Shown one piece after another: positions 1 through 51,439 of a DNA stretch of 51,439 nt (positions are counted from its first letter, which is position 1; every line of letters begins with the position of its first letter). This DNA comes from Bacteroidaceae bacterium (GTDB lineage: Bacteria > Bacteroidota > Bacteroidia > Bacteroidales > Bacteroidaceae). The stretch is from NCBI GenBank assembly GCA_024398435.1, contig JAKSJD010000014.1:1-51439 (forward strand), given 5' to 3'. A model generated the notes under the pieces. The model did not search any database and had not been told where the DNA came from. It worked only from the letters and a program-made list of their open reading frames with translations. The position numbers and the translations under genes are program-made.

Positions 1-1497
1 CCTTGCATGCAAGGGTTTTCGGATGTGTTGCTGCCAAGATGGTATCTGACGGGTGGAGTGTTTCTGATGATTGGAATTGTTTCGGCATGGAACGACAAAC
101 TTTGTTATGCAATCGGGAAGGCAACGTCTTTCCCGATTGCTTCTGCCTTGATACTGTCTGCTGAATGCATATATGCCTTGACAAGACATTATTCCTATGG
201 CTATCCCTTGTTTGGAACCTTCGACAACCAAACGGGAATGGCTCTCAACTTGTGCTTGCTGCTTCCTGTATTATCGTGGAATTTCAAAGCGAGGCGCATG
301 TGGGTGAAATGGACTTTGATTGCAGTAGCATTGCTCACTGCAGTCACCGTCGTCATGTCGGAATGCCGCACAGGAATGATATGTATTGGGATATATCTGG
401 CCATTTTGATTTGGCATAGCCTGAAATGCAGGCGCATTTGGAGAATGGCTTTGATATTGCTTCTTGCTGGCATTGACTCATGGGGCGTGTTCGGCATGAA
501 GCATGATTCGACATCCGGCCGCAGTTTTATCATTGCACGCACTATGGAACTTATCAGCGAACGGCCACTGTTCGGTTATGGCCACAATGGCTTCGAAAGG
601 GAATACATGCAGCATCAGGCCGATTTCTTCATGCACCATCCCGACAGTGAATATGCATGGCTGGCCGACGACATCAGCCACCCTCTCAGCGAGTTCCTTC
701 TCGTTTGGACCGACTATGGCATTCTGGCTACAATCCTCTTGCTGACATTGTTTATCCTCCCGTTTTCGTTGTATTTCTCAAATCGTGATAAGCAACTGGG
801 ACGCTTACTGCCATCGATGATTACGATAATCGTTTTCTCTGTGTTTTCCTATCCATTTATGTATCCGCTGACTGCCCTCACATGTTTGGTAGTTGTCTAT
901 GTGTGCGCCCGACAAATGGGCTTGAATAAATGGATAAGAAAACAATGGCCTTGGATGGGTACCCGAAAGGGGAGAATCGTGAAAACGGCGGCGTGTTCGG
1001 CTTTGCTGTTGCTGCTTTGCTGGCAGTATAGCTACGAATATCGTTTCAGTCAGGCTATCGATAGGATGAACAGCCATCGGTCGCATGCTGCGTTGCCACG
1101 ATTCAATGCCTTGTATTCCCACTATCATGGCAACCAATATTTCCTATATGCCTATATGGGATGCCAGTACCGTACTTCACATCTATACGAAGCCCTGAAC
1201 ACGGCATGGCAACTGAAGCAATATTGCTCTTCATACGACATAGAACTGCTGACAGGTGACATTTTCCGCCACCTGTCCGACCACTTGCAAGCACTCAGCC
1301 ACTATGAGCGGGCCTATTGGATGTGTCCCGTACGGTTCGCCCCTTTGGAGGGGATGCTTCTTACTTACGAAGATATGGGCAACTGTGTCAAGCGTGACTC
1401 AATTGCTCATGTGATATCCCAGAAGCCTGTCAAGGTGCCTTCTGCCGATGTTGAGAGAATAAGGCAACTAGCAAGAGAGTGCCTGGATGGCAGATAA
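1..1497 (+). CDS. O-antigen ligase-like (Wzy_C family) membrane protein with C-terminal TPR region, probably 5'-truncated
   Basis: Polytopic inner-membrane protein of the O-antigen ligase/polymerase superfamily; members join or polymerise lipid-linked glycans in the periplasm. The reading frame is open to the window edge, so the ATG at base 7 may be internal and the gene may begin upstream. Roughly eight hydrophobic segments are visible. A long soluble loop contains 'GYGHNGFEREY' and then 'SHPLSEFLLVWTDYG', the position of the family's H-x-x-L/W-x-x-G signature. The last ~130 residues are soluble with TPR-like helices ('HLQALSHYERAYWMCP'), common in Bacteroidetes members. Two genes for exported proteins follow on the same strand. 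Family assignment rests on topology and motif pattern; the substrate (O-antigen, capsule, other glycan) cannot be told. Confidence 0.72.
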   Translation, partial: PCMQGFSDVLLPRWYLTGGVFLMIGIVSAWNDKLCYAIGKATSFPIASALILSAECIYALTRHYSYGYPLFGTFDNQTGMALNLCLLLPVLSWNFKARRMWVKWTLIAVALLTAVTVVMSECRTGMICIGIYLAILIWHSLKCRRIWRMALILLLAGIDSWGVFGMKHDSTSGRSFIIARTMELISERPLFGYGHNGFEREYMQHQADFFMHHPDSEYAWLADDISHPLSEFLLVWTDYGILATILLLTLFILPFSLYFSNRDKQLGRLLPSMITIIVFSVFSYPFMYPLTALTCLVVVYVCARQMGLNKWIRKQWPWMGTRKGRIVKTAACSALLLLLCWQYSYEYRFSQAIDRMNSHRSHAALPRFNALYSHYHGNQYFLYAYMGCQYRTSHLYEALNTAWQLKQYCSSYDIELLTGDIFRHLSDHLQALSHYERAYWMCPVRFAPLEGMLLTYEDMGNCVKRDSIAHVISQKPVKVPSADVERIRQLARECLDGR

Positions 1498-1572
1498 TTC
1501 TATTGCTAATATGTCTGAAAACATATATCATCAGCAAATAATACATATAAACGATAAAAATAACTTAAAGCA

Positions 1573-2148
1573 ATGAAGAAACAGAAACACAATGGCATGC
1601 ATAGCCTTTTGGCTGTGATAGCATTGATGCTCGCAGTGACAATCTATGCAAGCTGTTCGTCAGATGACGACGCATGGGATTCAAGTAGTTTAGGAGAACT
1701 TGGCACTATGGCCGATGGCACGTTGGATCGAAGTGGAGAAAGTGGTGGTACCGTATATTTTGTTGGAGAACCTGTTATTTCAGGTAATTATTTTGATTCA
1801 AGAGTGGAGTTTATGAATAATTGTTACTGTGATTTTAGCATTTCATGGGGACACGGATTTACAGGGAACACACAAAAACCAAGAAGTTATGTGTCAGTAA
1901 ATAAATCGCCATGCAATGAATATGAATATATAGACACATTGTTCCCCAATGGCTTATACTACAAACACCAATACACGGTTATAGATTCGTGGGCCGAATG
2001 GACACCAAATAATTGTATTAAACTAACATTTAGATATCATGATATTATTTTCTCACAATCACCTCCAATAACAAGAATTAAAGTTTTTAATAAAACATAT
2101 AGTTTAGAAAAATTAAGATGCGCAATTGATAGCACACTATTGGATTAA
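1573..2148 (+). CDS. hypothetical lipoprotein
   Basis: 191-residue protein of unknown function. The N-terminus is a lipoprotein signal: basic start, hydrophobic stretch, then lipobox 'YASC' followed by 'SSDDD', the Bacteroidetes arrangement often seen on outer-membrane or surface lipoproteins. No domain is recognised in the rest, which is rich in aromatic residues and looks beta-rich. It lies 75 bases after the O-antigen-ligase-like gene and 3 bases before the next gene, so the two small genes are probably co-transcribed. It is markedly AT-richer than the housekeeping genes downstream, which fits an accessory gene. Confidence 0.75.
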   Translation: MKKQKHNGMHSLLAVIALMLAVTIYASCSSDDDAWDSSSLGELGTMADGTLDRSGESGGTVYFVGEPVISGNYFDSRVEFMNNCYCDFSISWGHGFTGNTQKPRSYVSVNKSPCNEYEYIDTLFPNGLYYKHQYTVIDSWAEWTPNNCIKLTFRYHDIIFSQSPPITRIKVFNKTYSLEKLRCAIDSTLLD

Positions 2149-2151
2149 TTT

Positions 2152-2754
2152 ATGAATCGATTATATTTGTTTATTGTTTTTTTTACTGTTACAGTCAGTG
2201 CATTTTCATCTGATTGGGTAGTGTATCTTGGCGGTGTGATGTCGGGAGAGCATAGGGCAGAAATAAAGGATTCGGCCACAGCACATCCTAATACTTATTT
2301 CATGACTCGTGGCAAAGACGGTTATCATCTTTTCATTCAGAAATATAGTGTGGATTTGCCAGATAGAGCAACACCAAATGGTGATAACACATTAAGGATG
2401 ATTGATGAGAACGGAAAAGAAATCGTATTGAAAAGCAATTCATCGAATCCAAGAAATCTCAAGAAATATCCTCCTTCGTCAGATGGTTCGAGCATAAGTA
2501 TGCGGGCACCAAAGGGTGGAACGCAATATTACTTGTCATACTATCAGTTTGATATTGAAGATATCGATGAATTCCTGAGCCACAACTATGTGGGATACAG
2601 CATTTATGGAGGACAGATTGTAGTTGACTTGCGAAAGAATGGCTCTCAATTCTATAAGAAATTCAATAAGTCGCTGAAATCTACCAAAAAGGTTGTTGAC
2701 AGATACTATTCATCTGCCATCAACCATAAAGGGGATGGAATGTGGATAGATTAA
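2152..2754 (+). CDS. hypothetical secreted protein
   Basis: 200-residue protein with a short hydrophobic signal peptide ending near 'VSAFSS'. No family recognised. The mature part is polar, with a Ser/Pro-rich middle ('YPPSSDGSSISMR') and a basic, Lys-rich C-terminal third. The start codon lies 3 bases after the stop of the preceding lipoprotein gene, so translation is probably coupled and the two products may act together. A hairpin terminator follows about 60 bases later, closing the unit. Confidence 0.7.
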   Translation: MNRLYLFIVFFTVTVSAFSSDWVVYLGGVMSGEHRAEIKDSATAHPNTYFMTRGKDGYHLFIQKYSVDLPDRATPNGDNTLRMIDENGKEIVLKSNSSNPRNLKKYPPSSDGSSISMRAPKGGTQYYLSYYQFDIEDIDEFLSHNYVGYSIYGGQIVVDLRKNGSQFYKKFNKSLKSTKKVVDRYYSSAINHKGDGMWID

Positions 2755-2815
2755 TACTATTTCGATGAATGTTTTATTTCTTATACTTTTAGAATATTCG
2801 TAATAATTTGTAGAT

Positions 2816-2852
2816 AAAAAAAGACCACTCTGGTCAAGAGGGGTTTTTTTTT
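2816..2852 (+). terminator. Rho-independent terminator after the small-protein operon
   Basis: A-run, then GACC-actct-GGTC / CACTCT...AGAGGGG alternative stems, then nine T residues. It lies between the secreted-protein gene and the dapB promoter. Confidence 0.65.
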
Positions 2853-2969
2853 GCTAATCCTTGATGAATTGATAATTATTATATAACAATTTGTGTTAAA
2901 AATATAAAATAATTAACAATGTAGAACTAAAGTTTCTTAACTCGTATCTCTTATATCGGATTTTATGAC

Positions 2970-2977
2970 TATCTTTG
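2970..2977 (+). promoter_or_regulatory. Bacteroidetes -7 promoter element of dapB
   Basis: TATCTTTG matches the TAnnTTTG box of the primary Bacteroidetes sigma factor. It lies 21 bases before the dapB ATG. A TTG codon inside this box could be mis-called as an upstream start. Confidence 0.7.
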
Positions 2978-2998
2978 TTGCCGAAAAATAGATTTGAT

Positions 2999-3685
2999 AT
3001 GAAAATTGCTTTAATTGGTTATGGCAAGATGGGCAAAATGATCCATCAGATTGCTGAAGAAAGAGGTCACGAAATCGTGAAAATCATTGATATCGACAAT
3101 TTGGGCGACTTCGACTCTGACGAGTTCCGTTCGGCCGACGTTGCTATCGAATTCACTGCTCCACAAGCTGCTTTCGGTAATTATCTCAGAGCTTGGGAAC
3201 AAGGTGTAAAGGTAGTTTCGGGAAGCACTGGCTGGAGAAAAGACCATGAACAAGAGGTAGTGGAAGCTTGTACCAAAGGTGGAAAAACTCTCTTTTGGGC
3301 AAGTAACTTCAGTTTGGGAGTGGCTATATTCTCGGCTGTGAACCGCTATTTGGCTCGAATCATGAATGATTTTCCTCAATATGCTGTAGATATGACTGAA
3401 GTGCATCACATCCACAAATTGGATGCTCCTTCTGGTACTGCCATTACTTTGGCAGACGAAATCACAGCAGAAATCGACCGCATCAGCAAGGTGGAAATAG
3501 AAAGCATCAGAGAAGGCGAAGTTCCTGGAATCCACACTATCCGCTACAATTCTGAAGCTGATATGATTACTATTTCACACGATGCCCACAACCGAAAGGG
3601 CTTTGCTCTCGGAGCTGTGATGGCTGCCGAATTCACTGCCCAGCATGAGGGTCTCCTCTCAATGGGAGATTTGTTTAAGTTTTAA
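2999..3685 (+). CDS. dapB: 4-hydroxy-tetrahydrodipicolinate reductase
   Basis: Catalyses the NAD(P)H-dependent reduction step of the diaminopimelate/lysine pathway in the cytoplasm, feeding peptidoglycan and lysine synthesis. 228 residues from the ATG at 2999. An earlier TTG in frame at 2975 sits inside the -7 promoter box and is rejected. N-terminal Rossmann motif 'GYGKMGKMI' binds the cofactor; the family signature 'HHIHKLDAPSGTA' (catalytic His and Lys, then the substrate-binding loop) is intact around residues 131-145. The length is on the short side, as usual in Bacteroidetes. lepB follows after 12 bases, so both probably share one transcript. Confidence 0.96.
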   Translation: MKIALIGYGKMGKMIHQIAEERGHEIVKIIDIDNLGDFDSDEFRSADVAIEFTAPQAAFGNYLRAWEQGVKVVSGSTGWRKDHEQEVVEACTKGGKTLFWASNFSLGVAIFSAVNRYLARIMNDFPQYAVDMTEVHHIHKLDAPSGTAITLADEITAEIDRISKVEIESIREGEVPGIHTIRYNSEADMITISHDAHNRKGFALGAVMAAEFTAQHEGLLSMGDLFKF

Positions 3686-3697
3686 AATTCTTGGAAA

Positions 3698-5215
3698 ATG
3701 GTAAAATATAAAGGTTCTCGACAAATAAGGGCCGAAAGGGAAAAGGCTCTGGAAGATGAAAAAAAAGGTAAAGGCAAAAGCTGGATCAAGTTTGGCATTG
3801 TCACTCTTCTGTATCTTGCATTCCTCTATTGGGTAAAGAGCTGGTGGGGATTGCTGGTGATTCCGTTCATCTTTGATGTGTATATCACAAAGAAAATCAA
3901 GTGGACTTGGTGGAAAGATTTGGAGAGCCCTATCTCAAGAACTATCATGAGTTGGGTGGATGCTATCGTTTTCGCCCTTGTGGCCGTGTACTTTGTCAAT
4001 CAGTTCTTCTTCCAGAACTACCAAATCCCAAGTAGTTCGTTGGAGAAGTCGTTGCTCACTGGCGACTATTTGCTCGTTTCAAAGTTGAGCTATGGCCCTC
4101 GCATTCCTCAAACTCCTCTGACAATGCCTCTCACTCAGCACACTTTGCCAGGAGGTTCGTTGCAGTCGTACATCGAATGGCCTCATTGGGATTATCGTCG
4201 AGTGAAGGGATTGGGTAAGGTAGAATATGGTGATATCGTAGTGTTCAACTATCCTGCAGGCGACACTGTAGCTGTGGATTATCCAGGCGACTTCTATGGC
4301 CTTTGCTTCGAATACGGAAGAAATGCTTATTTGGAAGAAGGTGTGGCTCTGCCTGAAATGAAAAGCCTCAGCACTGAGGAGCAGATGCAACTCTATGACA
4401 GATATTATATGCGTGGCCGCGAAATTGTGGAAAGCAATCTCCATACGTTTGGAAAAATCAAGAGTCGTCCAACCGACCGTCGCGAAAACTATGTGAAGCG
4501 TTGTGTTGGTTTGCCTGGTCAAACTCTCGAAATCAAGGATAAGATTATCATTATCGACGGAAAGGCTCAGCCAACTCCTACTGATGCACAATTCAACTAT
4601 TATGTGTATGCAAAGGGTCCGATAAGCGACAAGCTCAGAGCCGAACTGGATATAAGCGATGAGGCTTATCGCCAATGGAACGACCGTCCAGACCATCCTC
4701 AGGCTAATACTCACAGAACTGGTGTGGCTTTGACAAAGCATTCGAAGGAAGTGCTCGAAAGCCATAAGGAACTGATTGACAGTATTGTGGAAATCAAGGA
4801 TGGTGACAATGGTCCGCTCTATCCTCTCAACCATGATTATGGATGGACTCGCGACAACTATGGTCCTGTGGTTATCCCTCAAAAGGGAATGACAATGACT
4901 CTCACAATGGACAATATCGCTCTGTATGAACGTCCAATCCGTGTGTATGAGGCAAACGACCTGAAGGTGGAGAACGGCAAAATCTTCATCAACGGAAAGC
5001 AGACAAACGAATATACTTTCAAGATGGACTACTACTGGATGATGGGTGACAACCGCCACAACTCGGCTGATAGTCGCTATTGGGGTTTCGTTCCTGAAGA
5101 CCATGTCGTAGGAAAGCCTCTCTTCATTTGGTGGTCGGTTTGTCCTGATGAAAATCCAGAAGCTGGAAAGATTCGTTGGAAGAGATTGTTCAAATGGGTG
5201 GATGATATTAAGTAA
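3698..5215 (+). CDS. lepB: signal peptidase I
   Basis: Membrane serine peptidase (family S26) that removes signal peptides from exported proteins. 505 residues, much longer than the E. coli enzyme because of insertions typical of Bacteroidetes LepB. Two or three hydrophobic segments lie in the first 105 residues. The catalytic serine is in 'IPSSSLEKSL' (about S114) and the general-base lysine in 'YVKRCVGLPGQTLEI' (about K267). The C-terminal box 'GDNRHNSADSRYWGFVPEDH' is intact. Residues 270-400 form a long insertion between the Lys box and the C-terminal box. It is transcribed with dapB (12-base gap) and followed by a copy of the G/C-run repeat and a strong terminator. Confidence 0.95.
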   Translation: MVKYKGSRQIRAEREKALEDEKKGKGKSWIKFGIVTLLYLAFLYWVKSWWGLLVIPFIFDVYITKKIKWTWWKDLESPISRTIMSWVDAIVFALVAVYFVNQFFFQNYQIPSSSLEKSLLTGDYLLVSKLSYGPRIPQTPLTMPLTQHTLPGGSLQSYIEWPHWDYRRVKGLGKVEYGDIVVFNYPAGDTVAVDYPGDFYGLCFEYGRNAYLEEGVALPEMKSLSTEEQMQLYDRYYMRGREIVESNLHTFGKIKSRPTDRRENYVKRCVGLPGQTLEIKDKIIIIDGKAQPTPTDAQFNYYVYAKGPISDKLRAELDISDEAYRQWNDRPDHPQANTHRTGVALTKHSKEVLESHKELIDSIVEIKDGDNGPLYPLNHDYGWTRDNYGPVVIPQKGMTMTLTMDNIALYERPIRVYEANDLKVENGKIFINGKQTNEYTFKMDYYWMMGDNRHNSADSRYWGFVPEDHVVGKPLFIWWSVCPDENPEAGKIRWKRLFKWVDDIK

Positions 5216-5218
5216 TGG

Positions 5219-5292
5219 TTAAAGCCCCCTTCTTATTCCCCCAAAGGGGAAAGATTGGATGCGAGATTATCGATTAAAGATTATAGATTAGG
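5219..5292. repeat. G/C-run hairpin repeat copy plus a 4 x 7-bp array behind lepB
   Basis: Bases 5224-5257 are a copy of the dispersed repeat with core TTCCCCCAAAGGGGAAAG. Bases 5265-5292 are four heptamers in register: GATTATC, GATTAAA, GATTATA, GATTAGG. Both lie between the lepB stop and its terminator. Confidence 0.75.
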
Positions 5293-5298
5293 AAACAT

Positions 5299-5340
5299 AA
5301 AAAAAGCCCACTGCACGAGGATGTGCGGTGGGTTTTTTAT
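5299..5340 (+). terminator. strong hairpin terminator after lepB
   Basis: A-run, stem GCCCACtGCAC / GTGCgGTGGGt with loop GAGGAT, then a T-run. The flanking A and T runs make it usable in both directions, so it may also end the minus-strand tRNA transcript. Confidence 0.88.
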
Positions 5341-5343
5341 TGC

Positions 5344-5420
5344 TGGCGCTTCAGGATGGGCTTGAACCAACGACCCCATGATTAACAGTCATGTGCTCTA
5401 ACCAACTGAGCTACTGAAGC
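5344..5420 (-). tRNA. tRNA-Asn (anticodon GTT)
   Basis: Cloverleaf on the minus strand: acceptor GCTTCAG pairs with CTGAAGC; D arm GCTC-AGTTGGTTA-GAGC; anticodon arm CATGA-CTGTTAA-TCATG with anticodon GTT; variable loop GGGTC; T arm with TTCAAGC loop (GTTGG-TTCAAGC-CCATC has one mismatched pair); discriminator G. The CCA end is encoded (5344-5346). It stands alone, convergent with the lepB terminator. Confidence 0.95.
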
Positions 5421-5569
5421 GGATTTGCGGGTGCAAAGTTACAAAATATTTCATTACCTGCAAGTAATAATGAAACTTTTTTTGAAAAAAGATATGAGGA
5501 AATGAAAAATCCCTCTCCAAATGGAAAGGGATTGTATCTGATAGGAATATCAATATGTGGCGGGAATGC

Positions 5570-6517
5570 CTACTTATCGATATCGATGAGCTGGTAGTTG
5601 GTCGTGCCACCGCCAAGACCTTCTGTATACTTGAGGATGTGTGGGCCTTTGCGGCTTTCCATACGTTCGATGAGGTGTACCTTGCCTGGGTCGTCGGATG
5701 CATAGACCATATCAACACATGCCTGATCGAGGGCAACTGGGTCGACACTGGCAAAGATGCCTATATCTGCCATTTGAGGTGCTGCTGGATGGCTGCTGCA
5801 GTCGCAGTCGACTGAAAGGTTGTTGGCAACTGAGATGAAGAGCATATTGCCTCCGAAATGGTCGACAACTGCTGTTGCTGCTTCTCCCATCGATTCGATG
5901 AAGTCTTCTTGCTTTGCTCTTTGCATATTGCCCGAACTGTGAATCCAGCTCTTTCCGTGGGAAGAAGCGATACCTATGGAGATATTCTTCAATGCTCCTC
6001 CGAATCCGCCCATCTCATGACCTTTGAAGTGGGAGAGAACGACGCAATAGTCGTAGTTGAGAAGGTTCTTGCCTACATAGTTCTTGCCCTGAAGGTGTTT
6101 GCCGTTCTTTACAGGAATGACTTCCTCGCCTGGGCCGTCCATTATGTCAACCTTTGCAATGGCTGTGAATCCATGTTCCTCGGCTACCTTATAGTGGCTT
6201 TCGGTATTTCGGCGGCGACCGCCATAAGCTGTGTTGCATTCAACGATTGTGCCTTTCACCTTTTTTACGAGTGGGGCAATCATCTGGGCATTGAGGAAGT
6301 TGTGGCCTCCAGGTTCGCCCGTACTGAGCTTAACGGCTACATTCTTGCCTTTTACCTTTACGCCAAGAGCCTTGTAAATCTTCATGAGGCCTTTGCTTGA
6401 AATGTCGCGTGTGAAATAAACCTTGGCAGGTTGTTTGTCGGAAACTGCCTCCGACTGCTGTGCAAATGCTGTTGTGCCGAGAAGACACATTGCGATTGCT
6501 AATACTGCTTTTTTCAT
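5570..6517 (-). CDS. exported DUF362-family protein
   Basis: 315-residue protein with a Sec signal peptide (Lys-Lys start, hydrophobic core, 'TTAFAQ' cleavage site). The start was placed at 6517 because it gives this clean signal; 15 more codons are open upstream but run into the promoter. DUF362 proteins have an iron-sulfur-protein-like fold and often lie beside ferredoxins, but no cysteine-rich ferredoxin domain is present here. Visible family features include 'AVKLSTGEPGGHNFL' near the N-terminus and 'VLSHFKGHEMGGFGGALKN' in the middle. The mature part has only a few cysteines, one pair as 'DCDCSSHP'. Biochemical role unknown. It appears monocistronic. Confidence 0.85.
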   Translation of the reverse strand: MKKAVLAIAMCLLGTTAFAQQSEAVSDKQPAKVYFTRDISSKGLMKIYKALGVKVKGKNVAVKLSTGEPGGHNFLNAQMIAPLVKKVKGTIVECNTAYGGRRRNTESHYKVAEEHGFTAIAKVDIMDGPGEEVIPVKNGKHLQGKNYVGKNLLNYDYCVVLSHFKGHEMGGFGGALKNISIGIASSHGKSWIHSSGNMQRAKQEDFIESMGEAATAVVDHFGGNMLFISVANNLSVDCDCSSHPAAPQMADIGIFASVDPVALDQACVDMVYASDDPGKVHLIERMESRKGPHILKYTEGLGGGTTNYQLIDIDK

Positions 6518-6559
6518 TTCTTTAGTATTTTTATAGATGGTATTAATTTTTTTCCGCCG

Positions 6560-6567
6560 CAAAGATA
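6560..6567 (-). promoter_or_regulatory. -7 promoter element of the DUF362 gene
   Basis: CAAAGATA on the plus strand reads TATCTTTG on the minus strand, 42 bases before the chosen start codon. Confidence 0.65.
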
Positions 6568-6709
6568 CGAATAAAAACGAAACCGAAGGCGAAAAAAGAT
6601 AATTTTTTTATCTTTTACCTACACATTTCGATGTTTGATTACATTTAGCAGCCTGCTTGAAAAGTTGAAACACATGGAAATATTTGTTGCCGTCAGTTGG
6701 ATAATAAAT

Positions 6710-6800
6710 CGTACTTAGGGTTTGGTACCATTGTACTTAATGTTAGGTACAATTGTACTCAACGTTTGGTACAATCGTACTTAGGGTTTGGTACAATTTA
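6710..6800. repeat. 22-bp-period array of GTAC palindromes
   Basis: Palindromic cores GTACCATTGTAC (6725-6736), GTACAATTGTAC (6747-6758, perfect dyad) and GTACAATCGTAC (6769-6780) have centres exactly 22 bases apart. A half core GTACAATT (6791-6798) is in phase, and a right half CGTAC at 6711-6715 is close to phase. The linkers share the form TTAATGTTAG / TCAACGTTTG / TTAGGGTTTG. Confidence 0.85.
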
Positions 6801-6982
6801 TTGTTCGTATGTTTTGATGTTTTGAAGCAAGGAGTTTGAGGTTTTTGAACAAGTGTCTGATAGTTTTTATTGTTGGAGAGCCACGGGTTGAACACATGGA
6901 TGAAATTTGACTTATAGAGTCAAAGAAATATGGAAAAATGGCCGAAATAGGGCTTGAAATCTTAAATAAATGAAATTTTTTA

Positions 6983-7012
6983 TTGTGCTTATCTGGAATT
7001 TATCTATTTTTG
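6983..7012 (+). promoter_or_regulatory. promoter of the dxs operon
   Basis: TTG at 6983-6985 (-33 box) and TATTTTTG at 7005-7012 (-7 box), 19 bases apart. They lie 24 bases before the dxs ATG. Confidence 0.7.
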
Positions 7013-7036
7013 CAATCTTAAGACTAGTATGCATTT

Positions 7037-8980
7037 ATGTCAGAAGAAAAGAAAGAATACAAGCTATTGTCGGAGATTCAGTATCCGTCAGACCTTAGGA
7101 AACTCAAGATAAAGCAGCTTCCTGAGCTTTGCGATGAACTTCGACAGGACATCATAGAAGAATTGGCTATCAATCCTGGCCACTTGGCATCGAGTCTTGG
7201 TGCTGTGGAACTGACCGTAGCCTTACATTACGTTTTCAACACTCCCGACGACCGAATCGTATGGGACGTAGGCCATCAGGCTTATGCCCACAAAATACTG
7301 ACTGGCCGCCGAGAGAGATTCAATACCAACCGAAAGCTTCACGGACTCCGACCATTCCCTTTCCCAAGCGAAAGCGAATACGACACCTTCTGCTGTGGTC
7401 ATGCTTCGAACAGCATTTCAGCAGCTCTTGGTATGGCTATTGCCGCCGAACAACAGGGAATAGAGCGCAAGGTTGTGGCCGTGATTGGCGATGGAGCCAT
7501 GAGTGGAGGATTGGCATTTGAGGGACTCAACAACGCATCAAACTGCCCTAACGACTTGCTTATCATCCTCAACGACAACAACATGTCGATAGATAAGAGT
7601 GTGGGCGGAATGCGCCACTGCCTCCTCGAGCTCACTACCAACTCCACTTACAACAAAATCCGCTATGAGGCTTCGCTCAAACTGGCCAAGATGGGAATCC
7701 TCACCGACCAACGCCGAAAGGGACTTATCCGATTCAACAACAGTTTGAAGTCGCTCCTCACACGCCAACGCAACATATTCGAAGGATTGGATATCAGATA
7801 TTTCGGTCCGGCCGACGGCCACAATGTAGCCGAACTCGTCTATATCCTCCGTGCCATCAAGAACATGAAGGGAGCAAAACTCCTCCACATCCACACAGTC
7901 AAGGGCAAAGGCTATGCACCAGCAGAAGAAAATGCCACAATATGGCATGCTCCCGGTAAGTTCGACACAGAATCGGGCGAGAGAATCAAGTCTTCCAATG
8001 GCCGACCTCAGCCAATGAAGTTCCAGGATGTATTCGGATACACCCTCCTCGAACTGGCACAGCAAAACTCAAAGATTGTGGGAGTTACCCCAGCAATGCC
8101 TACCGGATGCTCAATGAACATTATGATGAAAGCAATGCCAAACCGTACATTCGATGTTGGCATAGCCGAAGGACATGCAGTGACCTTCTCGGGAGGAATG
8201 GCAAAGGATGGAATGCTGCCTTTCTGCAATATCTATTCATCGTTCATGCAAAGAGCCTACGACAATATCATCCACGATGCAGCCATCATGAACCTCAACA
8301 TGGTAATATGTCTCGACCGAGCTGGCATCGTAGGCGAAGACGGACCTACCCATCACGGAGCCTTCGATTTGGCTTTCCTCCGACCTATCCCTAACCTCAC
8401 AATAGCTTCACCGCTCGACGAACACGAACTCCGCCGAATGATGTACACAGCCCAACTGCCAAACAAGGGGACATTCGTCATCCGATATCCTCGCGGTTGC
8501 GGTTCGCTCATAGACTGGAAGTGTCCGCTCGAAGAAATAGAAGTAGGTAAAGGCCGACGAATCAAGGAAGGCAACGACCTTGCCATCGTATCAATCGGCC
8601 CAATCGGAGTGGAAGCAAGCAAAGCCATACTCATGGCAGAAATGGAAGCAGCCAACGAAGGCAAGGACCTCAGCATAGCCCACTATGACATGAGATTCCT
8701 CAAACCAATCGACACCGAACTCCTAAAGGAAGTGGGAGAGAGATTCAACCGAATCATCACAGTAGAAGACGGTGTAGTGAAGGGAGGCCTCGGCAGTGCC
8801 GTACTTGAATATATGAGCGAAAACGGATACAAGCCCGATATCGTCAGAATGGGTATTCCAGACAAGTTCGTAGAACACGGAACAGTACCTCAACTCCGCC
8901 GAATCATCGGACTCGATGCCGAAGCCATAAAAGATGAAATCAAGAAACTTGCCTTTGGCAAGACAAGCATAAGATTCTGA
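7037..8980 (+). CDS. dxs: 1-deoxy-D-xylulose-5-phosphate synthase
   Basis: First enzyme of the MEP isoprenoid pathway: thiamine-diphosphate-dependent condensation of pyruvate and glyceraldehyde 3-phosphate, in the cytoplasm. 647 residues, normal family length. The N-terminal half carries '[16 protein letters not shown]' and the ThDP/Mg motif 'GDGAMSGG' (residues 151-158). The central domain has the cofactor-activating Glu in '[15 protein letters not shown]' and '[15 protein letters not shown]'. The C-terminal transketolase domain is complete. It is first in an operon with trkA (45-base gap), trkH (12) and comM (6). Confidence 0.97.
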
Positions 8981-9025
8981 CAAAAACGAAATACTTAACC
9001 ATCAAATAGTACCTAATAAGTAAAG

Positions 9026-10393
9026 ATGAAGATAGTTATCGCAGGAGCCGGAGCCGTTGGAACCCATCTGGCACAAATGCTCTCAAAGGAAAATCTCGAC
9101 ATCGTACTGATTGATGCCGATGAAGACAAGTTGACCAAACTCAACAACGACCTCGACATCATGACTCTCGCCATGCAACCAACATCCATCAATGCCTTGA
9201 AGCATGCGGGAATCGAATCAACCGACCTGTTCATCGCCGTAACTCCAAACGAAAGCGAAAACCTCACTTGCTGCATGCTGGCAAAGGAACTCGGAGCCAA
9301 ACGAACGGTGGCTCGTATCGACAACTACGAATATCTTGAGGAAGAACATCAGCATATCTTCAAAAATGCTGGTATCTCTTCACTTATCTATCCAGAAAAA
9401 CTGGCAGGAAAGGAAATCGCAGAATCAGCACAATACAGTTGGGTTCGACAACTTTGGGACTTCGACGGAGGCCTTATCCTCATCAGCGTGAAGATGCACC
9501 AAATCAGTCCGTTTGCCCCTCAAGGCGAACCAAGCAACCTGCTTATAGGCCGCACACTCAAGGAAATCGGTGGCGACGGACATAAGTTCCATGTGGTTGC
9601 AATCAAGCGCGATGGCGAAACCATCATACCAAGTGGCGACGAACGTATCATGCCTCAGGACCTCGTGTTCTTCATGACAAAGCGCGAAGAGATGGAAAAC
9701 ATTCGCCACCTCACCGGAAAAGACAGCTATCCACAAGTGAAGCATATAATGATTATCGGAGGCGGAAAACTATCAGTTCGTACCGATTGGGCTCTGCCCG
9801 ACAATGTCTCCGTCAAAATCATCGAATCAAACCTTGCCCGATGTGAGGAACTCGGCAGGCAAGTAAAGGAACGCACCCTCATCATCAATGGCGACGGGTA
9901 TGATGTCGACCTCCTGAAAGACGAGGGCTACGACCATCTCGAAGCTTTCATCGCACTCACCGACAATGACGAGGAAAACATCCTTGCATGTGTGGCAGCT
10001 CGACGAAACGGAGTGAGAAACACTTATGCCCAGGTGGAGAACCTCGCATACCTCGATATGGCCGAATCACTTGATGTAGGTACTGTAATCAACAAGAAGA
10101 TGGTGGCAGCAAGCCATATCTACCAGATGCTCCTCAAGGCTGATGTCGACAATGTGAAGATGCTGACCGTAGCCGAAGCCGACGTGGCAGAATTTATAGT
10201 CAAGGAAAATTCCAAGGCCACAAAGAGCCCTATCATGAGCCTCGGCATTCCTCACGATGTAAATATCGGTGGTATGATAAGGGAAGGCAAGGGTATGCTC
10301 GTTTCGGGTCAGACACAGTTGCAGGCCGGCGATAAGGTCGTAGTGTTCTGCCGTGCCCAATATCTAAAGAAACTCGAGAAATTCTTCCGATAA
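9026..10393 (+). CDS. trkA: Trk potassium uptake system, NAD-binding gating protein
   Basis: Cytoplasmic peripheral subunit that gates the TrkH K+ channel in response to nucleotide binding. 455 residues with two repeats of RCK-N plus RCK-C, the normal full-length TrkA form. The first Rossmann motif is 'IAGAGAVGTHLAQ' (residues 4-16) with acidic 'LIDADEDKL' at the end of strand 2. The second repeat begins with 'IMIIGGGKLSVR' near residue 242, where the usual GxGxxG is altered. It is followed after 12 bases by its channel partner trkH, so the pair is co-expressed. Confidence 0.96.
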   Translation: MKIVIAGAGAVGTHLAQMLSKENLDIVLIDADEDKLTKLNNDLDIMTLAMQPTSINALKHAGIESTDLFIAVTPNESENLTCCMLAKELGAKRTVARIDNYEYLEEEHQHIFKNAGISSLIYPEKLAGKEIAESAQYSWVRQLWDFDGGLILISVKMHQISPFAPQGEPSNLLIGRTLKEIGGDGHKFHVVAIKRDGETIIPSGDERIMPQDLVFFMTKREEMENIRHLTGKDSYPQVKHIMIIGGGKLSVRTDWALPDNVSVKIIESNLARCEELGRQVKERTLIINGDGYDVDLLKDEGYDHLEAFIALTDNDEENILACVAARRNGVRNTYAQVENLAYLDMAESLDVGTVINKKMVAASHIYQMLLKADVDNVKMLTVAEADVAEFIVKENSKATKSPIMSLGIPHDVNIGGMIREGKGMLVSGQTQLQAGDKVVVFCRAQYLKKLEKFFR

Positions 10394-10405
10394 ACCATAA
10401 AAAAG

Positions 10406-11875
10406 ATGATTAACTGGCGACAAATAATAAAAGTGTTAGGCCTCTTGCTCTTCATAGAGGCAGGCCAACTACTTATCACCATGTTGGTGGCACTCTTCTA
10501 CAAAGAGGATGTCATGCCATTCGTATGGCCAATATTGGCAGCAATCGCAATCGGAGGCATTGCCCAACTTATAGGCAGCAACGCCAGCAAATCGATAGGC
10601 CGTCGCGATGGCTATATCATCGTATCGTTGGCTTGGCTCATATTCTCGCTGATAGGCACATTGCCGTTCATGTTCACTCGGAGTGTTCCCGATTTCGCCA
10701 GTGCCTTCTTTGAGGCTATGTCGGGATTCACGTCGACGGGAGCCACAATCATCGACGATATCGATTCGCTTCCTCGAAGCATCATCTTCTGGAGGAGTAT
10801 GACCCAATGGATTGGCGGTATCGGAATCATTTTCTTCACCCTGGCCGTCCTTCCGGCATTTGGAGTGGGAGAAGTAAAACTCTTCGCAGCCGAATCCACC
10901 GGACCGCTTCACGACAAAATCCATCCACGAATCAGCATAGCCGTGAAATGGATAGGCATGGTGTATGTCACGCTCACGGTTCTCTGTATCATTGCGTTGA
11001 TAATATGCGGCATGAGCATATTCGACAGCATCAATATCTCAATGACCACCACAGCCACAGGCGGCTTCTCACCCCATTCAGCCTTTTTCAGCGACCAGTG
11101 GCAGTCGCCTGCAATCGAATATGTAGTCACGGCATTTATGTTCCTTTCGGGAGTGAACTATACGCTACTCTACTTTACAGTACTTAAAGGCCGTTTCCGT
11201 CGGTTCTTCAGCAATCCCGAACTCCGCTACTATATCACCATCGTTGCATTCACGGTCGTTGTATGTACCGTCTTCATGACGCTTTATTCGCCCGACCACG
11301 ATTTGGAACGCTCATTCCGTGAGTCAGCATTTACGATTATATCACTTCAAACCACCACAGGCTATGCCAACTGCGACTACACCCTTTGGCCAGCCATACT
11401 GATGCCATTCCTCATGTTTGTGATGTTTGCGGGAGCATGTTCCGGTTCCACAAGCGGAGGCTTCAAGTGCATACGTTGGGCGATTCTTTGGGAAGTGCTC
11501 CACAACGAGTTCATCCGCATCCTCCATCCACGTGCCGTCGTACCTGTTCGCCTTGGCAACGAAGTGATACCATCGTCCGTACAGAAGACATTGCTTGCAT
11601 TCGTCACCTTGTTTGTAGGCAGTTTGTTCCTCGGAACATTCCTTCTTCTTCTATGCAATGTACAGCAAACCACCCAATACAGCGAAGCATTCAGTCTCAG
11701 CCTTTCATCCCTCAGCAATGTAGGTCCAGGAATGTACTATTACGGACCAGCACATTCATGGGCAGTATTGGCACCGGCAGCAAAAGTGATTTGTTCGTTC
11801 CTCATGTTGATAGGCCGTTTGGAAATATTCCCAATCATGGTGTTGTTCACCCATAGTTTCTGGAAAAAAGAATAA
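10406..11875 (+). CDS. trkH: Trk/Ktr-type potassium uptake channel
   Basis: Inner-membrane K+ translocating subunit. 489 residues, about ten membrane helices. The repeated pore loops are visible: 'GFTSTGATI' in the first, 'TATGGFSPHS' in the second, 'QTTTGYANCD' in the third and 'LSNVGPGMYYYG' in the fourth, each carrying the selectivity-filter glycine. 'GACSGSTSGGFK' forms the intramembrane loop that gates the pore. It lies directly after trkA, its regulatory partner, and 6 bases before comM. Confidence 0.96.
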   Translation: MINWRQIIKVLGLLLFIEAGQLLITMLVALFYKEDVMPFVWPILAAIAIGGIAQLIGSNASKSIGRRDGYIIVSLAWLIFSLIGTLPFMFTRSVPDFASAFFEAMSGFTSTGATIIDDIDSLPRSIIFWRSMTQWIGGIGIIFFTLAVLPAFGVGEVKLFAAESTGPLHDKIHPRISIAVKWIGMVYVTLTVLCIIALIICGMSIFDSINISMTTTATGGFSPHSAFFSDQWQSPAIEYVVTAFMFLSGVNYTLLYFTVLKGRFRRFFSNPELRYYITIVAFTVVVCTVFMTLYSPDHDLERSFRESAFTIISLQTTTGYANCDYTLWPAILMPFLMFVMFAGACSGSTSGGFKCIRWAILWEVLHNEFIRILHPRAVVPVRLGNEVIPSSVQKTLLAFVTLFVGSLFLGTFLLLLCNVQQTTQYSEAFSLSLSSLSNVGPGMYYYGPAHSWAVLAPAAKVICSFLMLIGRLEIFPIMVLFTHSFWKKE

Positions 11876-11881
11876 TCAGAT

Positions 11882-13429
11882 ATGATAGCAAAAATCCACT
11901 CCGCAGCCCTTCAGGGACTCAATGCCTTGCCCGTCACGATAGAAGTGAATGTGACCGACAATCCCCAACCCCATTTCGACATAGTAGGCTTGCCCGATGC
12001 AGCCGTGAAGGAAAGCCAGCACCGCGTGAATTCAGCACTTTCATCAAACAACTATAATTTGGTGATGAAGCAAATCATCGTGAATCTAGCCCCAGCCGAT
12101 ATCAAGAAGGAAGGCTCAGGATTCGACATGCCTATAGCCATCGGCATTCTTCAGTCGGTAGGCGTGATTCAGTCATCCGATTTCAGCCAGTATATGTTTG
12201 TTGGGGAATTGAGTCTTGATGGCACAATCCAGCCAATCCGTGGAGCACTCCCTATAGCCATCAAGGCAAGGGAAATGGGTTTTGAGGCCTTGTTCGTACC
12301 AGAAGAAAACGTAAGAGAAGCAGCTGTCGTCAACAAATTGAAAGTATATGGAGTGAAGCATCTGCTCGATGTAATAGGTTTCATAGAGGGCACCACACAC
12401 CTCGAACCAACTGACATCAATACACGCGAGGAATTCTATGCCCAGCAGAGTTCGTTCAGTTTCGATTTCGACGAAGTGAAAGGTCAGGAGCAAGTGAAGC
12501 GAGCATTCGAAGTAGCGGCAGCTGGCGGTCACAACATAATTCTCATCGGCAGTCCTGGATGTGGTAAATCAATGATGGCCAAGCGCTTGCCATCCATCCT
12601 CCCACCACTGTCACTCAGCGAAAGTCTTGAAACCACCCAAATCCACAGTGTGGCTGGAAAGATACAGAAAGAAACGTCACTCATCAGTCAGCGACCATTC
12701 CGTTCTCCTCATCACACGATTTCTGATGTTGCCTTAGTTGGAGGCGGCACCAACTTCCTCCCTGGTGAAATATGTTTGGCCCATAATGGGGTGCTCTTTC
12801 TCGACGAACTGCCAGAGTTCAATAAAAGCGTGCTTGAAACTCTTCGCCAACCATTGGAGGACCGAATCATAACGATTTCCCGAGCAAAGTATAATGTCAC
12901 GATGCCTTGTTCCTTCATGCTGGTAGCCAGTATGAATCCATGTCCATGTGGATATCATCATCATCCCACCCATGCCTGCGTTTGCACTCCTGCACAGATT
13001 CAGAGGTATATGAACAAAATCAGCGGACCTTTGATGGACCGAATCGACATTCAGGTAGAGGTGGAAAGTGTTCCGTTTGAGGACATTGCCAAGGCTCCGA
13101 AGGGAGAATCAAGCAGTGCAATCCGTGAGAGGGTAATCAAGGCAAGGAAGATACAGGAAGAACGATTCGCCAATGTGAAAGGCATCCACTGCAACGCCCA
13201 GATGAACACATCCCTGCTCCATAAATATGCAAAGCTCGACGATGCAAGCATCGAACGCCTTCGTGATGCCATGAAGCGTCTCGACCTCTCTGCCCGAGCA
13301 TACGACCGAATCTTAAAGGTAGCCCGAACCATTGCCGACCTTGATGGCTCTGAGGATATCCAGTCACGCCACATCGGCGAAGCCATCGGCTACAGAAACC
13401 TCGACCGTGAAAGTTGGATGGAGTGCTGA
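11882..13429 (+). CDS. comM: YifB/ComM-family Mg-chelatase-like AAA+ ATPase
   Basis: 515 residues in three parts: an N-terminal Lon-protease-like ChlI domain (residues 1-170, 'MPIAIGILQSVG'), an AAA+ core (Walker A 'GSPGCGKSMMAKR' from about residue 223, Walker B 'VLFLDELPEF'), and a C-terminal Mg-chelatase region that includes a cysteine/histidine cluster ('NPCPCGYHHHPTHACVC'), a probable metal-binding loop. ComM is known as a branch-migration helicase aiding integration of transforming DNA. Family assignment is firm, and a role in natural transformation here is inference. It is last in the dxs operon. An array of palindromes starts 6 bases after its stop codon. Confidence 0.93.
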   Translation: MIAKIHSAALQGLNALPVTIEVNVTDNPQPHFDIVGLPDAAVKESQHRVNSALSSNNYNLVMKQIIVNLAPADIKKEGSGFDMPIAIGILQSVGVIQSSDFSQYMFVGELSLDGTIQPIRGALPIAIKAREMGFEALFVPEENVREAAVVNKLKVYGVKHLLDVIGFIEGTTHLEPTDINTREEFYAQQSSFSFDFDEVKGQEQVKRAFEVAAAGGHNIILIGSPGCGKSMMAKRLPSILPPLSLSESLETTQIHSVAGKIQKETSLISQRPFRSPHHTISDVALVGGGTNFLPGEICLAHNGVLFLDELPEFNKSVLETLRQPLEDRIITISRAKYNVTMPCSFMLVASMNPCPCGYHHHPTHACVCTPAQIQRYMNKISGPLMDRIDIQVEVESVPFEDIAKAPKGESSSAIRERVIKARKIQEERFANVKGIHCNAQMNTSLLHKYAKLDDASIERLRDAMKRLDLSARAYDRILKVARTIADLDGSEDIQSRHIGEAIGYRNLDRESWMEC

Positions 13430-13434
13430 ATTCA

Positions 13435-13588
13435 AAACATCGCGGTGTTTAGGTCCAAGAAGCGCGCTTCATGACCTTACGAACCGCGGTTCGCGACCCA
13501 ATTTCTATTGATGTTTGACCTCATTTCTTATAAGACATGACCCCTTTTCTTATAATGTTTTGGGGCAAACCTTATAATGTTTTTTGGG
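13435..13588. repeat. seven-unit 22-bp array with a different palindromic core in each of the first units
   Basis: Cut at 22 bases from 13435, units 1-7 have cores centred at 13442.5, 13464.5, 13486.5, 13508.5, 13530.5, 13552.5 and 13574.5. Cores are AAACATCGCGGTGTTT (one mismatched pair), GAAGCGCGCTTC (perfect), CGAACCGCGGTTCG (perfect), a weak CTATTGATG, then CTTATAAG, CTTATAAT and CTTATAAT. The right end of units 1-5 keeps a GGTCC/GACCT/GACCC element. Confidence 0.85.
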
Positions 13589-13629
13589 TGGAGTTCGTGG
13601 TGCAATTATTTCTGGAGAAAATGAATTTT

Positions 13630-13960
13630 TGCAAAAACCTGTCAGTTGTCAGTTTTTACTTCTAAATCATTGTAATATAGTGACTTAAGTGGCTGACAGG
13701 TTTCGCAAAACTTGTCAGTAACCTGTCAGCCATCCTTCAGCTTCTCAAACTCTCTTTTGAGATAGTTTTCTGCTCAATTTCTACAAATTATTTTGTCTTT
13801 TCAAATAAAAAACACAAATAGCACCTACTATTTATCAATATTCTGACTGACAGGTTGCTGACAAGTTGCTGACAAGTTTTGCGAAACCTGTCAGCCATCT
13901 AACAAACAGATACATAGAGAGTTATACCCCAAAACTGACAGGCTGACAAGTTTTTCACAA
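13630..13960. repeat. nested inverted repeat built of CTGACA/TGTCAG hexamers
   Basis: Inner arms: the 28 bases at 13691-13718 are the exact reverse complement of 13869-13896. Outer arms: two TGTCAG at 13640 and 13647 face CTGACA at 13935 and 13943. The right inner arm has CTGACA at 13847, 13858 and 13869 (11-base steps); the left has TGTCAG at 13713 and 13724 (11-base step). The AT-rich centre (13760-13840) has no gene. The rest of this gap up to 14050 has no recognisable feature. Confidence 0.8.
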
Positions 13961-14050
13961 AATTCTTTTTTTCGTAGAAAAATATCCACACATCTACCTC
14001 CATATAGACGGCTACTCGGAACTAAAAGTAAAAAGTTTTCACGTTTTTCC

Positions 14051-14081
14051 TTTGCAATTCGCTCGTTTTGCACTATATTTG
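14051..14081 (+). promoter_or_regulatory. promoter of ridA
   Basis: TTTG at 14051-14054 and TATATTTG at 14074-14081 with 19 bases between, an almost ideal Bacteroidetes promoter, 53 bases before the ridA ATG. Confidence 0.72.
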
Positions 14082-14134
14082 CAAGCGATTAAAAGGTGTG
14101 TACCACATATTATTATAAAATATTAATTAAAAAC

Positions 14135-14554
14135 ATGAAAGTACTTAATACATCGAATGCACCTGCTGCTATTGGTCCATACAGCCAGGGAATCGAAGCA
14201 AACGGAATGGTGTTTGTTTCCGGTCAGTTACCAATCAATCCAGCTACTGGGACTTTTCCCGAAGGCGGAATAAAGGAACAGACTCGCCAAAGTCTGACTA
14301 ATGCAAAGGCTATTCTTGAAAGTCATGGAATGACATTACAGAATGTAGTAAAGACAACCGTTCTATTGGCTGATATAACCGACTTCGGAGCCATGAACGA
14401 AGTGTATGCCGAAATGTTTTCAGCTCCATTCCCAGCACGTTCTGCCTTTGCAGTTCGTGACCTTCCTAAAGGTGCTTTGGTGGAAATAGAGTGTATTGCG
14501 AGCCCCCTTTCTGTTCCCCCAAGGGGGAAAGATGGGTCGGCGGTTAACGGTTAA
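14135..14554 (+). CDS. ridA: RidA family enamine/imine deaminase with repeat-derived C-terminal extension
   Basis: Cytoplasmic protein that hydrolyses reactive 2-aminoacrylate-type imines released by PLP enzymes. The start at 14135 gives the classic opening 'MKVLNTSNAPAAIGPYSQG'; an earlier in-frame GTG would add 13 unlikely residues. Family signatures are intact: 'GPYSQGI', 'VFVSGQLP', 'NVVKTTVLLADITDF', 'PARSAFAVRDLPKGALVEIECIA' (catalytic Arg in 'PARSA'). Normal RidA ends close to 'IECIA', about 122-126 residues. Here the frame runs on for about 17 residues through a G/C-run repeat, giving 139. The extension is rich in Pro, Gly and Ser and is probably unstructured. Confidence 0.93.
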   Translation: MKVLNTSNAPAAIGPYSQGIEANGMVFVSGQLPINPATGTFPEGGIKEQTRQSLTNAKAILESHGMTLQNVVKTTVLLADITDFGAMNEVYAEMFSAPFPARSAFAVRDLPKGALVEIECIASPLSVPPRGKDGSAVNG

Positions 14555-14618
14555 GGGGTCGAATCCGATCCCCTTCTTATTCCCCAAGGGGGAAAGATGG
14601 GTTAACGGTTATCGGTTA
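14503..14618. repeat. two G/C-run hairpin repeat copies alternating with GGTTAAC-type heptamers
   Basis: Copy 1 (14503-14535) has core TTCCCCCAAGGGGGAAAG and lies inside the ridA frame. Copy 2 (14567-14597) has TTATTCCCCAAGGGGGAAAG. Each is followed by heptamers of the GGTTAAC/GGTTATC type (14542-14555 and 14599-14618). The second heptamer run abuts the stop of the convergent GH31 gene. Confidence 0.8.
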
Positions 14619-17600
14619 TTTCACAATTTTCTTGCCTCCTATGATATAAACACCTTTTGGAGGAGTGGTGGTGCCGATGCGGCGGCCATTCAAGTCGTAA
14701 ATGGTGTCACTCGTCTTTGTCTCGTCCATTGATATGCCATCAATAGATGCTACATCGTTGAAGAATTCATCGAATGATGGATGAAAACCGATATGATAGA
14801 CGGTGGATGTACCTGTGGTGGAGGTAAGACCGAAGATGGTGTTGCCCTGGCAGATTGAGAACATATCGCCTACGTTGTTGCCATCAAGTCCCGTGGTAGT
14901 CATATCCCAACCAATAACAATACGACTACCGTCATCCGTTGTGCGGATGGCGGTAGGTGCTACTGATGATCCATAGTTCACTCCATTGAGCCACCAAAGA
15001 AAGCTGGCAGAGGGAGTGGTGCTGACATTGGATGCCACAACTATCATCCAATGTTCGTCGGAAGTGACGATATTGTTCGATGTTGCACCTCCTGAAAGTT
15101 GGAGACACACATTATTTGCTCCTGTTCCCGAGCGGAGAGTGATAGTGTTGTCGGTTGAGTTGTAGCTAATGTTGCTTTGGCTCACGCGAGAAGGGTCGCC
15201 CGTTTTCCAATCTGATGCCTTGAATTCATATTTTCCCAATACATCGCCTTGTTCGACCATATACTTGGCCACTGATTCTACGAATCCAATGAAACGTATG
15301 ACTGATGAAGTGCTGGTGGAAGTGAGGCCAAAGAGTGTTTGACCAAACTTCTGATATGATTCGGTGTCGATGCGTGAAGATACATCCCACACGATTACGA
15401 CTTCGCCATTTTGGAGAGTATAGAACGAAGTAGGATAGAATTGGTCAACCCATTCGTTGTTGAAAAACCAAATACTTGCCGATTGAGCCTCAGTACTGAG
15501 ATTGCTTCCATGAATGATGAAATATTTATGTCCTGGAGCAATGTATGAAGAGAGGTCGTAGCGAAGAGCTGTATTGAGCGAACCAGGTTGAGTTACCGTG
15601 ATAGTGTTCTTAGTTCGGTCGTACTTGATATTGCTGTCACTTGTGATTCGGTCGGTCACGCGAGTCCATTGGCTTGCCTTGAACGAATAGAGATTTGAAG
15701 GAACTGCCACCTTCACGGTCAGAACTGCCGTATATGTCTGGTTGGCTTGGTCGGTATAGACCACCTCCACCTTTGCTGTTCCTTCGGCATCGGCATGAAT
15801 CAAACCGCCATCTATGGAGACGACTCCCTCGCCTTCGAGAAGTCTGTAAGTCACATAATTATTTACATCTTCCTTCGTTCCATCTGTGTATTTTGCCGTT
15901 ACGTTAGCCGAACCGTTCTGACCTGGGAACAAAGAGATGGAAGCAGCGCCGAGTGTGATGGCTGATATTGGTTTGTAGCCACTGAGCACCGTATTCTTGT
16001 TGTCAATACCTGCTGTCACTGAATTTCCATCATATTCTACAATCTTGCTGAAGCGAACCGACTGACGGTTGCCGATTCCCATATTCTCGTCGGCATCGAC
16101 GAGGACAATCCTGAAGCGACGCTTTTCCTTCATTCCTGGATAAGAACCCTTGCGCTGACCTATCGTGAGTTGCTGTTGCTCTTCGTTCCAAGAGAAAGGA
16201 ATCTCACTGCAAATGCCCTTTTCGTAGTTGTAGCCATCGAATTCGTCTTCATAGAGAGTGAACTCGCCGTCAGCTCCTGGATATACTCGGATTTCGAGGC
16301 TGTCCCATCCTTGTTCGTCGGAATACTGTACCTTTGGTCCCCAAGGAACGATTGAACCAGCATGGATATAGAGAGGAGTGGTGGAAATATCAACCGAACG
16401 ACTGATTGTTTGCTGGCCCTTGAACTGTTCGCCTGTCCAGAAGTCGTACCACTTTTCGTTTTCGCCTGGGAGATAAACCGAGCGACTCTTTGCGCCCGCC
16501 TCAACCACAGGAGCCACGAGCATCGACTTGCCAAAGAGGAATTGGTCGGCCACGAGAGTGGCTGTCTTGTCGGTAGGGTAAGCCCAACCAAGAGCGCGCA
16601 TAAGGCTGAAATCTTCGGCATAAATCTGATGGGCAGTACTATATATATAAGGTAAGAGGGCATAACGGAGATTGATGGTCTTTTCGATAGCATCGAAAGT
16701 AGGGGTTCCCTTATCGCCAAACTGATAGATGGCACGGTCGACACCCGAACCATGTGAACGCATGATAGAACAGAATGTAGAGAACTGTGCCCAACGGGTA
16801 TAGAGTTCGTTGTAGGTGCGTTCGCCAGGAGTTCCTCCGAAGAAACCGCCCGTATCGCTGTTCCATCCAGGAATGCCGCAAACAGTGAAGTTGAGCATTG
16901 CAGGAATCTGTTTTCTGAGAGTTTCCCAATCAGCCTGAACGTCTCCACTCCAAGAAGCTGCACCCACACGTTGCTGACCAGGATAACCCGAACGCGTCAT
17001 TATCATCACGCGCTTTCCGTTGGTTTCGCTGTCGGCCTTGTGTCGATTTCCAACACCTTCGACATGAAGTAGAGGGAAAGCATTCCTGACTGAACGCCAA
17101 GTGAAATTGTCGCCCACCTTGAAGTCCATTGTCTTCTCAAGGTCGTTGCCTCCCTCATAGTGGTCGGGTTCGGAAGAATCCATCCAATAGGCATCAAAAC
17201 CCTCCATCGTGATTCCGCTCTTGAGGCAATCCCAATAGTATTGGCGAGCCTCCTCGGCATAAGGATTGTATATGCCCACGCCAGCATTTGTTGGCCATGT
17301 GTTCGACATGATATCGTTGCCTCGCTTGATGAGGTAGTTGTGTTCCTTCAACCATTTGAACTCCTTGGTGTCGGGGCCGAAATCTGCCCAAACCGAGATG
17401 AGAATCTTAGCATGGTTGTTGTGGACGGAGCTTACCATCTGCTTGTAGTTGGTGAACTGAGGATTGAGGAATTCCATTGCATTCCAATAGTTGGTTCCGC
17501 CCCAATACTGCCAATCCTGTACCACACAATCGAGCGGCACTCCAAGGCTTCTGTATTTCTTCACGACTCCCATCGTTTCGTCGGCACTTTGGTAGCGTTC

Positions 17601-18383
17601 CTTACTCTGGAAATAACCGTATGTCCAAAGTGGCACCATCTGAGCCTTACCAGTCAGTTCTCGCATTCGCTTCACTGTAAGGTCACCATCCGTTGGCGAA
17701 CCAGCAAGGATGTAATAGTCGATGGCATGAGCGGCAGATGATTCAAACTTCATTCCGCTTGAATTGTCAGTATAGGTTGTAGGGGAATAGATGTCCCAAT
17801 AGATTCCGTAGCCCTTCACTGAATGAATATAAGGAATCCAGATGCTGGTGTTGCCCTGAATCATATAGTTAAAGGTAGAATTTCGACGGTTGAGCTGACC
17901 GTTCTGCAACTGACCAAGACCATAAACCACTTCATCCGATTCGAGTTGGAACGTTTGGCTCACCTTGTACGAAGCGTTTCCGCCATCAGAGATGGAAGTG
18001 AACTGAGTGCCCGAAGCCTTTTCGCTTACGAGTTGTCGGCCATTCGCATCCTTGAATACGAGCGCTTTGGTTGATCTGTTGAATGTCACTTCCATGGCAT
18101 CCGACTTAACAGTAAAGGCAGTTGTACCACTCGTGAACGAGAGATTCAAATCTGTCTGTGGTTCCATATTGACCACATATTTCTGGTCGTCAAGAGCCTT
18201 CGTATCGGTAGAGCGATACTTTGTAATGCGCACGATTTCAGGTGAATAGAACTGTACGCGAACCATAGTCGATGAATACTTAATGGTCATTCCGTTGTCG
18301 GTTTGTTCGGCTGTTTGAGCCACAGCAACCGAAGCGTAAACAAAAAGAATTGTTACTGAAAGGATTCTTAGAAGAGATTTCAT
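14616..18383 (-). CDS. secreted glycoside hydrolase family 31 (alpha-xylosidase/alpha-glucosidase type) with C-terminal accessory modules
   Basis: 1255 residues. Signal peptide 1-22, N-terminal beta-sandwich to about 235, GH31 barrel to about 620, then beta domains. The nucleophile Asp is in 'AYWMDSSEPD' (D402) and the acid/base Asp in 'SWSGDVQADW' (D481). A bacterial Ig-like (Big_2) domain follows at about 790-890 ('ISLFPGQNGSANVTAKYTDG'). Next come two tandem, similar ~150-residue modules (about 895-1050 and 1055-1205), both starting with 'F-KAS-W' and ending with 'FGLTSTSTSSV-RFIGF' / 'FGLTSTTGTSTVYHIGF'. The end 'YDLNGRRI...GVYIIGGKKIVK' is the tail seen on many exported Prevotella/Bacteroides proteins. 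Likely substrate is xyloglucan side chains or alpha-glucans, not decidable here. Confidence 0.92.
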   Translation of the reverse strand: MKSLLRILSVTILFVYASVAVAQTAEQTDNGMTIKYSSTMVRVQFYSPEIVRITKYRSTDTKALDDQKYVVNMEPQTDLNLSFTSGTTAFTVKSDAMEVTFNRSTKALVFKDANGRQLVSEKASGTQFTSISDGGNASYKVSQTFQLESDEVVYGLGQLQNGQLNRRNSTFNYMIQGNTSIWIPYIHSVKGYGIYWDIYSPTTYTDNSSGMKFESSAAHAIDYYILAGSPTDGDLTVKRMRELTGKAQMVPLWTYGYFQSKERYQSADETMGVVKKYRSLGVPLDCVVQDWQYWGGTNYWNAMEFLNPQFTNYKQMVSSVHNNHAKILISVWADFGPDTKEFKWLKEHNYLIKRGNDIMSNTWPTNAGVGIYNPYAEEARQYYWDCLKSGITMEGFDAYWMDSSEPDHYEGGNDLEKTMDFKVGDNFTWRSVRNAFPLLHVEGVGNRHKADSETNGKRVMIMTRSGYPGQQRVGAASWSGDVQADWETLRKQIPAMLNFTVCGIPGWNSDTGGFFGGTPGERTYNELYTRWAQFSTFCSIMRSHGSGVDRAIYQFGDKGTPTFDAIEKTINLRYALLPYIYSTAHQIYAEDFSLMRALGWAYPTDKTATLVADQFLFGKSMLVAPVVEAGAKSRSVYLPGENEKWYDFWTGEQFKGQQTISRSVDISTTPLYIHAGSIVPWGPKVQYSDEQGWDSLEIRVYPGADGEFTLYEDEFDGYNYEKGICSEIPFSWNEEQQQLTIGQRKGSYPGMKEKRRFRIVLVDADENMGIGNRQSVRFSKIVEYDGNSVTAGIDNKNTVLSGYKPISAITLGAASISLFPGQNGSANVTAKYTDGTKEDVNNYVTYRLLEGEGVVSIDGGLIHADAEGTAKVEVVYTDQANQTYTAVLTVKVAVPSNLYSFKASQWTRVTDRITSDSNIKYDRTKNTITVTQPGSLNTALRYDLSSYIAPGHKYFIIHGSNLSTEAQSASIWFFNNEWVDQFYPTSFYTLQNGEVVIVWDVSSRIDTESYQKFGQTLFGLTSTSTSSVIRFIGFVESVAKYMVEQGDVLGKYEFKASDWKTGDPSRVSQSNISYNSTDNTITLRSGTGANNVCLQLSGGATSNNIVTSDEHWMIVVASNVSTTPSASFLWWLNGVNYGSSVAPTAIRTTDDGSRIVIGWDMTTTGLDGNNVGDMFSICQGNTIFGLTSTTGTSTVYHIGFHPSFDEFFNDVASIDGISMDETKTSDTIYDLNGRRIGTTTPPKGVYIIGGKKIVK

Positions 18384-18431
18384 ATTTATATTTTTTTAAT
18401 TATTATATTACTGATAGTTGTTGTTCGCTTG

Positions 18432-18439
18432 CAAAGATA
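18432..18439 (-). promoter_or_regulatory. -7 promoter element of the GH31 gene
   Basis: CAAAGATA on the plus strand is TATCTTTG on the minus strand, 48 bases before the start codon. The heptamer array at 18447-18474 occupies the space where the -33 box should be. Confidence 0.65.
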
Positions 18440-18446
18440 CAAAATA

Positions 18447-18474
18447 ATGCAGGATGCAGAATGCAGAATGCAGG
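18447..18474. repeat. 4 x 7-bp tandem array (ATGCAGG/ATGCAGA) in the GH31 promoter
   Basis: Four heptamers in register: ATGCAGG, ATGCAGA, ATGCAGA, ATGCAGG. They begin 7 bases upstream of the -7 box on the minus strand. Confidence 0.85.
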
Positions 18475-18851
18475 ATTTTTTTAAGTTTTAGCATTTTCGA
18501 CTGCAAAATTACACCTTATTTATTATTTATGCGTGCGTGATTTTGAACAAAGACGTACCACTTTTGTAACAAAATAGATTTTTGCCCCCAAAAACAACAA
18601 TTTTATGGTTTCTATTGCTCCAAAAACCATAATATCATGCATAGTTTTAATAATCCTGTCATAATTAATAAAAATATTGACATAATTAATATTAATCATG
18701 TACATAATCATTAATAATATTGTACAATATTTTACTTTTAGAACAATAGAAAAATTGTTTCGGAGCGCGGATAAACAACTTTTTCAGCCAAATATTTTGT
18801 GTTTCGCTCGATTTATACTATCTTTGTACCTCAAAACAAAAGATAAAGGAA
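18475..18851. other. divergent intergenic region between GH31 and pectinesterase
   Basis: Very AT-rich with no gene. A hairpin TTATGGTTT...AAACCATAA lies at 18603-18632; dense TAATTAAT-type runs fill 18660-18720. The pectinesterase promoter is at its right end. Confidence 0.5.
18796..18826 (+). promoter_or_regulatory. promoter of the pectinesterase gene
   Basis: TTTG at 18796-18799 and TATCTTTG at 18819-18826 with a 19-base spacer, 25 bases before the start codon. Confidence 0.75.
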
Positions 18852-20153
18852 ATGAACCACAGGAAACTTCAGATATTCGTAGGAATGTGGATGGTTTGCA
18901 TGGCCATGATGGCTCAGGGCAAATGGAAGTACGATTTCATCGTGCCCGACAATGGCAACTTCGTGCAGGCTATTCATGCAGCCAACAACCGAACAAACAA
19001 ACAAAAGAGATACAGAATATTCATTCGCCCAAGCTACTATCGCATAAAAGGCGAAGGCAATATGATTTCGACCGTTGAAAACGGAAAGAAAGTGGAGTTT
19101 CCAAGTCCGATGACTACCCTCACAGCTCCAAATACTTCCATCATAGGCGACTCGTGGCCAACCACACAAATCGAGAATTGTCCACAACACGAAGGCATCA
19201 GCATCACAAGCACTCTCTACCTTCATGGAGCCGATTCCACCTATATTCAGGATGTGGAATTCTGGTCGAACTATAGGAACGACCCTAAGGCTTTTGCCAA
19301 TCGCGCAGTTGCCCTCAACGAGCAGAATTGCAAGGGAAACATCCTGAAGCAAGTAAGCCTTCTCTCCACTCAGGACACTTACTACACCAACGACGGAGGA
19401 ACCACCTATCTCGAAGATTGCAAGATATCGGGAACAGTGGATTTCATCTGTGGTGGAGGAACAATCTACTTCAACCATTGCGATCTTTGGCTCATACCTC
19501 GTGGCGACACTGGAAGCAGAGACGTTATCACGGCTCCGGCCACAGAAGTGGGAAGAAAGTATGGTTATGTGTTTGCCGATTGCTACATTGACGGAGGAAA
19601 GGAACAAGACGGACGTTTCCAACTTGGCCGACCATGGAAAAATAGTCCTAAATGTGTGTGGCTCAATTGCTCGATGAATGTAGTGCCAGCAAAGGAAGGA
19701 TGGACCGAAATGCACGGAACCATTCCAAGTCAGTTTGCCGAATACAACTCAACCGACGGCCATTTCAGCCTTTTGGATTTGTCGGGCAGAAAGACAACTT
19801 TCAAAAATGCCAATGGTCAGGACGAACAAGTCGACTACAAACCATTCCTGACCGACGAAGAAACTGAAGATTATACTGTAGATAAGGTGTTCCCAGGATG
19901 GAAACCACAGGACAAGGCTCGACAGGTGGACCCTCCAATCCTTCATGCAAAGGGTAAGGTAATCACATGGGAAGACATTCCCGAAGCTGGATGTTATGCC
20001 ATTTGTCGCGACCGAAAGATTATTGCCTTCACCACCCAACCTTCATACACTATAGGTTCTACCTATGAAGGTGCTTGCTACAGTGTACGTTGTGCCAATT
20101 GGTATGGAGGCCTCGGTCCTCGTTCAGCCGAAGTGGTTTATCCATTCAGGTAA
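18852..20153 (+). CDS. secreted pectinesterase (carbohydrate esterase family 8)
   Basis: Removes methyl groups from pectin homogalacturonan; exported. 433 residues with a signal peptide ending near 'MMAQG'. The right-handed beta-helix domain carries the CE8 signatures: 'STQDTYYT' (catalytic Asp about D175), 'GTVDFICGGG' (nucleophile Asp about D197; the usual Phe-Gly is Cys-Gly here) and 'LGRPWKNSPKCVW' with the catalytic-site Arg. The last 80 residues form a short beta domain ('ITWEDIPEAGCYAICRDRK') resembling the Fn3-like appendages on Bacteroidetes polysaccharide enzymes. It is monocistronic, sharing a bidirectional terminator with the convergent DUF3127 gene. Confidence 0.92.
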   Translation: MNHRKLQIFVGMWMVCMAMMAQGKWKYDFIVPDNGNFVQAIHAANNRTNKQKRYRIFIRPSYYRIKGEGNMISTVENGKKVEFPSPMTTLTAPNTSIIGDSWPTTQIENCPQHEGISITSTLYLHGADSTYIQDVEFWSNYRNDPKAFANRAVALNEQNCKGNILKQVSLLSTQDTYYTNDGGTTYLEDCKISGTVDFICGGGTIYFNHCDLWLIPRGDTGSRDVITAPATEVGRKYGYVFADCYIDGGKEQDGRFQLGRPWKNSPKCVWLNCSMNVVPAKEGWTEMHGTIPSQFAEYNSTDGHFSLLDLSGRKTTFKNANGQDEQVDYKPFLTDEETEDYTVDKVFPGWKPQDKARQVDPPILHAKGKVITWEDIPEAGCYAICRDRKIIAFTTQPSYTIGSTYEGACYSVRCANWYGGLGPRSAEVVYPFR

Positions 20154-20176
20154 CAATCCTCACCAAATCTCAATAA

Positions 20177-20213
20177 AAAAACAATCCCGACTATTGATTA
20201 GTTGGGATTGTTT
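20177..20213. terminator. bidirectional terminator between pectinesterase and DUF3127 genes
   Basis: A-run, stem AACAATCCC-GACTA / TAGTT-GGGATTGTT with a short loop, T-run. Convergent genes on both sides. Confidence 0.88.
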
Positions 20214-20215
20214 CA

Positions 20216-20252
20216 TTATTGGACGAGCCAAGCGACCTTGTCGATAACTTAG
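20216..20252. repeat. dispersed repeat copy touching the DUF3127 stop codon
   Basis: TTGGACGAGCCAAGCGAC followed by TTGTCGATAACTTA. On the minus strand it starts right at the TAA stop. A near-identical sequence, inverted relative to this one, is at 33791-33823; a diverged one is at 51336-51371. Confidence 0.75.
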
Positions 20253-20629
20253 AATGGCAGATCGTCTGTAGAGTCACTTGCTGCTGCAAATGGGTCGGCT
20301 GCCGCTGGAGCTGGTTCTGCTGGGAATGGATCAGCTGCAGGAGCTGGAGCATCGTTGCTTACTCTTTCAACTGCCCATGCACGGATGTCATTGTACCAAC
20401 GACCCTGATATTCGCGAGCATTAATATCGAATGAAACCTTCAGATTGTCGCCCACCTGAATGTTGAACTGATTGATTTTATCTTCTCCAAACACATTAAA
20501 ACACATTCGACGAGGGTATTGTTCAGTTGTTTCCAACACATATTCCTGAATCTTCCAACTGTTACCCGATGTCTTTGAAATTCCTCCGCGTGCTTCAAGC
20601 ACTGTAATTATTTTTCCTATTATTTCCAT
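20249..20629 (-). CDS. DUF3127 protein with an SSB-like C-terminal tip
   Basis: 126 residues. Residues 1-90 match the DUF3127 pattern of Bacteroidetes ('KIITVLEARGGISKTSG...WKIQEYVLET', 'FNVFGEDKI', 'SFDINAREYQGRWYNDIRAW'), a small beta-barrel probably of OB-fold type. Then comes a flexible Ala/Pro/Asp-rich linker with repeats of 'PAPAADPF', and the chain ends in 'DSTDDLPF', which looks like the acidic tip by which single-strand-binding proteins recruit replication and repair enzymes. By architecture it could be an SSB-like protein; no classic SSB motif is seen, so this is inference. It is divergent from dnaN, with 150 bases between. Confidence 0.82.
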   Translation of the reverse strand: MEIIGKIITVLEARGGISKTSGNSWKIQEYVLETTEQYPRRMCFNVFGEDKINQFNIQVGDNLKVSFDINAREYQGRWYNDIRAWAVERVSNDAPAPAADPFPAEPAPAAADPFAAASDSTDDLPF

Positions 20630-20723
20630 AACTTAAATTTAAAAACTGGTGCGAAAGTACAACATAATTTTGAATAAAACGAATTTTCCGCCAAATTTTT
20701 TATGTTCTTTGCAAAAATATTTC

Positions 20724-20731
20724 TAACTTTG
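20724..20731 (+). promoter_or_regulatory. -7 promoter element of the dnaN operon
   Basis: TAACTTTG matches TAnnTTTG, 48 bases before dnaN. No good -33 box was found at the usual distance. Confidence 0.5.
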
Positions 20732-20779
20732 TGGCATAAAGTATTCATGCGAATAAAAAACAAATAAATAATTACCAAA

Positions 20780-21904
20780 ATGAAGTTTAATATTTCAAGC
20801 ACAACTTTCTGCAACAGATTGCAGACTCTTAGCAAAGTTATCAGTTCAAAGAATGCCCTCCCTATCCTCGACTGCATTCTTTTCAACCTTCAGGACAATC
20901 TCTTGAAGATGACTGCATCGGATGGCGATATCACTCTCGTCACTACTCTCGAAGTAGCCGGAGCTGAAGGAAGTGGAGTTTTCGCTCTCAATGCCACTCA
21001 AATTATCAACGGACTCAAGGAAATTGCCGACCAGCCAGTAAAGATTAAAATCAACGAAGAAACATTCGAGGTTGAAATCAAGTACCAGAACGGTAATTGC
21101 CGTTTCGTAGGTCAGAGCGGTGAAGCTTATCCTATCCCTCACGGAATCAGCGACAACACTCAGACAATCACCATCAATGGTGAGGTGCTGCTCGGAGGTA
21201 TTTCAAAGTCTATCTTCGCAACTGCCGACGATGAACTCCGTCCTGTAATGAACGGTATCTACTTCGACATCATTCCTGGCAGCCTTACTTTCGTTGCAAG
21301 TGATGGCCACAAGCTTGTTCGCGACCGCAACTTCTCGGCTCAGAGCGAACAGAGTTCTGCATTCATCCTTCCAAAGAAGCCTGCTAAGACTCTCAAGGAC
21401 ATTCTCGGCAAGGAAGCAGGCGAAGCAACTATCAAGTTCGACAGCAACAGTGCTGAAATCAGCATCGAAAACTATACTCTTCAATGCAAGCTCATCGAAG
21501 GACGCTATCCTAACTACAATTCAGTGATTCCTTCTGACAATCCTTATAAGATTCGTATCGACCGCCAGTCGCTCATTGGAGCTCTCCGCCGAGTACTCGT
21601 GTTTGCCAATACAAGCACAAATCTTATCAAGATTCGCATTGCAAGCAATACTCTCATCGTTTCAGCTCAGGATATCGACTATTCAACAAATGCTGAAGAA
21701 AGCATCAATTGCGAATACGAAGGCAACCCAATGAACATTGGTTTCAAGGGTACATTCCTTATCGATATTCTCAACAACATCACTTCTCAGGAAGTTATAC
21801 TCGAACTTGCTGATCCAAGTCGTGCCGGAGTCATCGTTCCTGCTGAACAGGAAAAGGAAGAAGACCTCCTCATGCTCCTCATGCCAATGATGTTGAACGA
21901 TTAA
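20780..21904 (+). CDS. dnaN: DNA polymerase III beta subunit (sliding clamp)
   Basis: Ring-shaped dimeric clamp that tethers DNA polymerase to the template. 374 residues, full length, with three clamp domains. Recognisable segments are 'LPILDCILFNLQDNLLKMTASDGDI' (split here: 'LPILDCILFNL' then 'LKMTASDGD'), 'DDELRPVMNGIYFD', 'FVASDGHKLVRD', 'EGRYPNYNSVIP' and the C-terminal 'LLMLLMPMML' that forms part of the protein-binding pocket. dnaN is not next to dnaA here. It leads a likely operon with an exonuclease (14-base gap), coaC and coaB. Confidence 0.97.
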   Translation: MKFNISSTTFCNRLQTLSKVISSKNALPILDCILFNLQDNLLKMTASDGDITLVTTLEVAGAEGSGVFALNATQIINGLKEIADQPVKIKINEETFEVEIKYQNGNCRFVGQSGEAYPIPHGISDNTQTITINGEVLLGGISKSIFATADDELRPVMNGIYFDIIPGSLTFVASDGHKLVRDRNFSAQSEQSSAFILPKKPAKTLKDILGKEAGEATIKFDSNSAEISIENYTLQCKLIEGRYPNYNSVIPSDNPYKIRIDRQSLIGALRRVLVFANTSTNLIKIRIASNTLIVSAQDIDYSTNAEESINCEYEGNPMNIGFKGTFLIDILNNITSQEVILELADPSRAGVIVPAEQEKEEDLLMLLMPMMLND

Positions 21905-21918
21905 GAGATTCTTTCTAT

Positions 21919-22707
21919 ATGAAACTGAATCTACAGCGACCGATCATATTCTTTGATTTGGAAACTACCGGAATTGATGTAGCGAAGGACCGTATTGTGG
22001 AACTTTGCTACATCAAAGTTTTTCCTAACGGTAATGAAGAGTCGAAGGCAATGCGGCTGAAACCAGTCGATGCCCTTGGCTTTCCTCTCCATATTCCAGA
22101 GGCATCAACGGCAGTTCACGGCATTACAGATGATGATGTGAAGGATTGTCCTTCGTTCAAGGAAGTGGCACCCGAACTCCTCTCAACCTTCTCTGATTGC
22201 GACCTTGCCGGCTACAATTCCAATCATTTCGATGTTCCGATGCTTGTCGAAGAATTCCTTCGGGCTGGAATAAATATCGACTTCAGCAAAATCCGAAAGG
22301 TCGATGCATGCACTATCTTCAAGAAGATGGAATCGCGCACTCTCACGGCTGCATATAAGTTCTATTGCAAGAAAGACCTTGAGAATGCCCATTCAGCACT
22401 TGCCGACACACAAGCCACAAAGGAAGTGCTCGAAGCTCAGCTCGACCATTACGGCGACATCCTCAAGAATGATATTGATTTCCTTGCAGATTTCTCTACT
22501 ACAAGCCGCAACGTAGATTTCGCAGGCAGAATCATCTACGACGACAACAATCAGGAAGTGTTCAACTTTGGTAAATATAAAGGTCAGCGAGTGGTTGATG
22601 TGTTTGCAAAAGACCCTGGCTACTATAGTTGGATCATTCAAGGCGACTTTGCTCTCAATACAAAGCAAGTGGTGAAAGCAATAAAATTCAGAAAGATGCC
22701 CTCTTGA
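21919..22707 (+). CDS. DnaQ-like DEDDh 3'-5' exonuclease
   Basis: 262 residues. N-terminal exonuclease domain (about 1-175) with motif I 'FFDLETTGID', motif II in 'AVHGITDDDV...DLAGYNSNHFD' and motif III 'HSALADTQATKEVL' (His five residues before the Asp). The C-terminal part carries 'FNFGKYKGQRVVDVFAKDPGYYSW', a small module often found on this group. It is annotated in relatives as polymerase III epsilon-like, but whether it is the replicative proofreader is uncertain. Placement directly behind dnaN supports a replication/repair role. Confidence 0.9.
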   Translation: MKLNLQRPIIFFDLETTGIDVAKDRIVELCYIKVFPNGNEESKAMRLKPVDALGFPLHIPEASTAVHGITDDDVKDCPSFKEVAPELLSTFSDCDLAGYNSNHFDVPMLVEEFLRAGINIDFSKIRKVDACTIFKKMESRTLTAAYKFYCKKDLENAHSALADTQATKEVLEAQLDHYGDILKNDIDFLADFSTTSRNVDFAGRIIYDDNNQEVFNFGKYKGQRVVDVFAKDPGYYSWIIQGDFALNTKQVVKAIKFRKMPS

Positions 22708-22737
22708 TTGAATAATAATTATTTACTGAAACAATAA

Positions 22738-22772
22738 AAATCTTTCCCCTTTATGGGAATAAGAAAGGGTCT
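22738..22772. repeat. inverted copy of the G/C-run hairpin repeat before coaC
   Basis: CTTTCCCCTTTATGGGAATA followed by AGAAAGGGTC, the reverse complement of the copies behind lepB and ridA. It ends 6 bases before the coaC start codon. Confidence 0.75.
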
Positions 22773-22778
22773 GAAATT

Positions 22779-23321
22779 ATGTTAAAGGGTAAGCATATAG
22801 TTCTCGGAATTACAGGAAGCATAGCAGCCTATAAAGCTTGCTACATCATCCGTGGCCTTATCAAGCAAGGAGCCGAAGTTCAGGTAGTGATCACACCATC
22901 AGGCAAGGAATTCATCACTCCTCTCACACTTTCCACACTCACTCATCGTCCTGTAGTCAGTGAATTCTTCGACCGCAGGGACGGCAGTTGGAACAGTCAT
23001 GTAGATCTCGGACTTTGGGCCGATGCCATGCTCATAGCTCCAGCCACTGCCAGTACTATAGGTAAGATAGCCAATGGCATTGCCGACAATATGCTCATCA
23101 CTACATATCTTTCGATGAAGGCACCCGTATTCGTAGCTCCTGCAATGGACCTCGATATGTTTGCCCATCCTTCCACTCAGAAAAATCTTGAAACCCTTCG
23201 CTCTTATGGCAACCATATTATCGAACCAGGCGTAGGTCATCTTGCAAGCAATCTTGAAGGGAAAGGCCGAATGGAAGAACCCGAAAACATAATTCGCATA
23301 CTTGATGAATTCTTCAAATAA
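22779..23321 (+). CDS. coaC: phosphopantothenoylcysteine decarboxylase (CoaC part of a split CoaBC)
   Basis: FMN-dependent decarboxylase giving 4'-phosphopantetheine in coenzyme A synthesis. 180 residues. Signatures: 'GITGSIAAYKA' (FMN binding), 'SHVDLGLWADAMLIAPATAST' split as 'SHVDLGLWAD' (active-site His) and 'LIAPATASTIGK', 'APAMDLDMF' (PxMNxxMW equivalent with Asp in place of the usual Asn) and 'GVGHLASNLEGKGRM' (the usual 'G.LACG..G.GRM' loop, here without its cysteine). In most bacteria this domain is fused to CoaB in one ~400-residue protein; here a stop codon separates them. Confidence 0.9.
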   Translation: MLKGKHIVLGITGSIAAYKACYIIRGLIKQGAEVQVVITPSGKEFITPLTLSTLTHRPVVSEFFDRRDGSWNSHVDLGLWADAMLIAPATASTIGKIANGIADNMLITTYLSMKAPVFVAPAMDLDMFAHPSTQKNLETLRSYGNHIIEPGVGHLASNLEGKGRMEEPENIIRILDEFFK

Positions 23322-23976
23322 TCCTCGCATACTCATCACGGCAGGACCTACCTATGAACGCATAGATCCTGTTCGCTTCATAGGCAACTATTCTTCGGGT
23401 AAGATGGGAGCAGCTCTTGTTCAGGAGTGTCTCAACCGTGGGATGGAGGTCGAACTCGTTTTGGGTCCTGTAAGTCGTGATTTCACTTTTACCCATTCCG
23501 AGCGTCTTAACATCACCAATATCGAATCAGCTCAACAAATGTACGAGGCCTGTCAGCGAATCTATCCACAGATGGACGCTGCCATTCTTTGTGCTGCAGT
23601 AGCCGACTTCACACCAGCCGAAGTGAGTGACAGGAAGATAAAGCGCAAGGGAGACGAACTCGTCATTCATCTTCGTCCTACTCAGGATATTGCAGCTTCG
23701 CTTGGAAAGATAAAGACAGAACATCAAGTACTTTCTGGTTTTGCTCTCGAAACCAATGATGAGCAACAAAATGCCACTGATAAGATGCGTCGCAAGCGCT
23801 TCGACTTTATTGTTCTCAATTCACTCAACGATGAAGGAGCTGGATTCCGTCATGATACCAATAAAATCACTATCATCACTGAAGAGGGACAACGTGAATA
23901 TCCGCTGAAGTCGAAGACAGAATGTGCGGTTGATATTGTGGATGTACTCGTTGAAAAGTTGTTGAAAACTCGTTGA
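23305..23976 (+). CDS. coaB: phosphopantothenate--cysteine ligase (CoaB part of a split CoaBC)
   Basis: Joins 4'-phosphopantothenate and cysteine using CTP. 223 residues from ATG 23305; a TTG one codon earlier is also possible. Signatures: 'RILITAGPTYERIDPVRFIGN', here split as 'ILITAGPTYERIDPVR' and 'NYSSGKMG', 'AAVADFTPAEVSDRKIKR' (dimer and CTP site) and 'LSGFALETND'. It overlaps the end of coaC by 17 bases in a different frame, so translation is probably coupled. All core motifs are present, so both halves look functional. Confidence 0.9.
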   Translation: MNSSNNPRILITAGPTYERIDPVRFIGNYSSGKMGAALVQECLNRGMEVELVLGPVSRDFTFTHSERLNITNIESAQQMYEACQRIYPQMDAAILCAAVADFTPAEVSDRKIKRKGDELVIHLRPTQDIAASLGKIKTEHQVLSGFALETNDEQQNATDKMRRKRFDFIVLNSLNDEGAGFRHDTNKITIITEEGQREYPLKSKTECAVDIVDVLVEKLLKTR

Positions 23977-24290
23977 TAACTGTTTATAAGTTTTGAAAAC
24001 TTTTAAAGTCTGTGAGTTAATAGATTTCAATTAACCTACATCATAAAAAATATAATGATACTTCCAAAAAAAGTTATTGTTATTTATTAAAAATTTATCA
24101 ACAGGTTATCAACACTTATCAACCAATGTAACTTACTGATAATCAATTATCATAAACTTACTTATCAACATTTTCAACCATCTATAATTATCATCATATT
24201 AAACATTCTTTAATAATAAAAAGAATAAATAATTATAATAATATCTTTTACGATAACTCTAACTGATAACCGACTTCAAGTAATAAATAT
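23971..24290. other. AT-rich region with a cluster of DnaA-box-like sequences; candidate replication origin
   Basis: TTATCAACA occurs at 24095-24103, 24106-24114 and 24162-24170, TTATCAACC at 24116-24124, and TTATCAACG on the minus strand at 23971-23979. The first three are spaced 11 and 10 bases, one helical turn. Each differs from the standard box TTATCCACA by one or two bases. The surroundings are strongly AT-rich, and no gene is present until trmH at 24431. It lies between coaB and trmH-mutS, close to dnaN. Confidence 0.35.
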
Positions 24291-24391
24291 TTTTGTATCA
24301 TATTAATGTACAATTTAGGTTAATAAGAAAAGATAAAGAGTTTAAAGTAAAAAAATTCTTCATTCTCTATTCTCAATTGTACATTATTTTG

Positions 24392-24399
24392 TATCTTTG
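24392..24399 (+). promoter_or_regulatory. -7 promoter element of trmH-mutS
   Basis: TATCTTTG, 31 bases before the trmH start. Just upstream (24356-24383) is a degenerate 7-base array TTCTTCA, TTCTCTA, TTCTCAA, TTGTACA. Confidence 0.65.
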
Positions 24400-24430
24400 C
24401 AAAGATTTACCAAAGAGAAAAATTTCGTAT

Positions 24431-24967
24431 ATGAAAAAACTTACTGCACTGGATATGAACCGCATTGGCGTTGAGGAATTCAAGAAGAGTCGGAAGACCC
24501 CTCTTGTAGTTATACTCGACGATGTCCGCAGTATGTACAATGTAGGCAGTGTGTTTCGTACGGCCGATGCTTTTCGCATCGAATCAATTTATCTCTGTGG
24601 CATCACATCATGTCCTCCCCATCCCGAAATTCATAAGACAGCTCTCGGAGCCGAAGATTCAGTAGATTGGAAATATTTTCATTCTACGATGGAAGCTGTT
24701 GAAGAGTTGAAACAGGCAGGTTATGAAGTGTGGAGCATCGAACAAGTCGAAGGCAGTACAATGCTTCAGAATTTTATTCCATCGAAAGAAAAGAAGTATG
24801 CAGTAGTGTTTGGCAACGAAGTTCAGGGCGTGAAGCAAGAGGTGGTGGACAATTCTGATGGTTGTATAGAGATTCCACAATTTGGCACGAAGCATTCGCT
24901 CAATGTGAGTACTACTGCCGGAATCGTGATGTGGGATTTTGTTAAAAGTTTACAAATTACAGATTAG
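24431..24967 (+). CDS. TrmH/SpoU-family RNA 2'-O-methyltransferase
   Basis: Methylates a ribose 2'-OH in tRNA or rRNA using S-adenosylmethionine with a knotted SPOUT fold. 178 residues from the ATG at 24431; the longer open frame upstream runs through the promoter and is rejected. Signatures: '[18 protein letters not shown]' (motif 1 with the conserved Asn and Arg), 'VFGNEVQGV' (motif 2) and '[19 protein letters not shown]' (motif 3, knot). Only the catalytic domain is present, with no extra substrate-binding domain. The target nucleotide cannot be told. mutS follows after 11 bases. Confidence 0.92.
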
Positions 24968-24978
24968 AAATAAAGAAT

Positions 24979-27594
24979 ATGGCCAAGGAAGAGATAACTC
25001 CGATGATGAAGCAATTCTACGACTTGAAGGAAAAGCATCCCGATGCTATCATCCTTTTTCGTTGTGGCGACTTCTACGAGACTTATGGCGACGATGCAGT
25101 AGAGGCTTCCCAGATACTTGGTATCACACTTACCAAGCGAAGCAACGGAGCATCACAGAAAGCCAACAGTCTTGCAATGGCTGGTTTTCCTTACCATGCA
25201 CTCGACAATTATCTCCCACGCCTCATTCGTGCCGGTCGTCGCGTTGCCATTTGCGACCAACTTGAAGACCCTAAACTCACAAAGAAACTCGTGAAGCGCG
25301 GAATCACCGAATTAGTGACTCCAGGCGCTTGTATGAATGATAATGTGCTCAACTATAAGGAAAACAATTTCCTTGCAGCTGTGCACTTCGGAAAGGCTTC
25401 CTGTGGCGTTTCATTCCTTGATATCTCTACGGGTGAATTTCTTGTAGGTGAAGGTACAGTTGATTATATCGAAAAACTCCTGAATAATTTCTCTCCTAAG
25501 GAAGTTCTTTATGAGAGTGGCCGCCAGTCGCAGTTCGAATCAAGTTTCGGCAATAAGTGGCTCACCTACCGCCTCGACGATTGGATTTTCTCCGACGAAA
25601 CCACCCGCAATCGTCTTCTCAAGCATTTTGGTACGAAGAATCTCAAGGGATTTGGAGTCGACCATCTCCGCAATGCCACCGTGGCAGCTGGAGCCATTCT
25701 TTTCTATCTTGAGCAGACTCAACACACCCAAATCAGTCATATTCGCAGCATTTCCCAGATAGAGGAAGGTAAATATGTGAGGATGGATAAATTCACCATC
25801 CGCAGTCTTGAACTTCTCGGTTCGATGAATGAAGGCGGCACATCCTTGCTCGATGTGATTGATAAGACTATAAGTCCTATGGGTGGACGTTTGCTCCGCC
25901 GATGGCTTGTGTTCCCATTGAAGGAAGTGAAAGCAATCCGTGATCGTCAGCGAGTGGTGGAATATTTCTTCCGCAATGTAGAATTCCGCGAGTTTGTAGG
26001 TCAGCAACTCGAGAAGATAGGTGATATAGAGCGCATCAGTTCGAAGATAGCAGTTGGCAGAGTGTCGCCACGCGATTTTGTTCAGCTTCGCGTTGCCCTT
26101 TCAGCCATTGCCCCTCTCAAGGAAATGTGTCTCCAATCCGACGATGCCGATATTCACAGTCTTGGCGAATCCCTCTTCCCATGCGAAGAACTTCGCGACC
26201 GCATCGCGAGTGAGATAATGCCCGATCCACCGTTGCTCGTAGCAAAGGGAGGAGTCATAGCCAATGGAGTGGATGCCGAACTCGACAATCTTCGTCAGTT
26301 GGCCTATTCCGGAAAGGATTATCTCCTGAAGATGCAGCAGCGCGAAATAGAGAACACAGGCATTCAGAGTCTCAAGATAGGCTACAACAATGTGTTTGGC
26401 TACTATATGGAAGTCAGAAACACATTCCGCGACCATGTTCCTTCCGATTGGATTCGTAAGCAGACACTTGTTTCTGCCGAACGCTATATAACTCAGGAAC
26501 TCAAGGATTACGAAGAGAAAATACTTGGAGCAGAAGAGAAGATACTCGCCCTCGAAACACGCATCTTCAACAGTCTTGTAGTCGATTCAGCCGATTTCAT
26601 TCCACAGCTTCAGCGCGATGCAGCCGAGATAGCACGCATCGACTGTCTGCTCTCCTTTGCCACGGCAGCACTCGAATATAAATATGTGTGTCCAGTAGTG
26701 GATGAAAGTCTTGTCATCGACATTCGCCAAGGTCGCCATCCAGTCATCGAGCGCCAGATGCCGATAGGCGAAAAATATGTAGCCAACGACGTGTTGCTCG
26801 ACAGCGACCATCAGCAAATTATCATTCTCACCGGTCCTAATATGGCAGGTAAGTCGGCCCTTCTCCGCCAAACGGCACTCATCACGCTCATGGCACAGAT
26901 AGGCAGTTTCGTACCTGCTGAAAGTGCCATCATCGGCCTCACGGATAAGATATTCACTCGCGTCGGTGCAAGCGACAATATCTCCATGGGCGAAAGTACC
27001 TTCATGGTGGAAATGACGGAAGCTTCAAGCATACTCAACAATATCTCCGAACGCTCACTCGTACTTTTCGACGAGTTGGGCCGAGGCACCAGCACCTACG
27101 ACGGAATCTCAATCGCATGGGCCATAATCGAGTATATCCATGAAAACGGTCGCAATCGTGCCCGTACACTCTTTGCCACCCACTACCACGAACTCAACGA
27201 CATGGAGCGACTCTTCTCTCGCGTGAAGAACTTCAATGTGTCGGTGATGGAAAAGGACGGACGGGTGATATTCCTTCGCAAGTTGGTACCAGGTGGAAGC
27301 GAACATTCATTCGGTATCCATGTGGCCAAGATAGCAGGAATGACACCAAGCGTAGTGCGCCGAGCCGAACAAGTACTGGCCGAATTGGAAAAGAAAGGCG
27401 ACGGCACCGCCGTACATCGTCCTCAGCCACAAGAGATAGCACAGAGCGGCAGTATGCAACTCTCGTTCTATCAGCTCGACGACCCATTGCTCAGTCAGCT
27501 ACGCGACGAGATAATAGGCATCGATGTCAATGCCCTCACCCCCCTCGAAGCCCTCAACAAACTCAATGACATCAAGCGTCTGCTGGGAAAATGA
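24979..27594 (+). CDS. mutS: DNA mismatch repair ATPase MutS
   Basis: Recognises base mismatches and starts repair. 871 residues, full length. The N-terminal mismatch-binding loop is '[12 protein letters not shown]' (Phe and Glu that contact the mispair). The clamp and lever domains fill the middle. The ATPase has Walker A '[13 protein letters not shown]' (from about residue 619), '[14 protein letters not shown]', Walker B '[14 protein letters not shown]' and 'FATHYHEL'. The protein ends '[10 protein letters not shown]'. The DNA coding that last part is duplicated 6 kb downstream (33565-33606). Confidence 0.97.
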
Positions 27595-27655
27595 AAAACG
27601 AATGGTTTCGCACGAAGACGAGAACGAAAACGAATTCTTTAACCTATAACCTATC

Positions 27656-28285
27656 TCACGGCATATCAATCAAATGTTCACGTAGGGCAAAGGCAACAAG
27701 ACTGGCGGTATTGCTAACGTGGAATTTGACAAGCAATCGCTTGCGATACCAGTTAGCCGTTTCTTGGCTCATATGGAGTTGGTCGGCTATCTGTGGATTG
27801 GTCAGCCCTTGACAGATAAGGCGGAGAATGTTTTGTTCAGTGGGAGTGATGAAGACATGATCGTGGCTTGCACGATTGATAATGGCACTAACATCAGGAT
27901 TGAGGTATTGCTTATCGTGGTAAACGGCATTGATTGCATGTACAAGTTCTTCCACTGATGAACTTTTCAACACATAGCCATGCACGCCTATTTCCATCAT
28001 ACGATGTATGACGGAATACTCGTCATGACTGGTGATGGCGATGACCTTGACGCGAGGATAAACATCTAAGATATATTGGGCGAACTCGATTCCGCTGCCG
28101 TCGGGCATGGAAATATCCAGGAGCAACACATCTGGGCGGCGCTCCACCAGTTTGTTTTTGCACGACTCCAAAGTAGAAAAAGTGTGGCTTACATGAATCG
28201 TATCATTCTCGTTCAAGGATTTAGCAAGTCCATCCAGCATCAACTTGTGGTCATCTACTATGTTTACATCAATCTTGTATGTCAT
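27656..28285 (-). CDS. NarL/LuxR-family response regulator
   Basis: 209 residues. Receiver domain 1-125 with acidic pocket 'VDDHKLMLDG', phosphorylation Asp in 'DVLLLDISMPDG' (D57), 'AITSHDE' (switch Thr/Ser) and 'YVLKSS' (conserved Lys). The C-terminal LuxR helix-turn-helix covers 'LTNPQIADQLHMSQETANWYRKRL'; 'ETANWYRK' in place of the usual 'TVKTHR' suggests altered DNA recognition. It overlaps the end of the histidine kinase gene by 17 bases, so the two form a cognate pair. The gene starts the left half of the islet bracketed by mutS ends. Confidence 0.93.
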   Translation of the reverse strand: MTYKIDVNIVDDHKLMLDGLAKSLNENDTIHVSHTFSTLESCKNKLVERRPDVLLLDISMPDGSGIEFAQYILDVYPRVKVIAITSHDEYSVIHRMMEIGVHGYVLKSSSVEELVHAINAVYHDKQYLNPDVSAIINRASHDHVFITPTEQNILRLICQGLTNPQIADQLHMSQETANWYRKRLLVKFHVSNTASLVAFALREHLIDMP

Positions 28286-30161
28286 CTTTCAGGGGGAGTG
28301 TTACATTAATTTCTGTTCCGTTGGCTGGCGACGATATTATGTCCATACGCCCATCATACTCGGCAATGCGGTCGAGGATATTCTGTAGTCCCATGCCTGT
28401 GGTGGCTTGTTCTGAAACATTCATTCCTTGACCGTTGTCGCTGACAATAAGTATGGCCTGTTCGGAGTCGACCATCAGTTGGATGTAGATGCGGTCAGCG
28501 ACAGCATGCTTGATAGCGTTGTTAACAAGCTCGTAGGCACAACGGTAGATGATAAGTTCCAAGTCGCGCGGCAATCGACGATTGTCTCCAAAATAATTGA
28601 ATTGTGCTCCGGGTACGGAGATGGCAAAATCCTGCAGCGATGTGATGAGACCGTTCTTCTGTAATTCCTTAGGCATCAGATGGTGGGCTAAACGGCACAT
28701 CTCCACCACAGAATCGTCGAGCAAGCGTATTGCCTCCTCTTTCTCGTTGTTCTGGAGCTTGAGTTTCAGCAATGAGAGCATGCCTCCCAATCCGTCGTGC
28801 AAGTCTTTAGCAAGCAGACTACGCTCCTTTGATTCTGCCTCCAATGCAACTTTAGCTGCGAGAAGTGCCTTTTGACGTTTATGATTTTGCTTAATAAGCA
28901 GCATCACAATACCAAGTACCAAAAGCAGCACCACCACAATGCCGATGCCCCACAGCAGATACATACGCTGGGCAGCAAGGCGACTGATAAGTGAATTTTT
29001 CTCTGCTGTGTTGAATATAGTCTCTTGCTCTGCCAGCGATGTCTGGTAAGCGTAGTTGCTCCATGCCGTCTGTATTGAATCTGCTTTTTTTTGGTATTCG
29101 CGAGCTTGGTCTGGCTGATTGAGATGCGAGTAGATGTCGGCAAGCAAAGCGAATGTGCCCTTCGCTACATCTGGTGAATCTATGTCGATGTCGAGTGCCT
29201 TCAGTGCATACTCCTTTGCACCATTCCAATCCCCATTATGAGCCTTCAGCTTCGCAATCTGGCAATAGAGGTTCGCATCGGAACGATGCAAAGAGTCGCC
29301 AAGCGCAATGCTTTTGTTTATCAGTTTCTCTGCCTTGCGGTAGTTGCCTTCGGCAAAGGCAATGTCAGTCATCACCGTGAGGCATTTCACTTGTTGGAAA
29401 CCCTCTTCCTCGCTATGGGAGTCAAGATATTCCCACACCCTCTCGATTATCTGCCAAGCGCGGTTGTAGTCGCCTCGCTGCATTGCCACTTTCGCCTGAC
29501 CTTTTATGCAGAAATAGCGTATCTGTGGGGTATTGGTTATTGCAGCTATGGAATCTCCTTTTATGTAGTATTCGTTTGCATGCGAGAGATTGCCCAGACA
29601 GTAGTAAAGTTCGGCTATATTGCCGTAACATAGGCTTTCGCTCTCGCGCCACTCATGTGCTTTGAATATTTTCAAGGCCTTGTGGTAATACTGCAGTGCC
29701 TTTGCACCATTGCCCAACGTGTTGTAGAAATTGCCCATAGTGCCGAAGAGAGCCGACTCGGCATTGTCAATATCTGCAGCATCGTACTTGCCACTCTTGC
29801 GCATTAGTTTCGTGGCTTCCTCAGTTTTCAACAATGCCTTCTCTGCTTCCTCGTAGCGGGCGTTCGCCAAATGGTGCATCCCCTTGATGCGGTAAAAATC
29901 AGCGAGGGCTGCGTATGCTTTCTGCTCATGGGCAAGCCGAATGCCTAGGTTGGCATACTTTGTCGATGCTTTCTCGTCGGTTTCCAGATATCCCCATGCC
30001 AGATTTCGGTAAATCTTTATAAGGTCTGCTTTATCCCTCGGTGGATCGGTGCGGATGATAGTTTCCAGCGAGTCTATGTTATGGCCATGATTGTCGGAGT
30101 AGGCTCTGGTGGCGAGGCTTACACACGATAAAACGACTATGGTGACGGCGCGGATGTTCAT
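28269..30161 (-). CDS. TPR-containing sensor histidine kinase (HisKA_3 type)
   Basis: 630 residues. The start at 30161 gives a signal peptide ending near 'TRAYS'; 15 codons upstream are open but lack one. The periplasmic part (about 25-390) is a string of TPR repeats ('ALQYYHKALKIFKAHEW', 'YRKAEKLINKSIALGDS'). One membrane helix follows ('YLLWGIGIVVVLLLVLGIVML'-like, about 400-420), then a coiled coil, then the dimerisation box 'LLAKDLHDGLGGMLS' with the phospho-accepting His, and an ATPase domain with 'NNAIKHA', 'DNGQGM' and 'GMGLQNI'. This layout is common in Bacteroidetes. Its partner regulator overlaps its 3' end. The signal is unknown. Confidence 0.93.
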   Translation of the reverse strand: MNIRAVTIVVLSCVSLATRAYSDNHGHNIDSLETIIRTDPPRDKADLIKIYRNLAWGYLETDEKASTKYANLGIRLAHEQKAYAALADFYRIKGMHHLANARYEEAEKALLKTEEATKLMRKSGKYDAADIDNAESALFGTMGNFYNTLGNGAKALQYYHKALKIFKAHEWRESESLCYGNIAELYYCLGNLSHANEYYIKGDSIAAITNTPQIRYFCIKGQAKVAMQRGDYNRAWQIIERVWEYLDSHSEEEGFQQVKCLTVMTDIAFAEGNYRKAEKLINKSIALGDSLHRSDANLYCQIAKLKAHNGDWNGAKEYALKALDIDIDSPDVAKGTFALLADIYSHLNQPDQAREYQKKADSIQTAWSNYAYQTSLAEQETIFNTAEKNSLISRLAAQRMYLLWGIGIVVVLLLVLGIVMLLIKQNHKRQKALLAAKVALEAESKERSLLAKDLHDGLGGMLSLLKLKLQNNEKEEAIRLLDDSVVEMCRLAHHLMPKELQKNGLITSLQDFAISVPGAQFNYFGDNRRLPRDLELIIYRCAYELVNNAIKHAVADRIYIQLMVDSEQAILIVSDNGQGMNVSEQATTGMGLQNILDRIAEYDGRMDIISSPANGTEINVTLPLKDDIQD

Positions 30162-30203
30162 TATGACTGCAATTTGGTTGCACTTATGATATATTCTGCA
30201 GTG

Positions 30204-30211
30204 CAAAGATA
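30204..30211 (-). promoter_or_regulatory. -7 promoter element of the two-component operon
   Basis: CAAAGATA on the plus strand reads TATCTTTG on the minus strand, 42 bases before the kinase start. Confidence 0.6.
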
Positions 30212-30526
30212 ACGTCTAATTCCTCTTTCTAAAAAGTTGCAGAGAAAAATATCAGTTAAAAGAGTGAAATTCCACCTTTTTGGGGGGAATTCAGTCGCTG
30301 CCTGCGACAATTTTTACAGTACAAAAATATTATATTTTTTTTGTGTGGACAAATTTTATTCGGCAAAAATGAATTACCAGCGACTTTTTTACCTCGTTTT
30401 GTCTTTAGCCTCCACCCAAAAGGGTAGAATTTCTTGCGTTTTTTATATATTTCGATGTTTCCCCGTGTAGGGAAATATGTGGATTAGTTAATTTTGCATG
30501 CTAAAATTTATTAATATTTAAAAATT
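30212..30526. other. divergent region between the histidine kinase and the OmpA operon
   Basis: No gene seen. It contains several small hairpins: ATTCC...GGGGAAT near 30270-30292, GTCGC-tgcct-GCGAC at 30294-30308, and CCACCC...GGGTAG near 30412-30427. The plus-strand -7 box TAATTTTG at 30489-30496 is the likely promoter of the OmpA operon. Regulation by the adjacent two-component system would be plausible but is not shown. Confidence 0.5.
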
Positions 30527-31783
30527 ATGAAAAGAAATCTCCTTTTGATTGTGGCTGTACTCGGAATGGCAGCCTTTTCGCCTGATGCCCAAGCGCAAGG
30601 CTTCTTGAACAAACTGAAAGATAAAGCTATAGATAAGGTCAAAAACAAGATTGAACAGAAGGTGGAAGGCGCTGTCGACAAAGTTATCAACGGCACCGAG
30701 AACGCTGCCATGAATGCAGTGAGTGGGAAGGATAAAGATGCGGACGGAGAAATCGACAACTCTGATCCAACGATAGCTACGTCGTCGGATTTCCAGCGTG
30801 GCGCCACCATTCTCTTCCAGGACGACTTTGTGGCAGAGACAGTCGGTGAGTTCCCATCGAAATGGGATTTATGCAGTGGTGTAGCAGAAATGAAGAACAT
30901 GGGAAACGTCAAGGCCGTGGAGATTACGGATGATGGTGCCATCACTCCACTCGTCAGGCAGCAGGGAGCATACCTGCCAGAGGAGTTCACACTTGAGTTC
31001 GACTATTATTATTGGAACAAGAAAGAGGGGATAGGCCATAATGAGTTGGATCTTGTCTTTGGCTATAACGACGACCGTTCGATGAATGTCTATGATTTGT
31101 TCGCGAACGACAGCCAGTGCCCTTTCTCACTCCAAATGCCAGTTTGTGATGACAAAAGGTGGACATATAATGTAGATCAGAAATCTACGACACTTGAACA
31201 TTCCATAAAACAAGGTTGGCATACCGTTGCGCTTTCTTTCAACAAGCGTGCAATGAAGGTGTATGTAGATGGAGTACGCATTGTCAACTACCCTAGCATC
31301 AAGCGACAGCCCACTTGGTTTGCTTTCCGTGTGCCACATAATCACCACAATCTTACATTCATTAAAAATGTAGTGCTGGCTCAGGGTGCTGTGGCTCTCT
31401 ATGCCAAAAATGCTCAGGATCTCGTAGCTAAGCAGATGGAAGAGACAGGTAAGTTCGTTACCAACAACATCAACTTCGAGACTGGCAAAGCCACTCTCCT
31501 TCCAGAGTCGATGGAGGAAATCCAGAAGGTAGCCGATTATATGCTTAAGAACAAATCGGTGCGCTTTGAGGTTCAAGGACATTGTGACAACCAGGGTTCC
31601 GACAAGGTGAACGACCCTCTCTCCCAGTCGCGCGCAGAGTCTGTTGTCGCAGCACTCGTAAAGCTCGGTGTCGACGAGTGGAACCTCCGAGCAGTGGGTA
31701 AGGGCAGTCACGAGCCTATTGCCGACAACAAGACCAAGGAGGGTCAAGCAAAGAATCGTCGCGTAGAATTTATAAAGAAATGA
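30527..31783 (+). CDS. OmpA-family outer-membrane/peptidoglycan-associated protein with a lectin-like middle domain
   Basis: 418 residues. Signal peptide ends at 'AQAQG'. A short Lys-rich amphipathic stretch (about 25-60, 'LNKLKDKAIDKVKNKIEQ') follows. The middle domain (about 85-290) looks like a concanavalin/LamG beta-sandwich ('FTLEFDYYYWNK', 'WHTVALSFNKRAMKVYVDGVRI'). The C-terminal OmpA domain (about 310-418) has 'INFETGKATLLPES', 'VQGHCDNQGSDKVNDPLSQS' and 'GKGSHEPIADNKTKEGQAKNRRVEF', with the Asp and Arg that grip peptidoglycan. It leads a three-gene operon, overlapping the next start (ATGA). Confidence 0.92.
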   Translation: MKRNLLLIVAVLGMAAFSPDAQAQGFLNKLKDKAIDKVKNKIEQKVEGAVDKVINGTENAAMNAVSGKDKDADGEIDNSDPTIATSSDFQRGATILFQDDFVAETVGEFPSKWDLCSGVAEMKNMGNVKAVEITDDGAITPLVRQQGAYLPEEFTLEFDYYYWNKKEGIGHNELDLVFGYNDDRSMNVYDLFANDSQCPFSLQMPVCDDKRWTYNVDQKSTTLEHSIKQGWHTVALSFNKRAMKVYVDGVRIVNYPSIKRQPTWFAFRVPHNHHNLTFIKNVVLAQGAVALYAKNAQDLVAKQMEETGKFVTNNINFETGKATLLPESMEEIQKVADYMLKNKSVRFEVQGHCDNQGSDKVNDPLSQSRAESVVAALVKLGVDEWNLRAVGKGSHEPIADNKTKEGQAKNRRVEFIKK

Positions 31784-32889
31784 TTATGAGAAAGATATTG
31801 ATTTCAACTGCTTTGATGCTTGTAATAAGCGTCGGAGCTAATGCACAGCTCACTCCCGAGGGAGTGATGGCCACACTCCCCGACCTGCCTACTCTTGCTC
31901 AGATGATAGCCTATGAGACCGACGAGCAAAATCCGGATCTATACAGTGATTTCCATGCGAAACTCAACGACGCGCAGAAGAAATGCCAGGAAATGGTCGA
32001 CAAGGGCACTGCAGCCCTAGCGTTTGATGTTAAATCCAAGGCAATGAAGGAAAATGTTCCAGGAACAAAGACTAAAGTAGCGCAAGCCTTGAACATGAGC
32101 AAGTCGCAACTTCAGGCTCTGGCAAAATCTTCCGCCGAAGGGCGAGTGGCTTCCATGGGGGTAAGCATGGCAGATATCCAGTCGGTTCAGAGTGGGAAGA
32201 TGTCGGAAGAGGAACTTGCAAACAAGATCCTCGCAAAGCGCACAGGTGGCCTGAATATGAAAGATATTGAGGCGATGTCCAACATGTCGGATGCAGAGAG
32301 GATAGAGTTCATCCAAAACTCTGGCCTTTCAGCCAGCACCCAGGCAGCAGCTGCCAAGAACAGCAAGGCCGCAGCCGGCAATGCAGCTCTGACTTCAGTG
32401 ACACAGAAAATCACATCCCTCCAAAAAAGGATTGGAGAACTGACACAGAAAAGCATCAGGCTCCGCGACGAAGGGAAAGCCTTCGGCAAGGACTTGTATG
32501 CAAAAGAATACGCAGGCAAGATAGAGCCCCTTCGTGAAGAATACAGAGCATTGTCAGTATTTGTAGGCGGTGGAGAGAACGGAACTTCAGCAGAAGAGGC
32601 AAAAGGAAAAGAAGCAAGCACAAAGATTGCAGCCATCGACAAACAGATTGACGGCTTCATGCATGATTTCTATTCAAAGGCCCTCCCTGTATGGCGCAAC
32701 GCAGTCGTTGCATCGATGGACGTGTTCCGCACCGAGGTTCTGCCCCTTCAGTATGAATTGAAAGAAGCCTATGCCAAGGCATACGAGCTGACGGGAAGCC
32801 ACGAATATATGGGCGGCGACCAGTTCCCTTTCAGCGCAGCCTTCAGCTATCTCGAATCTGCCGAATATATTGACGACTACAATTTCTGA
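31780..32889 (+). CDS. hypothetical exported protein, helical
   Basis: 369 residues, or 367 if translation begins at the second ATG (31786), which gives a cleaner signal peptide ('MRKILISTALMLVISVGANA'). The first ATG overlaps the ompA stop as ATGA, so translation is coupled. The mature protein is rich in Ala, Lys, Glu and Met and predicted helical, with a likely coiled coil in the second half ('ITSLQKRIGELTQKSIRLRDEG'). No known domain recognised. Its place between an OmpA protein and a lipoprotein suggests a periplasmic or envelope role. Confidence 0.82.
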   Translation: MIMRKILISTALMLVISVGANAQLTPEGVMATLPDLPTLAQMIAYETDEQNPDLYSDFHAKLNDAQKKCQEMVDKGTAALAFDVKSKAMKENVPGTKTKVAQALNMSKSQLQALAKSSAEGRVASMGVSMADIQSVQSGKMSEEELANKILAKRTGGLNMKDIEAMSNMSDAERIEFIQNSGLSASTQAAAAKNSKAAAGNAALTSVTQKITSLQKRIGELTQKSIRLRDEGKAFGKDLYAKEYAGKIEPLREEYRALSVFVGGGENGTSAEEAKGKEASTKIAAIDKQIDGFMHDFYSKALPVWRNAVVASMDVFRTEVLPLQYELKEAYAKAYELTGSHEYMGGDQFPFSAAFSYLESAEYIDDYNF

Positions 32890-32894
32890 TTATT

Positions 32895-33476
32895 ATGAAA
32901 CAAATTCTTGCTATTGCATCAGCATTGCTGATGCTCGCTTCATGCGGAAACGGCTCATCGAATCCTCCATCCAATAATGGTGAGCAGACTGATACGGAGA
33001 AAACGGCTACAACTTCTTCTATTAAGCTAGGCGACAAATTTGACTTTGCCGGACTCGACTCCGACAAACTTGTTCCTTCTTTTGCAAAAGAAGTGAGTGA
33101 AACGGAAAAATCACTCGACACCGATTTATGCAGAGGGGTGTATCTATATGTGGGCGACAATGTCGATGCAATCACTCCAGAGCAACTCAATGAATGGTTC
33201 AGCACTGTGTATGACGCGGCTATAGCGGCTTCTGACGATGGAAAAATCTATACCCCCGGACTATTCGGTGACACTCAGCGCGGTGACGAGATCACGTGTC
33301 CTGTGGTCACTGACAAGTCGTTCGGCGACTTCTCCTGCATCTATCTGCACGACGGCGTATGGTATCGTCTTGATGCCTCCCACAAAGTGCAGCACGACAA
33401 GTTTGTCAAGGATTATCCTGAGAAATATTATGGAGTCAAGCTCTTTGTTCATGGGAAATACAACGTGACTCTATAG
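32895..33476 (+). CDS. hypothetical lipoprotein
   Basis: 193 residues with a lipoprotein signal (hydrophobic core, lipobox 'LASC', then 'GNGSSNPPSNNGEQ', an unstructured tether). No family recognised in the mature part. It is the third gene of the OmpA operon (5-base gap) and is followed 42 bases later by a strong terminator. It probably cooperates with the two upstream products at the envelope. Confidence 0.8.
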   Translation: MKQILAIASALLMLASCGNGSSNPPSNNGEQTDTEKTATTSSIKLGDKFDFAGLDSDKLVPSFAKEVSETEKSLDTDLCRGVYLYVGDNVDAITPEQLNEWFSTVYDAAIAASDDGKIYTPGLFGDTQRGDEITCPVVTDKSFGDFSCIYLHDGVWYRLDASHKVQHDKFVKDYPEKYYGVKLFVHGKYNVTL

Positions 33477-33518
33477 CCATTGCTGATTATTCAGTAAACT
33501 CACTTTTTACGCAAAGCA

Positions 33519-33558
33519 GCCTCGCACACACGATCCCGAGTGCGAGGCCGTTTTTTTT
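33519..33558 (+). terminator. terminator of the OmpA operon
   Basis: Perfect stem GCCTCGCAC / GTGCGAGGC with a 12-base loop, then CG and eight T residues. Confidence 0.92.
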
Positions 33559-33564
33559 GTATTA

Positions 33565-33606
33565 TACAAACTATAGCGACATCAAGCGTCTGCTATTAGG
33601 GAAATA
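33565..33606 (+). pseudogene. remnant duplicate of the mutS 3' end
   Basis: GACATCAAGCGTCTGCT at 33578-33594 is identical to 27568-27584 in mutS. Similarity extends on both sides (ACAAACT before, GGGAAA after a 4-base insertion). Read in frame it gives 'DIKRLLLGK' and a stop, against 'DIKRLLGK' and a stop in MutS. No other part of mutS is present here. Confidence 0.75.
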
Positions 33607-33899
33607 AAGGGGTTCAAAGTAGATTTTATCTTAGATTTTAATTTTGATTCTCTTTTGATATCTTGAGCGAAGCGAAAATCCAAGGAATTTCGTTCCCTCG
33701 TATTTTGGATTAGATTTTTTCAAGATTATAAAATCTATATAAAATCCGCCTGAAAATGATGGGAGGCATTGGTTTGGGATTTGCCTGTGGCAAGTTATCG
33801 ACTTGTCGCTTGGCTCGTCCAAGAAATGACCCCAAACATTATAACTAATTATTAGGTTTCTTATATAGTTTATTGCTTGGCAAAAGCTCTTTCCATTAT
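33607..33899. repeat. intergenic region with a partial 22-bp palindrome array
   Basis: On the minus strand, in 22-base steps from 33871 to 33784: a weak TATATAAG unit, a unit with TTATAATGTTTGGGGTC, one with CTTGG-acgag-CCAAG, and one with CAAGT-cgata-ACTTG. The last two together match the repeat at 20216-20252. Degenerate GATTTTA/AAAATC runs fill 33620-33760. No gene seen. Confidence 0.65.
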
Positions 33900-35192
33900 T
33901 TAATGTATTGACACAAAATACGAGCAATATTTGTTGAGTAGGCTCTGCAAAGACATGTCACCTTTTGCATATCTTTCGGCGTCAAGTGGCAGGATTCGTT
34001 CCTTGATAGGTGTATGTCCTTTGTATATGGCTGTCAGATATTTAGTGCCATTCTCTTCCAAAATTGCGATTTCACCGAATAATACAGAAATATCATCTTG
34101 GTTGTATACGATTGAATAACTTGGTCGCTTTGCCCCTGGTATATCTTCACGAAGTACCCGCTTCTCCACCAAATCCTGAATATCTCTTATGGCTGTGTCT
34201 TTTGAACATTTACCAAGGGACGACCATGATTTCGACGTAATCTTAGCTTCATATCCATCTAGAAAAAGGTTGAGTATCGCTGTTTGACGTTCTGTCATAG
34301 GTATTGATGCAACCTTTTGCCAGAAGAAACTTTTATTGAGTATTGTGCTGACCATGCATTCAGATTCGTCAATCGCAGCATTCAGCATTTCAAGATACCA
34401 CACCAACCATTTCGTTATATCTCCATCCCCGTGCTGAGTGGTTTCGAGAATGTCGTAGTATTTGTTTTTGTCTTTATTGATTTGAGAAGATACATTATAA
34501 AATCTGTATTCACTCTTATCTCCACGAGCAAGCATCATATCCGACAAGATGCGTGCCAATCTGCCATTGCCATCCTCAAATGGGTGAATCGAAACAAACC
34601 AAAGATGAGCTATGGCTGAACGAATTATTGCTGGTTGATGCACATCGCTGTTGTACCAATCAATGAATTTTGCCATTTCCTCTTCCACTCTTTCCGGAGC
34701 AGGAGCAATGTAGTGAATACGCTCGCGACCAAGTATGCCTGAAACGATATGTTCTTCGTTCGACCTGTATTTGCCTACTTCAATTTCTACTCCCTCACTA
34801 TATCCCATTGGGAAAAATGCCGTTTGCCAGCCACAAAGAATGCTCGATGTAAGTGGGCGGTTGTAATTTCTCAATGCATCAAGCATGACATTGACCACCG
34901 CTTCGACATAATGCGACGATGTCGTGTGCTGCCGGACATTTTCAACTCCAAGATGCCTTGCAATCGATGAACGCACTTCATCGGCATTTAGTCTTACACC
35001 TTCTATCTCCGAAGAATAAACAACATCGGAGGTCAGGTTCTCGGCCATAGCTACCAACTTGCTGTCAAAACCCAATCCGCTGAGCCTTCCATAAAGTGCT
35101 CCCAATTTTCTGCATACTTCGTCTTGGAGCAAAGCTATCTGACTTTGATCCCAACGAAAATCTGTCCAATTATCATGCTCGTGTATATACAT
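33900..35192 (-). CDS. Fic-domain protein (class II, self-inhibited AMP transferase)
   Basis: 430 residues. Fic proteins usually transfer AMP from ATP to a target hydroxyl. Residues 1-80 are a helical DUF4172-like front with the inhibitory motif S-x-x-x-E-G ('SSEIEG', residues 60-65), placing it in class II, where the Glu blocks ATP until displaced. The Fic core has 'HPFEDGNGRLAR' (residues 203-214), with every active-site residue intact. The C-terminal ~140 residues hold a winged-helix-like segment ('WSSLGKCSKDTAIRDIQDLVEKRVL'-type), suggesting DNA binding or autoregulation. It is a single gene with palindromic sites in its leader. The target is unknown. Confidence 0.93.
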   Translation of the reverse strand: MYIHEHDNWTDFRWDQSQIALLQDEVCRKLGALYGRLSGLGFDSKLVAMAENLTSDVVYSSEIEGVRLNADEVRSSIARHLGVENVRQHTTSSHYVEAVVNVMLDALRNYNRPLTSSILCGWQTAFFPMGYSEGVEIEVGKYRSNEEHIVSGILGRERIHYIAPAPERVEEEMAKFIDWYNSDVHQPAIIRSAIAHLWFVSIHPFEDGNGRLARILSDMMLARGDKSEYRFYNVSSQINKDKNKYYDILETTQHGDGDITKWLVWYLEMLNAAIDESECMVSTILNKSFFWQKVASIPMTERQTAILNLFLDGYEAKITSKSWSSLGKCSKDTAIRDIQDLVEKRVLREDIPGAKRPSYSIVYNQDDISVLFGEIAILEENGTKYLTAIYKGHTPIKERILPLDAERYAKGDMSLQSLLNKYCSYFVSIH

Positions 35193-35204
35193 TTTCTTAA
35201 CGTA

Positions 35205-35275
35205 TGCGACGTTTTAATTTATATATCGTCGCAAAATCTGCGACAAAAATAGTAAATTATCGTCGTATCACCAAA
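35205..35275 (-). promoter_or_regulatory. fic promoter with palindromic GTCGCA/TGCGAC sites
   Basis: Minus-strand promoter: TTTG (35272-35275) and TATTTTTG (35244-35251) with 20 bases between. Just downstream is a perfect dyad GTCGCA-n5-TGCGAC (35228-35244), a half site TGCGAC at 35205-35210 and a CGTCG at 35261-35265. The dyad overlaps the -7 box and the expected start of transcription, as a repressor operator would. The winged-helix end of Fic is one candidate binder. Confidence 0.6.
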
Positions 35276-35351
35276 GAAAAAAGTAAAAATCTTTTGTTTT
35301 GGCATAGAGTTTTCACAAAATATACAAGACTTGGAATCTTGAACTTTGAAC

Positions 35352-35388
35352 AAAAAGAGCCAACACTATTAAAGTGCTGACCCTTTTC
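35352..35388 (-). terminator. imperfect hairpin terminator after rlmL
   Basis: On the minus strand AAAAGGGTCAGCACTTT pairs with AGTGTTGGCTCTTTTT with internal mismatches, then a T-run. Confidence 0.55.
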
Positions 35389-35423
35389 TGTAATCCGTAA
35401 TCTCTCACCTGTAATCTTTCATT
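35389..35423. repeat. 7-bp array at the rlmL 3' end
   Basis: TGTAATC, CGTAATC, TCTCACC, TGTAATC, TTTCATT in 7-base register. The last unit overlaps the rlmL stop codon. Confidence 0.65.
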
Positions 35424-37053
35424 CCTTTACTGGTCGTCCGTCGCTGTCGAATTTCAGACGTGAAGCGGGGCGCTTGCCTCCACTTCTCTTGTCTCCTTCA
35501 TGGGAAGAGAATTTGGATTTTGGTTTACGGTCGAAACTCTTAAACTCTTTATCTCTTGAACTCTTGAACTTTTCATCTCTTGAACTCTTGAACTTTTCAT
35601 CTCTTGAACTCTTGTGACCTTTGAACTTTTCATCACCGTCTTTCTTGAATGGTCGCTTGCTGGCTGCTGACTGATTGCTGCTTGTTGTCTCTCTCTTCTT
35701 GAATGGTCGTGACTTGAAATAATGGTCGTCGCCGTCAGGTCGATAGTCGCTCTTGCGGTCGCCCCACTTGAAGTTGTGGCGGTTGAGTACTGGTTCGCTT
35801 TGCTCTTGTCTGTTGCGTCTGCCTTCGCCTTCGTCTTCGCTTTCGTTTCTCTGCTTGTGTCCCTTGAACTTGAGGTTGCGACGGCGGTCTTCTTCTGTCT
35901 TGATGTCCATGCCTTCGATGCGGCGCTCCTTGAGTTTGCCTGCAAACACTTGGTATTTGCGGAATTCGCATTCGAGGGCTCCGTTGTAGAGGATGAAGCG
36001 TGTGGATGGACGGAAGCCGATGCGGTCGAAGCATTCTTCGTGGTAGGAGAGTATCCATGCGTCGCCGCCTATGAAGGAGTGCTTGAGTGTGGTGCCGATG
36101 GCTTCGTAGAGGCCGAGTATGTCGTCGGTGGTGATTCGTTCACCATATGGTGGGTTGGTCACGATGATGGCTGGTTCGGCTGGCTGCTCGAAGTCGCGCA
36201 CGTCGCGTTGTGCTATTTCTACTATCTGGTTCACTCCGGCCGATTTCACATTCTCTGTGGCGATGGCAACGGCACTGTGGTTGATGTCGTAGCCATAGAT
36301 TCGATGGGTGAACTCGCGTTCCTGACTGTCGTCGTTGTAGATGCTGTCGAAGAGGTCGGGGTCGAAGTCTTTCCATTTCTCAAAGGCAAATTCCTTGCGG
36401 AACACGCCTGGATAGATGTTGCGTGCGATGAGTGCTGCCTCGATGAGGATGGTGCCTGAACCGCACATTGGGTCGATGAAATCGCATTGTCCGTCCCATC
36501 CTGTGAGCATAATCATTCCGGCAGCGAGCACTTCGTTGAGCGGTGCTGCCACGTTGGCTACTTTGTAGCCGCGATGGTGGAGGCTTTCGCCCGAACTGTC
36601 GAGTGAGATGGTGACGTCGTGCTCGGCTATATGGAGGTTGACGCGTATGTCGGGGTTGGAGATTCCTACGTTTGGTCGCTTGCCTGTGCGATCGCGGAAA
36701 TAGTCGGCAATGGCGTCTTTCACTCTATATGCTGCGAAGCGTGAATGGCGGAATTCCTCGGAGAAGACGACGGCATCGACTACGAAGGTATCGTCGACAT
36801 CCATTATCTTGTCCCATTCTATCTTCTTTGCCTGTTCGTATACTTCGTCGGCATCGCTTGCCTTGAATTCGCGGATTGGCTTGAGTATCTTCACTGCCGT
36901 GCGGAGGCAGAAATTGGCGCGATAGAGCATTTCCTTATCGCCACTGAACGACACCATTCGATTGCCTATCTCGATGTCATTGGCTCCGAGGGCTGTGAGT
37001 TCGCCTGCAAGGAGTTGCTCGAGGCCGGCAAATGTTTTTGCGATTAATTTCAT
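35419..37053 (-). CDS. rlmL: THUMP-domain 23S rRNA (guanine-N2)-methyltransferase, RlmL type
   Basis: Methylates a guanine in 23S rRNA (m2G2445 in E. coli numbering). 544 residues: N-terminal ferredoxin-like plus THUMP domain (1-155), RlmL methyltransferase domain (about 160-385) with 'FIDPMCGSGTILIEAAL' (SAM site) and catalytic 'TNPPYGERI'. The second (RlmK) half of the E. coli fusion is absent. From about residue 395 to the end the protein is a highly charged tail with near-perfect repeats of 'DEKFKSSR' coded by 24-base DNA repeats, probably an RNA-binding extension. A 7-bp array (TATTTAC) spans the start codon region. Confidence 0.92.
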   Translation of the reverse strand: MKLIAKTFAGLEQLLAGELTALGANDIEIGNRMVSFSGDKEMLYRANFCLRTAVKILKPIREFKASDADEVYEQAKKIEWDKIMDVDDTFVVDAVVFSEEFRHSRFAAYRVKDAIADYFRDRTGKRPNVGISNPDIRVNLHIAEHDVTISLDSSGESLHHRGYKVANVAAPLNEVLAAGMIMLTGWDGQCDFIDPMCGSGTILIEAALIARNIYPGVFRKEFAFEKWKDFDPDLFDSIYNDDSQEREFTHRIYGYDINHSAVAIATENVKSAGVNQIVEIAQRDVRDFEQPAEPAIIVTNPPYGERITTDDILGLYEAIGTTLKHSFIGGDAWILSYHEECFDRIGFRPSTRFILYNGALECEFRKYQVFAGKLKERRIEGMDIKTEEDRRRNLKFKGHKQRNESEDEGEGRRNRQEQSEPVLNRHNFKWGDRKSDYRPDGDDHYFKSRPFKKRETTSSNQSAASKRPFKKDGDEKFKGHKSSRDEKFKSSRDEKFKSSRDKEFKSFDRKPKSKFSSHEGDKRSGGKRPASRLKFDSDGRPVKE

Positions 37054-37058
37054 CTTAT

Positions 37059-37094
37059 TATTTACTATTTGACTATTTACTATTTACTATTTTT
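37059..37094. repeat. TATTTAC heptamer array upstream of rlmL
   Basis: TATTTAC, TATTTGAC (one extra base), TATTTAC, TATTTAC, TATTTTT, lying 6-41 bases before the rlmL start codon. Confidence 0.75.
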
Positions 37095-37111
37095 TAGTCA
37101 ACTGGGCAGAA

Positions 37112-37240
37112 GATTCAAGAGCAGAACTCTTGAACATTGAACAGAGGCAAACCTCTGAACACGCAACCTCATCCCATCATTCCCACTTGGGGGTTTCTGT
37201 CCCCCGATAACGGGGGAACCGAAGGGGGTGTAAAGACCAT
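37112..37240. repeat. hairpin pair and a G/C-run repeat between serine acetyltransferase and rlmL
   Basis: TTCAAGAG-cagaa-CTCTTGAA and CAGAGG-caaa-CCTCTG hairpins near 37114-37152. Then GGGGGTTTCTGTCCCCC-gataa-CGGGGG and GAAGGGGG near 37186-37232, related to the G/C-run family. No gene here. Confidence 0.6.
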
Positions 37241-37270
37241 TGACAGGAAGGGAGCTTATAATCTGCATTA

Positions 37271-37978
37271 TCATTTCCTATACTGCACGATTTTCTCGCC
37301 TGGTGCTACATCGTGGGTGATCCATACGTTACCGCCAATGACTGCTCCCTTGCCTATGGTGATGCGGCCGAGGATGGTGGCATTGGAATAGACAATGACT
37401 CCATCTTCAAGGATTGGATGGCGCGGAATGCCCTTGATGGGGTTGCCGTCGGCATCGAGTGGGAAACTCTTGGCTCCGAGGGTTACACCTTGGTAGAGTT
37501 TCACGTTGTTGCCTATGATGCATGTTTCGCCGATAACGACGCCAGTACCGTGGTCGATGGTGAAGTAGTCGCCTATCGTGGCTCCTGGGTGGATGTCGAT
37601 TCCCGTCTCGCTATGTGCCATCTCGGTGAGAAGGCGCGGAATGAGCGGCACTTTCATCATAAGCAATCCATGGGCGATGCGATAGTTGATGAGGGCCTTG
37701 ATGACGGGATAGCAGCAGATGATTTCGTCGTGGCTGCTTGCTGCGGGGTCGCCATTGTAGGCGGCCACTACGTCGGTTTGAAGACTTGCTTTTATCTGTG
37801 GCAGAAGGGAAACGAATTCCTCTGTCTGCTCTTGTGTCAGGATTCCATTAGCGAGAAGTTGCTTCATGCGGAGGATTGCTTCTTCCTCTCGGCCATCTCC
37901 GAAATGGTAGGGGAAGAGGACAGCGCGTGCAACGGCGGCTAATTCCTGTGCTGTGTTGATTGTGTGAAGATAGTTCAA
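37271..37978 (-). CDS. cysE: serine O-acetyltransferase
   Basis: Acetylates serine with acetyl-CoA, the committed step to cysteine. 235 residues. The N-terminal half is helical. The C-terminal left-handed beta-helix of hexapeptide repeats shows 'GIDIHPGATIGDYFTIDHGTG' (split: 'IDIHPGATIG' with the catalytic His and 'FTIDHGTGVVIGE'), 'LYQGVTLGA' and 'RHPILEDGVIVYSNATILG'. It ends shortly after 'VWITHDVAPGEKI'. It resembles the EpsC-type serine acetyltransferases. It follows the protease-TPR gene after 20 bases, so it is likely in the recN operon. Confidence 0.93.
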   Translation of the reverse strand: MNYLHTINTAQELAAVARAVLFPYHFGDGREEEAILRMKQLLANGILTQEQTEEFVSLLPQIKASLQTDVVAAYNGDPAASSHDEIICCYPVIKALINYRIAHGLLMMKVPLIPRLLTEMAHSETGIDIHPGATIGDYFTIDHGTGVVIGETCIIGNNVKLYQGVTLGAKSFPLDADGNPIKGIPRHPILEDGVIVYSNATILGRITIGKGAVIGGNVWITHDVAPGEKIVQYRK

Positions 37979-37998
37979 AATGTCGTGTGTGTGATGGG

Positions 37999-39699
37999 TT
38001 ATTTAATATATTTCTCTATGACTTCCTTTGCGCTTTCGTCGCCGAGCGAAACGGCTTTGTCGAGATTTTTGCGGCCTTCCACTTTATCGCCTTTCTGTAC
38101 TTGGGCATAGCCGAGCATGCGATAGGCATCGGGAGAGTTTGGACTCAACTGAAGGGCTTGCTTGAGGGTGGTGATGCACTCATCGAGTTCGTTGACACGG
38201 ATGAGCAACGCACCTTTTTCTATATAATAGAGTGGTTGGCGAGGAGCAAGGCTGATGGCTGTGTTGAGGTCGTCGAGCGATTGCTGATACATTTTGCCTT
38301 GGAGTTCCAACTGTGAACGGTCGTAGTAGAAGGCATCGCTCACCTTGTTGTTGTTGAGATAGCAATATTGGTTGTAGTCGGTCACTGCATCGCGGTATCT
38401 GCCTGCCGATGCATAGAGTTTGCCGCGGAACATCACGTAGTTGGCTGCTTCGGCTGGCATTGGTGTGCCAAACATGGCAATGGCGCTGTCGAGCAACTCT
38501 ACCTGCACACTGAGGCTGTCGCCCATGCCCTGGCGGGCAAGACACTCGGCATAGAGAGTGGCTGGCGAACGGTCGGTGCTGTTGTTGATTTCGGTATAGA
38601 GTTCAAGAGCCGAGGCATAGTCCTTCTTCGACATGAGAATCTGCGTCTTCAGCAACTTATAGTCGAGATTGTCGGCTTGTTCGGCCAATGCATCGTTGAT
38701 GTACTGAAGAGCCACATCGTAGTTCCACTTCTCATATTCGGGAGTTGGCTGATAGACGAGTTTGGTATAGATGGCATCGGCTATCTTCGACTTGGCATAG
38801 GCCTTGTCCTTCGAGAGCTTGAGGAATGTCTGAAGGTCGTTGTCGGCCTCATCGAATCGATGGAGGTCGGTGTAAGGAGTGGCGCGTCGGTAATAGCCTT
38901 CGGCATTGTCGGGATAGGTAGAGATGAAGAGGTCGAGTATGTCGAGATAAGTGTCGTTGTCGGCCGAGCGCGACTTGATATAAAGATATACGAGTGCCTC
39001 TTCGGGATTGTCGGGAAGTCCCTTCTTGATGTGGATGTTGTTGAGGGCAATGGAATTGACCTTTGAAGCGATTGGCTTGATGACGAGCGACTTGATAAAC
39101 TGCTGACCGAGTACATAGCCATTGCTGCCGACGGATGGCTGAACGGTACCTATGAGTTGGCCCTTGTTATTGAACACAGGAGCTCCCATATATTCCTCTG
39201 GGAATGCCTGTGAAATGGTGTAGTAAGGGCAGCCGTCGGTTATTGTCTTCGTAGAACTGACTGTAGCCGATGGGCATGTCTTGATTTTGTCTTTCGAATA
39301 GCTGAGGGCAAACACCATCGCTTCGCTCGACGGATTGGCTGCGGAGAATTCTAGGCTTTCGTTCTTCTTCGAATCGACCTTGAAACGAACAAGCGAATAA
39401 GTGTCGTCGGCTCCGAGTATGCGCTCTACATTGCTCTTTTGTCCGTCCATACTTACAACGACTGCGCTGTAGGCTTCCTTGAAAAGGGAATAGTCGGCCA
39501 CTGCCTCGCCGTTTGCAACGAAGAAACCTGTGCCTGAATGGAGCATCTGGTTGTCCTTATCATACGTAATCACGGACACGATGGCTTTCTGTGCCTTAGC
39601 TGCCCAACTTGGTGCGGCTGCATTCTGTGCATTGACATTCATGGCCATTGCCACGAAGAGCACTGCAGCTCCGATGACTTGCTTTATCTGATTGTTCAT
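37999..39699 (-). CDS. exported trypsin-like domain with degenerate active site fused to TPR repeats
   Basis: 566 residues. Signal peptide ends near 'NVNAQ'. Residues 25-210 have the fold signatures of an HtrA/trypsin-like protease but not its catalytic residues: the usual 'TNxHV' is 'ADYSLF', 'ATDLA' is 'DTYSLV', and the usual 'GNSGGP' is 'EEYMGAPVFNNKG'. It is therefore probably a pseudo-protease that binds rather than cuts. Residues about 230-566 are TPR repeats ('LDDLNTAISLAPRQPLYYIEKG', split at 'AISLAPRQPLYYIEKGALL', and 'TLKQALQLSPNSPDAYRML'). The start overlaps the recN stop as ATGA, so translation is coupled. Confidence 0.88.
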   Translation of the reverse strand: MNNQIKQVIGAAVLFVAMAMNVNAQNAAAPSWAAKAQKAIVSVITYDKDNQMLHSGTGFFVANGEAVADYSLFKEAYSAVVVSMDGQKSNVERILGADDTYSLVRFKVDSKKNESLEFSAANPSSEAMVFALSYSKDKIKTCPSATVSSTKTITDGCPYYTISQAFPEEYMGAPVFNNKGQLIGTVQPSVGSNGYVLGQQFIKSLVIKPIASKVNSIALNNIHIKKGLPDNPEEALVYLYIKSRSADNDTYLDILDLFISTYPDNAEGYYRRATPYTDLHRFDEADNDLQTFLKLSKDKAYAKSKIADAIYTKLVYQPTPEYEKWNYDVALQYINDALAEQADNLDYKLLKTQILMSKKDYASALELYTEINNSTDRSPATLYAECLARQGMGDSLSVQVELLDSAIAMFGTPMPAEAANYVMFRGKLYASAGRYRDAVTDYNQYCYLNNNKVSDAFYYDRSQLELQGKMYQQSLDDLNTAISLAPRQPLYYIEKGALLIRVNELDECITTLKQALQLSPNSPDAYRMLGYAQVQKGDKVEGRKNLDKAVSLGDESAKEVIEKYIK

Positions 39700-41360
39700 A
39701 TCTTCAAGAGTTCTTTGGCATTGCTGATTGCAGCTTCGGTCAGGGCCGAGCCACTGAGCATGTGGGCAATCTCTTCAATGCGTTGTGATTGGTTGAGACG
39801 AGTTATGTGGGTGGTCGTTGCAAAGAGACTTTCCTCCTTATAGACCTTATAGTGAGTCGTTCCGAGTGCTGCAATCTGTGGAAGATGGGTGATGCTGATG
39901 ACCTGTCGGCCACCATTGCCCATTTCCTGCATGATGAGAGCCATTTTTTCGGCTATGCTACCCGAAACGCCTGTATCGATTTCGTCGAAAATGATGGTTG
40001 GAAGTTTCACTGCACCTGCTATCAAAGCCTTGAGCGAAAGCATCACACGGGCAATTTCGCCACCTGATGCAATTTCGGAAATAGGTTGCATAGGTACATT
40101 CTTGTTGGCAGAGAATTGGAAGGTTACCTTGTCGTTTCCAGTGGCATCGAGTTCGGCCTTATCTGTCATTTCCACCTCAAACATCACGTTAGGCATGCCA
40201 AGTTGGATGAGGGTTTCCTTCATCTTTGTCTCTACCATTGCCTTTGCCTCGCGACGCTTTTGGGAGAGTTGGGTGGCAATGTCGGCAACAACTTTGTAAG
40301 CCTCATCAATCTTCGCCTTGAGCTGTTCGATATGTTCCTCGCTGCAATCCATAAGGCCGAGCTTCTCCTCAAGACTGGCTTGAAGGCTGAGCAATTCTTC
40401 GACTGTGGTCACATGGTGCTTCTTCTGAAGCGAATAAATCGTATTGAGGCGCTCGTCGATTTGCTGTAGGCGCTGAGGGTCGTATTCGGTGGCATCAGCC
40501 AGACTTTCGATAGTCGACGCAATGTCCTTGAGTTCGATGTAGCAGGCATCGATTCGGCTTGCCAGTTCTTCGGCTTCGTGGGAAACACTGCCAATGCTGT
40601 TGAGTGTGGAGACAGAGCGTTTCAACCTGCTGATTGTGTCGTCTTCCCCGTCGGAAGTGAGCATGTTGCAAGCATCGTAGAGGCTTCCCTTGATTTCTTC
40701 CGCATGGCTCAGGAGTTCCTGTTCCTCCTCCAGTTGTTCTTGTTCGCCTTCCTTGAGTTGGGCATCGGCGAGTTGGTCAAGCTGGAAGCGGAGATAATCC
40801 TCTTCATCATGGTTTTGCTTTGAGTTGGCAATTGCCTGATTCAAAGCCTTCACCAATCCGCGGTAATACTCAAAATGCTCACGATAGGAATTGAGTTGGT
40901 CGGCATTACCTGCAAGAATATCGAGAACGCTCAACTGGAAATTCTCTTCGTTGAGCAATAAGTTCTTGTGCTGTGAATGGATGTCGATGAGAGTGTCGCC
41001 GATTTCCTTGAGTTGGGAAAGATTGACGGGAGTGTCGTTGATAAAGGCACGGCTCTTGCCACTGCTTGTGAGTTCGCGGCGGATGATACATTCCGAACCG
41101 TTGAAGTCGAGGTCGTTCTCATCGAAGAATCCTTCCATGCCATAGGCGGAAAGATCAAATTCGGCTTCGATGACGCATCGTTTCTCGCCTGCCTTGATGG
41201 CTTTCAGGTCGGCACGTTCGCCTAGAAGAAGTCCGATGGCACCAAGAATAATTGACTTTCCAGCACCCGTTTCACCTGTAATAACGGAAAAACCATGATT
41301 GAACTCGATGTCAAGTTCGTCAATCAGTGCATAATGTTCGATATGTAATGCCTTTATCAC
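39696..41360 (-). CDS. recN: DNA repair protein RecN (SMC-like ATPase)
   Basis: Double-strand-break repair ATPase. 554 residues, full length. Walker A 'GETGAGKSIILGAI' near residue 30, a long coiled-coil middle (about 155-350), signature 'EIASGGEIARVMLSLK' and Walker B 'IIFDEIDTGVSG', then 'QVISITHLPQIAA'. Translation starts at GTG (41360): the residues after it ('IKALHIEHYALIDELDIEF') match the family start. The promoter box TATCTTTG (minus) lies at 41405-41412. It leads a run with the degenerate protease and cysE. Confidence 0.96.
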   Translation of the reverse strand: MIKALHIEHYALIDELDIEFNHGFSVITGETGAGKSIILGAIGLLLGERADLKAIKAGEKRCVIEAEFDLSAYGMEGFFDENDLDFNGSECIIRRELTSSGKSRAFINDTPVNLSQLKEIGDTLIDIHSQHKNLLLNEENFQLSVLDILAGNADQLNSYREHFEYYRGLVKALNQAIANSKQNHDEEDYLRFQLDQLADAQLKEGEQEQLEEEQELLSHAEEIKGSLYDACNMLTSDGEDDTISRLKRSVSTLNSIGSVSHEAEELASRIDACYIELKDIASTIESLADATEYDPQRLQQIDERLNTIYSLQKKHHVTTVEELLSLQASLEEKLGLMDCSEEHIEQLKAKIDEAYKVVADIATQLSQKRREAKAMVETKMKETLIQLGMPNVMFEVEMTDKAELDATGNDKVTFQFSANKNVPMQPISEIASGGEIARVMLSLKALIAGAVKLPTIIFDEIDTGVSGSIAEKMALIMQEMGNGGRQVISITHLPQIAALGTTHYKVYKEESLFATTTHITRLNQSQRIEEIAHMLSGSALTEAAISNAKELLKI

Positions 41361-41404
41361 CTTGTTTAGTTATTGTTATGTACATAGAAGTACATATTCG
41401 GTTG

Positions 41405-41538
41405 CAAAGATAGTGAATAATTACGAAACTTTGCCCCGACGAAGTAATAAATATTTACTTTATGCCCCAAAAATAATAATTCTTCATAGATTTTATCCAA
41501 CTATGTGTTTCTGCATTCTTTATTATTTACTATCTTTG
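41405..41538. promoter_or_regulatory. divergent promoters of recN and the 41.6-kb gene
   Basis: Minus-strand TATCTTTG at 41405-41412 (recN, 44 bases before its GTG) and plus-strand TATCTTTG at 41531-41538 (34 bases before the next gene). Clear -33 boxes were not found. Confidence 0.6.
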
Positions 41539-41572
41539 CACGGTCAACCCGTAAACAGACAATTCTGTAATT

Positions 41573-42613
41573 ATGTTGTTTCGTTCACAAATAGTTCGCG
41601 CGTTGCTGCTGGTGGTTTTTGCAGTCGTTCATTCGATTGTAGCGTATGCCCAATTCAGGGTGGTAGATGCCGAAAGCGGAGTGCCTCTTTCGGGCGTTTA
41701 TGTCTTCGATTCGAACGATAATCTGCTTGGCTTCAGCAACAAAGACGGAATGGTGGGGAAATATAGCGGAAAAGTGTCGGTAAAGATGATGACATTCCAG
41801 ACAGAAACCATTGATGCTGATACATTTACGGGCGACCTTCGACTCCAATCCGTGGCTTATTCATTGCCCGAAGTGAGTGTCTCTCCGTCCGACTATATCA
41901 AGATTTCGGGAGCATTCCGCGATGTATACCGCAACGACGGAAAGATTGTGCTCTATCGCGAGGGAACGATGGACTTCTACTACAAGGTGAAATCGAAGAA
42001 ATTTACCCGTAGGGTAAGAGCTTGCCGTCAATACGAACATCCAAACCTTTTGAAAGAGTCGGATTCGTCGGTCATGGTGTGGGAGACTCCTTCGTTTGAT
42101 TTAAGCAAAGTACACCGAATCACTCGCAACGGAACCACCGAAACCGAAGGTGATACAACCTACTATGGAGCAAGGTACAGGGGCGTTTCGTCGAATCGTG
42201 GAATCATGTATTTGGAGAGCGAGGGCAAATACCGTTATATCATTGATAACATGAAATTTATCGAAAAACCGACTACCTACCTGCTTGGAATGACCTATCA
42301 GTTGAAGCAGTTCATGAGCGACTGGACATACGGCAATCCCGACGAGGCATGGTCGTCGATTCTTAGTTTCAATCAATATACCGAAGCCTTGTTTCAGTTT
42401 TCTGACGACGATCCACAAATCGATATGAAAGGGCAGATGAGTTTTGTGGTGACTGGTGTGGTCAGTATGGATTCGGCCACTGCCAAGGCAGAGATGAAGA
42501 ACAAGAAGACCTCGAAGGAATACGTGTTGCCCGAATGTTTGGCCGACCTTAAAGCCGAAGTGAACAGTATGAAAACAAATGAACTGACCGAAACCCGTTT
42601 CCGTGAAATATAG
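41573..42613 (+). CDS. exported protein with an N-terminal carboxypeptidase-regulatory-like domain
   Basis: 346 residues. Signal peptide ends near 'IVAYAQ'. Residues 27-100 look like the short CarboxypepD_reg-like beta domain that begins many Bacteroidetes outer-membrane proteins ('FRVVDAESGVPLSGVYVFDS' followed by 'LGFSNKDGMV' and 'LPEVSVSPSDY'). The rest has no TonB plug or barrel recognised and is probably periplasmic or peripheral at the outer membrane. Function unknown. It has its own promoter. Confidence 0.8.
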   Translation: MLFRSQIVRALLLVVFAVVHSIVAYAQFRVVDAESGVPLSGVYVFDSNDNLLGFSNKDGMVGKYSGKVSVKMMTFQTETIDADTFTGDLRLQSVAYSLPEVSVSPSDYIKISGAFRDVYRNDGKIVLYREGTMDFYYKVKSKKFTRRVRACRQYEHPNLLKESDSSVMVWETPSFDLSKVHRITRNGTTETEGDTTYYGARYRGVSSNRGIMYLESEGKYRYIIDNMKFIEKPTTYLLGMTYQLKQFMSDWTYGNPDEAWSSILSFNQYTEALFQFSDDDPQIDMKGQMSFVVTGVVSMDSATAKAEMKNKKTSKEYVLPECLADLKAEVNSMKTNELTETRFREI

Positions 42614-42636
42614 TGTTATAATATAAAAAATGTAAA

Positions 42637-42671
42637 TAATTCTTAATTCCTAACTCGTAATTCGGAATTAA
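42637..42671. repeat. 5 x 7-bp array (TAATTCN) before the DUF4294 gene
   Basis: TAATTCT, TAATTCC, TAACTCG, TAATTCG, GAATTAA in register, ending 4 bases before the -7 promoter box of the next gene. Confidence 0.75.
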
Positions 42672-42675
42672 TAAC

Positions 42676-42683
42676 TATCTTTG
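42676..42683 (+). promoter_or_regulatory. -7 promoter element almost touching the DUF4294 start codon
   Basis: TATCTTTG with only five bases to the ATG at 42689. Transcription would begin at or next to the start codon. Confidence 0.6.
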
Positions 42684-42688
42684 CAGCC

Positions 42689-43327
42689 ATGAACCGTATA
42701 ATATCCATAGTGATGGTCCTCCTACTGTCGGCTTCGGCAGTTTCAGCCCAATCGATAGTTGCAGACGAGGCACTCGACAAACAAATGTCGGGCACCCCAA
42801 TCTTCAACCATTATATAGGCTATGCCGGTACGGTGATTTACGATGGCGAGGAGATTCCGTGGTATGTGCTCGGCGATGTGTATATCTACAACAAACTGAA
42901 ATTCAAAAGCCTGAAAGAGGCAAAGAAATACTATAAGATAGCCAACAACATCAAGAAGGTGTATCCAATTGCTGTTGAGATTCAGCACACAATCGAGGGT
43001 TGTGTGGCTCATCTCGATTCACTAACCGATAAAAAGTCGAAGGACGAATACATGAAGAAGATTGAGAAAGATCTCATGAAGCAGTATAAGCCTCGACTGA
43101 AGAAACTGACTCTTGCCCAGGGCAAACTCCTGATCAAACTCATTGACCGTCAGTGCAATTTCACGAGTTTCCAACTCATTAAGACCTACATGGGCAGTTT
43201 CAAGGCTGGATTCTACAACACTTTTGCCACGATATTCGGTGCCAGCCTGAAGAAGGAATACGATCCAGAAGTGGACGACCGAATGACAGAGCGTTGCATC
43301 CTTTTGATCGAGTCGGGACAGATGTAA
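42689..43327 (+). CDS. DUF4294-family exported protein
   Basis: 212 residues, with a signal peptide ending near 'AVSAQ'. The DUF4294 pattern is clear: 'DGEEIPWYVLGDVYIYNKLKF' in two parts ('EEIPWYVLGDVYIY', 'KFKSLKEAKKYYKI'), then 'NNIKKVYPIAVEI' and 'KQYKPRLKKLTLAQGKLLIKL' (as 'RLKKLTLAQGKLLIKL', 'DRQCNFTSFQLIKTYMGSF'). The family is confined to Bacteroidetes and has no known function; the mature part is helical and basic. The promoter sits immediately before the ATG, so the mRNA may be leaderless. Confidence 0.88.
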   Translation: MNRIISIVMVLLLSASAVSAQSIVADEALDKQMSGTPIFNHYIGYAGTVIYDGEEIPWYVLGDVYIYNKLKFKSLKEAKKYYKIANNIKKVYPIAVEIQHTIEGCVAHLDSLTDKKSKDEYMKKIEKDLMKQYKPRLKKLTLAQGKLLIKLIDRQCNFTSFQLIKTYMGSFKAGFYNTFATIFGASLKKEYDPEVDDRMTERCILLIESGQM

Positions 43328-43332
43328 GCGGC

Positions 43333-43404
43333 AATCTTTAGAACCTCTAGGAACCCTAGAGCCTCTAGAATCCCTAGAATTTCTAGGGCCCCTAGAAGAA
43401 ATAG
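43333..43404. repeat. 8 x 9-bp array, units ending in CTAG
   Basis: Nine-base units in register: AATCTTTAG, AACCTCTAG, GAACCCTAG, AGCCTCTAG, AATCCCTAG, AATTTCTAG, GGCCCCTAG, AAGAAATAG. It begins 6 bases after the DUF4294 stop and ends 23 bases before the GH2 start. Confidence 0.88.
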
Positions 43405-43427
43405 AAAACTTTGAACCAATATAGCTT

Positions 43428-45233
43428 ATGAAAAAATTAATCTTTTTGGTACTTTTGGCATGTTCAGCCACAGCCAATGCACAATGGAAACCTGTTGGCG
43501 ACAGAATAAAGACTCAATGGGCAGAAACCATTGATCCTAACAATGTGTTGCCTGAATATCCGCGCCCTATAATGCAGCGCGATGAATGGATGAACCTGAA
43601 TGGATTGTGGAATTATGCCATCCGTCCAAAGGGAGAAAGTTGTCCAACAGAGTTCGACGGGCAGATTCTTGTTCCGTTTGCTGTAGAATCATCACTTTCT
43701 GGAGTGGGCAAAACCGTCGGAGCAGATAAGGAATTGTGGTACGAACGCTATTTCGAACTCCCTCGCTCTTGGCGCTATCAGCATGTTCTGTTGAATTTCG
43801 GAGCTGTGGATTGGCAAGCCGACGTGTGGATTAACGATTCGCTCGTTTGCTCTCATCAAGGTGGCTACACTGCATTTTCTACCGATATTTCCCGATTCCT
43901 CTTTAAGAAGGGTCAGCAAAAGATAGTTGTCCGTGTTTGGGACCCAACGGATAAAGGCACTCAACCTCGAGGCAAGCAAGTTTCGAACCCTAACGGAATT
44001 TGGTATTCGTCGGTTACGGGAATTTGGCAGACAGTGTGGCTCGAACCAGTGTTCCAAAACTATTTCAAGAATGTACGTCTCACTCCCGATATCGACCGTC
44101 ATCTTCTTCTTGTAGAGAGCGATCCTGCCCGTCCTGAAGAACATGACGAGATGTACGTCACCGTCTATGAAGGTAAGAAGAAAGTGGCTTGGGGCAAGAG
44201 TGTAAACGGTAAGTACACATTGGTGAAAATGCCAGAACAATTGCATCTTTGGTCGCCCGACGATCCATTCCTCTACACAGTGAAAGTGGAACTCAAGGAA
44301 GACAAAATCACTATCGACAGCTATATGAGCTATGCAGCAATGCGCAAAGTAAGCATTGCCGACGATGCCAACGGAATCCGTCGTTTGTTCCTCAATGATA
44401 AGCCACTCTTCATGTTTGGTCCTCTCGATCAGGGTTGGTGGCCAGATGGACTTTATACGGCTCCGACGGATGAGGCTCTCAGATATGATATCGAACAGAC
44501 GAAGGCTCTCGGATTCAATATGATAAGAAAGCATGTGAAGGTGGAACCAGCTCGTTGGTACACTCATTGCGATCAACTCGGAATACTCGTTTGGCAAGAT
44601 ATGCCAAGTGGTGACGGAACAAAACAATGGATTACCGACCGTTATTACGAAGGCGACGAACTTCAGCGTACTCCTCAGAGTGAGCGCCAGTATCGCCAGG
44701 AATGGATGACCATAATGAGCCAGCGCCACTCCAATCCATCAATCGTAGTTTGGGTACCGTTCAACGAAGCTTGGGGACAGTTCAAGACTCGTCAGATTGC
44801 CGAAGCTACAAAGCGTGCCGATGTGACTCGATTGGTGAATCCAGCCAGTGGAGGCAATTTCTTCAAGGTGGGCGATATTCTTGATATCCACCATTATCCA
44901 AATCCTGAAATCAACCTGACAGATCCCGACCGTGCCACAGTTCTTGGCGAATACGGAGGTTTAGGCCTTCCAGTCGAAGGTCATCTTTGGAATCCAGACG
45001 GAAATTGGGGTTATGTGAAGTTCAAGTCGGGCGATGAAGTGACGGATGAATACGTGAAATATATCGACCAACTGAAATCTCTCCAAAGCACTGGTTGCTC
45101 GGCTGCTGTTTACACCCAAACCACAGATGTGGAAACGGAAGTGAATGGCTTGATGACCTATGATAGAAAGGTAGTGAAACTCAATGCTGACCGAGTTCGC
45201 GAAGCCAACCAAAGCCTTATCAGAGGGTATTGA
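43428..45233 (+). CDS. secreted glycoside hydrolase family 2 (beta-galactosidase/beta-glucuronidase type)
   Basis: Retaining exo-glycosidase. 601 residues. Signal peptide ends near 'ATANAQ'. Order: jelly-roll sugar-binding domain (about 45-215, 'WMNLNGLWNYAI', 'VDWQADVWINDSLVCSHQGG'-type), Ig-like domain, then the barrel. The acid/base Glu is in 'WVPFNEAWGQF' (E447) and the nucleophile Glu in 'LGEYGGLG' (E508). It lacks the large C-terminal domains of LacZ. Sugar specificity cannot be fixed from the sequence. No promoter box was found; a 9-bp array fills the upstream gap. Confidence 0.92.
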   Translation: MKKLIFLVLLACSATANAQWKPVGDRIKTQWAETIDPNNVLPEYPRPIMQRDEWMNLNGLWNYAIRPKGESCPTEFDGQILVPFAVESSLSGVGKTVGADKELWYERYFELPRSWRYQHVLLNFGAVDWQADVWINDSLVCSHQGGYTAFSTDISRFLFKKGQQKIVVRVWDPTDKGTQPRGKQVSNPNGIWYSSVTGIWQTVWLEPVFQNYFKNVRLTPDIDRHLLLVESDPARPEEHDEMYVTVYEGKKKVAWGKSVNGKYTLVKMPEQLHLWSPDDPFLYTVKVELKEDKITIDSYMSYAAMRKVSIADDANGIRRLFLNDKPLFMFGPLDQGWWPDGLYTAPTDEALRYDIEQTKALGFNMIRKHVKVEPARWYTHCDQLGILVWQDMPSGDGTKQWITDRYYEGDELQRTPQSERQYRQEWMTIMSQRHSNPSIVVWVPFNEAWGQFKTRQIAEATKRADVTRLVNPASGGNFFKVGDILDIHHYPNPEINLTDPDRATVLGEYGGLGLPVEGHLWNPDGNWGYVKFKSGDEVTDEYVKYIDQLKSLQSTGCSAAVYTQTTDVETEVNGLMTYDRKVVKLNADRVREANQSLIRGY

Positions 45234-45234
45234 T

Positions 45235-45290
45235 GGTTAATGGTTCACGGTTATCGGTTCACGGTTATCAGTTATCTGTAATCGGTAATC
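45235..45290. repeat. 8 x 7-bp array (GGTTATC type) between convergent genes
   Basis: GGTTAAT, GGTTCAC, GGTTATC, GGTTCAC, GGTTATC, AGTTATC, TGTAATC, GGTAATC in perfect 7-base register. It starts just after the GH2 stop and ends at the stop codon of the opposing lipoprotein gene. Confidence 0.9.
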
Positions 45291-45691
45291 TACTTATTAC
45301 CCTTTTTCTTTAGTATTCCTTTCAGTTCTTTAGCAGCGTTTTTCAATTCACCGCTTGCTCCCTCCATTTGTTTTCCGATGGAGTGGACAGTGCTTTTGAG
45401 TTTGAGAGCCGAAGAATGGGCAAGGGCAGTGACGCACTTACCTTTCAACCGACCGATTTCCTTGAGTTCTTCATCCGTGTACTGGTCGTTGTTTTTCGCC
45501 AATTCGTGTTCGATTCTAAGGTATTTTTCCGAAGCTCTCGACCAATCTTTAAATGTGTAGTTGTCGCCGTTTTCCTCGAGTTCGGCAGCGAAATCCTCGA
45601 GTTGAGCAATTGCGCTTTGTTCTTCGGTGCAAGCAATGAAGCAGCTGCAAATGAAGGCCATTACAGCCAATAGAAGATAGTTCTTTTTCAT
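45290..45691 (-). CDS. small hypothetical lipoprotein, helical
   Basis: 133 residues. The signal carries two possible lipobox cysteines; 'FIAC' followed by 'TEEQS' fits best. The mature part is Glu/Lys/Ala-rich and predicted all helical, with a terminal run 'NAAKELKGILKKKGNK'. It resembles the small Bacteroidetes helical lipoproteins of unknown function; I do not assign a family. A minus-strand box TATATTTG (45724-45731) lies 32 bases upstream. It is convergent with GH2. Confidence 0.78.
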   Translation of the reverse strand: MKKNYLLLAVMAFICSCFIACTEEQSAIAQLEDFAAELEENGDNYTFKDWSRASEKYLRIEHELAKNNDQYTDEELKEIGRLKGKCVTALAHSSALKLKSTVHSIGKQMEGASGELKNAAKELKGILKKKGNK

Positions 45692-46032
45692 ATCTGTATA
45701 TTTGTTATAGAGTTTCCAAGGTGCAAATATATGATATTTTGTTGAGAAACCGAATGGCTGAAGGTGATTTTTTGAAAAAGGAAGAATAAAAAAGTGATTA
45801 TCAAGTGTTTTTTACCATCATTTTGTATGTGAAAAAGTTTCGCGAGAAATGATGTCGAGTTTCGCGAGAAAATGGGTTGTGAACAGCTAACAATTTTTAG
45901 GATATTCAGATAGAATGATTTTGAATTGTAAAATAATATAAAATAATGTGTAAGTTTTTTCGTTTTTTCTTTGGTGCATACAATAATTAGTTGTACTTTT
46001 GTAGGCGACAAATAAAATGCCGTGATACCATT
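45692..46032. other. divergent region between the small lipoprotein and GH43
   Basis: Holds the lipoprotein promoter (45724-45731, minus), two 22-base-spaced palindromes (45835-45878) and the GH43 promoter (TTTG 45970-45973, TACTTTTG 45994-46001, 20 bases apart). Nothing else was recognised. Confidence 0.6.
45835..45878. repeat. two-unit 22-bp repeat with TCGCGA cores
   Basis: GTTTCGCGAGAAA at 45837-45849 and again at 45859-45871, exactly 22 bases apart, each centred on TCGCGA. The next position in phase (45886.5) has only AGCT. Confidence 0.75.
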
Positions 46033-47436
46033 ATGAGAAAATCCTTTAACCTCTTGGCTGCTTTGGCAGCTTGTGCTGTTTCGCTGAATATGGCAGCACA
46101 GAATCCAATCGTACAAACTTGTTTCACTACCGACCCTGCCCCAATGGTAAGCGGCGATAGAATCTATGTTTATACTGGTCATGACGAAAACAATGCCGAC
46201 TTCTTCTGGATGCAGGAGTGGCGAGTTTATTCTTCGGCCGACATGGTCAACTGGACAGATCATGGTTCGCCTCTCGCACTCGAATCGTTCACTTGGGCAG
46301 ATGATCGTGCTTGGGCAAGCCAGACAGTGGAACGCAACGGAAAATTCTATTGGTACATCTGTGCCCATTCAAAACTTTCGGGCGGAATGGCGATCGGAGT
46401 GGCAGTTTCGGATTCGCCAACAGGTCCTTTCAAGGATGCAATCGGTAAGCCTCTCTATGAAAATGGCAGTTGGGATCATATCGACCCTACAGTGCTTATC
46501 GACGATGATGGTCAGGCTTGGCTCATCTGGGGAAATCCCCGAGTTTATTGCCTCAAACTGAATAAGGACATGATTTCAGCCGATGGCGACCCTGTAATCA
46601 CAGAACCATCAGTTGAAGGTTTCGGAGGAATGGCTGCTCGTCCAAACAACCGACCAAACAACGGACAGAATGCCCAACCTGTTCGCCAACGTGGCAGCTA
46701 TACTGAAGGCCCTTGGCTCATGAAGCACGGAAAGAAATACATGTTGCTCTATGCAGCAGGTGGAATTCCTGAACACATTGCCTACAGCACATCTTCAAAG
46801 CCTAACGGTCCTTGGACTTATGCCGGAATCATAATGCCTCAGAGCGATACTGGTTCGTTCACCAACCATTGTGGTGTGGCTGAATTCAAGGGTCACAACT
46901 ACTTCTTCTACCACACAGGCAAATTGCCTCATGGCGGTGGTTACGGAAGAAGTGTGGCAGTGGAGGAATTCAAATGGAACGATGACGGAACATTCCCAAC
47001 AATCCAACCTACAGCCGAAGGTGTGAAGCCAATCGGTACACTCAACCCTTACAAGCGAGTTGAGGCAGAGACAATGGCATTCTCACTTGGAGTGACATCC
47101 GAAATGAACGATGAAACAGGCGTTTATGTAGCTGATATTCATAATGGCGACTATATCAAGTTGCAATCAGTCGATTTCGGCGCAAATGGTCCTAAGTCAT
47201 TCTCGGTTTGTGCAGCAAGTGCTCTTCGCGGAGGCCAGATAGAGATTCATATCGACAATCAAAAAGGAAATATGATCGGACGAATTGAAATCGGCCACAC
47301 AGGTGGTTGGGAAAAGTGGCAGACAGTCAGTGCCGACCTTCGTGAGACAGTCACCGGAGTTCACGACCTCTACTTCGTGTTCAAGGGTCGCAAGGGTCCA
47401 AAGCTCTTCAATCTCGACTATTGGCAGTTTAAGTAA
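46033..47436 (+). CDS. secreted glycoside hydrolase family 43 with C-terminal CBM6-like domain
   Basis: 467 residues from ATG 46033; an upstream in-frame TTG lies inside the promoter. Signal peptide ends near 'NMAAQ'. The five-bladed propeller has the three GH43 acids: Asp in 'FTTDPAPMV' (D34), Asp in 'DHIDPTVLIDDDG' (D151) and Glu in 'YTEGPWLMK' (E225). The last ~130 residues ('KRVEAETMAFSLGV...', 'IHNGDYIKLQSVDFG', 'DLYFVFKG') form a CBM6-like xylan-binding domain. An unusual Asn/Gln/Arg-rich insert ('RPNNRPNNGQNAQPVRQRG') precedes E225. Likely an arabinofuranosidase or xylosidase. Co-transcribed with the esterase that follows (33-base gap). Confidence 0.93.
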   Translation: MRKSFNLLAALAACAVSLNMAAQNPIVQTCFTTDPAPMVSGDRIYVYTGHDENNADFFWMQEWRVYSSADMVNWTDHGSPLALESFTWADDRAWASQTVERNGKFYWYICAHSKLSGGMAIGVAVSDSPTGPFKDAIGKPLYENGSWDHIDPTVLIDDDGQAWLIWGNPRVYCLKLNKDMISADGDPVITEPSVEGFGGMAARPNNRPNNGQNAQPVRQRGSYTEGPWLMKHGKKYMLLYAAGGIPEHIAYSTSSKPNGPWTYAGIIMPQSDTGSFTNHCGVAEFKGHNYFFYHTGKLPHGGGYGRSVAVEEFKWNDDGTFPTIQPTAEGVKPIGTLNPYKRVEAETMAFSLGVTSEMNDETGVYVADIHNGDYIKLQSVDFGANGPKSFSVCAASALRGGQIEIHIDNQKGNMIGRIEIGHTGGWEKWQTVSADLRETVTGVHDLYFVFKGRKGPKLFNLDYWQFK

Positions 47437-47457
47437 AAATACATTATAAACCTTTAA

Positions 47458-48756
<1,299 letters not shown>

Positions 48757-48788
48757 AAAAACTAGAATAATCAATTCAAACTCTCTTT

Positions 48789-48826
48789 GCCTCTGGGGGG
48801 AACAGCTCCTCAGGGGCTTTTTGTTT
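48789..48826 (+). terminator. terminator of the GH43-esterase operon
   Basis: Stem GCCTCTG / CAGGGGC (one G-T pair), extended by GGGG/CTCC, then TTTTTGTTT. Confidence 0.75.
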
Positions 48827-48904
48827 AGATATTACGCATAAATAATAAAGGCCTGAACATTGGATTTGTTCAAGCCTTATATCAGTGGTTTTGAGTGGTG
48901 CTGA

Positions 48905-49465
48905 TTACTTAAAGTAACGATTGAGCAAACCCTGGAATCCACAACCATGACGAGCTTCGTCCTTTGCCATTTCATGAACAGTATCGTGAATAGCATCGAG
49001 ATTAAGCTTCTTAGCCATCTTGGCAATTTCCATCTTAGCATCACATGCACCAGCTTCGGCACTTGCACGCTTTTCAAGGTTTGTCTTTGTGTCCCAGCAG
49101 AGTTCGCCGAGGAGTTCACAGAACTTAGCTGCATGTTCAGCCTCTTCGAAAGCATAACGCTTGAAAGCTTCAGCCACTTCTGGATAGCCTTCGCGATCTG
49201 CCTGGCGTGACATTGCCAAATACATACCTACTTCGGTGCATTCACCTGTGAAGTGATCCTTCAAACCCTGAAGTACGAATTCGCCTTCTTCTCCTGCAGG
49301 GATTTCCTTTGCTACACCAAGTACATGCTCTGTAACGAAGTTAAGCTTTTCATCTACCAATTCCTTGAATTTCTCTCCAGGAACCTTACACTGTGGACAT
49401 CTTTCTGGAGCTGTTTCGCCCTCGTGAACATAACCACATACCGGGCATACCCATTTCTTAGCCAT
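48905..49465 (-). CDS. reverse-type rubrerythrin (rubredoxin domain first)
   Basis: 186 residues from the ATG at 49465; the longer open frame would add a basic, non-homologous stretch. N-terminal rubredoxin knuckles 'CPVCGY' and 'CPQCKVPG' bind one iron. The ferritin-like four-helix domain has diiron ligands in '[12 protein letters not shown]', '[10 protein letters not shown]' and '[10 protein letters not shown]'. Rubrerythrins reduce hydrogen peroxide in anaerobes using reduced rubredoxin or NADH systems. In this 'reverse' order the rubredoxin precedes the diiron domain. It lies 70 bases downstream of a PerR-like gene, its probable regulator. Confidence 0.94.
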
Positions 49466-49535
49466 AATAAATAATAATTTAATTCTAAAAGTTAATAATA
49501 ATATTGTGTAAATCTCTATTCTCTTTTTCCCTGCT

Positions 49536-49943
49536 CTATTTCGAGCTGTTGAGACAATCCTTGCAGATACCCTTGTAGTACTGGTGGATTTCATGGATAA
49601 GATTGCCGTCGATTATCTTCTTTTTCGACATTCCCTGAATCGGAACATCTACCACCTTACCACATTTCTCGCAGAGCAAATGACCGTGAGGGCATGTGTT
49701 CTCATCAACACAAATCTGATGCTCATCGATTGTCAGCATCTGTATCAATCCCACTTTGTTGAATAGTTTCACGGTGTTGTAAACTGTTGTGAGTGACATT
49801 CCAGGCAATTCCGGTTTCAAATCGTTGTAAATAGTTTCAACTATCGGATGGGTGTGATGCTCCATCAGATAGTTCAAAATGGCCACTCTGGGTTGGGTGA
49901 TGCTGAGGCCTTTCTCTGCTAATCTTTCTTCTGCTCTTGTCAT
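49536..49943 (-). CDS. Fur-family peroxide-type regulator (PerR-like)
   Basis: 135 residues. Winged-helix domain 1-80 ('[20 protein letters not shown]', as '[19 protein letters not shown]'; '[19 protein letters not shown]'). Dimer domain with a regulatory metal site ('[14 protein letters not shown]') and structural zinc cysteines (CxxC in 'CEKC' and 'CKDC'). Small size and linkage to rubrerythrin favour PerR over Fur or Zur; metal selectivity is not provable here. The promoter box TAACTTTG (49951-49958) leaves only seven bases before the ATG, so the mRNA may be leaderless. Confidence 0.9.
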
Positions 49944-49950
49944 TTCGCTG

Positions 49951-49958
49951 CAAAGTTA
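49951..49958 (-). promoter_or_regulatory. -7 promoter element directly before the perR-like gene
   Basis: CAAAGTTA on the plus strand reads TAACTTTG on the minus strand; seven bases separate it from the start codon. Confidence 0.6.
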
Positions 49959-50284
49959 GCAATTTTTTTATTTATACCAAAATATTTTCAAACTTTTTTA
50001 TAATCATTACAAAAATTTCTATTAAAACACTCACATTATATTATATTAATATTATATATAAAATCTAATCCGTCTTTTCCCTTTTGCACTCTTTCACTTT
50101 TAAGTCAACAATTTTCATTTATTTCGTCCAATCTTGCTATTCGGTCTGATTTGACTTCGTCGAACCTCGTCATGAAAGTACAAAAATGCTCGATTTGACA
50201 TCCGTCGAACCTCGCAAAATGCTCGATTTCATCGGGGTTTTGAGGCCATTGTTTACTTTTTGTTTACTTTTTCCATTCAAAAAA
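49959..50284. other. AT-rich intergenic region with a short direct repeat
   Basis: GATTTGACTTCGTCGAACC at 50148 and GATTTGACATCCGTCGAACC at 50192, each followed by TCG, form a direct repeat 44 bases apart. GCTCGATTT also occurs at 50188 and 50221. No gene seen. Confidence 0.55.
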
Positions 50285-50316
50285 TTTGGTGGTGTTACAT
50301 GTTTTATGTAACTTTG
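50285..50316 (+). promoter_or_regulatory. promoter upstream of the 50.3-kb remnant and lipoprotein
   Basis: TTTG at 50285-50288 and TAACTTTG at 50309-50316 with 20 bases between, an excellent match. Confidence 0.7.
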
Positions 50317-50461
50317 CAGCGTCATAGAAAAGACATCAACGCGAGTTGTAATTCCTGATTTCACTATAGGACATTATGAATTATATTCAACAACAATTGA
50401 ACCAGATTATGATAACTATATATGTCACTTAACGCCGGTAGATATTAATAATTTAATATAA
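50317..50461 (+). pseudogene. short open frame without a start codon, probable gene remnant
   Basis: An open frame from after a TAA at 50309-50311 to a TAA at 50459-50461 codes a protein-like sequence ('RVVIPDFTIGHYELYSTTIE', 'DNYICHLTPVDINNLI'). There is no ATG, GTG or TTG near its beginning. An ATA at 50324, eight bases after the promoter box, is where an ATG would be expected by comparison with the short-leader genes at 42689 and 49943. It ends one base before the next ATG. It may be a decayed gene or the fused tail of one. Confidence 0.45.
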
Positions 50462-50462
50462 T

Positions 50463-51059
50463 ATGTATATGAAAAAGCTCTATTATTTAATGATTATGTT
50501 CACGGTTGGCATCATTGCCATTTCATGCAGCAAAGACGACGACGGAATCGAAGCAATCAATTCTGAAGATGTAAAGTCGTTTTTGTTTGATTCAGAAGGC
50601 ACGCCTTATTGGAAAGACGCAGATACATTATCTGCAGAAGCTCAAGAATGTATCAAAAAAGATGTAATCGGATATGGATGGAAGCGAACAGTTTCGTACA
50701 GGCTCTTATCCGATGGCCGTTTGAATAATATTGATTTCTACAAAGAAATAGTTGGTGGCAAATTACATGGTATCTATTTCGAGTCAGATCAGTTATACAC
50801 CAGATACGAGACCGTAGTAGCATTTGATAGGAATCCATTACATGCTATCCAATTCAAAATAAATTTAGATTATCCAACAGGCATAGTATCACTGTCTGAC
50901 TCTCAAAAAATTGCATTGCGTTTTTTGAGCACTTCTATACAAGACAGAAAAATTTACTTATACGCATTGGAAAAAGTGGATGATAACACATGGGTATTCC
51001 ATCAGTTTATCAGAATGACAGAAAATGAGTTGGAAACATATAAGAAAAACTATTTATAA
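50463..51059 (+). CDS. hypothetical lipoprotein
   Basis: 198 residues, or 196 from the second ATG (50469). Lipoprotein signal with lipobox 'AISC' followed by 'SKDDDG', the Bacteroidetes outer-membrane pattern. The mature part is mixed alpha/beta with no recognised domain ('SYRLLSDGRLNNIDFYKEIV', 'RFLSTSIQDRKIYLYALEKV'). It is likely transcribed from the promoter at 50285-50316. After its TAA the same frame stays open for another 111 codons. Confidence 0.75.
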   Translation: MYMKKLYYLMIMFTVGIIAISCSKDDDGIEAINSEDVKSFLFDSEGTPYWKDADTLSAEAQECIKKDVIGYGWKRTVSYRLLSDGRLNNIDFYKEIVGGKLHGIYFESDQLYTRYETVVAFDRNPLHAIQFKINLDYPTGIVSLSDSQKIALRFLSTSIQDRKIYLYALEKVDDNTWVFHQFIRMTENELETYKKNYL

Positions 51060-51395
51060 TACAACTTCACTTCTAATATAGATAGAACTTTTAAAGGTGG
51101 AAGTGAATGTGTTGCCAATGGAACATATATTCGTTTAAATAATGACGAGTATAAATTGTGTGTCTCTAATACAAGTTCCTACAACGACAAATACAATGAA
51201 TTGCTTATCAAAAACGATTCAATCCATGGGTTCAATGGTTTATCATATTCTTTAGTTCAGTACAGGGGTGGAGCGCACGGCGTCTCCACCCCTAATGCTC
51301 TTTTGACATACGGCGTTCCGATGCATGTGCGCACCATAGGACAGAGGAACGCGTCGTCGTCGATAACTTATAATGTTTGGGGTCATTTATTATAA
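51060..51395 (+). pseudogene. open frame continuing in phase after the lipoprotein stop, running into repeats
   Basis: From the codon after the TAA at 51057-51059 the frame is open to a TAA at 51393-51395. Its first 65 or so codons are protein-like ('RTFKGGSECVANGTYIRLNN', 'SYNDKYNELLIKNDSIHGFN'); from about 51262 it is coded by hairpins and palindrome repeats ('GGAHGVSTP', 'YNVWGHLL'). It has no good start codon. Either a nonsense mutation cut a longer lipoprotein, or this is the tail of a lost second gene. Confidence 0.45.
51264..51352. repeat. two GC-rich hairpins preceding the terminal array
   Basis: Perfect 10-bp stem AGGGGTGGAG / CTCCACCCCT (51264-51273, 51284-51293) with a 10-base loop, and stem GCGTTCC / GGAACGC (51313-51319, 51346-51352). 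The GC-rich composition contrasts with the AT-rich frame before it. Confidence 0.75.
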
Positions 51396-51439
51396 GACAT
51401 GAGGCAATTCCTTATAATGTTTGGTCCCTTTTCTTATAA
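51363..51439. repeat. 22-bp-period TTATAA array, cut by the window end
   Basis: TTATAA centred at 51370.5, 51392.5, 51414.5 and 51436.5, exact 22-base steps. Units read ACTTATAATGTTTGGGGTC, ATTATAAGACATGAGGCA, CCTTATAATGTTTGGTCCC and CTTATAA at the edge. They correspond to units 5-7 of the 13.4-kb array. Confidence 0.85.

Follow-up and report, generated by a model that had tools for sequence, protein, structure and literature searches.

Intergenic arrays with a 22-bp step and often palindromic units in a Bacteroidaceae genome and its relatives

Iteron arrays of plasmid origins consist of direct repeats about two helical turns apart, by which Rep proteins are lined up. Iterons belong to one origin and lie beside a rep gene, whereas the arrays described here were found at dozens of places beside unrelated genes. 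Bacterial minisatellites (VNTRs) are made of tandem units of fixed length; in contrast, unrelated families share the unit length here, and the palindromic cores of Candidatus Colivivens caballi recur with differing linkers. No description of 22-bp palindrome lattices was found in the open-access literature, most subscription papers and all preprints lying outside the search.

REP elements are high-copy, short, palindromic and mostly extragenic, are sometimes clustered, and form species-distinct families; they carry a GTAG or CGTC tag, and the RAYT transposase is tied to the GTAG REPs (PMC3733652, available parts). The arrays studied here resemble REP and BIME in being high-copy, short and outside genes, in containing palindromes, and in forming species-distinct families (same parts of PMC3733652). 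The TTATAA units of family 1 (the family of the array under study) and the units of family 3 are only partly palindromic. The arrays differ in that GTAG, CTAC, CGTC, and GACG occur in 0 of 144 family-1 units, the other families having been compared by eye only. The step is fixed at 22 bp, and no such step is described for REP or BIME in the available parts of PMC3733652. Unlike for GTAG-class REPs, no RAYT was found in the draft genome carrying the array (77.6% complete) or in four other carriers.

BrickBuilt, a MITE of Porphyromonas gingivalis, has a 23-nt unit with the consensus AGAYCATARTATCCTCTCRTRTG, and its leader and tail carry terminal inverted repeats that resemble those of further elements in P. 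gingivalis (PMC4596501, available parts). Like BrickBuilt, the arrays are dispersed and contain a minisatellite whose unit spans about two turns of the helix. A relationship to BrickBuilt, mentioned and left unclaimed in the original prediction, was unsupported: the step here is 22, against 23 nt, and the units, compared by eye, differ from the consensus given in the available parts of that source.

The focal array and its family

The DNA analyzed (the window) was a contig of 51,439 nt (C6) from a 2.32-Mb draft genome (G000, the own genome). The focal array, at positions 13435–13588, begins 6 bases past the stop codon at which a ComM-like Mg-chelatase gene (11882–13429; Pfam) ends, and a 152-aa reading frame at 14096, downstream of it, is one which we take to be RidA. 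Written in lines of 22, the array shows seven units with an exact 22-bp step, each with a 16-bp core and a 6-bp linker (Table 1). Identity at lag 22 was 0.545, against 0.14–0.36 at each of the remaining lags in the range 10–40, and was reached by 0 of 5000 Markov-1 shuffles, either at lag 22 or at any lag of 15–30. A lattice of six dyads scored 26 of 36 pairs at period 22 and 14–17 at the other periods from 15 to 25; a score of 26 was obtained in 0 of 5000 shuffles at period 22 and in 0 of 1500 at any period of 15–25. The array was absent from the list of Tandem Repeats Finder at score 30 because it is highly divergent.

The seven units and the exact step had been noted beforehand and were confirmed by these values, as were the linkers GGTCC, GACCT, and GACCC at fixed places and the palindromes of differing sequence in units 1–3 (5, 6, and 6 of 6 inner pairs). 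The further claim that every unit carries its own palindrome held for five of the seven (units 1–3, 5, and 7; 5–6 of 6 inner pairs) and failed for units 4 and 6, which are not dyads.

Table 1. Repeats located in the window, with positions counted from its first base
Position	Feature	Sequence	Remarks
6708..6799	Family 2 array	GTACTTAnnnTTTGGTAC + RATY type; four units, 22 bp each	13 places in own genome
13435..13456	Focal array, unit 1	Core AAACATCGCGGTGTTT + linker AGGTCC	Dyad, 5/6 inner pairs
13457..13478	Focal array, unit 2	Core AAGAAGCGCGCTTCAT + linker GACCTT	Dyad, 6/6
13479..13500	Focal array, unit 3	Core ACGAACCGCGGTTCGC + linker GACCCA	Dyad, 6/6
13501..13522	Focal array, unit 4	Core ATTTCTATTGATGTTT + linker GACCTC	Non-palindromic, 1/6
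13523..13544	Focal array, unit 5	Core ATTTCTTATAAGACAT + linker GACCCC	Dyad, 5/6
13545..13566	Focal array, unit 6	Core TTTTCTTATAATGTTT + linker TGGGGC	Weak, 3/6
13567..13588	Focal array, unit 7	Core AAACCTTATAATGTTT + TTTGGG	Dyad, 5/6; array end
13636..13950	Words after the focal array	AACCTGTCAG / CTGACAGGTT	Several copies
18648..18726	Family 3 array	GTACATAATTATTAATAATATT type	21–22 bp steps; at least 31 places in own genome
35535..35614	Tandem repeat, period 24 (sub-period 8)	AACTCTTGAACTTTTCATCTCTTG	3.3 copies
43339..43397	Tandem repeat, period 18	TAGAACCTCTAGGAACCC	3.3 copies
51362..51439	Second family-1 array	TTATAA units	Truncated by the contig end; match C6:51373-51422; in-phase view (L018)

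The focal array belongs to a dispersed family restricted to the species, family 1, which was found by BLAST at 29 or more places in the own genome. The 29 places were obtained by merging 38 BLAST matches by eye and are a lower bound, since 40 of 52 candidates were scored; 24 places were viewed in phase. Of 25 loci, 24 had 22 as their strongest local lag; at L008, lag 29 came just ahead of 22. By eye, the half-words of the family were AAACAT, ATTTCT, CGAACC, CGAAGC, and their complements, the unit centres were TATA, CGCG, CTAT, or ATTG, and the linkers included GACCTC, GACCCC, GAGGTC, GGGGTC, and AGTGCC. The commonest TTATAA unit of the own genome, also by eye, was the asymmetric word ATTTCTTATAATGTTT around a 6-bp TTATAA.

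Several copies have one order in common, with CGCG cores followed by CTATAG or TATTGA cores and then by TTATAA cores. The original prediction had held that unlike dyads at one spacing exclude copying, and this was unsupported: given the shared order, the copies are accounted for if a composite element was copied, which does not account for how the composite arose. In some copies, blocks are set apart by a spacer of about 35 bp. In the own genome, distances between TTATAA cores were 0 modulo 22 in 106 of 153 cases. Distances between TTATAA and CGCG cores (n = 250) were 0 modulo 22 in 39 cases and peaked at 7–9 (84) and 14–15 (45). In some family-1 copies the GC-core block is thus out of register with the TTATAA block, which counts against the model of a row.

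A hairpin word like TTGCAAAGTTTTGCTTTGCAA was seen at the edge of several family-1 arrays (L015, L016, L017, L028), and TGTCAG words flank other arrays of the family as well (L002, L009, L029). Besides the window, contigs C11 and C27 end close to a family-1 array, and such contig ends in or near arrays mean that the repeats may break the assembly.

By sequence, family 1 was matched in 0 of 20 relatives, in none of 16 other genomes of the genus, and in no plasmid or phage, and a pattern search of genome contigs returned 0 matches. Among 399 genomes of the family Bacteroidaceae, six matched, including the own genome, and the other five had no 22-bp array in phase. In IMG/VR, at least 50 stretches had three TTATAA at 22-bp steps; 18 of 50 were read in phase, none with family-1 words, and some of the 18 were 11- or 22-bp repeats of other sequence. 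The comM region was compared in 12 relatives: no array was seen by eye in the DNA after comM in five plus-strand relatives, and the seven minus-strand stretches fall inside comM and are uninformative.

Spacing and symmetry in other families and genomes

Two further families of the own genome, unrelated in sequence to family 1, share its 22-bp step. In family 2 the strongest local lag was 22 at 13 of 13 loci; 12 of these 13 rows were aligned, L413 at a contig end being left out. Family 3 is an element of about 200 bp, a few of whose places are weak, and nine copies were aligned; its leading lag was 22 at 24 of 28 loci, 21 at three, and 14 at one. The 16 other genomes of the genus gave no match for family 2 and a single weak match (G008) for family 3.

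A census blind to palindromes was made of intergenic segments (tandem identity in 30 or more of 44 columns, lags 12–60, short-period repeats removed). In these samples, which were small and over-represented contig starts, lag 22 accounted for 43 of 75 arrays over 15 sample groups: 16 of 22 in the own genome, 23 of 38 in relatives of the same genus, 4 of 11 in four other genera, and 0 of 4 in four other families. Within the census, 14 kb of intergenic DNA from G011 yielded no array, and G007 had lag 22 in two of eight arrays; before the short-period filter, G007 had more arrays at lags 16, 24, and 32, and the own genome several repeats at lag 21. In 20 further genomes, taken from the family without regard to genus, lag 22 was found in 3 of 11 arrays, lag 21 in two, and lag 44 in one. 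Clustering of 86 intergenic arrays from the own genome and the sampled relatives gave 67 sequence clusters, 30 of them with modal lag 22, followed by lag 44 (six) and lags 18 and 21 (five each). When the focal array and the second family-1 array, at 51362, were added by hand, the 88 arrays gave lag 22 in 31 of 68 clusters. The 22-bp step is common to many families unrelated in sequence, in the genus and, more thinly, in the bacterial family.

Exact palindromes with arms of at least 5 were collected from the intergenic samples, and their commonest centre spacing was 22. The excess of 22-bp-phased palindromes expected in the original prediction was present: five pairs at 22 in the own genome with the window removed, where the other lags averaged 0.74, and 16 pairs at 22 and 15 at 44 in relatives of the same genus, against a mean of 0.83 at the other lags. 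Shuffles gave 0.1 pairs at 22, coding DNA 0, other genera one, and other families 0. With arms of 4 and the window included, lag 22 led with 15 pairs in a weaker contrast, lags 11, 14, 16, 17, 19, and 38 reaching 10–12, all above shuffles.

Consensus units of the first census were palindromic at p < 0.05 in 13 of 43 arrays at lag 22 and in 0 of 32 at other lags. Two looser measures weakened this contrast (11/43 vs 2/32 and 11/43 vs 3/32; Fisher 0.03 and 0.13). The remaining 30 of the 43 lag-22 consensus units (about 70%) had no significant palindrome.

A search of GTDB species genomes for GTGTACAC at a 22-bp step gave at least 118 stretches. Among the 80 loci listed, 29 were from Candidatus Colivivens caballi, 16 from Bacteroidaceae RGIG10016, nine from Bacteroidales S28M_St_metabat_126, two from a Porphyromonas MAG, and 24 were single matches, a number that chance could give (about 60 chance matches are expected, by estimate, in 257 Gb of even composition). 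Among those viewed, the single matches resembling short arrays came from Paraprevotella, Tannerellaceae, Bacteroidia, and Bacteroidaceae MAGs. Contig C1 of G012 was identical to a C. caballi record over 4704 bases, which identifies G012 as C. caballi. Both C. caballi elements viewed consist of a GAGCGCTC-like block, a GGTGTACACC block, and a GAGCGCTC-like block. The distances between GTGTACAC and GAGCGCTC (centres within 260 bp, 31 loci, one mismatch allowed in GAGCGCTC) were 0 (251) or 1 (132) modulo 22 in 383 of 383 pairs, which are not independent and descend from few ancestral elements. The linkers vary from unit to unit. Within an element of C. caballi, unlike cores hold one register.

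A scan of the order (393 genomes) found no copies of GTGTACAC spaced 22 bp apart. Pairs of GTGTACAC with 2–30 bases between them numbered seven, in five of these genomes; five pairs were at a 21-bp step (three in G615, and one each in G695 and G679) and the remaining two at 13 and 30. The 21-bp pairs, which are again two turns apart, belong to two other families of the order and have differing linkers (L426-L428). A further palindrome, GAGTTAACTC, has three copies with a 22-bp step next to a different array (L351, 1344–1400).

Covariation of the arms was measured against shuffled partners in six unit sets from four genomes, five of them rerun with stricter removal of duplicates; pairs were taken within units only, and the copies compared were those within genomes, not strains. 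The sole position above 95% of shuffles was pair 6 of S28M (16/16, shuffled mean 9.1), and the next best, pair 3 of the own CGCG units, was reached by 161 of 2000 shuffles. Among the 69 TTATAA units, arm pairs 4, 6, and 7 paired in 13, 15, and 16, where shuffles gave means of 33, 29, and 32. Several arm pairs thus lie far below shuffles, which indicates that the units are directional. The idea that symmetry is selected while the bases change found no support in these numbers, and compensatory change as proof of it was rejected, the arm pairs being without covariation except for S28M pair 6. Units of one family have largely the same core, and cores vary from one family to the next.

Spread of the elements and reading of the arrays

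Unrelated arrays on a 22-base step, often palindromic, suggest rows of putative protein-binding sites, and the modular array of sites two helical turns apart that had been proposed for the locus fits these data. Our preferred reading, put forward tentatively, is that of REP/MITE-like dispersed elements built as rows of putative dimer-binding sites two helical turns apart.

A somewhat unlikely competitor is that of selfish miniature elements with no host role, whose bricks would be binding sites of a transposase or recombinase acting in trans, the step reflecting the enzyme. High copy number, species-specific families, fairly sharp ends, and intergenic positions among unrelated genes agree with it, as does a three-palindrome element of roughly 130 bp that recurs at many places in G005 and G010. 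The copies are dispersed with unrelated flanks, families 2 and 3 keeping some similar near-flank words. On the other side, no terminal inverted repeats or target duplications were seen by eye in the copy alignments (L354 and L364, at contig ends, left out). No transposase was present among the 25 listed of the 125 Pfam families matched by 91 flanking proteins (of 116; the other 25, mostly short, were left out). The REP transposase PF01797 (Y1_Tnp) had no match in G000, G005, G006, G021, or G024, all drafts with arrays. Several unrelated families per genome would also need one enzyme each, or one tolerant enzyme. PF01797 matched in 6 of 17 genomes of the genus, including the array carriers G012, G010, and G007; it was rejected as the mover, as it was not found in several carriers.

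The element of G005 and G010 begins with ATACTGTCAGAAA (compare the TGTCAG words beside family-1 arrays). A 1758-base piece containing it (L348/L349) is 98.4% identical between the two genomes, against 82% for the comM region; this reflects either a recent transfer or mixed-up contigs in one draft.

The genes beside the arrays were varied: no Pfam family occurred in more than two of the 91 flanking proteins, and a shared gene function, considered as a candidate, was not seen among them. Family 2 lay between divergent genes in 8 of 12 cases, and 20 of its 24 flanks were gene starts, against 342 of 614 in the background. Families 1 and 3 occupied mixed gaps with no clear difference from the background, which argues against a general promoter role.

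It is quite unlikely that the step comes from a duplication bias, by which replication slippage or repair would favour 22-bp tandem duplications and template switching would produce or preserve the palindromes, with no protein row. Such a bias would suit the many lag-22 arrays without a strong palindrome and the TTATAA units of family 1, which are asymmetric direct repeats. The palindromes of C. caballi tell against it: they stand at 22 bp with differing linkers, and direct duplication would copy the linkers too; in addition, two unrelated palindromes share the register there. A role as RNA, in which a row of small transcript hairpins would serve stability or termination, is highly improbable: in folding, the focal array surpasses its shuffles (z = −3.2; 1/200 as good), but its predicted fold is not one hairpin per unit, many units are asymmetric, the arm pairs lack covariation, Rfam at gathering scores found only a tRNA in the window and no family matching the array, and arrays occur in divergent, codirectional, and convergent gaps.

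Under the preferred reading of rows of dimer-binding sites, the focal array would be one copy of a dispersed intergenic REP/MITE-like element made of 22-bp bricks. A brick would be a core of about 8–16 bp, often dyad-symmetric, with a short linker, its length being two turns of the helix. A symmetric protein dimer would occupy each core, and neighbouring dimers, placed on one face of the DNA by the fixed step, may touch and form a row. Binding specificity, and hence core sequence, would turn over between species as the geometry stays, and the elements would spread within each genome through some form of copying. The effect of the bound row would be on DNA shape, recombination, or promoters close by, and not on one regulon. 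It is rather doubtful that a conserved machine of the bacterial family lies behind all this, that is, a class of DNA-coating or recombining protein which occupies dyads at exact 22-bp steps, changes its specificity fast between species, and is recorded in each genome as several unrelated families of palindromic bricks.

Repeats are normally related by sequence, and the families described here share only an exact step of two turns and often a dyad. A step common to unrelated families in many species of one group suggests that a physical constraint is at work, the simplest being a protein that occupies the DNA at regular intervals. Were such a protein found, many of the repeats between genes in these gut bacteria would be accounted for, and it would exemplify DNA recognition that changes quickly while its geometry stays the same.
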